From NCBI GenBank assembly GCA_011525015.1, contig WTJC01000037.1, forward strand, positions 1 to 44,958: a DNA stretch of 44,958 bases, written 5' to 3'. This stretch comes from Flavobacteriales bacterium. Its GTDB lineage: Bacteria > Bacteroidota > Bacteroidia > Flavobacteriales > Flavobacteriaceae. The translations under genes were made by a program, and so were the position numbers. Shown in pieces: positions 1-44,958 of the stretch. Numbering within the stretch: position 1 is the stretch's first letter; the number at the start of each line of letters is the position of its first letter. A model generated the notes under the pieces. It worked only from the letters and a program-made list of their open reading frames with translations. It did no database searches and was not told where the DNA came from.

Positions 1-150
1 ATTAAACTTTGCTGCCCAAGTATATCTGTTGCCTGCATAGGTCAAAGATAACATTGTATTAGAATTAGAAGTCCGTAGGCAAATAGATTCTACCTATTAA
101 AACAAAAGATTTGCTTACATTTAAGCTAACAAAACCTCATATTTTACAAC

Positions 151-729
151 ATGAAATTTTTACCCATTTCCCTGGGCACACTATTATTGTGCACTATTTT
201 CTCTCTTTCAGCACAAGTTGAAGTAACAGGAGACTTTAACGTAACAGGAACGATTTCTTCTGGCGGAAACATCATTTCTTCAGATTATTTTGCCGCCGTC
301 ACAGAGGCTTCGAACAGCAGCAGTTTTACAGATACAGGAAGTGATGTTTATACCGTTACGCTGGCCAACTGCAGTCTATGTACCAAATTCTACATCAAAT
401 GGAACCCCGGAATTAATGGCAGGTATATTTCTTCGAACATAAATTATGTGCTTAAAGACACAAATGGGGACAACGTTCCTTTCAATGCATATTACGAAAC
501 AGGAAGTAATGACGGTGTTTCAAGAGACTACTATCACGATTCAGATGGGGCCGGTGGAGCCGGCCTTTCTGAAGGAGACAGCCCAATCGCTTCGGGCCAA
601 TTTGGAGTATTTTTTATACAAGCAGCATCTACTGTAAGCAGTGTTCAAATCACCCTAAGTTTATCTGACCAGAACACGAACATTTCTGGTTCAGCATCAC
701 CATCATTCACACTTAGAAGTCTAAATTAA
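151..729 (+). CDS. Secreted protein of unknown function
   Basis: 192 residues. It starts with a clear Sec signal peptide (Lys-2, hydrophobic stretch to about residue 20, cleavage likely after LSA before QVEV). The mature part opens with a short beta-type repeat around GDFNVTGTIS, which resembles the entry segment of many Bacteroidota surface or fibre-like proteins. A CSLC pair sits near residue 75 and a Gly/Asp-rich loop near residue 135. There is no type IX sorting tail. The stop is followed after one base by the ATG of the next secreted protein, so the two are probably co-transcribed. A TACATTTA box at 116-123 is a weak promoter candidate. I do not recognise a family; export is confident, function is not. 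Confidence 0.75.
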   Translation: MKFLPISLGTLLLCTIFSLSAQVEVTGDFNVTGTISSGGNIISSDYFAAVTEASNSSSFTDTGSDVYTVTLANCSLCTKFYIKWNPGINGRYISSNINYVLKDTNGDNVPFNAYYETGSNDGVSRDYYHDSDGAGGAGLSEGDSPIASGQFGVFFIQAASTVSSVQITLSLSDQNTNISGSASPSFTLRSLN

Positions 730-730
730 T

Positions 731-2302
731 ATGAACAAGACTATTTTAGCTACAGTTTTGGCGCTAACCACCTCGCTCTGTTTAGCCCAAACAACAACGG
801 TAAGCACTGGCGGTTCGATTACGATACAGTCCACTGGTAGTTGGAGTACTTCTGACTTAAGCGTAAGCGGGGGCTCAGTAGTGATTAACTCAGACGCTAC
901 TAATAGCGGCACGCTCATCGCTACCGGCACAGGATCAACCTCTTCAGGAGGTACGATTACCTACAATAGATACCTTGACGATACCGATTATCACATTATA
1001 TCTTCTCCGGTTGAAGGTCAGGCAGTCACCGCCTTTGTGAATAATACTGATAATACTCTAGCCACTTCAGGCACCTTGGTGGGCGTGGGTAAATACGATA
1101 ACACTAATGCCTCAGGTTCAAGATGGGAGTGGTACGACACCTCTTCAAGTTTTGCAGACACCAACTTTAACACCGGAGAGGGCTATGCGATTCGAAGAAC
1201 AAGCGCAGGAACACTCAGTTTTGAGGGAGGTTATCCTACCACAGAGACCAACGAGGTTAAAGTCACCTTATCAACCTCTGCAAATGGTCACTTTTGGTAT
1301 ATGGTGGGTAATGCCTTTGCCGCTTATATGCCTGCTACCAACACCGATTCAAATGTCAACACATTATTGAGTTTAAACAACAGTATTTTAGACGATGCAT
1401 ATAAAGCACTTTATTTTTATGACGGCTCCAGTTGGACTCCTGTAAACGCCACATCAAACACCTACATCGCCCCAGGCCAAGCCTTCGCTGTGCGAATGGC
1501 AGATAACAGCTCTTACGTCTTTAGAATGCCCCAGTCGTATCAAGAGCATCGCACAGAAACAGAGACCTTTTACAAAGCCGATGAGCTTCCCAAACTCACC
1601 CTCTACACCACTGACGGAGATCGCCTAGCGCAAACTGTTGTGATGTATGCCGACAATGGAACAGAAGGCTTAGACCCTGGCTATGACGCAGGAACCTTTG
1701 AAAGCGGGCAAGAACTCACCCTTGACACCAAGCTTATTGACCCTGTGGGCACGCAAGATCCTAATTTCAGCATTCAAGTACTCTCGAATATGCGTTATGA
1801 AGAGCAGGTAATTCCAGTAGCTATTAACGCAGCAGCTGACAAAGAAATCAGCTTCTCGTATGAGGCTACCAATATACCTTCTAACCTTGACGTCTATCTA
1901 GAAGACCGATTAAACAAAGAATTCTACAACCTCTCAGAGCGAAGCGCAAGCTTTACCTTTTCTGCGGAGGAGACAAAAATCAATCGCTTTTTTATTCACA
2001 CCAGCAGCGTCTTTCCAAAAGACGATTCTGAAGGAGACTATCAAGACGGCCCAACAGACATTGCCTTTGACTTTCACAAGCTACAAGACAAGACCTTGTA
2101 CTTTGAGGGCATAGGCAACAATGAACCGTTACGAATAATGATCTACAACATCTCAGGTCTTAAGGTCTTAGAAAGCACCGCTCCCATTTCTACCGACAAC
2201 AATGAGATTAAACTCCCCGCAACCCTATCGCAAGGAGTCTATATCGCCATTGTTCAGCGAAAAGACGGATCGATTACTACTAAGAAAATAATCATTCAAT
2301 AA
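731..2302 (+). CDS. Type IX secretion cargo with type A sorting domain
   Basis: 523 residues. The N-terminus is a Sec signal peptide (MNKTILATVLALTTSLCLAQ). A Ser/Thr/Gly-rich beta region follows (about 22-75), then a segment with DYHIISSPV, seen in Bacteroidota surface proteins that often carry sorting tails. The last 75 residues look like a type A C-terminal domain: a YFEGIGNN strand, an IMIYNISGLKV strand, LSQGVYIAIV, and the final basic strand TTKKIIIQ. In the family this domain directs export through the type IX system and is removed or anchored at the surface. Other type IX parts in the window are SprE (18417-20909) and GldH (41154-41651). What the protein does outside the cell cannot be read from the sequence. 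Confidence 0.88.
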   Translation: MNKTILATVLALTTSLCLAQTTTVSTGGSITIQSTGSWSTSDLSVSGGSVVINSDATNSGTLIATGTGSTSSGGTITYNRYLDDTDYHIISSPVEGQAVTAFVNNTDNTLATSGTLVGVGKYDNTNASGSRWEWYDTSSSFADTNFNTGEGYAIRRTSAGTLSFEGGYPTTETNEVKVTLSTSANGHFWYMVGNAFAAYMPATNTDSNVNTLLSLNNSILDDAYKALYFYDGSSWTPVNATSNTYIAPGQAFAVRMADNSSYVFRMPQSYQEHRTETETFYKADELPKLTLYTTDGDRLAQTVVMYADNGTEGLDPGYDAGTFESGQELTLDTKLIDPVGTQDPNFSIQVLSNMRYEEQVIPVAINAAADKEISFSYEATNIPSNLDVYLEDRLNKEFYNLSERSASFTFSAEETKINRFFIHTSSVFPKDDSEGDYQDGPTDIAFDFHKLQDKTLYFEGIGNNEPLRIMIYNISGLKVLESTAPISTDNNEIKLPATLSQGVYIAIVQRKDGSITTKKIIIQ

Positions 2303-2313
2303 CCCTTACTACG

Positions 2314-2694
2314 ATGAAAAAAAAGAATGATCAAATTACAAGAAAAGAAGCGTTAAAGAAGTTTTCAAAATATACAGCATTAACGGCCATAGGCACCTTT
2401 GCTATACTCAATCCTCAGATGGCACAAGCGGTCTCAAACCCAGACAACCCAAACACAGGGCCTGTAAGAGATCCAAACAATGGAGGCCCGGGGCTATTTG
2501 ATAATAATTCTTCGAGAGGCGCAAGAGACAGAAAGAACGGCTATGTTCGAAGAAAGAACAATTCCATATGGTCAAATGGTACCGACCCTCAACGCTCTAG
2601 AGATGATTACAAACAAAGAAACCGATTCAAAGAAGAAGAAAAACACAAAGAGAAAGACAATGACTTTTCTGTTTGGAGCTGGAGAAGAAAATAA
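2314..2694 (+). CDS. Small secreted basic protein with Tat-like leader
   Basis: 126 residues, starting ATG 11 bases after the upstream cargo gene. The N-terminus has a polar region with [12 protein letters not shown], then a mild hydrophobic stretch ([12 protein letters not shown]) and a cleavage-like AQA near residue 39. This layout resembles a Tat leader in which the usual RR is RK. The mature part is Pro/Asn/Gly-rich and then strongly charged, rich in Arg, Lys and Glu with repeated RK and DRK patterns, and ends in WSWRRK. It looks disordered. I know of similar small leader-bearing proteins in flavobacteria but no function. It most likely belongs to the same transcript as its neighbours. 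Confidence 0.7.
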
Positions 2695-2707
2695 GACAAA
2701 GACTAAG

Positions 2708-3520
2708 ATGAAAAAAGCTATTTTACTTTTCCTTTTTGCATCAACTACAGCAATAGCTCAAGTTGGAATTAATACAAGCACGCCGGATGCTTCAGCAGCA
2801 TTAGATGTAGAATCTACAACAGGGGGATTTTTACCGCCAAGAATGACTCAGGAGCAAAGAGAGGCTATTTCTAATCCTGCTAACGGATTAATTGTTTATC
2901 AGACTGATGAAACTCCTAGCATTTATGTGTATAGTGACAACTCTTGGATTCAGATTTTGAATTCTACCCAAAACCCTTCTAATATTCATGGCATTGTAAA
3001 TGTGACAGCAGGAAATTCAGAAACGTGGGTTGTTCCTCAAGGTGTTTTTAATATTTCAGTTATTGCCAATGGCTCTCAAGGAGGAAGCTCTGGCCAATCT
3101 TGTAGCACTAACCTTGTTAATGGCTGTTCTTGGCCGGCATCTAGTGGTTCAGGAGGAGGGTATGGAACAATCACCTACAATTACAGCGTTGTTCCTGGAC
3201 AAACATTTGTTCTTACTGTTGGAAATGACGGTGTCAACGGAACTAATGGAATTAGGTCAGATGGTGGGGGTACAGCAGGTACAGATGGTGGTGATTTAAG
3301 TATTTCTGTTAACGGAAATGTCATTACTCAAATATCAGGAGGAGCAGGAGGAACAGCAGGAACGTATCCTTGTTCATCATGCGCACCTGGAGCTGGAACA
3401 AACGGCTCGAATGGGAGTGTTTCCTATACATCTGGGCAAGGATTACTGAATGTACAAACCGACCTTAACTCTGGCTTTTATGGATTGAACTCTTCTTCTA
3501 GAATTAGAATTGAGTATTAA
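2708..3520 (+). CDS. Secreted glycine-rich surface protein
   Basis: 270 residues from the ATG at 2708. The open frame extends upstream to 2480, but that part overlaps the previous gene in another frame and would bury an obvious signal peptide ([18 protein letters not shown]), so 2708 is chosen. The mature start ([18 protein letters not shown], then GFLPPRMT) is a common Bacteroidota surface-protein opening, also used by proteins with fibre or endosialidase-type tails. From about residue 135 to 250 it is very rich in Gly, Ser and Asn, with two cysteine pairs (one CSSC). There is no type IX sorting tail; it ends in SRIRIEY. Probably an extracellular or surface structural protein; partner and function unknown. 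Confidence 0.75.
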
Positions 3521-3586
3521 AATCGCCTACAACGTCAAATAAAACCCCATTTTAAACTTTATGTTTTAAGAGGTGAATGTTTTGTG

Positions 3587-3594
3587 TAATTTTG
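3587..3594 (+). promoter_or_regulatory. TAnnTTTG -7 box upstream of pgk
   Basis: TAATTTTG matches the Bacteroidota -7 consensus exactly. With the usual offset, transcription would start near 3599, 17 bases before the pgk ATG at 3616. The box lies inside the apparent upstream extension of the reading frame (3577 onward), which argues for the 3616 start. No clear TTG -33 element is seen. Confidence 0.6.
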
Positions 3595-3615
3595 CCGCGT
3601 CTTAATCCGCCAATT

Positions 3616-4806
3616 ATGAGAACACTACAAAACACATCCTTTGAGAACAAAACAGCATTGATTCGAGTTGATTTCAATGTTCCTTTAAATGAAAACAACG
3701 AGGTTAGCGACAGCTCGCGCATAGAAGCTGCTAAGCCGACTATTCTTCACATACTTGAACAAGGAGGGTCTGTAGTGCTGATGAGCCATTTGGGAAGACC
3801 TAAAGGGCAGGTTAAACCTGAGTTATCATTAGGACATATCTCAAGTGAAGTGAGCAATATTCTTGGTGTTGAGGTCAATTTTATAGATGAGACCATCGGT
3901 CAAAAAGCAAAAGACGCCTGCGGTCAAATCAGTCAGGGCGAAGTGATTTTATTAGAAAACTTGCGTTTTCATGCTGAAGAAGAAGCAGGCGATCAGGCGT
4001 TTGCAAAACAGTTAGCAGAGCTCGGAGACATTTACGTCAACGATGCATTTGGCACCGCCCACAGAGCACACGCTTCTACTGCAATTATTGCCCAATTTTT
4101 TGAGCAAAACAAGTGTTTTGGCTTCTTGATGGAGAAAGAGATTACCGCCACTAAAAAGGTTTTAGAAGAAGGTGAAGCCCCGGTAACTGCTATTATGGGT
4201 GGCTCTAAGGTTTCGACTAAAATCACCATTATTGAAAACATCCTTCCCAAAATTGATCATTTGATTGTTGGTGGAGGAATGACTTATACTTTTATTAAGG
4301 CCCTTGGAGGATCTGTAGGTAATTCGATTTGTGAAGAAGACAAACTCGATTTAGCGCTATCTATTTTAGATAAAGCAAAAGCCAATAATGTTCAGGTGCA
4401 CCTGCCGGTTGACGTGATTATAGCTGACGATTTCAGTGTAGAGGCGAACACAAGAGTTTGCGATGTCAATGAAATTCCTGCCGGATGGGAGGGATTAGAC
4501 GCGGGCCCTGCAACAATCGAACAGTTCAGCCAAGTCATCGCAGATTCAAAGACGATTCTATGGAACGGTCCTGTGGGTGTTTTTGAGATGTCCACCTTTG
4601 CCAAAGGAACGATTGCCATTGGAGAGGCCGTAGACACAGCCACACAAGCCGGAGCCTTCTCTTTGGTTGGAGGCGGAGATTCTGTCGCCGCTGTAAAACA
4701 ATTTGGATTTGACCAGAAGGTAAGTTACGTTTCTACAGGAGGAGGAGCAATGCTCGAGAGCCTTGAAGGAAAAACACTTCCTGGAATTGCAGCGATATTA
4801 TCATAA
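3616..4806 (+). CDS. pgk: Phosphoglycerate kinase
   Basis: 396 residues, the normal length for the family. It interconverts 1,3-bisphosphoglycerate plus ADP and 3-phosphoglycerate plus ATP in glycolysis, in the cytosol. Visible signatures are RVDFNVPL near the start, MSHLGRPKG, the LENLRFH segment, [25 protein letters not shown], and the C-terminal nucleotide-binding WNGPVGVFE and VGGGDSVAA. The frame is open upstream to 3577, but that extension overlaps a promoter box and lacks family similarity, so the ATG before RTLQNTSF is used. It appears to be transcribed alone; a new promoter box precedes the next gene. Confidence 0.98.
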
Positions 4807-4856
4807 ATCTTATCTAATTTTCTTACAGCTCTAGACAGTGCTTGTAGTGCAATGCT

Positions 4857-4864
4857 TATATTTG
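4857..4864 (+). promoter_or_regulatory. TAnnTTTG -7 box upstream of the lytic transglycosylase gene
   Basis: TATATTTG is an exact match to the Bacteroidota -7 box. Predicted start of transcription is near 4869, giving an 18-base leader to the ATG at 4887. Confidence 0.6.
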
Positions 4865-4886
4865 ATAGTACTGCATTTAAGCATAA

Positions 4887-6422
4887 ATGACTATGAAATC
4901 AAGACTATCTAGCTTCCTTATTATCGCTTCTTTTGGTTTTGCTTTAGGGCAACAACAATTATTGCAAACAGATCAGATTGTAGACGGCTTTAGGTCGGTT
5001 GGAAATCCTTCTCCCTATGGAGACCAAAGAGGGTTGACTTACGAGTTAGAAGACCAAAAAGCCGCATATATAGCAGACAGCATTATGCTTTCTAATATGC
5101 TTAGTTTTTTTGACAACGACAACAAGTTAGTAGACGAGTCTGATATTGCCTACGAGAAAGCCATAGACAACACCAGCCCTTTAAGCACGCAGGAGATCAA
5201 GAATAGGCTTGAGATTTTAGACCGTAAATCTCCATTCAATTTCGAGTACAACAAACAGCTCGAGCGGGTGATTGTTCATTATTTAAAAGACAAGCGTCCG
5301 TTTTTAGAGCGCATGATGACTTTGAGTCAGTTTTATTTTCCCTTGTTTGAGCAAGAGCTAGACAAGAGTGATTTACCCATAGAATTGAAGTATTTGGCCA
5401 TCGCAGAATCGGCGCTTAACCCAAAGGCAAGGTCAAGGGTTGGCGCAAGAGGTCTTTGGCAATTTATGTATGCCACAGGGCGTTATTTCGGCTTAAGAGT
5501 AGACAACTATATCGACGAGCGATACGACCCCATTAAATCAACACAGGCTGCGGCCAAGTATTTGCAACAACTGTACAACACCTTTGACGATTGGGATTTG
5601 GCTCTTGCCGCCTACAATTCTGGTCCAGGAAATGTGAATAAGGCCAGACGCAGATCTGGAGGCTACAACAACTACTGGAACCTTAGAAACTACCTTCCAA
5701 GAGAAACAGCGAATTACGTGCCTTTATTTATAGCTACAATGTTCGCCTTTGAGTTTTCAGAAGATTACGGTTTGCATCCTCAGCCCTATGAAAGAAATTA
5801 TTTTGAGACAGACACGGTTCACATCAAGTCTAAATTATCCTTTGAGCAGCTTTCTAAGGCGCTCAGCATGAGTATCGAAGAGTTAGAGATTTTAAATCCA
5901 ACCTATAAAAGAGGAGTCATCCCAAAAAATTACAACCAAAACAAGCCCAATATATTGCGATTGCCCAAGTTAAAGGCGGGAGTCTTTGTCAGCAATGAAA
6001 AAGAAATATACAAACTCGCAGACGCCTCTTGGAACAGTAGAGAAAAGCAGAACCCTGAACTGCAAAGAGCACAACCCGTTCGAAGTCGCTATAGAGTCAG
6101 GTCAGGAGATTACTTAGGCAAAATTGCCCAGCGTTACGGAGTGAGCATTTCAAACCTTAGAAGGTGGAACAATCTAAAGTCCAACACCATAAGAGTGGGC
6201 CAAAGTCTAGTCGTTTATGGCAAGAAGACACCCTCCTCGTCACAGAGATCTGTGGCTCAAAGCGGCTCTGTTAAAAAGGTACACGTTGTAAAAGAGGGCG
6301 AATCGCTTTGGAAAATTGCCAGAATGTATAAAGACATCAGCATAGATAAACTCAAGATTTGGAATGAGCTCAAGACCACCCAAATCAAACCCGGCATGCA
6401 GCTAAAAGTCTGCCAATGTTAA
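4887..6422 (+). CDS. MltD-like lytic transglycosylase with LysM repeats
   Basis: 511 residues. A signal peptide spans about residues 1-21 (cleavage near ALG/Q). The SLT catalytic domain covers about 160-260: the catalytic glutamate is E174 in AIAESALNPK, followed by GARGLWQFM and AAYNSGPGNV. Two LysM peptidoglycan-binding modules lie at about 401-445 and 463-508, each with the GDYL or GESL start and an N-x-L core. The order SLT then LysM is that of MltD. It would cleave glycan strands between MurNAc and GlcNAc in the periplasm. A second ATG two codons in (4893) is an equally possible start. The next gene begins 13 bases after the stop and is probably co-transcribed. Confidence 0.93.
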   Translation: MTMKSRLSSFLIIASFGFALGQQQLLQTDQIVDGFRSVGNPSPYGDQRGLTYELEDQKAAYIADSIMLSNMLSFFDNDNKLVDESDIAYEKAIDNTSPLSTQEIKNRLEILDRKSPFNFEYNKQLERVIVHYLKDKRPFLERMMTLSQFYFPLFEQELDKSDLPIELKYLAIAESALNPKARSRVGARGLWQFMYATGRYFGLRVDNYIDERYDPIKSTQAAAKYLQQLYNTFDDWDLALAAYNSGPGNVNKARRRSGGYNNYWNLRNYLPRETANYVPLFIATMFAFEFSEDYGLHPQPYERNYFETDTVHIKSKLSFEQLSKALSMSIEELEILNPTYKRGVIPKNYNQNKPNILRLPKLKAGVFVSNEKEIYKLADASWNSREKQNPELQRAQPVRSRYRVRSGDYLGKIAQRYGVSISNLRRWNNLKSNTIRVGQSLVVYGKKTPSSSQRSVAQSGSVKKVHVVKEGESLWKIARMYKDISIDKLKIWNELKTTQIKPGMQLKVCQC

Positions 6423-6435
6423 TTTAGAACCCCCT

Positions 6436-7434
6436 ATGAATTACCGATTAGTTAAATGTTTTGTTGCGGCTTCTACCCTACTTGCGGTTATTGCTTGCGA
6501 TGAGGTCTTACAACAAGAAAAGTTTCTTCCAGAATCTACAGGATCAGTCAACCAGGTTATAGTGGTAACTACTGACACCATCTGGAAAGGTGCTGTTGGA
6601 GACAGCATTCGAAAATATTTTGCAGCGCCTATTGAGGCCAGTACAATACCTGAGCCTGAGTTCACTTTGACCTTTTTGCCCCAACCCATTTGGAAAGGCG
6701 CCATTACCAAGTCAAGAAACGTATTGTATGTTTTAAAAGATACTCTTGAGGCTTCTTACATCAAAAAGAACCTCTACGCCAGGCCCCAAAATATAGCTGT
6801 GGTAAAGTCTAAGGACCTGGAAAATTTAAAAAACAACCTCATTTCGGTTGCGGAGACCGCTAAATACAATTTTAGAGAAACTGAGCTTGAACTCGCTCAA
6901 GAGCGCTTGTTGAAATCCTTGTCTTCTAAGGCACTTTTCGGGGAACGCTTAGGCCTGAGCTTAAGAATGCCTTCGGTATACCGCTTAGGAGTTGACAAGG
7001 ACAATTTTTTATGGTACGATAGACCTGTTGAGGGCGGAACCTTAAATCTTATGGCATACAGCCTAGAAAAAGGCTATTTTTCTGACAGTGAAACTTTCGT
7101 CGATCGAATTTTGAGTTTACGTGATAGCATAGGTGAAAAGTATGTGCCTGGCCCTGATGTGCCCGGAGCTGTCACGTATATGATTTCAGAGCGCACTTTT
7201 GCACCATATGTAAGGCCAACTGAGGTTGGAGGGTTTAAAGCTGTTGAGGTAAAGGGAATTTGGGAAGTGCAGAACTACCCTATGGCAGGGCCTTATTTGA
7301 TGTACCTTGTCAATGACACCGTAAACAGGCGCACCGTTGTTTTGGAAGGATTTACCTTCGCTCCATCAAAGCCAAAAAGAGACTTTATGTTTGAATTAGA
7401 GGCAATTATGAAATCGATTGAAATTACCGAATAA
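6436..7434 (+). CDS. DUF4837 family lipoprotein
   Basis: 332 residues. The N-terminus is a lipoprotein signal with VIAC, lipidated Cys about 21. The rest matches my recollection of DUF4837: a QVIVVTTDTIWKG strand, an RNVLYVL segment, a long amphipathic helix around residues 135-165, and a C-terminal half with MAGPYLMYLVND and VVLEGFTFAP. No catalytic motif is evident. It follows the lytic transglycosylase gene by 13 bases, so a role in the cell envelope is a reasonable inference. Its stop is two bases from the tatA stop on the other strand. Confidence 0.85.
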   Translation: MNYRLVKCFVAASTLLAVIACDEVLQQEKFLPESTGSVNQVIVVTTDTIWKGAVGDSIRKYFAAPIEASTIPEPEFTLTFLPQPIWKGAITKSRNVLYVLKDTLEASYIKKNLYARPQNIAVVKSKDLENLKNNLISVAETAKYNFRETELELAQERLLKSLSSKALFGERLGLSLRMPSVYRLGVDKDNFLWYDRPVEGGTLNLMAYSLEKGYFSDSETFVDRILSLRDSIGEKYVPGPDVPGAVTYMISERTFAPYVRPTEVGGFKAVEVKGIWEVQNYPMAGPYLMYLVNDTVNRRTVVLEGFTFAPSKPKRDFMFELEAIMKSIEITE

Positions 7435-7442
7435 GCTTATTC
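7429..7442. repeat. 14-bp palindrome holding the stops of two convergent genes
   Basis: GAATAAGCTTATTC is a perfect palindrome. It contains the TAA stop of the DUF4837 gene (7432-7434) and, on the other strand, the TAA of tatA (7437-7439). It has no loop and no adjacent T-run, so it is unlikely to be a classic terminator. Confidence 0.7.
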
Positions 7443-7604
7443 CTTATCGATTTTTTCGTCTTCTTTAGTGGCGTCTTTGAACTCTTTGATTCCACTGCCC
7501 AAACCACGCATTAGCTCTGGAATTTTTTTACCTCCAAAAAGAAGTAAAACAACCACAACAACGAGAACTATTTGCCAAGGACCTACTAAACCGAGTGTAA
7601 ACAT
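7437..7604 (-). CDS. tatA: Sec-independent translocase subunit TatA
   Basis: 55 residues from the ATG whose first base is 7604. The layout is that of TatA/E: a short N-terminus ([11 protein letters not shown]), one membrane helix ([11 protein letters not shown]), the FGGKKIPEL hinge, an amphipathic helix ([14 protein letters not shown]) and a charged tail. It forms the pore-like oligomer that moves folded proteins across the inner membrane. The frame is open ten codons further upstream (7634), but a promoter box at 7636-7643 would leave that ATG at about the transcription start, and family members start at the chosen methionine. No tatC is present here. A possible substrate is encoded at 2314-2694. 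Confidence 0.93.
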
Positions 7605-7635
7605 GAGCTTTAAATTTAATCTGATTGTAAACATA

Positions 7636-7643
7636 CAAATTTA
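7636..7643 (-). promoter_or_regulatory. TAnnTTTG -7 box for tatA
   Basis: Read on the minus strand this is TAAATTTG. Transcription would begin near 7631, giving a leader of about 27 bases to the tatA ATG at 7604. Confidence 0.55.
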
Positions 7644-7699
7644 TAAGCACAGAAATCAACAAATAATGGCTTTCTAACGAAAGTATTGTTAGCTTCAAT

Positions 7700-7707
7700 T
7701 ATATTTG
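7700..7707 (+). promoter_or_regulatory. TAnnTTTG -7 box abutting the M23 peptidase start
   Basis: TATATTTG is an exact match, but it ends only four bases before the ATG at 7712. With the usual offset, transcription would begin at or within a base or two of that ATG, implying a leaderless message. Confidence 0.5.
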
Positions 7708-7711
7708 TTCT

Positions 7712-8593
7712 ATGGCATACGAGAGTGGAAAAAAGAAAAATTTAAAGCGAAGACTGCTCACGCAGTATCGATTGGTTCTGGTCAACGACCGAACCTTTGA
7801 AGAGGCTTCTGCATTCAAATTGACCTTTTTAAATGTGCTTATTGCCTCTATGGTTACCATTGTCACCATCGCTTTGGGCACCTTTTTCTTGATTGCTAAT
7901 ACCCCTTTGAGGTATATCATTCCTGGAAAAGAATCTAAAGACGCAGAGCGCATTGTTCAAGAGTTGCTTTACAAAACAGATTCTATTTACTACGTTTTAG
8001 AACGAGACAATAAACAGTTTGACATCCACAACAAACTCATCAATGGCGAGGTGGAGTATGCTGAAATGGAAGAGCTTACAGACAGTATTAACGCTGCACC
8101 AATAAACACAGCCTTGACCGTTCAAAAAAACAAGGCCATTCAAGACATTGAAGAAGACGTTCAAAAAGAAGAAAACTTTAATAAAAAAGTAGACGAAAAC
8201 AGCTTTGATAACGCCATGCTGTTTGTGCCTGTAAACGGAAGCATCTCTCAATCTTACGACCCTAGCATTGACAAAAACCATTTGGCTATTGACATTGCTG
8301 CAAAAGAGGGTGAGCCTGTCAAAGCAATTTTAGCAGGTGTGGTGATGCACGCGGAATGGTCTTCTGACACAGGATACAACGTCATTTTACAACACAAAGA
8401 AGGGCTGACCTCAATCTATAAACACAACGGAGTACTTGCTGTAAAACAAGGAGAGCGGGTTAACGCGGGTCAAGTGATTGCCTCTGTGGGAAACACCGGA
8501 GAGTTTTCAAGCGGCCCCCATTTACACTTTGAGCTTTGGATCAATGATAAAGCCGTCAATCCTTCAGACTATATTGATTTTCGACAACAATGA
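7712..8593 (+). CDS. M23 family metallopeptidase, membrane-anchored
   Basis: 293 residues. A basic cytoplasmic N-terminus (KKKNLKRR) precedes one membrane helix at about 37-63, then a periplasmic coiled segment (75-165) and a LytM/M23 domain at about 172-288. The zinc ligands are present: H190 and D194 in NHLAIDI, and H270-L-H272 in GPHLHFELW, with H238 in the YKHN motif. It should therefore be an active peptidoglycan endopeptidase, unlike the LytM protein at 31121-32320. No start codon lies between 7712 and the membrane helix other than this ATG. The stop overlaps the next ATG as ATGA, indicating translational coupling to the GH3-like gene. Confidence 0.93.
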   Translation: MAYESGKKKNLKRRLLTQYRLVLVNDRTFEEASAFKLTFLNVLIASMVTIVTIALGTFFLIANTPLRYIIPGKESKDAERIVQELLYKTDSIYYVLERDNKQFDIHNKLINGEVEYAEMEELTDSINAAPINTALTVQKNKAIQDIEEDVQKEENFNKKVDENSFDNAMLFVPVNGSISQSYDPSIDKNHLAIDIAAKEGEPVKAILAGVVMHAEWSSDTGYNVILQHKEGLTSIYKHNGVLAVKQGERVNAGQVIASVGNTGEFSSGPHLHFELWINDKAVNPSDYIDFRQQ

Positions 8594-10083
8594 CCTTAAA
8601 ATCAATTTTGGCCATCCCCTTTGCCAAATACACCTACAACAAAGAAAAAAAATGGATTGATCATCCGCTCAAAGCCCAGCAAAAAACCTTGACGTATCTC
8701 ATCGAACAAGGGCGTTCAACGGCTTTTGGCAAAGACCACGACTTCAATCACATAAACGACTACGTCTCTTTTAAAGACAGGGTTCCTGTTCGAGATTACG
8801 AGCAGCTCAAATCCTATGTACAACGAATTATTGAAGGCGAAAAAGACGTACTCTGGCCTGGGCAACCCGCCTACCTCGCAAAGACCTCAGGAACGACCTC
8901 AGGCGCGAAATACATTCCTATTACAGCCGAATCGATGAAAGAGCAGGTGCGCTCTTCAAAAAACGCTCTGCTGTTTTATATCGCACAGACCAAGAACGCC
9001 AATTATGTCAATGGTAAAATGATCTTTTTGCAAGGAAGCCCAGTTTTGACCAAAAAAGGCAACATTAATGTGGGGCGACTCTCGGGAATTTCAGCGCATT
9101 ACCTGCCTTCTTATCTGCTCAAAAACAGGTTGCCAAGCTGGGAGACCAATTGCATCGAAGAGTGGGAAGACAAGGTAGATGCAATCGTTGAAGAAACTTC
9201 AAAAGAAAACATGACTCTCATTGCGGGTATTCCCTCTTGGGTTCAAATGTATTTTGAAAAACTTAAGGCGAGTTCAGGTAAAAAGGTAGGCGAGCTATTT
9301 CCGAACTTTTCGCTCTTTGTTTATGGAGGCGTTAATTATGAGCCTTACCGAAAGAAATTTGAAAATTTAATCGGCAGAAAGGTCGATAGCATTGAACTCT
9401 TTCCGGCCAGTGAAGGCTTTTTTGCTTTTCAGGATGATCAAAACGACAATGGATTATTGTTGCAGCTCAACTCAGGAATTTATTACGAATTCATCCCTAT
9501 CGAACATTATTTTGACGAGAATCCTCCTCGCCTCAACATCGAAGAGGTTGAATTGGGAAAAGACTATGCCCTTATCCTTTCGACCACTGCAGGCCTGTGG
9601 GGTTATGACATTGGAGACACAGTGCGTTTCACCTCACTAAAACCTTATAAAATCATCGTTTCAGGGCGAGTCAAGCATTTCATTTCAGCTTTTGGAGAAC
9701 ACGTTATCGCCAAGGAGGTTGAACAGGCCATGAAAGAAGCGATTGAGCAAACAGACGCCAGAGTAAATGAATTTAGTGTTGCGCCTCAAATCAATCCTAA
9801 AGAGGGTCTACCCTTTCACGAATGGTTTGTAGAATTTGATCAAATGCCGAAGGACATCAGTACTTTTGCCGCAATTATCGATGAGAGTATGCAGCGCCAA
9901 AACATCTATTACAAAGACTTGTTAGAAGGAAACATCTTGAGACCTGCTGTAATTAGCGCGGTATCCAAAGGAGGCTTTGAAGCCTACATGAGTGCAGAGG
10001 GCAAACTAGGAGGCCAGAACAAAGTAAAACGCCTGTCAAACGATAGACTTATGGCAGATAAACTAAGCAGTTTTCTACAGTGA
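8590..10083 (+). CDS. GH3-like acyl-adenylate-forming enzyme
   Basis: 497 residues, close to the usual bacterial GH3 length. The family forms acyl-adenylates and, in plants, conjugates carboxylic acids to amino acids. Visible motifs are the phosphate-binding [13 protein letters not shown] (about 100-112), the [11 protein letters not shown] segment corresponding to the family Y/FxxxEG motif, and [13 protein letters not shown] followed by [15 protein letters not shown]-type residues. There is no signal peptide, so it is cytosolic. It overlaps the M23 gene by ATGA and runs into the epimerase gene, so it sits in an envelope-type operon. The natural substrate in bacteria is largely unknown; an amide-forming role in lipid or envelope metabolism is only inference. 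Confidence 0.9.
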
Positions 10084-11081
10084 TGAGTACAACTAAACAG
10101 CGCGTATTAATTACGGGAGCCGCCGGATTTTTGGGGTCACATTTATGCGATCTTTTTCTCTCCAAAGGATACGAGGTCATTGGGATGGACAACCTCATTA
10201 CAGGAGATTTAAAAAACATCAATCACCTAGAAGGCGCGACTGATTTTAGCTTTGTTCAGCACGACGTCACTGACTATGTCGAAGTCGAAGGACCTTTGGA
10301 TTATATTTTGCACTTTGCCTCTCCCGCAAGCCCAATAGACTATTTGAAAATTCCCATTCAAACCCTTAAAGTAGGGGCTCTTGGAACGCATAATTTGTTA
10401 GGGCTGGCCAAAGCAAAAAAAGCGAGGTTTATGATCGCCTCAACCTCTGAGGTATACGGAGATCCTTTGGTGCATCCGCAAGACGAAACCTATTACGGAA
10501 ATGTAAACACTATAGGCCCAAGAGGAGTTTATGACGAAGCCAAGCGCTTTCAAGAATCAATAACGATGGCCTATCACAGAGTGCACGAACTAGACACTCG
10601 TATAGCTCGAATATTCAACACCTATGGTCCGCGCATGCGTCTCAACGATGGGCGTGTTATTCCAGCATTTATTGGACAAGCCCTAAGAGGAGAAGAACTC
10701 ACCGTATTTGGAGACGGCTCGCAGACACGTTCTTTTTGCTATGTCTCTGATCTAGTTGAAGGATTGTATCGCCTACTTATGACGCCTTATCATTTGCCGG
10801 TTAACCTCGGCAACCCTGAAGAAATCACCATACTCGACTTTGCCAAAGAAATCGTAAAACTAACGGAATCATCTAAAGGAATTAGCTTTAAAGCACTACC
10901 CAAGGACGATCCACTACAAAGACAACCAGACATCAGCAAGGCTAAAGAACTGTTGTCCTGGGAGCCTAAGGTGCAACGCCATGAAGGGATGCAGAAAACC
11001 TTAGCCTATTTTAAAACCCTATCACAAACCGAGCTCAATAAAACCGAGCATCGCGACTTTAATAAGCACAACACCAAATAA
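10083..11081 (+). CDS. UDP-glucuronate decarboxylase-like NAD-dependent epimerase
   Basis: 332 residues from the ATG at 10083, which overlaps the upstream TGA as TGATG; a GTG one codon earlier is a less likely start. This is an extended short-chain dehydrogenase: GAAGFLGSH (12-20) binds [12 protein letters not shown] (120-128) holds the catalytic Ser/Thr, and YDEAK (150-154) gives the Tyr and Lys. The stretch [12 protein letters not shown], then [10 protein letters not shown] and [12 protein letters not shown], is typical of UDP-xylose synthase (UXS). It would convert UDP-glucuronate to UDP-xylose for surface polysaccharide. A related dTDP/UDP-sugar epimerase cannot be fully excluded. purD starts two bases after the stop. 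Confidence 0.88.
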
Positions 11082-11083
11082 AA

Positions 11084-12376
11084 ATGAAACACAACGTACT
11101 ACTTATTGGATCTGGAGGAAGAGAACACGCCATGACTTGGAGAATTGCACAAAGCCCTTCATGCGGCGAATTATTCGTGGCACCAGGAAATGCAGGAACC
11201 TCTTCTTTAGCTACAAATGTCAATTTAGACATCAGCGACCTCCAGGCTGTTAAGGCGTTTTGTTTGGAGCGGGCCATAGACCTTGTGGTTGTAGGACCAG
11301 AGCAGCCCTTAGTAGACGGTATTATAGATTTTATCAGGTCCGAAGAAGAACTTCAGCAAATCGCTGTAGTAGGGCCAGATTCTACAGCAGCTCAGCTTGA
11401 AGGAAGCAAAGAGTTTGCCAAAGAATTCATGAGTAAGTACGACATTCCGACTGCGGCTTACCGAAGTTTTCAGGCAAATGAATTGGAAGAGGCACTGGCC
11501 TATATCGACCAGATTCAGGCGCCATATGTTATCAAAGCAGACGGTCTGGCCGCGGGTAAAGGTGTGGTGATTGCAGAAGATGCAGATACAGCAAAGAACA
11601 CCTTAATCGCCTTTTTAAAAGACAAGCAATTCGGAGAAGCCTCTTCAAAAGTGGTCATCGAAGCATTTCTTAAAGGCATCGAAATGTCTTGTTTTGTGGC
11701 CGTTGACGGAACAGAAAACTACATTGTGCTACCACGAGCTAAAGATTACAAGCGTATAGGAGAAGGAGATACAGGCCTAAACACCGGAGGAATGGGCGCC
11801 ATCTCTCCTGTTCCCTTTGAAGACCAAGCCTTGTTTAAAAAAATAGAAGAGGCGGTTGTCAAGCCAACGGTTCAGGGAATTTTAAGCGAGGGGTATCACT
11901 ATCGTGGATTTGTTTTTATAGGGCTAATGATTGTCGATCAAAACCCTTTTGTAATTGAATACAATGTGCGTATGGGAGATCCTGAGACCCAGGTAGTTTT
12001 TCCTCGATTTGAGACCGACTATATCGATTTTTTCAAGGCCATTGCCTTAGGAAATTTAAACGCGGTAGAGCACAAAGAACTTCAAGAGGCAGCAACTACA
12101 GTAATCGCAGTTTCAAAGGGCTACCCTCAGTCTTATGAAAAGGGTAAAGCCATAACAGGCCTAGCTCCAATCGACAATGACCGAATTGTATTTCACGCCG
12201 GAACAAAAACCGACAACGGACAACTGTTGAGTAATGGAGGTCGGGTGCTTGCCTTTACATCCTATGGCAGCACAATTCAAAACGCATTAGACAAGAGCTA
12301 CGAGCAACTTTCGAAAGCCAGTTTCGAGGGAATGACCTTTAGAAAAGATATTGGCTTCGACTTAGAAACCGAATAA
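11084..12376 (+). CDS. purD: Phosphoribosylamine--glycine ligase
   Basis: 430 residues, the expected length. It joins glycine to 5-phosphoribosylamine with ATP to make GAR in de novo purine synthesis. The N-terminus LLIGSGGREHAMTWRIAQS and GNAGTSS are the PurD signature, followed by DLVVVGPEQPLVDGI, the ATP-grasp part with IKADGLAAGKGVVIA, TGGMGAISPVP, and the metal-binding IEYNVRMGDPETQVV. The gene is two bases downstream of the UXS-like gene. This linkage of a purine gene to envelope genes looks positional rather than functional. Its TAA is immediately followed by the convergent stop of the next gene. Confidence 0.98.
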   Translation: MKHNVLLIGSGGREHAMTWRIAQSPSCGELFVAPGNAGTSSLATNVNLDISDLQAVKAFCLERAIDLVVVGPEQPLVDGIIDFIRSEEELQQIAVVGPDSTAAQLEGSKEFAKEFMSKYDIPTAAYRSFQANELEEALAYIDQIQAPYVIKADGLAAGKGVVIAEDADTAKNTLIAFLKDKQFGEASSKVVIEAFLKGIEMSCFVAVDGTENYIVLPRAKDYKRIGEGDTGLNTGGMGAISPVPFEDQALFKKIEEAVVKPTVQGILSEGYHYRGFVFIGLMIVDQNPFVIEYNVRMGDPETQVVFPRFETDYIDFFKAIALGNLNAVEHKELQEAATTVIAVSKGYPQSYEKGKAITGLAPIDNDRIVFHAGTKTDNGQLLSNGGRVLAFTSYGSTIQNALDKSYEQLSKASFEGMTFRKDIGFDLETE

Positions 12377-12601
12377 TTAGAGGTAAGAGTGAGAAGAAAT
12401 AGACTTGTCTTCTTCTCCGTTATCGCTGTATTTTTTGAGCTCGCCCATCCAGTAGACTGAGGCGATAATACCTACGACAAAAAACATCCAGTTTACGGCG
12501 TTAGATGTCCACCAGCTTTCCATAGCTCTGAACAAGTTGAAAGGAATGAACAAATAGTTTTCAAATAAATCAGCAATACCGTAAAAGATCGAAGACCACA
12601 T
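12377..12601 (-). CDS. Small membrane protein next to purD (DUF6341-like)
   Basis: 74 residues from the ATG with first base 12601. The frame stays open to 12640, but an exact promoter box at 12619-12626 lies inside that extension. The protein has a hydrophobic first half (MWSSIFYGIADLFENYLFIPF), an SWWTSNAVNWMFFVV segment forming a second membrane helix, and a charged tail (ELKKYSDNGEEDK). I recall such a protein beside purD in many flavobacteria, listed as DUF6341. Its role is unknown. It ends exactly at the purD stop on the opposite strand. Confidence 0.7.
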   Translation of the reverse strand: MWSSIFYGIADLFENYLFIPFNLFRAMESWWTSNAVNWMFFVVGIIASVYWMGELKKYSDNGEEDKSISSHSYL

Positions 12602-12618
12602 AATTCTATTATTTGCAG

Positions 12619-12626
12619 CAAAAATA
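12619..12626 (-). promoter_or_regulatory. TAnnTTTG -7 box for the small membrane protein
   Basis: On the minus strand this reads TATTTTTG. Transcription would begin near 12614, 13 bases before the ATG at 12601, and it excludes the longer start at 12640. Confidence 0.55.
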
Positions 12627-12760
12627 AACATTAAGCCCATTAATGCAAGTTTTGTTCAGTCAGAAAATGCAAAAATTTAAGCGCGAAAAGAGCACATTAT
12701 TTAAGCTCGCTTCTCTCTAACGGAATATAGGATTTATCTTAGCAAAAAAATTTAGGCTAA

Positions 12761-13366
12761 ATGTTTACACAGAAAGCGTTCGAGATCTTTAATCAAGCTA
12801 TTTCAACCTATCACATCAAAGACGATGTCAACCAAGAAATGCCGTCGCCTTATGAAAAGGGGAGTATAGAAGATTTATTGTTTACTAAAAACTGGATTGA
12901 CACTGTTCAGTGGCATTATGAAGACCTGATACGCGATCCAGAAATTGAACCCACTGCAGCTTTGGCGCTCAAACGACAAATTGATGCTTCAAATCAAAAC
13001 AGAACCGATTTAGTCGAATATTTGGACGCCTATTTTTTAGAGTTGTACAAGTCGGTTGAGGTAGACAAGAATGCGAGCATCAACACAGAGAGCCCGGCTT
13101 GGGCATTTGACCGCCTATCCATCCTGGCTTTAAAAATTTATCACATGCAAGAAGAGGCCAGTCGTGAAGATGCCTCTGAGGAGCACCTTAGCGCCTGCAA
13201 ACAAAAACTCAGCATATTGCTGGAGCAAAAAGAAGACCTCAGTACAGCCATTGAGCAATTGCTTAACGACATTTCAGAAGGAAAAAAATACATGAAGGTC
13301 TATAAGCAGATGAAGATGTATAACGACGATGAGTTAAACCCTGTTCTGCGTGCCAAAAGAAGCTAG
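12761..13366 (+). CDS. DUF4254 protein
   Basis: 201 residues, all predicted helical, without signal peptide or membrane segment. The N-terminal part (AFEIFNQAISTYHIKDDVN) and the LLFTKNWIDTVQWHYEDLIRDP block match my recollection of DUF4254, a family commonly encoded beside family 9 glycosyltransferases. Its last 17 bases overlap the GT9 gene, so the two are translated together. A role in lipopolysaccharide or surface glycan assembly is inferred from this linkage only. A near-consensus box TATCTTAG at 12735-12742 may be its promoter. Confidence 0.85.
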   Translation: MFTQKAFEIFNQAISTYHIKDDVNQEMPSPYEKGSIEDLLFTKNWIDTVQWHYEDLIRDPEIEPTAALALKRQIDASNQNRTDLVEYLDAYFLELYKSVEVDKNASINTESPAWAFDRLSILALKIYHMQEEASREDASEEHLSACKQKLSILLEQKEDLSTAIEQLLNDISEGKKYMKVYKQMKMYNDDELNPVLRAKRS

Positions 13367-14348
13367 AATATTAGTTATTCGGTTTTCTGCCATGGGTGAC
13401 GTGGCCATGTGCCTTCCTGTACTAAAAGCCTTTCAAAACAAATATCCCAATCAGCGCCTTTCTATATTGACCAAAGAAGCCTTTATTCCTTTGTTCAAAG
13501 ACCTTTCAAATGTTGAGTTTATCGGACTGAAAAAAGGAGAAGGCATCTTTTCTTTGCTGCAACGGGTCTTAAAGTTAGAGCCCTTTGATTTGGTAATGGA
13601 TTTGCATTCGAGCTTGCGATCTGCATTCGTCTGCTCAGCACTTGCTTTAAAGGGCGCTAAAACGCACAAAATCGATAAACGCAGAGCAGCTAAAAAGAAG
13701 TTCTTAAACACAGAAAACACTTTGTTGAAACCCATCACTTCTCATGCTCAGGCCTATTTGGACGTTCTCGAATATTTTGGGTTTAAACTGAGCATGAACG
13801 ATTTAAAGCCAATTAAATCAGAGAAAAAGAATTCAAATCAAATGCGCATAGGCGTGGCGCCCTTTGCTGCTCATTCTTCAAAGACTTATCCTGAAGATTT
13901 AATGCAGACCCTTATTGAAAAGATCTGCGACTTCAACTCTGATATTGAAATCTTGTTGTTTGGGGCTCCGGGGGTTCAACAAGATCGACTCAAAGCGTGG
14001 TGTAAAAAGTCAAAGCAGCTCAAAACCAATGCAGGCATGAATCTTGAAAAAGAATTAGCCTTGATGACACAATTAGACCTTATGATTAGCATGGATTCTG
14101 CAAACGGTCATATGGCGGCCAATTTTGGTGTTCCTGTTATTACCCTTTGGGGAAGCACACATCCGTATGCAGGATATCAACCGCTTTTTCAGCCTTTTAA
14201 CAACAGTTTTTTACCAGACTACCAGCAATACCCTGAACTACCCTCTTCTATTTTTGGGGAGCGTCAAATTAGCGGATATGAAGACGCCATGCGTTCTATA
14301 AATCAAGAATCATTACACTCACGCATTAAGGAGATTCTAAATTTGTAA
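13350..14348 (+). CDS. Glycosyltransferase family 9 (heptosyltransferase-like)
   Basis: 332 residues from a GTG at 13350 inside the end of the DUF4254 gene. The N-terminus ILVIRFSAMGDVAMCLPVLKAF is the classic start of ADP-heptose:LPS heptosyltransferases (GT9), binding the acceptor and shaping the first Rossmann domain. The second domain contains IGVAPFAAHSSKTYP, ILLFGAPG, and the nucleotide-sugar site LMISMDSANGHMAANFGVPVITLWGSTHP with the family's conserved D-S-x-x-x-H pattern. It should add a sugar to lipid A core or a related glycolipid at the inner face of the inner membrane. The exact sugar is not determinable. The patatin gene starts one base after the stop. Confidence 0.9.
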   Translation: MPKEARILVIRFSAMGDVAMCLPVLKAFQNKYPNQRLSILTKEAFIPLFKDLSNVEFIGLKKGEGIFSLLQRVLKLEPFDLVMDLHSSLRSAFVCSALALKGAKTHKIDKRRAAKKKFLNTENTLLKPITSHAQAYLDVLEYFGFKLSMNDLKPIKSEKKNSNQMRIGVAPFAAHSSKTYPEDLMQTLIEKICDFNSDIEILLFGAPGVQQDRLKAWCKKSKQLKTNAGMNLEKELALMTQLDLMISMDSANGHMAANFGVPVITLWGSTHPYAGYQPLFQPFNNSFLPDYQQYPELPSSIFGERQISGYEDAMRSINQESLHSRIKEILNL

Positions 14349-14349
14349 T

Positions 14350-15129
14350 ATGGCTAAAGAGGCATCAAATAAAATAGCGTTGATCTTATCGGGAGGAGGG
14401 ATACGAGGCATTGCTCACGTTGGGCTCTTAAGGGCGATGCAAGAATTTGACCTAAGGGCAGATGAAGTCTCAGGAGCTTCGATTGGCGCTTTGGTTGGGG
14501 CTTTATACAGCAACGGCAATCCCTGTGAAGAAATCCTCAATTTTTTTAAAGAAACGCCCTTGTTTCGTCCAAACAACTTTGCATTTAACAAAGCCGGGCT
14601 TTTTGATACGGATAAATATTATAAGGTTTTGCAATCCTACTTAGGGCATTCAAGCTTTGAGGCGCTTAAATCAAAACTTTATGTAATCGCTACAGAATTG
14701 GGTGAGGGCAGAGAGGTGGTTTTTCAAGAAGGAGAGTTGATAAGGCCTCTGTTGGCCAGTGCCGCGCTTCCACCTGTTTTTAGTCCTGTCGAAATAGACC
14801 AAAAAATATATGCCGATGGAGGGATACTAAACAACTTTCCATTGGAGTACGTGCGAAAAAAGAGTTTAAAAATCGGCTCAAACACCACAGTGATTAATTC
14901 TTTACAGAAAAAAGACATCAGCAATGCCATACAGTTGACAACACGTGTATCAAGCATTATGATTCACTCTTCCACTGCTAAAAAGCTCGACGGATGTGAT
15001 ATTTATATCGCTCCCAAAGAGCTGAGATCTATAGGCTTGTTAGATAAAACAGCTATAGAAAAAGCCTATAACATTGGTTACGAACACGGCTGTAAAGCTA
15101 TTGAAGCTTATTTGAAGGCCAACGATTAA
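14350..15129 (+). CDS. Patatin-like phospholipase
   Basis: 259 residues. The Ser-Asp dyad of patatins is intact: an oxyanion loop GGGIRGIAHVG (15-25), nucleophile elbow GASIGAL with Ser44, and DGG with Asp156. No signal peptide is present, and it is shorter than the outer-membrane patatins with a beta-barrel, so it is probably a cytosolic or inner-membrane-facing lipid acyl hydrolase. It is the third gene of the DUF4254-GT9-patatin unit, which suggests a role in membrane lipid turnover. Its stop overlaps by four bases the stop of the convergent reductase gene. Confidence 0.93.
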   Translation: MAKEASNKIALILSGGGIRGIAHVGLLRAMQEFDLRADEVSGASIGALVGALYSNGNPCEEILNFFKETPLFRPNNFAFNKAGLFDTDKYYKVLQSYLGHSSFEALKSKLYVIATELGEGREVVFQEGELIRPLLASAALPPVFSPVEIDQKIYADGGILNNFPLEYVRKKSLKIGSNTTVINSLQKKDISNAIQLTTRVSSIMIHSSTAKKLDGCDIYIAPKELRSIGLLDKTAIEKAYNIGYEHGCKAIEAYLKAND

Positions 15130-16169
15130 ACGTCGTCAAAGTCAATTGAAAGCGGTGCTTCAGTAATTTTAGCTTGACAAGCCAAGGTAAGCCCTTGTGC
15201 TATTTCGCTGTCGGTTAAAATTTGATTTTTGACCATTTCTACAGCACCTTTTTTCACTTTGCAAATACAACTGCTGCACACACCTCCCTGACAAGAATAG
15301 GGGGCGTCTAGGTCGTTTTCGAGCAAACTGTCTAAGACCAATTTGTCAGCTGCAGCATTGATACTGTGGGTCACGCCATCGATAAGCACATCGATAAGCA
15401 CCTGTCCTTCAAGACTACTGCTGACCTCTTCTTTTTCAGAATAAAACAGCTCGTACAAAATTTTGTCTTCTGGCATTCCGTATTTCTGTAGGCTTTCTTT
15501 TAAGGTCTCAATCATCCCTTCTGGTCCGCACAAATAAGCGAGGTCTAATTTAGGCTGGCCAAAAGCATTCTTCAGTGTATGCAGGCAGAGGGCGTTGTCT
15601 ATGCGCCCAAAGGCACCTTTATCAGAAGCCGCTCTGCTGTATGTTCTAAACAGTTTTAAGCGTTCAGGGTAAGCGGCTACAAGCTGATCTAATTCTTCAG
15701 CGAACATTTCGTCTGCCTCAGACTGGTTTCCATAAAGCAGATAAACTGTATTTGAATTGTGATTTGAGAGCGCCTCTTTGGCAATGCTCATTATAGGAGT
15801 GATTCCACTACCGGCAGCAATGCAAAGGATGTTTTTTGAACGCCATCTGTTGTTTTCAAATGTGAAACGCCCTTCTGGAGTTGAAACCATTAAAACATCA
15901 CCTGCAGACAATTCTCGATTGGCATAAACTGAAAATTTACCCTGGTGAATTTCTTTCACTCCCATGACGAGTTCACCTTCGCTAGGTGCGGCGCAAATAG
16001 AATAGGATCTCCTAATAACCTCTCCTTGATGCTGGTGTTCTACAGTGGCGTATTGGCCTGCTTTAAAGGCATACGTTTTTTTGAGTTCTTTGGGGATTTC
16101 AAAACTGACGGCTACAGCCTTGTCAGTAAGACGTCTGACCTGCTTTACCTTTAGGGTGTTAAATTCCAT
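15126..16169 (-). CDS. Ferredoxin-NADP reductase type oxidoreductase with 2Fe-2S domain (PaaE-like)
   Basis: 347 residues in three parts. An FAD-binding barrel carries RRSYS (53-57). An NAD(P)-binding domain carries GSGITPIMS (120-128) and CGPEGM (214-219). A C-terminal plant-type ferredoxin domain has Cys 293, 298, 301 and 331 (CxxxxCxxC...C). This matches the reductase component of phenylacetyl-CoA epoxidase (PaaE) and related hydroxylase reductases. None of the other paa genes are in the window, so the electron acceptor is unknown. It has its own promoter box and is divergent from the DUF5687 gene. Confidence 0.9.
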   Translation of the reverse strand: MEFNTLKVKQVRRLTDKAVAVSFEIPKELKKTYAFKAGQYATVEHQHQGEVIRRSYSICAAPSEGELVMGVKEIHQGKFSVYANRELSAGDVLMVSTPEGRFTFENNRWRSKNILCIAAGSGITPIMSIAKEALSNHNSNTVYLLYGNQSEADEMFAEELDQLVAAYPERLKLFRTYSRAASDKGAFGRIDNALCLHTLKNAFGQPKLDLAYLCGPEGMIETLKESLQKYGMPEDKILYELFYSEKEEVSSSLEGQVLIDVLIDGVTHSINAAADKLVLDSLLENDLDAPYSCQGGVCSSCICKVKKGAVEMVKNQILTDSEIAQGLTLACQAKITEAPLSIDFDDV

Positions 16170-16186
16170 GCGCTTTTCTTTTTTTA

Positions 16187-16194
16187 CAAAGGTA
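16187..16194 (-). promoter_or_regulatory. TAnnTTTG -7 box for the reductase gene
   Basis: Minus-strand TACCTTTG, an exact match. Transcription would start near 16182, giving a leader of about 13 bases to the ATG at 16169. Confidence 0.55.
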
Positions 16195-16245
16195 AGGGTA
16201 TACTTTTTATGCGAATGCCTATTTTTATGGCGCTATAACCTATTC

Positions 16246-17712
16246 ATGAGAAACTATTTTTCACTGCAAATCAAACAACTCTTAAGATCTCCTACCTGGG
16301 GGCAAACCCTTTGGATGCGAATCTTAGTGGGCTTTTTTGTGGTTTACTTTGTAGCTGTTTTTCTACTTTTAGGGATTGGCCTTTTTTTCATTATCGAAGA
16401 ATTAGAGCTTGGAGATCCTTTAGACGTTGTTCATGGATATATGCTTTTCTATGTTTTAGGGGATTTGGTTTTTCGCTATCTCATGCAAAAAATGCCTGTT
16501 GCAGACATCAAGCAGTACCTTTATTTACCTATTAAAAAGGGAAAAATCGTAAGGCTTAACTTGCTGAAATCCTTGTTTTCGTTTTTTAATGTAAGCCACC
16601 TCTTTTTTATTATACCTTTTGGTATTATTTTGATCGTTGAAGGATATCCAGTTGCCGAGACCTGTGTTTGGATGGCCTCAATATACATTGCACTTTTGGC
16701 CAATCATTTTTTGAATATGCTGGTCAACAATAGCAAGGTGGTTTTTGCTGTAATGCTTAGTCTTCTTCTTGGCTTGTTGTCTCTTCAATTTTATTTTGGA
16801 GTCGACGTCACCCCATATAGTTTTGAGATTTTCGCACCCTTTTCAAGCCTAAATCCCATGGTGACAGGAGCCTTGATTTCATGGGTTGTACTCTTGTACA
16901 CCTTGGTATTCTACCAATACCGGTCTCAAATGTATTTAGACGCCGGACTTTTAGACAAGAAAACGAAGTTTAGAGAGAACGACTACACCTTTTTAGAGCG
17001 TTTCGGGCCACTTGCTCCATTTTTGAAAATGGACCTGGCCTTGATCACGCGAAACAAGAGATCGAAAAGCGCGGTGATTGCGGGATTCATTTTTGTTTTT
17101 TATGGCTTATTGTTTTTCACAGGAGCGGTTGAATCTTATGAGTCACCTGCTTGGCAATTCTTTGCTGGGATTTTTGTCACAGGAGGCTTTATGTTCAGTT
17201 TCGGACAATACGTACCCAGTTGGGATAGCGCATATTATCCCCTATTAATGAGCCAAAACATACGCTATATCGATTACTTAAATTCGAAATGGTATCTCGT
17301 ACAAATTGCAACCATCATCTCGACAATACTTGCTACATTTTATTTGTATTTGGGCTGGGACGCTTATCGCTATGTACTTTTAGGCATGATTTACAATTTG
17401 GGAATCAACTCGTACATGGTTTTGTGGGGAGGCGCTTTTGTAAAGACAAAAATTGACTTAGGCTCGAATAAAAAGGCCTTCGGAGACAAAAGTGCGTTTA
17501 ATTACAAAACCATGCTTTTGATTTTACCCAAACTAGCCTTACCGTTACTCATATACGGATTGACCGCCTATTATTTCTCTCACGAATTAGCGAGCAGTGC
17601 GATTATTGCTGTTTCAATTTTAGGGTTCACGCTCAAAAGGCCGGTATTCCGTCAAATTGAAAAAGTTTACAAGAAAGAAAAATACACCACTTTAAAAGCC
17701 TATAAATCATGA
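16246..17712 (+). CDS. DUF5687 family ABC exporter permease
   Basis: 488 residues from the ATG at 16246. The frame stays open to 16045, but that part lies antisense to the reductase gene and is rejected. The protein has a short cytosolic start (MRNYFSLQIKQLLRS), then about ten to twelve membrane helices with charged loops; RNKRSKSAVIAG and the helix after it resemble the repeat unit of ABC-2 type permeases. DUF5687 proteins are found next to an ABC ATPase, as here, where the ATPase gene overlaps this one by four bases. A TATTTTTA box at 16220-16227 is a near-consensus promoter. The transported substrate is unknown. Confidence 0.82.
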   Translation: MRNYFSLQIKQLLRSPTWGQTLWMRILVGFFVVYFVAVFLLLGIGLFFIIEELELGDPLDVVHGYMLFYVLGDLVFRYLMQKMPVADIKQYLYLPIKKGKIVRLNLLKSLFSFFNVSHLFFIIPFGIILIVEGYPVAETCVWMASIYIALLANHFLNMLVNNSKVVFAVMLSLLLGLLSLQFYFGVDVTPYSFEIFAPFSSLNPMVTGALISWVVLLYTLVFYQYRSQMYLDAGLLDKKTKFRENDYTFLERFGPLAPFLKMDLALITRNKRSKSAVIAGFIFVFYGLLFFTGAVESYESPAWQFFAGIFVTGGFMFSFGQYVPSWDSAYYPLLMSQNIRYIDYLNSKWYLVQIATIISTILATFYLYLGWDAYRYVLLGMIYNLGINSYMVLWGGAFVKTKIDLGSNKKAFGDKSAFNYKTMLLILPKLALPLLIYGLTAYYFSHELASSAIIAVSILGFTLKRPVFRQIEKVYKKEKYTTLKAYKS

Positions 17713-18416
17713 TAGAAGTCAGTAATGTTGTCAAATCTTACAAAAAAGAAGTCGTTCTTGAAATTGAACAACTGCAGATTGGCAGAGGTGAAGTCTTAGG
17801 CTTAGTAGGAAATAACGGTGCAGGAAAAACTACCCTTTTTAGTTTGCTCTTAGATCTCATCAAAGCGAACCAGGGTCACATTACCAACAAAGAAATTCGC
17901 GTAGACCAGAGCGAAGAATGGAAGTCGCATACCGCTGCTTTTTTAGACGAATCTTTCTTAATAGGTTATCTATCGCCTGAGGAGTATTTTACGTTTATAG
18001 GGTCTCTCAGAGGGCTCAACAAGCAACAAGTCTTAGATTTTGTGGGCGGGTTTGAGGATTTTTTCAACGGCGAGGTGCTCAACAAGAAGAAATACATCAG
18101 AGATTTTTCAAAGGGAAACATGAAGAAAATAGGCATTGTTGCTGCGTTCATCGGCGAGCCTGAAATAGTCATTCTAGACGAACCCTTTGCCAACTTAGAC
18201 CCTTCTACTCAAATTAGACTGAAAACCTTGATTCAGCACTACACAGAAAAGCACAATGGATGCTTACTGATTTCTAGTCACGACTTGCATCACATCACAG
18301 ATGTGTGCAATCGAATTGTTCTATTAGACAAAGGAAAGGTAGTGAAGGACAACCTAAAGTCAGAACAAACTCTAGTCGACCTCAAAAAATACTTTGAAAA
18401 CGAAATTGCCAAGTAG
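17709..18416 (+). CDS. ABC transporter ATP-binding protein
   Basis: 235 residues. Walker A is GNNGAGKTT (34-42), the signature is the degenerate FSKGNMKK seen in ABC-2 exporters, Walker B with catalytic Glu is VILDEPFANLDP, and the H-loop is LISSHDLHH. The start ATG overlaps the permease stop (ATGA), so the two form one exporter. The stop TAG is directly followed by the ATG of the SprE gene, which places a type IX secretion component in the same transcript. Hydrolysis powers transport of an unknown substrate across the inner membrane. Confidence 0.95.
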   Translation: MIEVSNVVKSYKKEVVLEIEQLQIGRGEVLGLVGNNGAGKTTLFSLLLDLIKANQGHITNKEIRVDQSEEWKSHTAAFLDESFLIGYLSPEEYFTFIGSLRGLNKQQVLDFVGGFEDFFNGEVLNKKKYIRDFSKGNMKKIGIVAAFIGEPEIVILDEPFANLDPSTQIRLKTLIQHYTEKHNGCLLISSHDLHHITDVCNRIVLLDKGKVVKDNLKSEQTLVDLKKYFENEIAK

Positions 18417-20909
18417 ATGAAGTTAAGCCGCTTTATTAGAACTGCAACATTCAATCTCAATCTCTTGAGTTATACAGTCATTGGCGCGCTTCTTTTGAAT
18501 TCGTGCAGCACTCAAAAAGATAAGTTTATCAATAGAAACTGGCACGAACTCAACACCACCTATAATGTACTCTACAATGGGAATACTGCATTAGAGGCGG
18601 GCTTGAATCAACTCAAGGCAGAGCAAAAAAACAACTACCTCGATTTATTACCGATAGAGCCATTTCCTACCGAGAAGTTCGATGTTTTTTTAGACGATGT
18701 CGCCAATGATGAAAATTTTGAACGAGCCGAAGAAAAAGCGACAAAAGCCATTCAAAAGCACAGTATGGTTTTTGGCTCAAAACAAAAAAACCAGCGCATT
18801 GAAGACGCATACTTCCTATTGGGAAAGGCGCGTTATTACGACCAGCGATTTGTGCCGGCAATCGAAGCCTTTACCAAGGTCCTTAGTCAGAGCAGAAGCG
18901 AATCAAATAAGGCTTTAGCCCATATTTGGATTGCTAAAATCTACTACAGAACAGATAATGTTGATCGCTCACTATCTCAACTGCGCAATGTTAAAGTCGA
19001 CAGAATCGACAAAGAGGTTGCCCTTGAGTACTATTTAATTCAATCTCAAATTGCCTTAGACGCCGAAAATAAGTCCTTATCCAGAGCCTACCTCAAAAAG
19101 GCTGTGGCACTGGCTGAATTAGGAGAAAAAAAGGCCAGATGGGCATATCTCTTAGGTCAGCTCTATGAAAGAGATCAAAAATTAGACAGTGCCTATCTGG
19201 CGTATAAAGAAGTGATTAGAATTGGGCATAGAGCTCCAGCTCTTTTGCAATTATCGGCAAAATTGAGCGCGATAAACCTTTGGGAAGAGGTGGACGAAGC
19301 CCTACAAGAATTAAGACAGATAGAGGATTATTGGGAGTACAAATCATTTAAACCTTTTGCGGAGCGCACTGAGGCAAAACTCAGAATGCGTAAGGGCGAA
19401 GACAGCCTGGCCTTATCAAAATACACCCAGTCTAATCGAGGTGCTCAAGGACAGTTTAGAGCGCTTCTTCGCGAGAATTACAAAGATCAGGCCGCCTATT
19501 TTTTTGACCGACAAGAGTTGTTGTTGGCGGCAAATTACTACGACAGCTTATATCCGCTATTGACCCTTCCCAAAGAGAAAAGAGAGGTGTCTAAGAAAAT
19601 CAAAAGTTTAGCAGATCTAAAGATGCATTCTCGACAAATTGCAACGGCAGACAGCATCTTGTTTCTGATGAATCTCAACGAAGAAGAGCGTGTTGATTAC
19701 GTGGTCAATGCATTGAAAAAGCAAATGATTAAGGAGCAAGAGCGCAAGCAGGCAGCACTCGAGAACAGCGCTTCTTCGGGTAATTTTTACTTTGACAATA
19801 CGCGCAGAATTACCAGTGGTAGAGCAGCCTTTCGTCTAAAATGGGGAGCAATTTTAAAGTCAGACAATTGGTTTTTGAAATCTTCCAATCAAGGTGGAGT
19901 CACTGAGATCATCCAAAAAACAACCCAAAAAGACAATTCACAAGACAGCTTAAAAACAGTTGCCCAAGCAAAATTGAGTACACTGCCAAGCACCGAACGC
20001 GAGTCAGACAGTTTACTGCAGCTAATCGATTTTCAAAACTTTCAGATTAATCTGTTGTATGAATATCGTTTTAGTTTAACCGATAAAGCAGAAGATGGAT
20101 TTTCTCAATTGGCAGAAAAAGAAGATGCATTTGCAGAATTACCAGCCCGCTTTGAGTTGTACAAAATTGCCTTAAATCAGTCTGAATTTGAAAAGGCAGA
20201 ACAACTGAAGAGATCGATATTGGAAAAATTTCCTCAATCTATTCAGGCAGGATATCTCAAAAACATTAACAGTTCGAACTTTAAAGAAGCATTAGCAGCG
20301 CTAAACGAAAACAAAGACAAGTTGCTCATAGAGGCCGACAGTTTGTTTCAAGCAAAGAAATACGACGAGCTGATTGAGCTTTCAAGAAAAAACGCCTTTG
20401 TGGTTTTTGATCGTTCAGTAAAAGCGCAGTTGGATTATTACGACTTGCTCGCCACCTTGAGAGCTAAAGGCTTAGAAGCGTTTAAGCCAAAACTATCGCA
20501 ATTTAAAGCGCTTTATCCCGAAGCCGACAAACAAAAGCTCATGAACACTTTGAGCGGGCTGTTCGATGAAAGATCAAAAGAAGCCTCAGGCTCTTGCTAT
20601 ATATTGTGGAAGGTCGGAGATTACAACGAAGACCAAATCAACGACCTTATCGCTCAAATCAAAAAGGCATCAATTTCTTTTTCTCCTGAAAGACAGGAGG
20701 TTTTCATTGATTATTTCGACAAAAACCTTAAAATTATCGTTCTCTCGGAATTTAACAATGAGAAAGATGCAAGCATTTTTTTAACTTTAAACAAAAATTT
20801 AAATCGCTCTAATTTGGTGGGTATCATGAGTATAGAAGACTATGAAAAAGCCCAATTAGATAAAAATTTATTGCCGCAAAGCACGCTAAATTCGAAAAAG
20901 AGCCGTTAA
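18417..20909 (+). CDS. sprE: Type IX secretion periplasmic lipoprotein PorW/SprE
   Basis: 830 residues. The N-terminus has a lipobox (LLNSC, Cys about 30). The block NRNWHELNTTYNVLYNGN followed by an EPFPTEKF-type segment is the opening I associate with SprE/PorW. TPR-like helical repeats follow from about residue 95 to 400, then a low-complexity Lys/Gln-rich part and a second repeat region. In Flavobacterium johnsoniae SprE, and in Porphyromonas PorW, the protein is needed for type IX secretion and gliding, and is thought to link the outer-membrane translocon to the rest of the machine. The start directly abuts the ABC ATPase stop. A promoter box for the bactofilin gene overlaps its stop codon. 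Confidence 0.9.
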   Translation: MKLSRFIRTATFNLNLLSYTVIGALLLNSCSTQKDKFINRNWHELNTTYNVLYNGNTALEAGLNQLKAEQKNNYLDLLPIEPFPTEKFDVFLDDVANDENFERAEEKATKAIQKHSMVFGSKQKNQRIEDAYFLLGKARYYDQRFVPAIEAFTKVLSQSRSESNKALAHIWIAKIYYRTDNVDRSLSQLRNVKVDRIDKEVALEYYLIQSQIALDAENKSLSRAYLKKAVALAELGEKKARWAYLLGQLYERDQKLDSAYLAYKEVIRIGHRAPALLQLSAKLSAINLWEEVDEALQELRQIEDYWEYKSFKPFAERTEAKLRMRKGEDSLALSKYTQSNRGAQGQFRALLRENYKDQAAYFFDRQELLLAANYYDSLYPLLTLPKEKREVSKKIKSLADLKMHSRQIATADSILFLMNLNEEERVDYVVNALKKQMIKEQERKQAALENSASSGNFYFDNTRRITSGRAAFRLKWGAILKSDNWFLKSSNQGGVTEIIQKTTQKDNSQDSLKTVAQAKLSTLPSTERESDSLLQLIDFQNFQINLLYEYRFSLTDKAEDGFSQLAEKEDAFAELPARFELYKIALNQSEFEKAEQLKRSILEKFPQSIQAGYLKNINSSNFKEALAALNENKDKLLIEADSLFQAKKYDELIELSRKNAFVVFDRSVKAQLDYYDLLATLRAKGLEAFKPKLSQFKALYPEADKQKLMNTLSGLFDERSKEASGSCYILWKVGDYNEDQINDLIAQIKKASISFSPERQEVFIDYFDKNLKIIVLSEFNNEKDASIFLTLNKNLNRSNLVGIMSIEDYEKAQLDKNLLPQSTLNSKKSR

Positions 20910-20914
20910 TTTTG
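20907..20914 (+). promoter_or_regulatory. TAnnTTTG -7 box for bactofilin
   Basis: TAATTTTG overlaps the TAA stop of sprE. Transcription would start near 20919, giving a leader of about 57 bases if translation begins at 20976, or 6 bases if at 20925. Confidence 0.5.
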
Positions 20915-20975
20915 CAGACCGATTATGTTCCAATCAGGCCAAAGATTTTTAAGTAATTTAAATAAGACAAACGAA

Positions 20976-21413
20976 ATGTTCGAAAACAAAGGAGGAAAAT
21001 TCATGGGAGAAAGTCAAGGAAATCAGCCAAATAGGATAGAAAAGAACACCTCAATTACCGGTAATATCGTATCTGAAAACGATTTTAGAATAGACGGAAA
21101 ATTAGAAGGAGACATCAAAACATCCGGAAAAGTCGTTATTGGCCAAAACGGAAGAATAAATGGGAAAATTGAATGCGTAAGCGCAGACGTTGAAGGATAT
21201 TTCACAGGAGAAATAGCCGTAAGCGAAACACTATCCCTAAAAGAAACAGCAACTATTGAAGGAACAGTCCACGCTGGAAAACTTCATATCGTACCAGGAG
21301 CTAAGTTCAATGCTAAGTGTCAAATGAGCTCAAGATCAGCGCCTATGACCGTTGAAAAAACGACAGAGACCAAACCTGCAGGCACAGAAGAAAACAAACA
21401 AAATATTGCCTAA
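20976..21413 (+). CDS. Bactofilin (polymer-forming cytoskeletal protein)
   Basis: 145 residues from the ATG at 20976. The core (about 20-115) is a right-handed beta-helix of repeats such as ITGNIVSENDFRIDGKLEGD and KVVIGQNGRINGKI, typical of bactofilins, which polymerise without nucleotide at the inner membrane. The C-terminus is a short disordered Thr/Glu-rich tail. Three starts are possible: 20925 (17 residues longer), 20976, and 21003. I prefer 20976 because bactofilins of related bacteria begin with MF and a lysine-rich stretch, as here. A strong AGGAGG precedes 21003. The AtpI-like gene overlaps its 3-prime end. Confidence 0.88.
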   Translation: MFENKGGKFMGESQGNQPNRIEKNTSITGNIVSENDFRIDGKLEGDIKTSGKVVIGQNGRINGKIECVSADVEGYFTGEIAVSETLSLKETATIEGTVHAGKLHIVPGAKFNAKCQMSSRSAPMTVEKTTETKPAGTEENKQNIA

Positions 21414-21603
21414 ACCTTCTCGCTATATAGAATATACAGGAATGGGCATAAAAATGTTCTTGTATATTTTTTTAGGCAATTGGATTGGCGCAAAAACTGC
21501 AATTTCCACCGAGAAAGAATACTGGGAGCCACTATTGACTATGATAGGGGTGGGACTGGCCATGTATACCATTATTTCTGACGTCATTCGAAAAAGCAAT
21601 TGA
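21352..21603 (+). CDS. AtpZ/AtpI-like small membrane protein
   Basis: About 83 residues if translated from the TTG at 21352; a TTG at 21406, overlapping the bactofilin stop, would give 65 residues and keeps the conserved KPSRYIEYTGMGIKMF block. The first ATG (21442) would remove part of that block, so I think a TTG is used, but which one is undecided. Two membrane helices (MFLYIFLGNWIGA and PLLTMIGVGLAMYTIISDVI) match the AtpI/AtpZ family, which assists c-ring assembly or cation uptake for the ATP synthase. The gene lies upstream of atpB, as expected for that role, with one further small gene between. Confidence 0.75.
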   Translation: MKKRQRPNLQAQKKTNKILPKPSRYIEYTGMGIKMFLYIFLGNWIGAKTAISTEKEYWEPLLTMIGVGLAMYTIISDVIRKSN

Positions 21604-21956
21604 AAAAGCAACTTTATATCGCAGGTTTAATCTCGGTTTCAACAGCTCATTTAGCAGTCAATTTCAGCCAAAGATTGTTGCTCATTTACCTCTTTTTTTA
21701 TCTCTTTTCTTGGGCTTTTCTGACTGTAGTGTATCGGCTTAATGCAAAGCACAACTTCCAAAATGTAGGATTTATCTTTTTGATTTCGGTTTTCGCAAAA
21801 CCCATATTATACGGGATAGTTTGGGGCTCTTCTTCAGCTCTTTTTAGGAGCGAACCAAACTACGACCTGCAAAATGACCTGCTGCCTTTTCTGCTTTCAA
21901 CCGCCTTAGAGGTCATTGTATTAATTCGATGGTTAGCTCGTTCCGAAAATACTTGA
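21600..21956 (+). CDS. DUF6168-like membrane protein upstream of atpB
   Basis: 118 residues from a TTG at 21600 that overlaps the upstream TGA (TTGA). There are four membrane helices: about 5-20, 27-45, 58-78, and 95-113, with short loops. I recall a family listed as DUF6168 in this position between AtpI-like genes and atpB in flavobacteria. It may act in ATP synthase assembly like AtpI or uncI, but this is inferred from position only. No ATG in frame would preserve the first helix. Its stop is about 55 bases before the atpB promoter box. Confidence 0.7.
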   Translation: MKKQLYIAGLISVSTAHLAVNFSQRLLLIYLFFYLFSWAFLTVVYRLNAKHNFQNVGFIFLISVFAKPILYGIVWGSSSALFRSEPNYDLQNDLLPFLLSTALEVIVLIRWLARSENT

Positions 21957-22009
21957 GTCATCTGGTCTAAAAAAGCCAAAAAATAGCTAGACTTTTCTAT
22001 CACTTTAAT

Positions 22010-22017
22010 TACATTTG
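22010..22017 (+). promoter_or_regulatory. TAnnTTTG -7 box upstream of atpB
   Basis: TACATTTG, exact match. Transcription would start near 22022, giving a leader of about 24 bases to the atpB ATG. It would serve atpB-E-F-H-A-G. Confidence 0.6.
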
Positions 22018-22045
22018 CACAAAATTTTGAAAGACCAACTCAAGC

Positions 22046-23182
22046 ATGCGTTTAACGTCTAAGCTTCAAATTGTTTCAATTCTTTGTTCTGTATTGTTTT
22101 CTGCAGGGATTTTTTCAGTGCACGCAAAGGATTCAGATCCTAAAGAAGGACACCACGAAGAGGCAAATGCCATCGACGAAGATGATGAAATTGCCGAATA
22201 CATTCTTCACCACATTAAAGACGCCCACGATTTCCATTTATTCTCCTATAACGACAGTCATGGCGAGCGTAAACACGTAGGCTTTGGGCTTCCAATCATC
22301 GTAAAAACTTCTGACGGCTTCCGATTTTTTTCTTCTTCAGAATTTCACCACGATGACTCTGGCCATGTGATTGTTGAAAAAGAAGGAGTGTCTTTGGTAA
22401 AATATCACGAAAAAATCTACGAACTCGACAAAGGGCAAACAGAGATACACTTTGACGAAGATCATCATCCAGACAATGCACATGCCGTATTAGACTTTTC
22501 TATTACCAAAAGTGTTTTTGGAATGTTGCTCGTTTTCACCTTATTGATTTTCTGGTTCAGAAGGCTTGCAGCGCAATACAAGAAAAGCAGTATCCCAACA
22601 GGGTTTTCTAGAATTTTAGAACCACTTGTGATATACGTTAGAGACGAAATAGCCAAACCGAATATTGGAGAGAAGCAATACAAAAAGTTTATCGGCTTTT
22701 TAATGACCGTCTTTTTCTTTATTTGGGTTTCAAACCTTTTAGGCTTAATGCCTTTCGGCTTCAACATAACCGGGCAGATTGCAGTGACCTTTTCGCTAGC
22801 CTTGTTTACTTATATCATTACGCATTTCAGTGCGAACAAGGATTATTGGAAGCACATTTTTTGGATGCCTGGTGTTCCGATTCCGATGAAAATCATTTTA
22901 GCTCCAATCGAATTCTTGGGAACCTTGACTAAGCCGTTTGCACTTATGGTACGTCTGTTCGCCAACATTTCAGCAGGACACATTGTAGTGATGAGTATCA
23001 TTGCAATTGGGATTACATTGAGAAGCACAATGGGTGTCTTTGGAGCAAGCGCTTTATCTTTTGCATTATCACTTTTTATAACCATAATAGAACTGTTAGT
23101 GGCCTTTCTACAAGCCTATATCTTTACGATGCTTTCTGCATTGTTTATCGGTATGGCTGTCGAAGAACACGAACATCATTAA
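22046..23182 (+). CDS. atpB: ATP synthase F0 subunit a
   Basis: 378 residues. The membrane part starts near residue 155 and has the family helices, with the essential arginine R303 in ALMVRLFANISAGH and the LLVAFLQAYIFTMLSALFIG helix near the end. R303 lets protons pass between the half-channels and the c-ring. Before this lies an N-terminal signal-like sequence (about 1-27) and a soluble extension to about residue 150 that holds 17 histidines. Long extensions are known in Bacteroidota a subunits. The C-terminus also ends EEHEHH. It is the first gene of the ATP synthase operon. Confidence 0.97.
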   Translation: MRLTSKLQIVSILCSVLFSAGIFSVHAKDSDPKEGHHEEANAIDEDDEIAEYILHHIKDAHDFHLFSYNDSHGERKHVGFGLPIIVKTSDGFRFFSSSEFHHDDSGHVIVEKEGVSLVKYHEKIYELDKGQTEIHFDEDHHPDNAHAVLDFSITKSVFGMLLVFTLLIFWFRRLAAQYKKSSIPTGFSRILEPLVIYVRDEIAKPNIGEKQYKKFIGFLMTVFFFIWVSNLLGLMPFGFNITGQIAVTFSLALFTYIITHFSANKDYWKHIFWMPGVPIPMKIILAPIEFLGTLTKPFALMVRLFANISAGHIVVMSIIAIGITLRSTMGVFGASALSFALSLFITIIELLVAFLQAYIFTMLSALFIGMAVEEHEHH

Positions 23183-23202
23183 CTCGTAATTATTTCGTTT
23201 AA

Positions 23203-23412
<210 letters not shown>

Positions 23413-23422
23413 TAATTAAGCT

Positions 23423-23455
23423 ATACAAACAGGGACGGTTGGTTCCTGTTTGTAT
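23423..23455 (+). promoter_or_regulatory. Stem-loop between atpE and atpF
   Basis: Bases 23423-23435 (ATACAAACAGGGA) pair with 23443-23455 in a 13-bp stem with one G-U pair, around a 7-base loop CGGTTGG. No T-run follows, so it is not a standard terminator. Its position directly after the gene whose product is needed in many copies suggests a 3-prime stabiliser or partial attenuator. This is inference. Confidence 0.75.
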
Positions 23456-23480
23456 TCATTATTGTCATTAAACAAAACGT

Positions 23481-23981
23481 ATGGATCAATTATTAAACGA
23501 TTTTTCTCCAGGCCTATTCATCATACAAACCGTATTGATGTTGGTAGTCATCTTTTTGATGATCAAATTTGCTTGGAAACCGATTTTAAGTGCACTCGAA
23601 GAGCGTGAATCTGGAATTCAAGATGCTTTAAACGCCGCACAAAAGGCTAAAGAGCAGGTTGAAGCTATGAACAGCGATAATGATCGTCTTCTCAAAGAAG
23701 CTCGAGCAGAGCGAGAAGAAATGCTCAAAGAGGCACGCGCAATTAAAGATAAAATCATTGCTGACGCAGAGGAAATGGCTCAAGCAGAATCTCAAAAAAT
23801 CATAGACAAAGCGAAAAGCACTATTGAAAGTGAGAAGAAAGCTGCACTTGAAGACATCAAAACTGAAGTAGCTAAACTATCTATTGCGGTGGCTGAAAAA
23901 TTATTACAAGACGAGTTGGCAAAAGATCAAAAGCAGACTGCTCACATCGATGCCATTATTGACGGAGTAAAATTATCCTAA
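23481..23981 (+). CDS. atpF: ATP synthase F0 subunit b
   Basis: 166 residues: a short N-terminus, one membrane helix (about 11-30, FIIQTVLMLVVIFLMIKFAW), the KPILSALEERESGI segment, then a long Ala/Glu/Lys-rich right-handed coiled coil to the C-terminus. It forms the peripheral stalk linking F0 to F1. It is followed without a gap by atpH (TAAATG). The 68-base space upstream contains the atpE-atpF hairpin. Confidence 0.97.
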   Translation: MDQLLNDFSPGLFIIQTVLMLVVIFLMIKFAWKPILSALEERESGIQDALNAAQKAKEQVEAMNSDNDRLLKEARAEREEMLKEARAIKDKIIADAEEMAQAESQKIIDKAKSTIESEKKAALEDIKTEVAKLSIAVAEKLLQDELAKDQKQTAHIDAIIDGVKLS

Positions 23982-24521
23982 ATGATAAATTCTAGAGCAT
24001 CTGTAAGATACGCAAAAGCACTTTTTGAGGCTGCAGTTGAAAGCAACAATGTCGAGGCGGTTGCCAAAGACATGGCGCAAATTGCTCAAACGGTTGAAAG
24101 CTCAAATGAGTTAAAGCAGCTGTTGCAAAACACTACAGTTTCTTCAACGGTGATTAAGACCTATTTGGATAAAATATTTTCAGATAGCTCAAGTCTTGTC
24201 AAGAGCTTAATCGATGTTCTGGCCACCAACAAGCGACTTTCTTTAATCGCTCAAATCGCTAATGAATACGACAGAAAATGTCAAGCTTTAAATGACACGA
24301 AAAAGGTAACTGTAATTTCTGCAGTGGCCTTGAACGAGTCTTCTCAAAAAGCAATTATTACGAATCTTGAAAAACAAGGACTTAAAAATATAAGTCTTGA
24401 AAATACAGTTGACCCGAGTATTCTCGGGGGGTTTGTCTTAAAATTTGACGACAACCAATTTGATGCAAGCATCAAAAACAAATTAACACGAATTAAAAGA
24501 GAATTTTCTAAAAGTCTATAA
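23982..24521 (+). CDS. atpH: ATP synthase F1 subunit delta
   Basis: 179 residues. The N-terminal helical domain begins with [13 protein letters not shown], the usual delta opening, and the C-terminal part has [25 protein letters not shown], the family signature. It connects the b stalk to the top of the alpha/beta ring. The ATG directly follows the atpF stop, and atpA starts one base after its own stop. Confidence 0.97.
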
Positions 24522-24522
24522 A

Positions 24523-26100
24523 ATGGCAGAAGTAAAAGCTGCTGAGGTATCAGCAATATTAAAACAACAAATAGAAGGGTTTGACGCAAGCGCCAAGCTA
24601 GATCAAGTCGGAACTGTGTTAAGCGTAGGAGACGGTATTGCACGTGTCTTTGGGCTTTCAAACGCACAATACGGTGAGCTTGTTGAATTTGAAACCGGAA
24701 TGCAAGGGATTGTTCTTAACCTTGAGGTCGACAACGTTGGTGTCGTATTGTTAGGAGCTTCAAAGGACGTAAGTGAAGGTTCTCAAGTTAAAAGAACAGA
24801 GCGTATCGCCTCTATCAATGTTGGAGAAGGAGTAGTTGGACGTGTTCTAGACACCTTGGGTAATCCTATTGACGGAAAAGGCCCAATCTCCGGAGAAACT
24901 TACGAAATGCCATTGGAGCGAAAAGCACCAGGGGTAATTTACAGACAACCTGTAAACGAACCACTACAAACAGGAATCAAGTCTATTGACGCGATGATTC
25001 CAGTGGGAAGAGGTCAGAGAGAGCTGGTTATTGGAGATAGACAAACAGGTAAGACTACAGTTTGTATTGATACCATCTTAAATCAAAAAGAATTTTATGA
25101 TGCAGGAGAACCTGTTTACTGTATCTATGTAGCGATCGGTCAGAAAGCTTCTACGGTTGCTGCCATTGCTCAGGTATTAGAAGATAAAGGTGCATTAGCA
25201 TACACCACAATTGTTGCTGCAAACGCATCAGACCCTGCTCCTATGCAAGTATACGCTCCTTTCGCCGGGGCTGCAATTGGAGAATATTTTAGAGACACTG
25301 GAAGACCAGCCTTAATTGTATATGATGATTTATCAAAGCAGGCTGTGGCTTACCGTGAGGTTTCTCTCTTATTGAGAAGACCTCCGGGGCGTGAAGCATA
25401 TCCAGGGGATGTTTTCTATCTACACTCAAGACTTTTAGAGCGATCTGCTAAGGTTATCGCTGATGATAATATTGCTGCTCAAATGAACGACCTACCTGAA
25501 AGCCTTAAGGATAAGGTTAAAGGAGGAGGTTCATTGACTGCATTGCCAATTATCGAAACTCAGGCAGGTGACGTTTCGGCTTATATCCCTACCAACGTAA
25601 TTTCGATTACAGACGGTCAGATTTTCTTAGAGCAAGACTTATTCAACCAAGGGGTTAGACCCGCGATTAACGTTGGTATCTCTGTATCAAGGGTTGGAGG
25701 TTCTGCACAGATTAAGTCAATGAAAAAAGTTTCGGGTACATTAAAGTTAGACCAGGCTCAATTTAGAGAGCTTGAGGCTTTCGCGAAATTTGGATCAGAC
25801 TTAGACGCGGCAACCTTGAATGTAATCGAGAAAGGTAAACGTAACGTTGAAATATTAAAGCAGGCTCAAAACGATCCTTTTACTGTTGAAAATCAGGTAG
25901 CAATCATTTTTGCCGGTTCAAAAAACTTGTTGAGAAATGTTCCTGTAAATCAAGTAAAAGCTTTCGAAAGTGATTATTTAGAAGTACTAAATGCACAGCA
26001 CAGAGATGTTTTAGACGTTCTTAAATCTGGCAAACTTACAGATGAGGCGATTGAAACATTGACTAAAGTAGCTGCTGAGGTATCTGCAAAATTTGAATAA
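24523..26100 (+). CDS. atpA: ATP synthase F1 subunit alpha
   Basis: 525 residues. The nucleotide P-loop is GDRQTGKTT, with PVGRGQREL before it; the crown domain at the N-terminus has [41 protein letters not shown]-type residues and the arginine finger segment [10 protein letters not shown] are present. Non-catalytic nucleotide-binding subunit of the F1 hexamer. Subunits beta and epsilon (atpD, atpC) are not in this window; in Bacteroidota they are usually encoded elsewhere. Confidence 0.99.
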
Positions 26101-26123
26101 AAACTAACCTTATAGCTTAGACT

Positions 26124-26990
26124 ATGGCAAACCTGAAGGAAATAAGAAATAGAATCACCTCGGTGTCTTCAACAATGCAGATTACCTCTGCAATGAAGAT
26201 GGTTTCTGCTGCCAAACTCAAAAAGGCTCAAGACGCCATTACAGCTATGAGGCCCTACGCAGAAACTTTGACCGGTTTGATAAACGGCCTTAGTGCTGAT
26301 CTCAATGACGATTCTTCTAACGCTTATTCTGCTGAAAGACCTATCAAGAAGGTTTTGGTTGTGGCAATCAGTTCCAATCGCGGATTGTGTGGAGCGTTCA
26401 ATTCTAACATCACTAAACGCGTAAAAGAGCTTCAAGAGCAGTATTCAACTACCGCTGAGGTTGAGTTTATCACAATTGGAAAAAAAGTGGCAGACTTTGT
26501 CCAAAGAAGTGAATATAAATCGGCAGGAGACTTTAGCCAAGTTTTCGACAACCTTCAGTTCAGTGAGGTTGCGCCTATTGCCGATGACATTATTGAAAGC
26601 TTTATCGCCAAGAATTACGACAAGGTTGAAGTAGTGTACAACTCCTTCAAGAATGCCGCAACTCAAATAGTCAAGACAGAAGGGTTTTTACCGCTTCAGC
26701 CAGTGGAGAGTGAAGAAAGCCAGACTTCAGAAGATTACATATTTGAGCCATCAGCTGCTGAGATTGTGAGCCAATTGATTCCCAAGGCACTTAAAACACA
26801 ACTTTTTAAAGCCATCAGAGATTCTTTTGCCAGCGAACACGGCGCAAGAATGACGGCAATGCACAAGGCCACAGACAACGCACAGGAGCTGAAAGACCAA
26901 TTAAAGCTAACTTACAACAAAGCGCGTCAGGCAGCCATTACAAACGAGATTCTTGAAATCGTGGGTGGTGCCGAAGCCCTAAATTCTTAA
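26124..26990 (+). CDS. atpG: ATP synthase F1 subunit gamma
   Basis: 288 residues. The N-terminal helix starts NLKEIRNRITSV and includes TSAMKMVSAAKL; the central fold has SSNRGLCGAFNSN; the C-terminal helix holds the signature ARMTAMHKATDNA and RQAAITNEILEIVGGA. It is the rotating central shaft of the enzyme. It is the last gene of the ATP synthase cluster; a weak inverted repeat (AAGCCC with GGGTT) lies after the stop but has no convincing terminator tail. Confidence 0.98.
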   Translation: MANLKEIRNRITSVSSTMQITSAMKMVSAAKLKKAQDAITAMRPYAETLTGLINGLSADLNDDSSNAYSAERPIKKVLVVAISSNRGLCGAFNSNITKRVKELQEQYSTTAEVEFITIGKKVADFVQRSEYKSAGDFSQVFDNLQFSEVAPIADDIIESFIAKNYDKVEVVYNSFKNAATQIVKTEGFLPLQPVESEESQTSEDYIFEPSAAEIVSQLIPKALKTQLFKAIRDSFASEHGARMTAMHKATDNAQELKDQLKLTYNKARQAAITNEILEIVGGAEALNS

Positions 26991-27046
26991 GAACAGCTTA
27001 AGCCCTAAATTGTTTGGGTTATCTTTATAGAAACCTTAATCGATTT

Positions 27047-27478
27047 ATGCGTAAAATTTTGCTGTACAGCGCTGCTTTTTTTATGCTGAGTTCTTGTTCT
27101 ATACTCGGTGCTGTCGACTTCATTTGGCCTGAAATCACTTCTGCTCAACTCAAAACAATATATGGTGGTAGGCCTGAGCAAGAAATACAACAACGGTTGA
27201 TTATTGAATGCGGCAACGACGTTTTGCCTTCAACGCGGTTTTATGTAAAAATTAGAAAAGAGTGGTTGGAACTTAAAGCTTCAGATCAAACGCGCACTAC
27301 TTTTTTTGTCAACTTCGATAAATTAGAAGAGGTCAAAAGAACGGGCACTTCAGGAAGAAATGACAGTTCATCTGCGGTCTTGGTGAGAAGTTTTGATCTC
27401 AAAATACAAGGGGCTTACACCAAAAAAACCCAGCGCATTCAAGCACAAATTAACAGTAAACCAATCCTTAGACAGTAA
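27047..27478 (+). CDS. Small lipoprotein of unknown function
   Basis: 143 residues from the ATG at 27047. An upstream ATG at 27014 would place extra residues before the signal peptide and is not used. MRKILLYSAAFFMLSSCS is a lipoprotein signal with Cys 17. The remainder is a compact mixed fold with no recognised motif. The stop is five bases before the flippase gene, so it may be the first gene of that unit. A TATCTTTA box at 27020-27027 is a near-consensus promoter. Confidence 0.75.
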   Translation: MRKILLYSAAFFMLSSCSILGAVDFIWPEITSAQLKTIYGGRPEQEIQQRLIIECGNDVLPSTRFYVKIRKEWLELKASDQTRTTFFVNFDKLEEVKRTGTSGRNDSSSAVLVRSFDLKIQGAYTKKTQRIQAQINSKPILRQ

Positions 27479-27483
27479 CCCAT

Positions 27484-28896
27484 ATGAATGCAATGGCTTC
27501 TTTGTTTAGGCAAACGCTGGTCTACGGTTTTGCAACGGTTTTTCCCAGAGCCTTGTCTTTTCTTTTATTGCCCTTGTATACAGCAGTTTTCATAGACTCT
27601 TCGGGCTATGGTGAATACGTTTTAATTTATTCTTGGATCGCCATTTTTAACATACTCTTTTCCTATGGAATGGAGACTGCATTCTTCAGGTTTTTTCACA
27701 AAAACACCGACAAAGAGAACACCGTTTTTACGGCGCTCATCTCCCTTCTTGTGAGTTCTATAGCACTGGGCTTGTTGGGATACGTCCTAAGTCCTCAATT
27801 AGTTGAACTTACAGGAATAAGGCTCGAATTTTTGAGATATGTCGTGGCTATTTTGGTTTTAGACGCCTTAGTGGTCATTCCATTTGCCTTGTTGAGAGCG
27901 AAAGAAAAAGCGATGAAATACGCGATGATCAAATCATTGAGTGTGGCGGTAAACTTCGGATTTAATTTATTCTTTTTATTGCTTCTAGGAGCAGATCAAA
28001 ACGGAAAGGCGATTACCTACATTTTTTTAGCAAACATCATTGCAAGTGGATTCACATTACTCATTTTTGCTAATACTTATTTCAGTCAAAAAGGAACATT
28101 TGATTTGAAAATTTGGCAAAGCATGTTGAAGTATGCCTTGCCGGTTATGCTCGCAGGAATAGCCTTTACAATCAATGAGGTACTCGATAAAATCTTGATC
28201 AATCAAATGCTCTCGAGTAAAGAGGCGGGAATTTATGCCGCGTGTTACAAGTTGACAGTTTTTATGACCCTATTTGCGACTGCATTTAGAATGGGGGTTG
28301 AGCCCTTTTTCTTTAAACAGGCGAAAGCGGAAAATAGAAATCAGACCTATGCTTTAATTACACGCTTTTTTGTATCCTTTGGAGCCATCTTGTTTCTAAC
28401 TGTCGTGGTGTTTATAGAACCCATAGCACAGCTATTCATAGCCAAAGAACAATACTTAGAAGGCTTAAGCATAGTGCCTATTGTTTTATACGCAGCGCTG
28501 TTTTTAGGGATTTACCACAGCCTGTCAGTTTGGTATAAAATTATTGATAAGCCCATCATAGGCACTTATATTTCTTGGGGAGGAGCTTTGATTACATTGC
28601 TGATCAATATCATTTTTATTCCGCGATGGGGATATTATGCAGGGGCTATAGCGACCTTAAGCGCTTACTTTTTCATGGCCTTGCTTTCTTTTTTGCTTTC
28701 AAAGAAATTCAATCCAATTCCGTACGACTTAAAAAGCATTCTTACCTATTTGATATTGGCCTTAGTTTTAGCTTATATCGTTTATATCCCTTTTGATAAA
28801 GTTCTTTGGAAATCTGGAATTCTCCTTCTCGCTTTTAGTAGTTTTGTTCTGAGAAGAGAATTAAAACACTATAAAAATCAAGCGAATGAAAGTTAG
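27484..28896 (+). CDS. Oligosaccharide flippase family protein
   Basis: 470 residues with about 12-14 membrane helices. The start ([31 protein letters not shown]) and the segment [24 protein letters not shown] are typical of Wzx and related MOP-superfamily flippases. It would move lipid-linked polysaccharide units across the inner membrane. ATG codons at 27484 and 27493 are both possible. The final 11 bases overlap dut, which suggests translational coupling rather than a shared pathway. Confidence 0.92.
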
Positions 28897-29320
28897 GATC
28901 ATCAATAAGTCCAATAACGACCTGCCTCAATACCAGACTGTAGCTTCTGCAGGAGTAGACATTAGAGCTAATAACGAAGAAACAATCGTGTTAGGCTCTT
29001 TAGAGCGCACAATTATACCGACCGGTTTATTTTTAGAAATTCCAGAAGGATATGAGGTTCAAGTTCGCCCTAGAAGCGGGTTAGCTGCAAAGCACGGAAT
29101 TACACTGCTCAATTCTCCAGGAACAATTGACGCAGATTACAGAGGTGAAATAGGGGTGATACTTGTAAATCTTTCAAAGGATGCATTCGAAATCAAGCAG
29201 GGAGAACGCATCGCTCAAATGGTGTTTTGTAAGCACGAGACCTTCGAATTTGAAGAAGTAGAGGAGCTCAGTGACTCTGAAAGAGGCTCAGGCGGTTTCG
29301 GAAGTACTGGAAAAAAATAA
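28886..29320 (+). CDS. dut: dUTP diphosphatase
   Basis: 144 residues, the normal trimeric dUTPase length. The five conserved motifs are visible: [44 protein letters not shown], and the C-terminal [10 protein letters not shown] that closes over the substrate. It hydrolyses dUTP to dUMP and pyrophosphate, keeping uracil out of DNA and supplying dTMP synthesis. It starts inside the flippase gene and is followed after 12 bases by the nucleotidyltransferase. Confidence 0.98.
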
Positions 29321-29332
29321 ATTGATTCGAAA

Positions 29333-30355
29333 ATGAAAATAATAGTCCCAATGGCAGGAAGAGGTTCTCGGTTAAGGCCTCACACCCTCACCGTGCCAAA
29401 ACCTCTTGTTCCCGTAGCTGGCAAACCCATTGTACATCGATTGGTGAGCGATATTGCAGCCATAGTCGATCAGCCCATTGACGAAGTGGCCTTTGTCATC
29501 GGTGATCCAGCTTTTTTTGGAGATGAGGTTGTCGAGCAATTACACGAGCTGGCCAAAAGTCTAGGAGCGAAGTGCTCAATTTACAGGCAAGACCAACCCT
29601 TGGGCACAGGTCATGCCATTATGTGCGCTAAAGATTCATTGGATGGACCTGCAGTGGTAGCTTATGCAGACACCCTGATTCGAGCTGATTTCAAGATTGA
29701 TCAAAATGCAGATGCGGCCATTTGGGTAAAACAAGTAGATCAGCCAGAAGCCTATGGAGTAGTTGAACTCAACCCAAAAGGACATATTGTAGAATTGGTT
29801 GAAAAACCAAGTGAATTCGTTTCTGATTTAGCGGTTATAGGGATTTATTACTTCAAGCAAATCGCTGAATTAAGAGAAGAGCTACAAGCTGTTCTCGATC
29901 AGAACCTCACCCATGGAGGTGAATATCAAATAAACGACGGAATCAAAGGCATGATTCAAAAGGGCAAGATTTTTGTTACTGGTGAAGTAAGTGAATGGAT
30001 GGATTGTGGAAACAAAGACATAACCGTTGAGACCAACAAAAAAATGTTGGATTTCTTGCAAGAGGAGCAGCGTGAGACGCTTATCGCAGAAAACATCCAA
30101 AACACCAATTCGACGATTATTCCACCCTGTTTCATTGCTGAAGGAGTGCAGCTCATCAATGCCAAGATAGGGCCTCATGTATCTATAGGTTCGCAAACTG
30201 TTATAGAAAACAGCTCAGTATCTAACAGCATTATACAGTCACAGTCTGTGGTGAAAAACGCCGACTTAAAAGAGGCTATGATTGGAAATCAGGTTCATTT
30301 TGACGGATCTTTTACCAAGATAAGTATAGGGGATTACAGCGAACTAAAAGCTTAA
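29333..30355 (+). CDS. Sugar-phosphate nucleotidyltransferase with left-handed helix tail
   Basis: 340 residues. The N-terminal domain has the nucleotidyltransferase signature MAGRGSRLRPHT...PKPLVPVAGKP, plus QPLGTGHAIMCA and AYADT corresponding to the metal-binding aspartate. The end (about 265-335) has hexapeptide-like repeats (IGPHVSIGSQTVIENSSV) as in GlmU or archaeal-type bifunctional pyrophosphorylases. It would make a UDP- or dTDP-sugar for surface polysaccharide. The sugar is unknown. It follows dut and precedes the DUF4292 gene by seven bases. Confidence 0.92.
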   Translation: MKIIVPMAGRGSRLRPHTLTVPKPLVPVAGKPIVHRLVSDIAAIVDQPIDEVAFVIGDPAFFGDEVVEQLHELAKSLGAKCSIYRQDQPLGTGHAIMCAKDSLDGPAVVAYADTLIRADFKIDQNADAAIWVKQVDQPEAYGVVELNPKGHIVELVEKPSEFVSDLAVIGIYYFKQIAELREELQAVLDQNLTHGGEYQINDGIKGMIQKGKIFVTGEVSEWMDCGNKDITVETNKKMLDFLQEEQRETLIAENIQNTNSTIIPPCFIAEGVQLINAKIGPHVSIGSQTVIENSSVSNSIIQSQSVVKNADLKEAMIGNQVHFDGSFTKISIGDYSELKA

Positions 30356-30362
30356 CAGCATT

Positions 30363-31124
30363 ATGAATACGACGAAACGCTTCAGTTATTTAATTCTACT
30401 TTTAGGAGTGATGTCTTGTGGAGTAAAGAAAGCAAGCGTTGAAGCGGATAATACCGTCTTAGCGACCAGCAAGTCTTCTCTTATTGAGCAGAGTCAAAAG
30501 GCAATTGAACTCAATTCGCTCAGGGGGCGTTTACGAATGTCGTTAAACAACAATGGAAAAAACCAAACGGTTACCAGCACAGTGCGTTTTGAACGTGATT
30601 CAGCTCTGCTGATTTCAGCACCATTCGGAGTATTAAAGGCCTATCTTGATCAAGAACGATTGAGCTATTACAACAAATTAGAACGCTCTTATTTTGATGG
30701 GGATTACAACTATTTACAAGAGTTAATTGGTGTTGAGCTAAACTTTACCCAATTGCAAAATCTACTCTTTGCGAAACCCTTGATCGATGTAAATTCGAGA
30801 AGGGCATTTCTTCTTAAAAGCGAAGACTCCTATTGGGTGTTGACCAACAAGAATAAAAAAGCCTACGACTTTAGTTTGCGATTTGACAAACAAACACTGC
30901 AGCTCATAGCTCAAGATTACCGCATTTCAAAAAGTAATCAAGGGGCTCGTATTACCTATGCGTACCAAAAAGCGTCAGACTTTTATCCCAACCGTATCAC
31001 ATTACAATCCCTCGTGGAGGGAACAGATATAGAAGTAGACCTGCAATGGACACAGGCTGAATACAACCGGAAAGTTCAATTTAATTACAATATCCCCCCT
31101 GGATATAAAAGTATTTTAGAATGA
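30363..31124 (+). CDS. DUF4292 lipoprotein (LolA/LolB-like)
   Basis: 253 residues. A lipobox sits at VMSC (Cys 19). The following region begins with LRGRLRMSLNNNGKNQTVT and has alternating strands (VRFERDSALLISAPFGVLKAYL), which matches DUF4292, a family related to LolA/LolB outer-membrane lipoprotein carriers. A role in moving lipoproteins or lipids at the outer membrane is suggested by that relation but unproved. The last bases overlap the EnvC-like gene as ATGA. Confidence 0.87.
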   Translation: MNTTKRFSYLILLLGVMSCGVKKASVEADNTVLATSKSSLIEQSQKAIELNSLRGRLRMSLNNNGKNQTVTSTVRFERDSALLISAPFGVLKAYLDQERLSYYNKLERSYFDGDYNYLQELIGVELNFTQLQNLLFAKPLIDVNSRRAFLLKSEDSYWVLTNKNKKAYDFSLRFDKQTLQLIAQDYRISKSNQGARITYAYQKASDFYPNRITLQSLVEGTDIEVDLQWTQAEYNRKVQFNYNIPPGYKSILE

Positions 31125-32320
31125 AGGGTAAACTGCTTTTTATATTTCTTTTAAGCTTTTCGAGCCTTGTTGCGCAGCGCACAGAAGATCAAAAAAATCT
31201 AGAGAGAAGAAAGCAAGAACTCAATCGTGAAATACAAAACATCAATGCACTGCTCTTAAAAGAACAAAAGCAAGAAGGCTCAGTTTTAGAAGAGCTTCGT
31301 GCCTTAGGTCAACAATCGACTGCAATCCGCAGGGTGATTCAAATAACCAATCAACAAATTCAAATTCTCGAAGAACAAATAGAAAACAACGAAACACAGG
31401 CGGCTGAACTCAAAGAAACCCTGAGGATTTTAAAAGAAGATTACGCTCTGATGATTCGCAAATCCTATCAGAAAAACTTAGAGAAAAACAGATTGATGTT
31501 TTTATTGTCTGCAAAGAGCTTTAAGGAGGCGTATAAGCGATGGGATTACATGATTCAATACGCAGATTTTAGAAAATCTCAAGGGGAGAAAATAGAACAA
31601 AGCCAGGTCGAACTCGAACGTGTAAATCAAGAACTACTCGGCCAATTAAAAGAGAAACAAAGCCTGTTAGACGAGAATACTTACGCAAGAGCTAATTTAC
31701 TCTCACAGCGCAAACGACAAGAGTCGATACTCACTACGATTCGACAAAACGAATCCAAGTATCAAAAAGAAATCGAGGCAAAAATTGCTGAACAACGAAG
31801 AATCGATCAAGAGATTAGAAGTTTAATTGAACGGGAGATTAAAAAGTCAAGCTCGAGCAGAAACACAGCTACTTTTGAGTTGACACCTGAGGCCAGGATA
31901 ATTGCAGGGAACTTCGCTGCGAACAAAGGAAATCATATTTGGCCGGTTGAAAAAGGAATTAAAAGTGAAGGATTCGGTCAGTACACAGACAAGTTATATC
32001 CTGGATTAAAGCTAAACAACAACGGCGTCACCATTGCAACAGAACAAGGTGCTGTAGCGCGATCAATCTACGAAGGTCAGGTAATGACCATTATGACCAA
32101 CAGACAAGGAATTAAAGGCGTTTATGTCAGACACGGGGATTATATTACCATGTATTACAACTTAGAAAGCGTCTATGTCAAAGAAGGTCAAAAAATTGAA
32201 GCTAAAACATCATTAGGGGTTATTCACACTGACAAAATAGAGAATGTCACCAAGCTGAAGTTTTACGTTTATAAAAACAAAGAGCGCTTGAATCCTGAAA
32301 CTTGGGTCAATAAGTTATAG
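31121..32320 (+). CDS. EnvC-like murein hydrolase activator with degenerate LytM domain
   Basis: 399 residues. Signal peptide (about 1-18, cleavage near VAQ), a long Gln/Glu-rich coiled coil (about 20-240), and a C-terminal LytM-like domain (about 270-399). The zinc-site residues of active M23 enzymes are missing: the H-x-x-x-D position reads N300 and T304, and the HLH position reads K378-L-K380. This is the pattern of EnvC, which activates amidases at the division site rather than cutting peptides itself. So despite being named as a peptidase in many annotations it is probably non-catalytic. Start overlaps the DUF4292 gene (ATGA). Confidence 0.9.
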   Translation: MKGKLLFIFLLSFSSLVAQRTEDQKNLERRKQELNREIQNINALLLKEQKQEGSVLEELRALGQQSTAIRRVIQITNQQIQILEEQIENNETQAAELKETLRILKEDYALMIRKSYQKNLEKNRLMFLLSAKSFKEAYKRWDYMIQYADFRKSQGEKIEQSQVELERVNQELLGQLKEKQSLLDENTYARANLLSQRKRQESILTTIRQNESKYQKEIEAKIAEQRRIDQEIRSLIEREIKKSSSSRNTATFELTPEARIIAGNFAANKGNHIWPVEKGIKSEGFGQYTDKLYPGLKLNNNGVTIATEQGAVARSIYEGQVMTIMTNRQGIKGVYVRHGDYITMYYNLESVYVKEGQKIEAKTSLGVIHTDKIENVTKLKFYVYKNKERLNPETWVNKL

Positions 32321-32332
32321 CCGAAGTCGACC

Positions 32333-32842
32333 TTACTCAAAAATTGCCTTCAATTCGTGGGCCTCAGCAGGTTTCATTTTACCTGCCAACACTAAACTCA
32401 ACTGTCTTCTTCTTAAGGCACCATTGAAGCGTTCTATTTCAAGAGCAGTCTCAGGAATAAGTTCAGGAACTGAGGTGGGTTTTCCGGCTTCATCTACAGC
32501 AACAAAGGTGTAAATGGCTTCGTTTACTTTTGTTTTTACCCCAGAAATTCGGTCTTCGGTCCAAACATCTATAAAAACTTCCATAGAGGTATTAAATGAC
32601 CTTGAAACACTGGCTTCTAAACTCAGAATACTTCCAACAGGAACAGCGTTGTTGAAGGCAACATGATTAACAGAGGCTGTAACTGCGATGCGCTGACTAT
32701 GTCTTTGCGCCGTGATATAAGCGGCTCGATCCATTCTAGCCAGTAGTTCTCCTCCAAAAAGGTGGTTGAGGTGATTGGTCTCACTTGGAAGAACCATGTC
32801 AGTCGTTGTAGTTCTTGATTCAGAAGGCGTTTTACCTTTCAT
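32333..32842 (-). CDS. Acyl-CoA thioesterase (hotdog fold)
   Basis: 169 residues. The hotdog signature ETNHLNHLFGGELLARMDRAAYITAQRH places it with acyl-CoA thioesterase II-type/YciA proteins that hydrolyse fatty acyl-CoA to free acid and CoA. The helix after the loop contains the family's Met-Asp pair. No signal peptide, so cytosolic. It starts nine bases after the SPOR-protein gene on the same strand and probably shares its transcript. Its stop is convergent with the EnvC-like gene. Confidence 0.93.
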   Translation of the reverse strand: MKGKTPSESRTTTTDMVLPSETNHLNHLFGGELLARMDRAAYITAQRHSQRIAVTASVNHVAFNNAVPVGSILSLEASVSRSFNTSMEVFIDVWTEDRISGVKTKVNEAIYTFVAVDEAGKPTSVPELIPETALEIERFNGALRRRQLSLVLAGKMKPAEAHELKAIFE

Positions 32843-32851
32843 ATCTCTTGT

Positions 32852-33850
32852 TTATTCAGAAATTTCTATTTCATCGACCAAAATCCAGGCATTGGGTTCG
32901 ATAGAAGATTTAATCTCGTCTAAATAGGCCTGAGCTTCGGGATAAGATGTAAAGCTTTTATAGGCGACGTGATGCATGGTTTGCTCGGCGTCTTCGGCCA
33001 TTTGACTTGTACGGTATTCAGCTGTAATTCCTTTTTCTGCAAGGGTACTAATGTGTCGTTCGGCATTCGCTTTGCTTCTAAATGATCCGGCTACAACATT
33101 ATAGCGCTTGACAACTTTCACCTCTATGGCTGGAAGTTCTATAGGACTTTCAGCATAAAAGGTTTGACCTTCAATACTTTTTAAAACCTGTTCATTGGCT
33201 GCAGCTTCATCTGCCGCCAGCATTTTTTGATATTGAGAATAAAAGTAAAAACCGCTAACTACGAGTGAAACCACGAGTAAGCTTAAGGCCGAGTACTTAA
33301 ACCAAGGATTTACATCTGCACTTTCTTCTTTGACCAAATCAAGTTTTTCGGCAACAACTTGTTCATTGAGTTGGTAAGCAGCTAAGCTCTCTGCCTTTAG
33401 ATCTTGGGTTACTTTTTCTTCAAGGGGAACTCCTTTTGCTATTGATGGAATTTCAACTACTCCAAGACCATAGGAGCTCTTTAAAAGACTTTGTTTGGCA
33501 AACGAACTCACCACTACACTGTCGTTGGTTTTTTCTAATACGCCAAGCCCTTCAATTTGTACTTTTTCTCCTAAGGCCAGCTTACTTTGCCAACTTTTGA
33601 CCAGCTTTTTAACAGCCTTTTCTATCTCGGCTATACTTCTGTCTTCTTTTTGAGCGATGTGTTCACAGAGTACGCCATCGTTTTCTTGAAGGTAGGGATT
33701 GAAGCTAATGCTCTTGTGCGGAGGCATTAAGTGACCTTGATCGGCAAATGCAGCCGCCCCAGATGCGTTGGTCACAAAGGCCCCAAATTCGGGCATGACC
33801 ACAAACGGTTTGGAGTAGAGTAAGCTACTGATATGCATTCCGATATCCAT
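32852..33850 (-). CDS. HU-CCDC81 and SPOR domain membrane protein
   Basis: 332 residues. The N-terminal part has two HU-CCDC81-like segments (starting ISSLLYSKPFVVMPEFGAFV, and LGEKVQIEGLGVLEK). A membrane helix follows at about 190-210 (SALSLLVVSLVVSGFYF), then a SPOR domain at about 255-325 (VVAGSFRSKANAERH...). SPOR domains bind denuded septal peptidoglycan, so this is likely a division-site or peptidoglycan-sensing protein with a cytosolic DNA- or protein-binding end. It is encoded upstream of the thioesterase. Confidence 0.88.
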   Translation of the reverse strand: MDIGMHISSLLYSKPFVVMPEFGAFVTNASGAAAFADQGHLMPPHKSISFNPYLQENDGVLCEHIAQKEDRSIAEIEKAVKKLVKSWQSKLALGEKVQIEGLGVLEKTNDSVVVSSFAKQSLLKSSYGLGVVEIPSIAKGVPLEEKVTQDLKAESLAAYQLNEQVVAEKLDLVKEESADVNPWFKYSALSLLVVSLVVSGFYFYSQYQKMLAADEAAANEQVLKSIEGQTFYAESPIELPAIEVKVVKRYNVVAGSFRSKANAERHISTLAEKGITAEYRTSQMAEDAEQTMHHVAYKSFTSYPEAQAYLDEIKSSIEPNAWILVDEIEISE

Positions 33851-33953
33851 ATTGCAAATATCTATATTATAACTGATATGTTTTTACAGTGAAACAAAAG
33901 AAAATTACACAAAAATACCTTCTATTAAAACGCAAGAAATCTATCACGTAGTA

Positions 33954-34973
33954 TTGAGAAACCTCAAGACTGATCTGCAATTCAACTTGAATGAATTAAA
34001 GCACGAATTGCATGACATCGATAGAGTGGTTGAAAAGTTAGCCTTGCGGATAAGTCCTGAGCAATTCAAGCAAGCAAAATCAGAGCTCGAACAAGCCTTA
34101 CAAGCTGAAATGAAGTGGGTGTTATTGAGTGACAAAAACTACCCCGTATTATTGAGACAATGCGACGAGCCCCCATTGATTCTTTATTACAGAGGCGATA
34201 TCTCCTTGCTGAATAAAAGCTTAAGTCGAGTGCTGAGCATAGTGGGCACAAGAAAAATGACGGCCTATGGGTCTTATTTAATTCGAAGCTGTATTCAAGA
34301 ATGGGCTTCGTTAAGCCCTGTCATCGTTAGCGGTTTGGCTTACGGAGTAGACTATTGTGCGCAAGAGCTAGCGGTAAGTTCAGATTTAAAAACCGTACAG
34401 GTTTGTGCCCATGGGCTCGATCTTGTATATCCTCAAAAGCACCGAACTTTATTTAAAGCGATAGAACGAGACGGTTTGGTGTTGAGTGAATACCCTCCTG
34501 GAACGGCACCTTTAAAACATCATTTTCTTCGAAGAAATAGAATTATTGCAGGGGTTTCTTGGGCGACATTGGTGGTTGAATCGGCGCTAAAAGGAGGAAG
34601 CTTGACTACAGCTCAATACGCTTTTGATTACAACAGACCCCTTTTTTGTTTCCCAGGGAGAACGACGGACACCTACAGTCAGGGGTGTAATTTGCTCATT
34701 CGTCAACAAAAGGCAATCGGGGTACTGTCAGCTTTTGATATTGCGAGAGAATTGAATTGGCCTTTAGAGAAAACAGAAGCCTGTTCAAAGCAAAAACTAC
34801 ATCCTTTGGAGCTCCGCATTATGGAATTGGCTCAAAGACAATTGAAAATATCCACTCGAGAGCTTATGGAGAAATTAAAGTGTTCAAAAGAGGAGCTCAC
34901 CCTTGCTCTAGTTCGCCTTGAGCACAAGGCTTATTTGAAAAGAACAAATGGATATTGGTATGAAAAAGTGTGA
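33954..34973 (+). CDS. dprA: DNA-processing protein DprA, no ATG start
   Basis: 339 residues counted from a TTG at 33954. The Rossmann core is present: SIVGTRKMTAYG, VSGLAYGVDYCAQ, VCAHGLDLVYP, SEYPPGTAPLKHHFLRRNRIIAGVS, VVESALKGGSLTTAQYA, and NLLIRQQKAIGV, then a DML1-like winged-helix tail (about 270-335). DprA loads RecA on incoming single-stranded DNA during transformation. The usual N-terminal helix-hairpin-helix region is poorly recognisable here, and no ATG occurs before residue 53; the frame is open upstream to 33873 without ATG. The start is therefore uncertain. Confidence 0.92.
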   Translation: MRNLKTDLQFNLNELKHELHDIDRVVEKLALRISPEQFKQAKSELEQALQAEMKWVLLSDKNYPVLLRQCDEPPLILYYRGDISLLNKSLSRVLSIVGTRKMTAYGSYLIRSCIQEWASLSPVIVSGLAYGVDYCAQELAVSSDLKTVQVCAHGLDLVYPQKHRTLFKAIERDGLVLSEYPPGTAPLKHHFLRRNRIIAGVSWATLVVESALKGGSLTTAQYAFDYNRPLFCFPGRTTDTYSQGCNLLIRQQKAIGVLSAFDIARELNWPLEKTEACSKQKLHPLELRIMELAQRQLKISTRELMEKLKCSKEELTLALVRLEHKAYLKRTNGYWYEKV

Positions 34974-34977
34974 TGAA

Positions 34978-35946
34978 CTAGTATCCTAATTTAGTTCTGA
35001 CGCGCTTTAATACTTCCTCGGCTTTAGATTGAGCTTTTTGTGCTCCACTCCACAAAACCTGGTCTATTTCGGACTTGTTATCCATGAAGTAATGAAACTT
35101 TTCCATAGGTTCTTTGAACTTGTTTTGAATCAGTTCTAAAAGTTCTTTTTTGGCATGTCCATAGCCGTAACCGCCCGCGAGATAGTTTGCGCTCATTTCT
35201 TCAATAGCCTCTTGTGACGCCAATAGTTTAAACAAGTTGAACACATTGTCGTTACTTGGATCTTTAGGTTCTTCAAGGGCTTTAGAGTCAGTTTGAATTC
35301 CCATGATCGTTTTTTTGAGTTTTTTAGGCTCGTCAAAAAGAGTAATGGTGTTGTCTTTGCTCTTGCTCATTTTTTCGCCATCTGTACCGGGCACATACAT
35401 GGTTTCTTCACTGATTTGCGCCTCGGGTAAAACGAAGGTCTCTCCAAATTTTGCGTGAAATCGCTGAGCCACATCCCTGGTCATTTCCAAGTGTTGCAGC
35501 TGATCTTTCCCTACAGGAACGATATCAGCATCATAGAGCAAGATATCAGCGGCCATCAACATAGGATAAGTAAAAAGGCCTGCATTAACGTCTTCAAGTC
35601 GATCGGCCTTGTCTTTAAAAGAATGGGCCAGGGTGAGTCTTTGATATGGAAAAAAACAGTTTAAATACCAGGCGAGCTCGGTGACTTGCGGCACATCGCT
35701 TTGCCTGTAAAAAACTGTAGAATCAGTGTCTAATCCAAAGGCGAGCCATGTCGCTGCTGTGGCGTAAGTATTTTGTCTTAGGGCTTGGCCGTCTTTAATT
35801 TGAGTCAAAGAATGCATGTCAGCAATAAACAGGTATGACTCATTATCGGGCTGATTAGAGAGGCTAATCGCGGGTAAGATAGCGCCAAGTATATTACCTA
35901 AGTGAGGAGTGCCGGTGCTTTGAATACCGGTCAGGATTCTAGACAT
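34978..35946 (-). CDS. trpS: Tryptophan--tRNA ligase
   Basis: 322 residues, the normal bacterial length. The class I signatures are the HIGH-like TPHLGN and the KMSKS loop in GEKMSKSKDNT. It also shows FIADMHSLTQ and YPMLMAADILLYDADIVPVGKDQ, typical of TrpRS. It charges tRNA-Trp. The gene is convergent with dprA (four bases between stops) and stands alone on its strand. A box CTTAATTTG upstream matches the -7 consensus poorly. Confidence 0.98.
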   Translation of the reverse strand: MSRILTGIQSTGTPHLGNILGAILPAISLSNQPDNESYLFIADMHSLTQIKDGQALRQNTYATAATWLAFGLDTDSTVFYRQSDVPQVTELAWYLNCFFPYQRLTLAHSFKDKADRLEDVNAGLFTYPMLMAADILLYDADIVPVGKDQLQHLEMTRDVAQRFHAKFGETFVLPEAQISEETMYVPGTDGEKMSKSKDNTITLFDEPKKLKKTIMGIQTDSKALEEPKDPSNDNVFNLFKLLASQEAIEEMSANYLAGGYGYGHAKKELLELIQNKFKEPMEKFHYFMDNKSEIDQVLWSGAQKAQSKAEEVLKRVRTKLGY

Positions 35947-36009
35947 TGCGTTTTATTTTGAGGTACAAATTAAGCGCATCTAGGGGTTTAAAAAAATAAA
36001 AATCAAATT

Positions 36010-36321
36010 TTACTGTTTGGCAAAAAAGAAGTTTTGAAATCGTTCCACAAATGAATTTGATCTGCGTCTTTGAAAAGCTAAGTTTACACCTCTACAAACT
36101 CCCTCCTGTGAAACAGGATAATGGGCTTGAACCGCTTGAACGACCTTGCTGTAATCATTGTCGTAGAGTTGTAATACAGCCTCTTTCATTCGAGAACCAT
36201 AAAACTCTGCTGAAGGGATGCCTGTTTTGTCTGAAAATATCTGAACAATTTTATCAGTTTCTGAGTTTCTTCTATTTTTTGAAATCATTGAAATCAGTGT
36301 TAAAATCGTTAGTTTTTCCAT
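36010..36321 (-). CDS. Unrecognised small helical protein
   Basis: 103 residues. No signal peptide or membrane segment is convincing, though the first 13 residues (MEKLTILTLISMI) are hydrophobic; an internal Met at residue 12 is an alternative start. The rest is rich in helices with positive charges (RRRSNSFVERFQ). The spacing of the DKIVQIFSDKTGIPSAEF and GSRMKEAVLQLY segments faintly recalls the helix arrangement of DnaA domain IV, but the RDHTTV signature is absent, so I do not claim it. It faces the maleate-isomerase-like gene across an AT-rich region with a repeated motif. The antisense frame over the same bases looks like a shadow. Confidence 0.55.
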   Translation of the reverse strand: MEKLTILTLISMISKNRRNSETDKIVQIFSDKTGIPSAEFYGSRMKEAVLQLYDNDYSKVVQAVQAHYPVSQEGVCRGVNLAFQRRRSNSFVERFQNFFFAKQ

Positions 36322-36382
36322 TGGTTTTGAGGTTTTCGTAGTGTTAGTCGTATAAAGCTTGTAGCGAAATTCTTATAAATCT

Positions 36383-36395
36383 AAAGTTATTAACA
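36383..36395. repeat. First copy of a 13-bp motif
   Basis: AAAGTTATTAACA; its core GTTATTAAC is an odd palindrome (GTTA-T-TAAC). It lies 61 bases upstream of the small protein gene start at 36321 and is repeated exactly at 36473-36485. Confidence 0.65.
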
Positions 36396-36472
36396 TTAAG
36401 CGAAAATCCAAATAATTCAGGCTAAATTGTTGATTTATTGATTAATAGAAATTATAACTCATTCAAAAAGAG

Positions 36473-36485
36473 AAAGTTATTAACA
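36473..36485. repeat. Second copy of the 13-bp motif
   Basis: Exact copy of AAAGTTATTAACA, 90 bases (start to start) from the first, in the same direction. It lies 93 bases before the ATG at 36579. The two copies flank the middle of the divergent intergenic region, as operator sites would. Confidence 0.65.
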
Positions 36486-36578
36486 ACTCAAATTCTCTAT
36501 TTTTTAAATTAGATTAACTTAAGGACCTGTAATTATCGCTAATTCGCATTCCCGAATCTGCTCAAATTGAAAAGCGCG

Positions 36579-37334
36579 ATGAAAAAAAACATTAGAATTG
36601 GAATGATTGTCCCCAGCTCCAATATCACTATGGAAAAAGAAATTCCACAGGCGATCAATTCCAATCACTTTGAATCAAAACCACTTATTACCTATCATTC
36701 CGCACGTGTCGGGCTTAAAAATGTATCCCGAGAAGAATTAAAGCAAATGAATTTAAGCGCAGTAGGTGCTGCTGAATCCTTGGCAGATGCTTCGGTTGAC
36801 ATCATTCTCTACGCTTGTTTGGTTGCTGTAATGGTAGAAGGAAAGGGCGCACATAACATCTCTGAAAAAGCTTTGAGAGAAGGGGCTTCTTCTGAGGATA
36901 AAGAAATACCTGTGGTTACAAGCGCAGGAGCACTGGTACAAACCTTAAGAGACATCAATGTTCAAAAGGTTGCGGTAATCGCACCTTATTTACCTTCATT
37001 AACCGAAACAGTCTGTGGATACATTGAAGATGAAGGCGTTCAGGTTATACATTCACATTCTTTGGCAGTGACCAACAATTTACAAGTGGGTGAATTAGAT
37101 CAAAATCAATTGATTGCTATAGCGTCTAGTATGCCCGAAGAGGCTGAAGCTGTGGTGCTTTCGGCCTGTGTTCAAATGCCATCATTAGATGTTTTGGCCA
37201 AAACAGAAGAGCTTTTAGGTAAACCTGTTATTTCTGCTGCAACGGCAACGGTTTATCAAGCGATGAAAACATTGGGGATGCCACTCAATATGAATACTTA
37301 CGGAAAACTACTTTCAGGAAAATTAGAGATTTAG
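36579..37334 (+). CDS. Maleate isomerase-like enzyme (Asp/Glu racemase superfamily)
   Basis: 251 residues from the ATG at 36579; a TTG at 36567 is not used. The start IGMIVPSSNITMEKE is the maleate cis-trans isomerase signature, with Asn15 in PSSN. The two catalytic cysteines are in place: C80 in LYAC and C197 in SAC. Family enzymes convert maleate to fumarate in nicotinate-type degradation, with relatives such as arylmalonate decarboxylase and hydantoin racemase. No nicotinate or other degradation gene is nearby. The stop TAG is directly followed by the ATG of a YrdC-like gene, which suggests one joint pathway. The true substrate is therefore open. Confidence 0.85.
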   Translation: MKKNIRIGMIVPSSNITMEKEIPQAINSNHFESKPLITYHSARVGLKNVSREELKQMNLSAVGAAESLADASVDIILYACLVAVMVEGKGAHNISEKALREGASSEDKEIPVVTSAGALVQTLRDINVQKVAVIAPYLPSLTETVCGYIEDEGVQVIHSHSLAVTNNLQVGELDQNQLIAIASSMPEEAEAVVLSACVQMPSLDVLAKTEELLGKPVISAATATVYQAMKTLGMPLNMNTYGKLLSGKLEI

Positions 37335-38027
37335 ATGAAAAAGATGTGGATCAATGACGATGGACTTGTGGATGAAATCATGAAGATTTTTCATTCTGAC
37401 TATCCTGTGGTTATGTTTCAATTGTCAACAGTTTATACTTTAATCGCTCCACCTACTCAAGCTGGCGCTCAAGCCCTCAATCACGCTAAACAGCGATTAC
37501 CTGAAAAAAATTACGGTTCGGCCATAGGAAACTTAAATGCATTTCACAGACTTGCAAATGAAGGTTCTTTGCCAGAAGCATTAGATGCACCAGAAAAATT
37601 AGAAGTTTTTTCAGGGGCATTTATGAGAATCGATGTCGCTGAAAGTAATTTTGACTCTGTACTAGTTCGTTCTGGTACTCATCAAGGCTTACTACTGAAC
37701 TGGCCTTTTAGAGATGTCTTTATCGCATTAGAAAAAGCCATTAAACCTATGGTAGAACCAGAATTGTTTCAAGGTAAAACCTATGCTTCGGTGCTATGTA
37801 CAAGCGCTAATTTGAGCGGAGACCCTAAGGGCTCCATTACTGATTGGAGAAGGGCTAGAAGGTTCGCGCGAAAAAGAGCCATAAAGCTCATCGTAAGAAC
37901 CCATTCAACAGAAGATGTCTTGGGGTCATATCCGATCTTTCATTTAACGCCCGATAAAATTGAAATTAAGCGACACGGACCTGGAGAACAAGAAATCATC
38001 AGTCGACTACCGGAGCATTTGCGTTAG
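37335..38027 (+). CDS. Divergent YrdC/Sua5-fold protein
   Basis: 230 residues. I recognise the fold from three landmarks: QLSTVYTL (29-36), where the family has PTET-x-Y/F-G; AKQRLPEK (51-58), matching the KxR motif that binds the ATP/threonylcarbamoyl group; and CTSANLSGDP (155-164), the highly conserved Sua5/YrdC motif. The first motif has lost its Pro and acidic residue, so it is not an ordinary threonylcarbamoyl-AMP synthase (TsaC/YrdC). It lacks the extra Sua5 domain. It abuts the isomerase gene with no gap. A carbamoyl- or acyl-adenylate transfer onto the isomerase substrate is one possibility; pure inference. Confidence 0.72.
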   Translation: MKKMWINDDGLVDEIMKIFHSDYPVVMFQLSTVYTLIAPPTQAGAQALNHAKQRLPEKNYGSAIGNLNAFHRLANEGSLPEALDAPEKLEVFSGAFMRIDVAESNFDSVLVRSGTHQGLLLNWPFRDVFIALEKAIKPMVEPELFQGKTYASVLCTSANLSGDPKGSITDWRRARRFARKRAIKLIVRTHSTEDVLGSYPIFHLTPDKIEIKRHGPGEQEIISRLPEHLR

Positions 38028-38066
38028 ACCGATTATTTAAACTGGATACAAATAAGAATTAAGTCT

Positions 38067-38074
38067 TATTTTTG
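38067..38074 (+). promoter_or_regulatory. TAnnTTTG -7 box for the acyltransferase gene
   Basis: TATTTTTG, exact match. Transcription would start near 38079, only about five bases before the ATG at 38084. It also overlaps the TTG at 38072 that would extend the frame. Confidence 0.55.
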
Positions 38075-38083
38075 GCCTTTGGT

Positions 38084-38815
38084 ATGAAGGCGATTTTTCA
38101 AATACTTTACAGAGTTTGGTTTTACATCTTAGCTGGCGCTCCAGTAATAGTGTTCTTCCCCCTCTTACTACTCCTGTCGACCAAAGAAAAATACTATTCA
38201 AACCTTTATTGGTTTGCGCGAAACGTATGGTCAAAATACATTCTGTTTTGCATGGGTTGTACTCCAAAAAAATTAGAAGGCAGTTTAGAATTGCCCGAGC
38301 CTCCTTTCGTTTTTGTAGCCAATCACACCAGTCAATTAGACGTGATGCTCTTGATGCATATCTGTCCTCATCCCCTTGTTTTTGTAGGCAAAAAAGAGCT
38401 CAGCAAGACATGGCTTTTTGGAAGCATTTATAAAAGAGCTGCTGTTTTAGTGCAAAGGGAAAGTGCGGAAAGTAGAAAGCAAGTCTATTACAGCATAAAA
38501 GAAAAAATGGACAACAAAAGAGGTATCGCCATTTTTCCAGAAGCAGGTGTTCCTCCAGAAGAGATTCTTCTCAGGGAATTTAGAAGAGGAGGCTTTTCTA
38601 TGGCGGCAGAACACAAACTAAAAATTGTGGTGGCTAATTTTTACGACTGTAAAAAACGTTTGAACTGGACGTATTTTCACGGTGGCCCTGGTGAGCTCAG
38701 ATACCGCATTATAGACATCATTCCTTGGCAAAAACGAGATTCCTTAGAAGAAATCGACGCCTTGAAAGATGAGGTCTATGAAAAAATGAAAAACGACCTT
38801 ATCGCTAACCCTTGA
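38084..38815 (+). CDS. 1-acyl-glycerol-phosphate acyltransferase-like protein (PlsC family)
   Basis: 243 residues from the ATG at 38084; a TTG at 38072 lies in the promoter box and is not used. Two N-terminal membrane segments precede the acyltransferase motif NHTSQLD (His81, Asp86). GKKELSKTWLFGSIYKRAAVLVQRE is motif two, and IAIFPEAG is motif three, with EA where FPEGT is usual. The family adds the second acyl chain to lysophosphatidate or acts on other lysolipids at the inner membrane. Substrate is not certain. It is convergent with recA, nine bases between stops. Confidence 0.9.
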   Translation: MKAIFQILYRVWFYILAGAPVIVFFPLLLLLSTKEKYYSNLYWFARNVWSKYILFCMGCTPKKLEGSLELPEPPFVFVANHTSQLDVMLLMHICPHPLVFVGKKELSKTWLFGSIYKRAAVLVQRESAESRKQVYYSIKEKMDNKRGIAIFPEAGVPPEEILLREFRRGGFSMAAEHKLKIVVANFYDCKKRLNWTYFHGGPGELRYRIIDIIPWQKRDSLEEIDALKDEVYEKMKNDLIANP

Positions 38816-38824
38816 GACAAGGCT

Positions 38825-39829
38825 CTAAGCTTCTCCTTTAATGGCTTGAGTAATTTTAGCTTCTATTTCTTCAGACAACTCAGGATTATCTAGTAAAATA
38901 TTTTTCACGGCATCCCTACCTTGACCCAATTTGGTGTCGGCATAACTAAACCATGAACCGCTTTTGTTGATGATGTCATAGGCTACTCCGAGATCTATGA
39001 TTTCACCTACCTTAGAAATACCTTGCCCATACATGATGTCGAATTCAGTCGTTCTAAATGGAGGGGCAACTTTGTTTTTCACCACCTTCACTCTTGTTTT
39101 ATTTCCGCTGACGTTACCCTCGTTGTCTTTGATCTGAGAAGATCTACGAATATCAAGCCTTACCGAAGCATAAAACTTTAGTGCATTTCCACCTGTTGTG
39201 GTTTCAGGGTTTCCAAACATCACTCCAATCTTTTCGCGCAATTGGTTGATAAAGATTACTGTACACTGGGTTTTACTTATGGTCGAAGTGAGTTTACGAA
39301 GGGCTTGAGACATCAATCTGGCATGCAGTCCCATTTTTGAATCTCCCATTTCACCTTCAATCTCACTTTTTGGGGTTAAGGCAGCTACAGAGTCAATAAT
39401 CACGATATCGATAGCTCCAGAACGAATCAAATTGTCAGCAATTTCAAGAGCTTGTTCACCGTGGTCGGGCTGTGAAATAATCAAGTTGTCAATATCCACA
39501 CCGAGCTTCTCTGCATAAAAACGATCAAATGCGTGTTCAGCATCCACAAAAGCAGCAATACCTCCATTCTTTTGAGCTTCAGCAATGGCATGTAATGTAA
39601 GGGTGGTTTTTCCTGAAGATTCAGGCCCATAAATTTCAATCACTCTACCTTTTGGGTATCCTCCAACACCCAAAGCCATATCTAAACCTAAAGAACCAGA
39701 AGAGATAACCTCTACTTGCTCGACAACACTGTCTCCAAGCTTCATGACAGCACCTTTACCATAGGTTTTATCGAGTTTATCTAATGTTAATTTTAGCGCT
39801 TTTAGCTTTTGATTTTCGTCTTTACTCAT
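38825..39829 (-). CDS. recA: Recombinase RecA
   Basis: 334 residues from the ATG at 39829. The frame is open 28 codons further up, but those codons cross the promoter box at 39851-39858. Walker A is GPESSGKTT, Walker B is [11 protein letters not shown], and loop L2 contains [27 protein letters not shown]. It forms the ATP-dependent filament for homologous recombination and the SOS response, and is the partner of DprA encoded at 33954-34973. No SOS box (LexA) consensus is evident to me in the short leader. The C-terminal tail is acidic, as usual. Confidence 0.98.
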
Positions 39830-39850
39830 AACTCTTGAATTAATGATTCT

Positions 39851-39858
39851 CAAAATTA
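39851..39858 (-). promoter_or_regulatory. TAnnTTTG -7 box for recA
   Basis: Minus-strand TAATTTTG. Transcription would start near 39846, 17 bases before the recA ATG. Confidence 0.6.
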
Positions 39859-40005
39859 AGCTATTCTCTACATGAAAATTGCAGGCTTTATAATTAGTTC
39901 TTAACATCTGCACCTAATTCATTTCATCTCTAAAAGAGGATTGTTTTTGCCCGCTAAAAGGGAGCATAAATATCAGTATCTTTACTATTGCAAAATGAAG
40001 ATGAA

Positions 40006-41157
40006 ATGAGTTGTAAAACCTGCAGCACAAATGGAATACATCCAGGATGTAAGAGCAACGGCTCTTGCGGCGTTGACTCTTGTAATAAACTGACGGTTTT
40101 TGATTGGCTCAGCAATATGCAACCCGAGGATGAATCTGCGCAGTTATACGTTGAAGTTCGATTTAAAAACAGCCGAAAAGAATTCTATAAAAACAGCGAA
40201 AACTTAAGCCTTCATATAGGCGATGTCGTTTCGACTCAAGCCAAATCGGGTCACGATGTGGGAATCGTCTCTCTAACCGGCCCTCTTGTCGCAGTGCAAA
40301 TGAAAAAAAAGGGAGCTGAAAAAGATAAAGACGAACTTCAAAAAATTTATAGAAAAGCCTCTCCAAAAGACGTGAGCGTATGGCAGTCGTCTAGAGATAA
40401 AGAAAAAGAAATCCAAAAAAGAGCCCGAGAGATTATCATTTACCTCAAGCTCCAAATGAAATTGAGTGATGTAGAATTTCAAGGTGATGGTTCTAAGGCT
40501 ACCTTCTACTACACTGCCGAGGAGCGTGTAGATTTCAGACAATTGATCAAAGAACTGGCAAAAGCTTTTGGTATTCGCATTGAAATGCGTCAGATTGGCT
40601 ATCGACAAGAAGCGCAGCGACTAGGCGGAATAGGTTCTTGCGGAAGAGAGCTTTGTTGCTCTTCATGGTTGTCTGATTTTAGATCGGTGAGCACCTCTGC
40701 AGCTCGGTACCAGCAATTGGCCCTTAATCCTCAAAAATTAGCAGGGCAATGCGGCAAACTCAAGTGTTGTTTGAATTATGAATTAGACACCTACTTAGAA
40801 GCACTAAAAGATTTTCCTCCAACAGACTGTAAACTTCAAACAGAAAAGGGAGTGGCATTCTGTCAAAAGACGGATATTTTTAAAGAGCTGTTGTGGTTCG
40901 CCTACAAAGATGAACCCTCAAATTGGCATGAGCTTCACAAAGACGTCGTACAAGAAATTCTCGAGGTCAACAAATCCGGCAAAAAAATCAGCAGTATAGA
41001 AGATTACATTGGAGAATCTTCAGAAACTGATGAAATCAAGAGTTACTTAGAAAAGGACGTCTTAGAAGATTCCATAACGCGATTTGACAAGCCGCGAAAT
41101 AAGAAGCGAAGAAAATCAAAAAACAGACCTAGAAATAAACAAAAAACAAAGTCGTGA
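40006..41157 (+). CDS. PSP1 domain protein (RicT/YaaT-like)
   Basis: 383 residues from the ATG at 40006; a TTG at 39988 would add six residues. An N-terminal cysteine-rich stretch (Cys 3, 6, 15, 21, 26) precedes the PSP1 core (about 45-275). The core carries two CGxxxCC motifs: C212-C217-C218 and C249-C254-C255. In Bacillus RicT these hold an iron-sulfur cluster as part of a complex with RicA and RicF, which are not seen here. A Lys/Arg-rich tail ends the protein (KKRRKSKNRPRNKQ). It overlaps gldH by GTGA and lies before PBP1A; this order is common in flavobacteria. Its job here is unknown. Confidence 0.92.
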   Translation: MSCKTCSTNGIHPGCKSNGSCGVDSCNKLTVFDWLSNMQPEDESAQLYVEVRFKNSRKEFYKNSENLSLHIGDVVSTQAKSGHDVGIVSLTGPLVAVQMKKKGAEKDKDELQKIYRKASPKDVSVWQSSRDKEKEIQKRAREIIIYLKLQMKLSDVEFQGDGSKATFYYTAEERVDFRQLIKELAKAFGIRIEMRQIGYRQEAQRLGGIGSCGRELCCSSWLSDFRSVSTSAARYQQLALNPQKLAGQCGKLKCCLNYELDTYLEALKDFPPTDCKLQTEKGVAFCQKTDIFKELLWFAYKDEPSNWHELHKDVVQEILEVNKSGKKISSIEDYIGESSETDEIKSYLEKDVLEDSITRFDKPRNKKRRKSKNRPRNKQKTKS

Positions 41158-41651
41158 AACTGATTTCGTCTATAGCCGTATTGGTCTTGAGTTTTGGCTT
41201 TTTATCTTGCGCAGACAAAGGTCAAAGCCAATTTCAAACTTTAGAAAATGCGGAGTGGTTAAAGTCAGATACTTTGAACTACACATTCTCAGTCACGGAT
41301 ACACTTAATCGATACGATATATTAATTCATATCCGAAATAACATCGACTATGAATTTAGCAATATCTTTTTGGTGTCAACTTTAGATTTTCCAGCATCAG
41401 ACAGAACCTTAGTAGACACATTGGAGTACGAAATGGCAGACCTTGAAGGAAATTGGCTGGGACAATCCAAAGGAACGGTGGTAGAAAACCTATTGCTCTT
41501 TAGACAGGGTGTGGTTTTTCCGAACAAAGGCGAATATAAAATGCGCGTTAACCATTTGATGCGAAAAAAAGGCTTTGCAGAAGGACTTTCAGCATTGAGT
41601 GGAATCACTGACGTAGGTGTGGAAATAAAACCTGAAAACAATCAACAATAA
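41154..41651 (+). CDS. gldH: Gliding motility lipoprotein GldH
   Basis: 165 residues from a GTG at 41154 that overlaps the PSP1 stop. It is a lipoprotein (FLSC, Cys 19). The body, with DTLNYTFSVTDTLNRYDILIHIRNNIDYEFSNIFL, matches my recollection of GldH. In Flavobacterium johnsoniae GldH is needed for gliding. It is proposed to act in the outer-membrane side of the motility and type IX apparatus. The PBP1A gene begins 13 bases downstream. No ATG is available before the lipobox. Confidence 0.9.
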   Translation: MKLISSIAVLVLSFGFLSCADKGQSQFQTLENAEWLKSDTLNYTFSVTDTLNRYDILIHIRNNIDYEFSNIFLVSTLDFPASDRTLVDTLEYEMADLEGNWLGQSKGTVVENLLLFRQGVVFPNKGEYKMRVNHLMRKKGFAEGLSALSGITDVGVEIKPENNQQ

Positions 41652-41664
41652 GAAGTCAAATTAT

Positions 41665-43995
41665 ATGGGAAAATACGTGTGGGGAAAAGTTGAAGAGTAC
41701 TGGAAGTTTATAAAAATCTTCTGGATTGTAATGCTTTTGATCATTCTCATTGGAGCATCTTTCTTTGTCATTGCTTCAAAAGGAGGTTTCGGGCCGATGC
41801 CCACCTTTGAGCGCTTAGAAAATCCTGAAACCAATTTGGCATCTGAGTTTATTTCATCCGATGGAATTACCTTCGGAAAACTCTACCTAAGCGACAACAG
41901 AACTCCAGTTTCTATCGAAGAGCTACCAGGGCATCTCATTGACGCTTTAATTTCTACTGAGGATGTCAGGTTTTACAAGCATTCAGGAATAGACGCCAGA
42001 GGAACCTTTCGAGCTTTGCTGTTCTTGGGGTCACGCGGTGGAGCAAGTACTATTAGCCAACAGTTGTCCAGGCAATTGTTTGTCGGGGTACGATCGAGAA
42101 ATCTAAAAGAAGCTATTTTACAAAAATTCAAGGAGTGGGTGATCGCCGTGCAGCTCGAGCGCAACTACACCAAAGAAGAAATCATAGAAATGTACCTCAA
42201 CAATTATGATTTCAATTACAATGCTGATGGAATTCGCTCGGCCTCCCGCATCTATTTTGGAAAAGAGCCTTCTGCGCTCAAAATAGAAGAAGGAGCAATG
42301 CTCGTAGGGATGCTCAAAAACTCATCGTATTACAATCCCATTCGAAGAACTGAATTGGTAGTTGACAGGCGAAATACCGTTTTGAATCAAATGGAGAAAT
42401 ACGGCTACATTTCACAACAGCGCAGGGATTCGCTTAAGGCCATACCATTGGAGTTGAATTTTCAACCTGAATCTCACCGACAGGGCCTTGCTACCTACTT
42501 TAGAATGTACATGCAGAGCTGGCTTTCTAAATGGGTCAAAGAAAACTTTAAGAGTGACGGAAGTCCTTATAATATTTACAAAGACGGCTTGAAGGTCTAC
42601 ACTACTATTGATTCAAGACTTCAAGAAAACGCTGAAAAAGCCATGGTAGGCCACCTAAAGAATCTTCAAAAAGCCTTCTTTAGACAGAACAACAAAGAGA
42701 CCAATCCAACTGCCCCTTTTGTAGAATTAGAACAGGAGGTTATCGATGGAATTATCAATAGATCAATGAAGAATAGCGAGCGCTGGAGAAAGCTCAAACA
42801 GCTCGGAAAACCTGAGGATGAGATCAAGGCGAGTTTCTACAAGCCTGTCGAGATGAAGGTCTTTGATTACGACAGCCCGAGAAACGAGAAAGACACCTTG
42901 TTGTCACCGATGGATTCGCTACTGCTCTATAAATCTTACCTCAGATCGGCCATGATGAGCTTAGACCCTACAAACGGCCATGTAAAATCCTGGGTTGGAG
43001 GAGTGGATTACAAACACTTTCAATACGACAACGTATTTCAGGGAACGCGACAAGTAGGATCGACCTTTAAGCCTTTCGTATACACAGCGGCTATAGATCA
43101 GCTCAGAATGTCTCCATGTGATTCTTTACCTGATGTACAGTACTGTATCGCCCCAATGAAGCATGGTAATGTTGAAGCCTGGTGTCCAAAAAATTCAGGA
43201 AGCAAATACAGCGGTGGAAATAGAACGCTTAAAAACGCATTAGCCAACTCAATCAATACGGTGACGGCTCAATTGATCGACCGAGTGGGTCCAGGTTCAG
43301 TAGCCTCAATTGCAAAAGAAATGGGCATCAGCAGTTATATCCCTAAAGTTCCTTCAATTGCATTAGGAACACCAGACATCAATGTAATGGAATTGGTTGC
43401 GGCTTATGGGACTTTTGCCAATGAAGGTGTCTTTACCGCACCTGTGGTAGTCACGCGTATTGAAGACCGAAATGGTGTTGAAATTTACAATCACGTGCCT
43501 CAAACAAAAGACGTATTGAGTAAGGAAATCGCTTATACCATTGTCAAATTACTCGAAGGAGTTACTGAAGCAGGCTCAGGAATGCGTTTGCGACATGATG
43601 TAGCCGCAGACAACGAGGTGTATCAAGACGTGGTTACCGGTTATCCCTATATGTTTGAAAATCCAATAGCGGGTAAGACGGGAACCACCCAAAATCACTC
43701 AGACGGATGGTTTATGGGTATGGTACCGAATTTAGTCACTGGCGTATGGGTTGGGGGCGAAGACCGTTCGGTACATTTTGACAATATTGCCTATGGACAG
43801 GGCGCAACCATGGCCTTACCAATCTGGGCGAATTACATGAAGATGAACTATGAAAATCCAGAGATTGGTATTTCTATGGATGAATTTGTCATGCCTGAAA
43901 ATTTTGACATGCGCGTGGATTGTTCAGTGCCTGAACTTGAGGACGAGGAAATTGAACTCGACGACGACGATTTAGATTTAGAATCTTTTGAATAA
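41665..43995 (+). CDS. Penicillin-binding protein 1A (bifunctional)
   Basis: 776 residues. A short cytosolic start and membrane helix (about 19-38) are followed by the glycosyltransferase domain with catalytic Glu99 in STEDVRFYKHSGID and STISQQLSRQL, then the transpeptidase domain with S466-T-F-K469, SIN at 529-531 and KTGTT at 671-675. It polymerises and cross-links peptidoglycan on the outer face of the inner membrane. The C-terminus is strongly acidic ([20 protein letters not shown]). It follows gldH by 13 bases. Its last eight bases overlap the CoA-transferase gene. Confidence 0.97.
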   Translation: MGKYVWGKVEEYWKFIKIFWIVMLLIILIGASFFVIASKGGFGPMPTFERLENPETNLASEFISSDGITFGKLYLSDNRTPVSIEELPGHLIDALISTEDVRFYKHSGIDARGTFRALLFLGSRGGASTISQQLSRQLFVGVRSRNLKEAILQKFKEWVIAVQLERNYTKEEIIEMYLNNYDFNYNADGIRSASRIYFGKEPSALKIEEGAMLVGMLKNSSYYNPIRRTELVVDRRNTVLNQMEKYGYISQQRRDSLKAIPLELNFQPESHRQGLATYFRMYMQSWLSKWVKENFKSDGSPYNIYKDGLKVYTTIDSRLQENAEKAMVGHLKNLQKAFFRQNNKETNPTAPFVELEQEVIDGIINRSMKNSERWRKLKQLGKPEDEIKASFYKPVEMKVFDYDSPRNEKDTLLSPMDSLLLYKSYLRSAMMSLDPTNGHVKSWVGGVDYKHFQYDNVFQGTRQVGSTFKPFVYTAAIDQLRMSPCDSLPDVQYCIAPMKHGNVEAWCPKNSGSKYSGGNRTLKNALANSINTVTAQLIDRVGPGSVASIAKEMGISSYIPKVPSIALGTPDINVMELVAAYGTFANEGVFTAPVVVTRIEDRNGVEIYNHVPQTKDVLSKEIAYTIVKLLEGVTEAGSGMRLRHDVAADNEVYQDVVTGYPYMFENPIAGKTGTTQNHSDGWFMGMVPNLVTGVWVGGEDRSVHFDNIAYGQGATMALPIWANYMKMNYENPEIGISMDEFVMPENFDMRVDCSVPELEDEEIELDDDDLDLESFE

Positions 43996-44680
43996 ACAAG
44001 TACACACCAAAGAAGAGCTTTTAGCCGGACTTGAAAGTGGAATGACACTGATGTTTGGAGGCTTTGGCCTCTGTGGTATTCCAGAAAAGAGCATTGGTTT
44101 TATTTCAGAAACCAACTTAGGCGGCTTTCACTGTATTTCCAACAATGCTGGAGTGGATGACTTTGGGTTGGGGATATTGCTCAACAAAAAGCAGGTCCAT
44201 AAAATGACAGCCTCTTACGTAGGTGAAAACGGTGAATTTGAGAGACAACTCATTGCAGGAGAGCTTCAAGTAGATCTCATTCCCCAGGGAACCCTAGCTG
44301 AACGCTGTCGAGCTGCACAAGCCGGAATCCCTGCTTTTTATACCCCAGCAGGATATGGAACAGAAGTGGCCGAAGGAAAAGAAAGTCGAAACTTTAACGG
44401 AAAGGATTACATTTTAGAAGAGGCCTTTGTGGCCGACTTTGCTTTTGTAAAAGCTTGGAAAGCAGATACGGCGGGCAATTTGATTTTTAAAGCCACAGCG
44501 CGAAATTTCAATCCACTCATGTGTGGAGCGGCTAAAATTACTGTAGTCGAGACAGAGGAGTTGTATCCCGAAGGAGCATTAAACCCCAATGAAATTCATA
44601 TTCCTGGCATATTCGTCAATAGACTTTACCATGGAAGCGCTTACGAAAAGCGTATTGAAAAGTTAACGGTTCAAGAATAG
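43988..44680 (+). CDS. 3-oxoacid CoA-transferase subunit A
   Basis: 230 residues from a TTG at 43988 overlapping the PBP1A stop; no ATG would keep the conserved start. The first part ([21 protein letters not shown]) is the family's GGFGxxGxPxxLI motif, and [14 protein letters not shown] and the P[10 protein letters not shown] segment agree. With subunit B it moves CoA from succinyl-CoA to acetoacetate, or between similar acids. No signal peptide. The link to PBP1A looks incidental. Subunit B follows after one base. Confidence 0.95.
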
Positions 44681-44681
44681 C

Positions 44682-44958
44682 ATGCTGACCAAAGACCAAA
44701 TCGCGCAGCGAATCGCAAAAGAGTTAAAAGACGGCTATTACGTCAATCTCGGTATTGGAATTCCAACCCTTGTGGCTAATTACATCCCTCAAGATATCAA
44801 TGTGGCTTTTCAGAGTGAGAACGGCATTATTGGTATGGGGCCATTTCCGACCAAAAGTCAGGTAGACCCTGATTTAATCAACGCCGGAAAGCAAACGATA
44901 ACAGCCTTAGACGGAGCCTCTTATTTTGATTCGGCCATGAGCTTCTCTATGATTCGAG
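44682..44958 (+). CDS. 3-oxoacid CoA-transferase subunit B (cut by window end)
   Basis: The first 92 codons are present; the gene continues beyond 44958. [35 protein letters not shown] and [12 protein letters not shown] are the B-subunit signature, with the catalytic glutamate in SENG (E46). It pairs with the A subunit encoded one base upstream. Confidence 0.95.

Follow-up and report, generated by a model that had tools for sequence, protein, structure and literature searches.

A maleate-isomerase-family gene and an abutting divergent YrdC/Sua5-fold gene in a small clade of Flavobacteriaceae: a candidate lineage-restricted cassette

Why should a gene for a maleate-isomerase-like enzyme run without any gap into a gene for a divergent protein of the YrdC/Sua5 fold? 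The question is raised by a stretch of 44,958 nucleotides from a marine member of the Flavobacteriales (contig WTJC01000037.1 of assembly GCA_011525015.1; the whole stretch is called the window below), whose 2.17-Mb host genome is 92% complete. The maleate-isomerase-family gene (251 aa) occupies positions 36579 to 37334 of the plus strand, and the YrdC-like gene (230 aa) follows on the same strand at 37335 to 38027. An earlier annotation made without database searches (the sequence-only reading) had described the two as fused in an operon. The explanation favoured here, to which a probability of roughly 0.55 is assigned, is a lineage-restricted two-gene cassette comprising a cis-trans isomerase and a neofunctionalised third protein of the PF01300 family.

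The two genes were found to be adjacent, not fused. In the window, the isomerase stop codon and the YrdC-like start codon abut at TAGATG with zero gap, and the same junction occurs in the Flavobacteriaceae MAG MED604, which together with the MAG MED603 is the closest named record by the YrdC-like gene; MED603 instead shows a 4-base overlap between the genes, and its isomerase is one codon longer. Because the genes abut or overlap in three species, they are very probably co-transcribed, as the operon part of the earlier description implied. The gene order in all three pair-bearing species is trpS, a 103-aa open reading frame (ORF), isomerase, YrdC-like gene, plsC and recA. The two genes to the left lie on the minus strand; the tRNA synthetase gene belongs to the Pfam family of Trp/Tyr enzymes and is read as trpS, and the divergent 103-aa ORF (36010 to 36321, minus strand) occurs at this place only with the pair. 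The matches of this ORF to Pfam all lie below the cut-off, among them a weak one to RecO_N, so that no confident family can be given, and its constraint is looser than that of the neighbouring genes. To the right, a plsC-like acyltransferase gene is followed by recA. Farther along, a CoA-transferase subunit gene begins at 43988, and what is read as a putative succinate dehydrogenase operon lies beyond the window. The GC contents of the two genes (0.404 and 0.409) equal that of their surroundings (0.409 for the window), and composition thus gives no sign of a fresh foreign origin. An Rfam search returned no match, and the Padloc and PHROGs searches returned nothing of weight.

The first protein has the maleate isomerase signature attributed to it earlier, namely PSSN (residues 12–15), Cys80 and Cys197. 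It matched the Pfam families Amdase (PF17645, E 2.3e-19) and Asp_Glu_race (PF01177, E 4.8e-9), and its best PDB matches by far were the solved maleate isomerases 4fq7 (E 2.5e-57) and 2xec (E 1.4e-48), arylmalonate decarboxylases being far weaker (from 2e-9). Residues 3–248 of 251 align with the Pseudomonas enzyme 4fq7, with Asn15 of PSSN, Cys80 and Cys197 on their counterparts; these three are presumably the catalytic residues. The likeness to the known cis-trans isomerases (4fq7/4fq5, 2xec/2xed; NdpH type) is therefore nearly full length, and it extends to the PY and (D/N)NL stretches. The difference lies in a loop that reads ARVGLK in place of SRMRMK in 4fq7; the nearest counterparts, ARAGMK in Arthrobacter and ARAGLK in Kocuria, belong to isomerases that both adjoin an SLC13 permease. 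The EutA model TIGR02990 gave 91 bits, far under its 318-bit cut-off, and a match to Cas3b at E 0.007 was taken as chance. In a FastTree tree of 18 rows, from which two minus-strand isomerase loci were left out, the protein lay near the Arthrobacter and Kocuria isomerases, EutA and a haloarchaeal sequence, with modest support (0.72 and 0.92 at the two joining nodes).

The isomerase family is rare around the host lineage. At E ≤ 1e-10, it was detected in 6 of 296 genomes of the order (the host and five of one other genus) and in 3 of 395 genomes of the class (the host and two of the same other genus). Unlike the loci of NdpH-type maleate isomerases, the pair has no recognised nicotinate genes beside it; family scanning of some neighbours and reading of the ORF lists revealed no nicotinate or gentisate degradation gene adjoining it, in agreement with the earlier remark that degradation genes are missing around it. 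A source of maleate was sought in the host genome with a maleamate-amidase-type protein as the query, and the empty result is uninformative.

For comparison, 16 other isomerase loci were collected, five from the other flavobacterial genus (1.5 kb on each side) and 11 from 387 plasmid records (about 2–4 kb); three of them lacked annotation. Their neighbours included nicotinate-type genes, an SLC13 permease, a gentisate-dioxygenase-like gene (with a match far under its cut-off) or FAA-hydrolase, and other genes. No YrdC match at E ≤ 0.5 turned up in any of the 16 loci, whether the search used a profile of relatives or the profile of the YrdC-like protein itself; because the relatives' profile picks up the YrdC-like protein at no better than 0.083, a neighbour of similar divergence could escape it. 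Given the varied neighbours and the absence of such matches, the isomerase appears to be a generic part and the YrdC-like protein a special partner confined to one small clade. A literature search found no paper joining maleate isomerase and YrdC, and none on marine Flavobacteria with maleate.

The family assignment of the second protein required more care. Its sole Pfam match was to PF01300 (E 1.9e-4, 21.4 bits), weak but nearly full length (profile positions 8–178 of 178) and below the curated cut-off of 25.1 bits, as was that of its MED603 orthologue (E 2.9e-4); no NCBIfam match was obtained, nor any PDB sequence match of weight. A PF01300 search over the 11 genomes of the genus at E ≤ 0.01 returned 15 matches, 14 of them above the cut-off; the fifteenth was the YrdC-like protein (E 0.004), and the MED603 and MED604 orthologues were missed at that threshold. 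With the profile of 13 relatives, the protein scored only slightly better than shuffled copies (7.6 bits, against at best 2.4 among 200), and the profile-profile comparison with the genus relatives gave probabilities below 14%, the alignment being too shallow. AlphaFold2 models built from two and three aligned sequences were of very low confidence (pLDDT 39.3 and 32.8), and Foldseek returned nothing at E ≤ 0.001 for the first of these low-confidence models. The alignment for the second model was deepened from viral contigs: two scans gave no YrdC relative, and another gave three loci, of which one was used; one of the others had no 150-aa ORF, and the other was a fragment only.

The sub-threshold score, the silence of NCBIfam and the PDB and the low scores with the relatives' profile would suit a protein that is no YrdC homologue and matches Pfam by chance, but this is very improbable, as an E value of 1.9e-4 was obtained against the whole of Pfam, for a single family, collinearly over nearly the whole domain and with the motifs in order. 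The profile search thus did not reject the YrdC fold, and the KxR and TSANLSG motifs that had been read as retained were found as KQR at residues 52–54 and TSANLSG at residues 156–162.

Nor is this protein the only one of its type in the genome. Elsewhere, the host carries an ordinary TsaC (PF01300 E 1.1e-44) and a YciO (closest PDB chain yciO 1k7j, E 9e-27), the YrdC-like protein being the weakest of the three PF01300 matches. Since two ordinary members are present, it is a third copy that need not make t6A; the earlier claim that it should not be the housekeeping threonylcarbamoyl-AMP synthase holds in the form that it need not be. No HypF-like YrdC domain was detected in the host genome by the PF01300 search; HypF-like proteins with such a domain, read from sequence, occur in two congeners without the pair. 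The three pair-bearing genomes have a short TsaC, and YciO was also detected in two of them, whereas seven of the eight congeners without the pair have a long PF01300 protein (281–358 aa frame) read from sequence as Sua5; the likely t6A enzyme therefore appears to differ within the genus.

The residues of the active site indicate what may have changed. According to PMC10321239, K56xR58 and S143xN145 of Pa-Sua5 bind ATP, and T33, S181 and R195 bind threonine. T33 corresponds to the first Thr of PTET (chain 6f87, numbering shifted by one). In the YrdC-like protein, PTET has become QLST (residues 29–32), with Pro replaced by Gln, the first Thr by Leu and the acidic residue by Ser; the acidic position is Pro in the two relatives MED603 and MED604. 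In the alignment with 13 relatives, T33 of Pa-Sua5 falls on Leu30 in all three species, and Ser143, Asn145, Ser181 and Arg195 fall on Ser157, Asn159, Ser198 and Arg213, so that the threonine-binding trio is incomplete, with Ser198 and Arg213 kept. The sequence-only reading had observed the loss of the Pro and the acidic residue without mentioning the Thr; as the substrate-binding Thr is also lost, that observation was sound and somewhat understated. KQR fits KxR if a one-residue insertion behind it is allowed: in the L-INS-i alignment, SxN was aligned and KxR was one residue off, and in another alignment KxR was in register and SxN was misplaced. The PGPLT stretch is also lost. Of the 18 positions that do not vary across 11 TsaC/YciO/Sua5 rows, the protein retains 5 (the KxR Lys being scored as lost because of the register shift); with two HypF rows added, it retains 4 of 12. 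Compared with TsaC/Sua5, the protein thus shares the PF01300 domain, a KxR whose register varies with the alignment, TSANLSG and, on the threonine side, the Ser and the Arg. It lacks the PT of PTET and PGPLT, is 15–21% identical to the TsaC and Sua5 proteins of its genus and, at 230 aa, has the PF01300 match alone. It is likely a nucleotide-binding YrdC domain with a substrate other than threonine.

Within the genus, 3 of 11 genomes carry the pair, each with the same gene order at the same site. Adjacency, proposed earlier as a check, is thus conserved in three close species, but it was found nowhere else in the samples searched, which overlap among genus, family, order, phylum and relatives. 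The YrdC-like protein is 87–95% identical among the three species. Relatives were present in 3 of 167 related genomes. Searches of 296 genomes of the order and 395 of the phylum found the host genome alone, and neither the 72,556 plasmid records nor the viral contigs searched yielded any. A scan of genome contigs, which reaches close relatives only, gave two YrdC-like loci, in the same two genomes as in the genus, so the protein could be spread more widely. Besides the host, 397 family genomes gave two weak matches that were not counted as relatives; they cover 48 and 42 residues, one in a 151-aa frame at a contig start and the other in a 1144-aa frame. At the site itself, plsC was detected in 10 of 11 genus genomes; trpS adjoins plsC in seven of the eight congeners without the pair, no plsC having been found in the eighth, and the trpS and plsC matches lie 84–88 bp apart in the four such congeners measured. 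The identity of plsC to that of the window is 89 and 94% in the pair-bearing relatives, against 48–53% in the seven without the pair.

The pair is under purifying selection, with dN/dS of 0.04–0.08. Against MED603, the isomerase of the window gave 0.05 and the YrdC-like gene 0.06; against MED604, the values were 0.08 and 0.04, respectively, with 0.03 for plsC; these values are rough because synonymous sites are near saturation in comparisons with the window. The unsaturated comparison of MED603 with MED604 gave 0.08 for the isomerase, 0.05 for the YrdC-like gene and 0.23 for the 103-aa ORF, which gave 0.18–0.19 against the window. For plsC, dN/dS was obtained only for the window against MED604, and trpS comparisons with the window were saturated. 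These ratios bear on the idea that the YrdC-like gene arose by duplication of tsaC and is now decaying, which could account for the loss of most family-invariant residues and for two in-frame TAA codons in the MED604 copy (6001–6690 of its locus). The MED604 locus contains 74 ambiguous bases, one of them inside the YrdC-like gene, so assembly error and decay are indistinguishable for these two codons. The frame is intact in two of the three species, and dN/dS for the gene over the three species (0.04–0.06) is as low as that for the adjoining isomerase. Decay is accordingly a very improbable explanation, and the pseudogene reading was rejected because of the low dN/dS.

Two further explanations assign the YrdC-like protein to a known branch of the fold. 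It could be an RNA-linked, YciO-like paralogue whose basic helix binds RNA and whose place behind the isomerase is one of operon convenience. Like YciO, it is a PF01300 paralogue coexisting with TsaC, and it has a basic stretch, with a charge of about +9 over residues 165–188; PMC12506659 describes a conserved basic surface on YciO and suggests a role in rRNA metabolism, its function being open. However, the host genome already has a true YciO, to which, as to its orthologue, the protein is only 13–14% identical, the basic stretch may lie elsewhere than the YciO patch, and reading of the ORF lists alone recognised no rnm-like gene, and so we consider this explanation unlikely. It could instead resemble the YrdC domains of HypF and TobZ, converting carbamoyl phosphate to a carbamoyl-adenylate destined for a small acid on which the isomerase acts as well, the idea put forward in the sequence-only reading. 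This would fit the replacement of the threonine-binding Thr alongside the retention of SxN and of the Thr that precedes it, a residue that touches the phosphate in TobZ and HypF according to PMC10321239; the Pro of PTET is likewise missing from the two HypF proteins compared, and the genes abut in three species. HypF and TobZ, however, carry a fused Kae1-like domain (same source), whereas the YrdC-like protein is stand-alone, with an isomerase and an acyltransferase as neighbours and no Kae1-like domain fused or adjacent. It is 18.9% identical to the two HypF YrdC domains, which is no closer than to Sua5 (17.8–20.7%), and the pairing was not detected at the other isomerase loci examined. A HypF/TobZ-like role is therefore rather remote.

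Under the preferred reading of a lineage-restricted cassette, the family and residues of the isomerase suggest a cysteine-dependent conversion of maleate or a close C4–C5 cis-diacid to the trans form, and the product, fumarate or a like acid, would be burnt in the TCA cycle. The YrdC-like protein would probably still bind a nucleotide, not L-threonine, and may activate or hydrolyse something other than threonylcarbamoyl-AMP. It is possible that both proteins act on the same metabolite, although neighbouring genes within a single clade lend a joint step little weight. A more specific scheme extends the proposal of the sequence-only reading that a carbamoyl-like group is added to or removed from a small diacid: the YrdC-like protein would use ATP to add or remove a carbamoyl-type group on a small cis-unsaturated acid, the isomerase would flip the double bond, and a fumarate-like acid would enter central metabolism. 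Adjacency in the one clade is the sole support for this reaction, which is a guess, and the scheme as a whole, for which the ureido or amide form of a short acid serves as the example substrate, is highly improbable. If it were true, the two-enzyme step would be new to metabolism.

Irrespective of that scheme, the locus presents a well-delimited, constrained and probably non-t6A YrdC paralogue with a metabolic neighbour. Non-t6A paralogues of this fold exist without a settled function, YciO being the standing example (PMC12506659). A third, strongly constrained paralogue that no longer has this contact with threonine and is linked to a single metabolic gene offers a compact test of the range of the fold, and since the isomerase narrows the candidate substrates to a small set, the question can be tested at the bench.

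The gap before the isomerase gene (257 bp, GC 0.284) contains two exact copies of a 13-bp box, AAAGTTATTAACA, whose spacing of 90 bp is constant across the three species. Box 1 (36383 to 36395, plus strand) falls within the longest stretch of fully conserved columns in the gap and Box 2 (36473 to 36485, plus strand) within the second-longest; these stretches span 18 and 17 columns, and when columns were shuffled, the second-longest stretch reached such a length in 9 of 20,000 trials. Within two mismatches, the two boxes are the only matches in the window, a number not above chance (shuffle mean 3.2), and the case for them is made by the exact copies, the fixed spacing and the conservation. Their core, GTTA-T-TAAC, is a dyad, and the simplest reading is that the twin boxes form a candidate operator for a regulator of one or both divergent genes; a regulator binding them would perhaps control the pair. 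Selection on both genes, together with the conservation of the boxes, suggests that each gene does something useful in the clade. The boxes are one mismatch away from the DnaA box motif TTATNCACA; the cumulative GC skew has no clear turning point there, and a role as DnaA boxes was not adopted. No sigma-70-like site was found on the plus strand between 36322 and 36578. The promoter and terminator scans, from which no conclusion is drawn, gave 10 promoter-like sites (shuffle mean 6.9, no excess) and 4 terminator-like sites (shuffle mean 2.4), one of the latter overlapping the plsC start.
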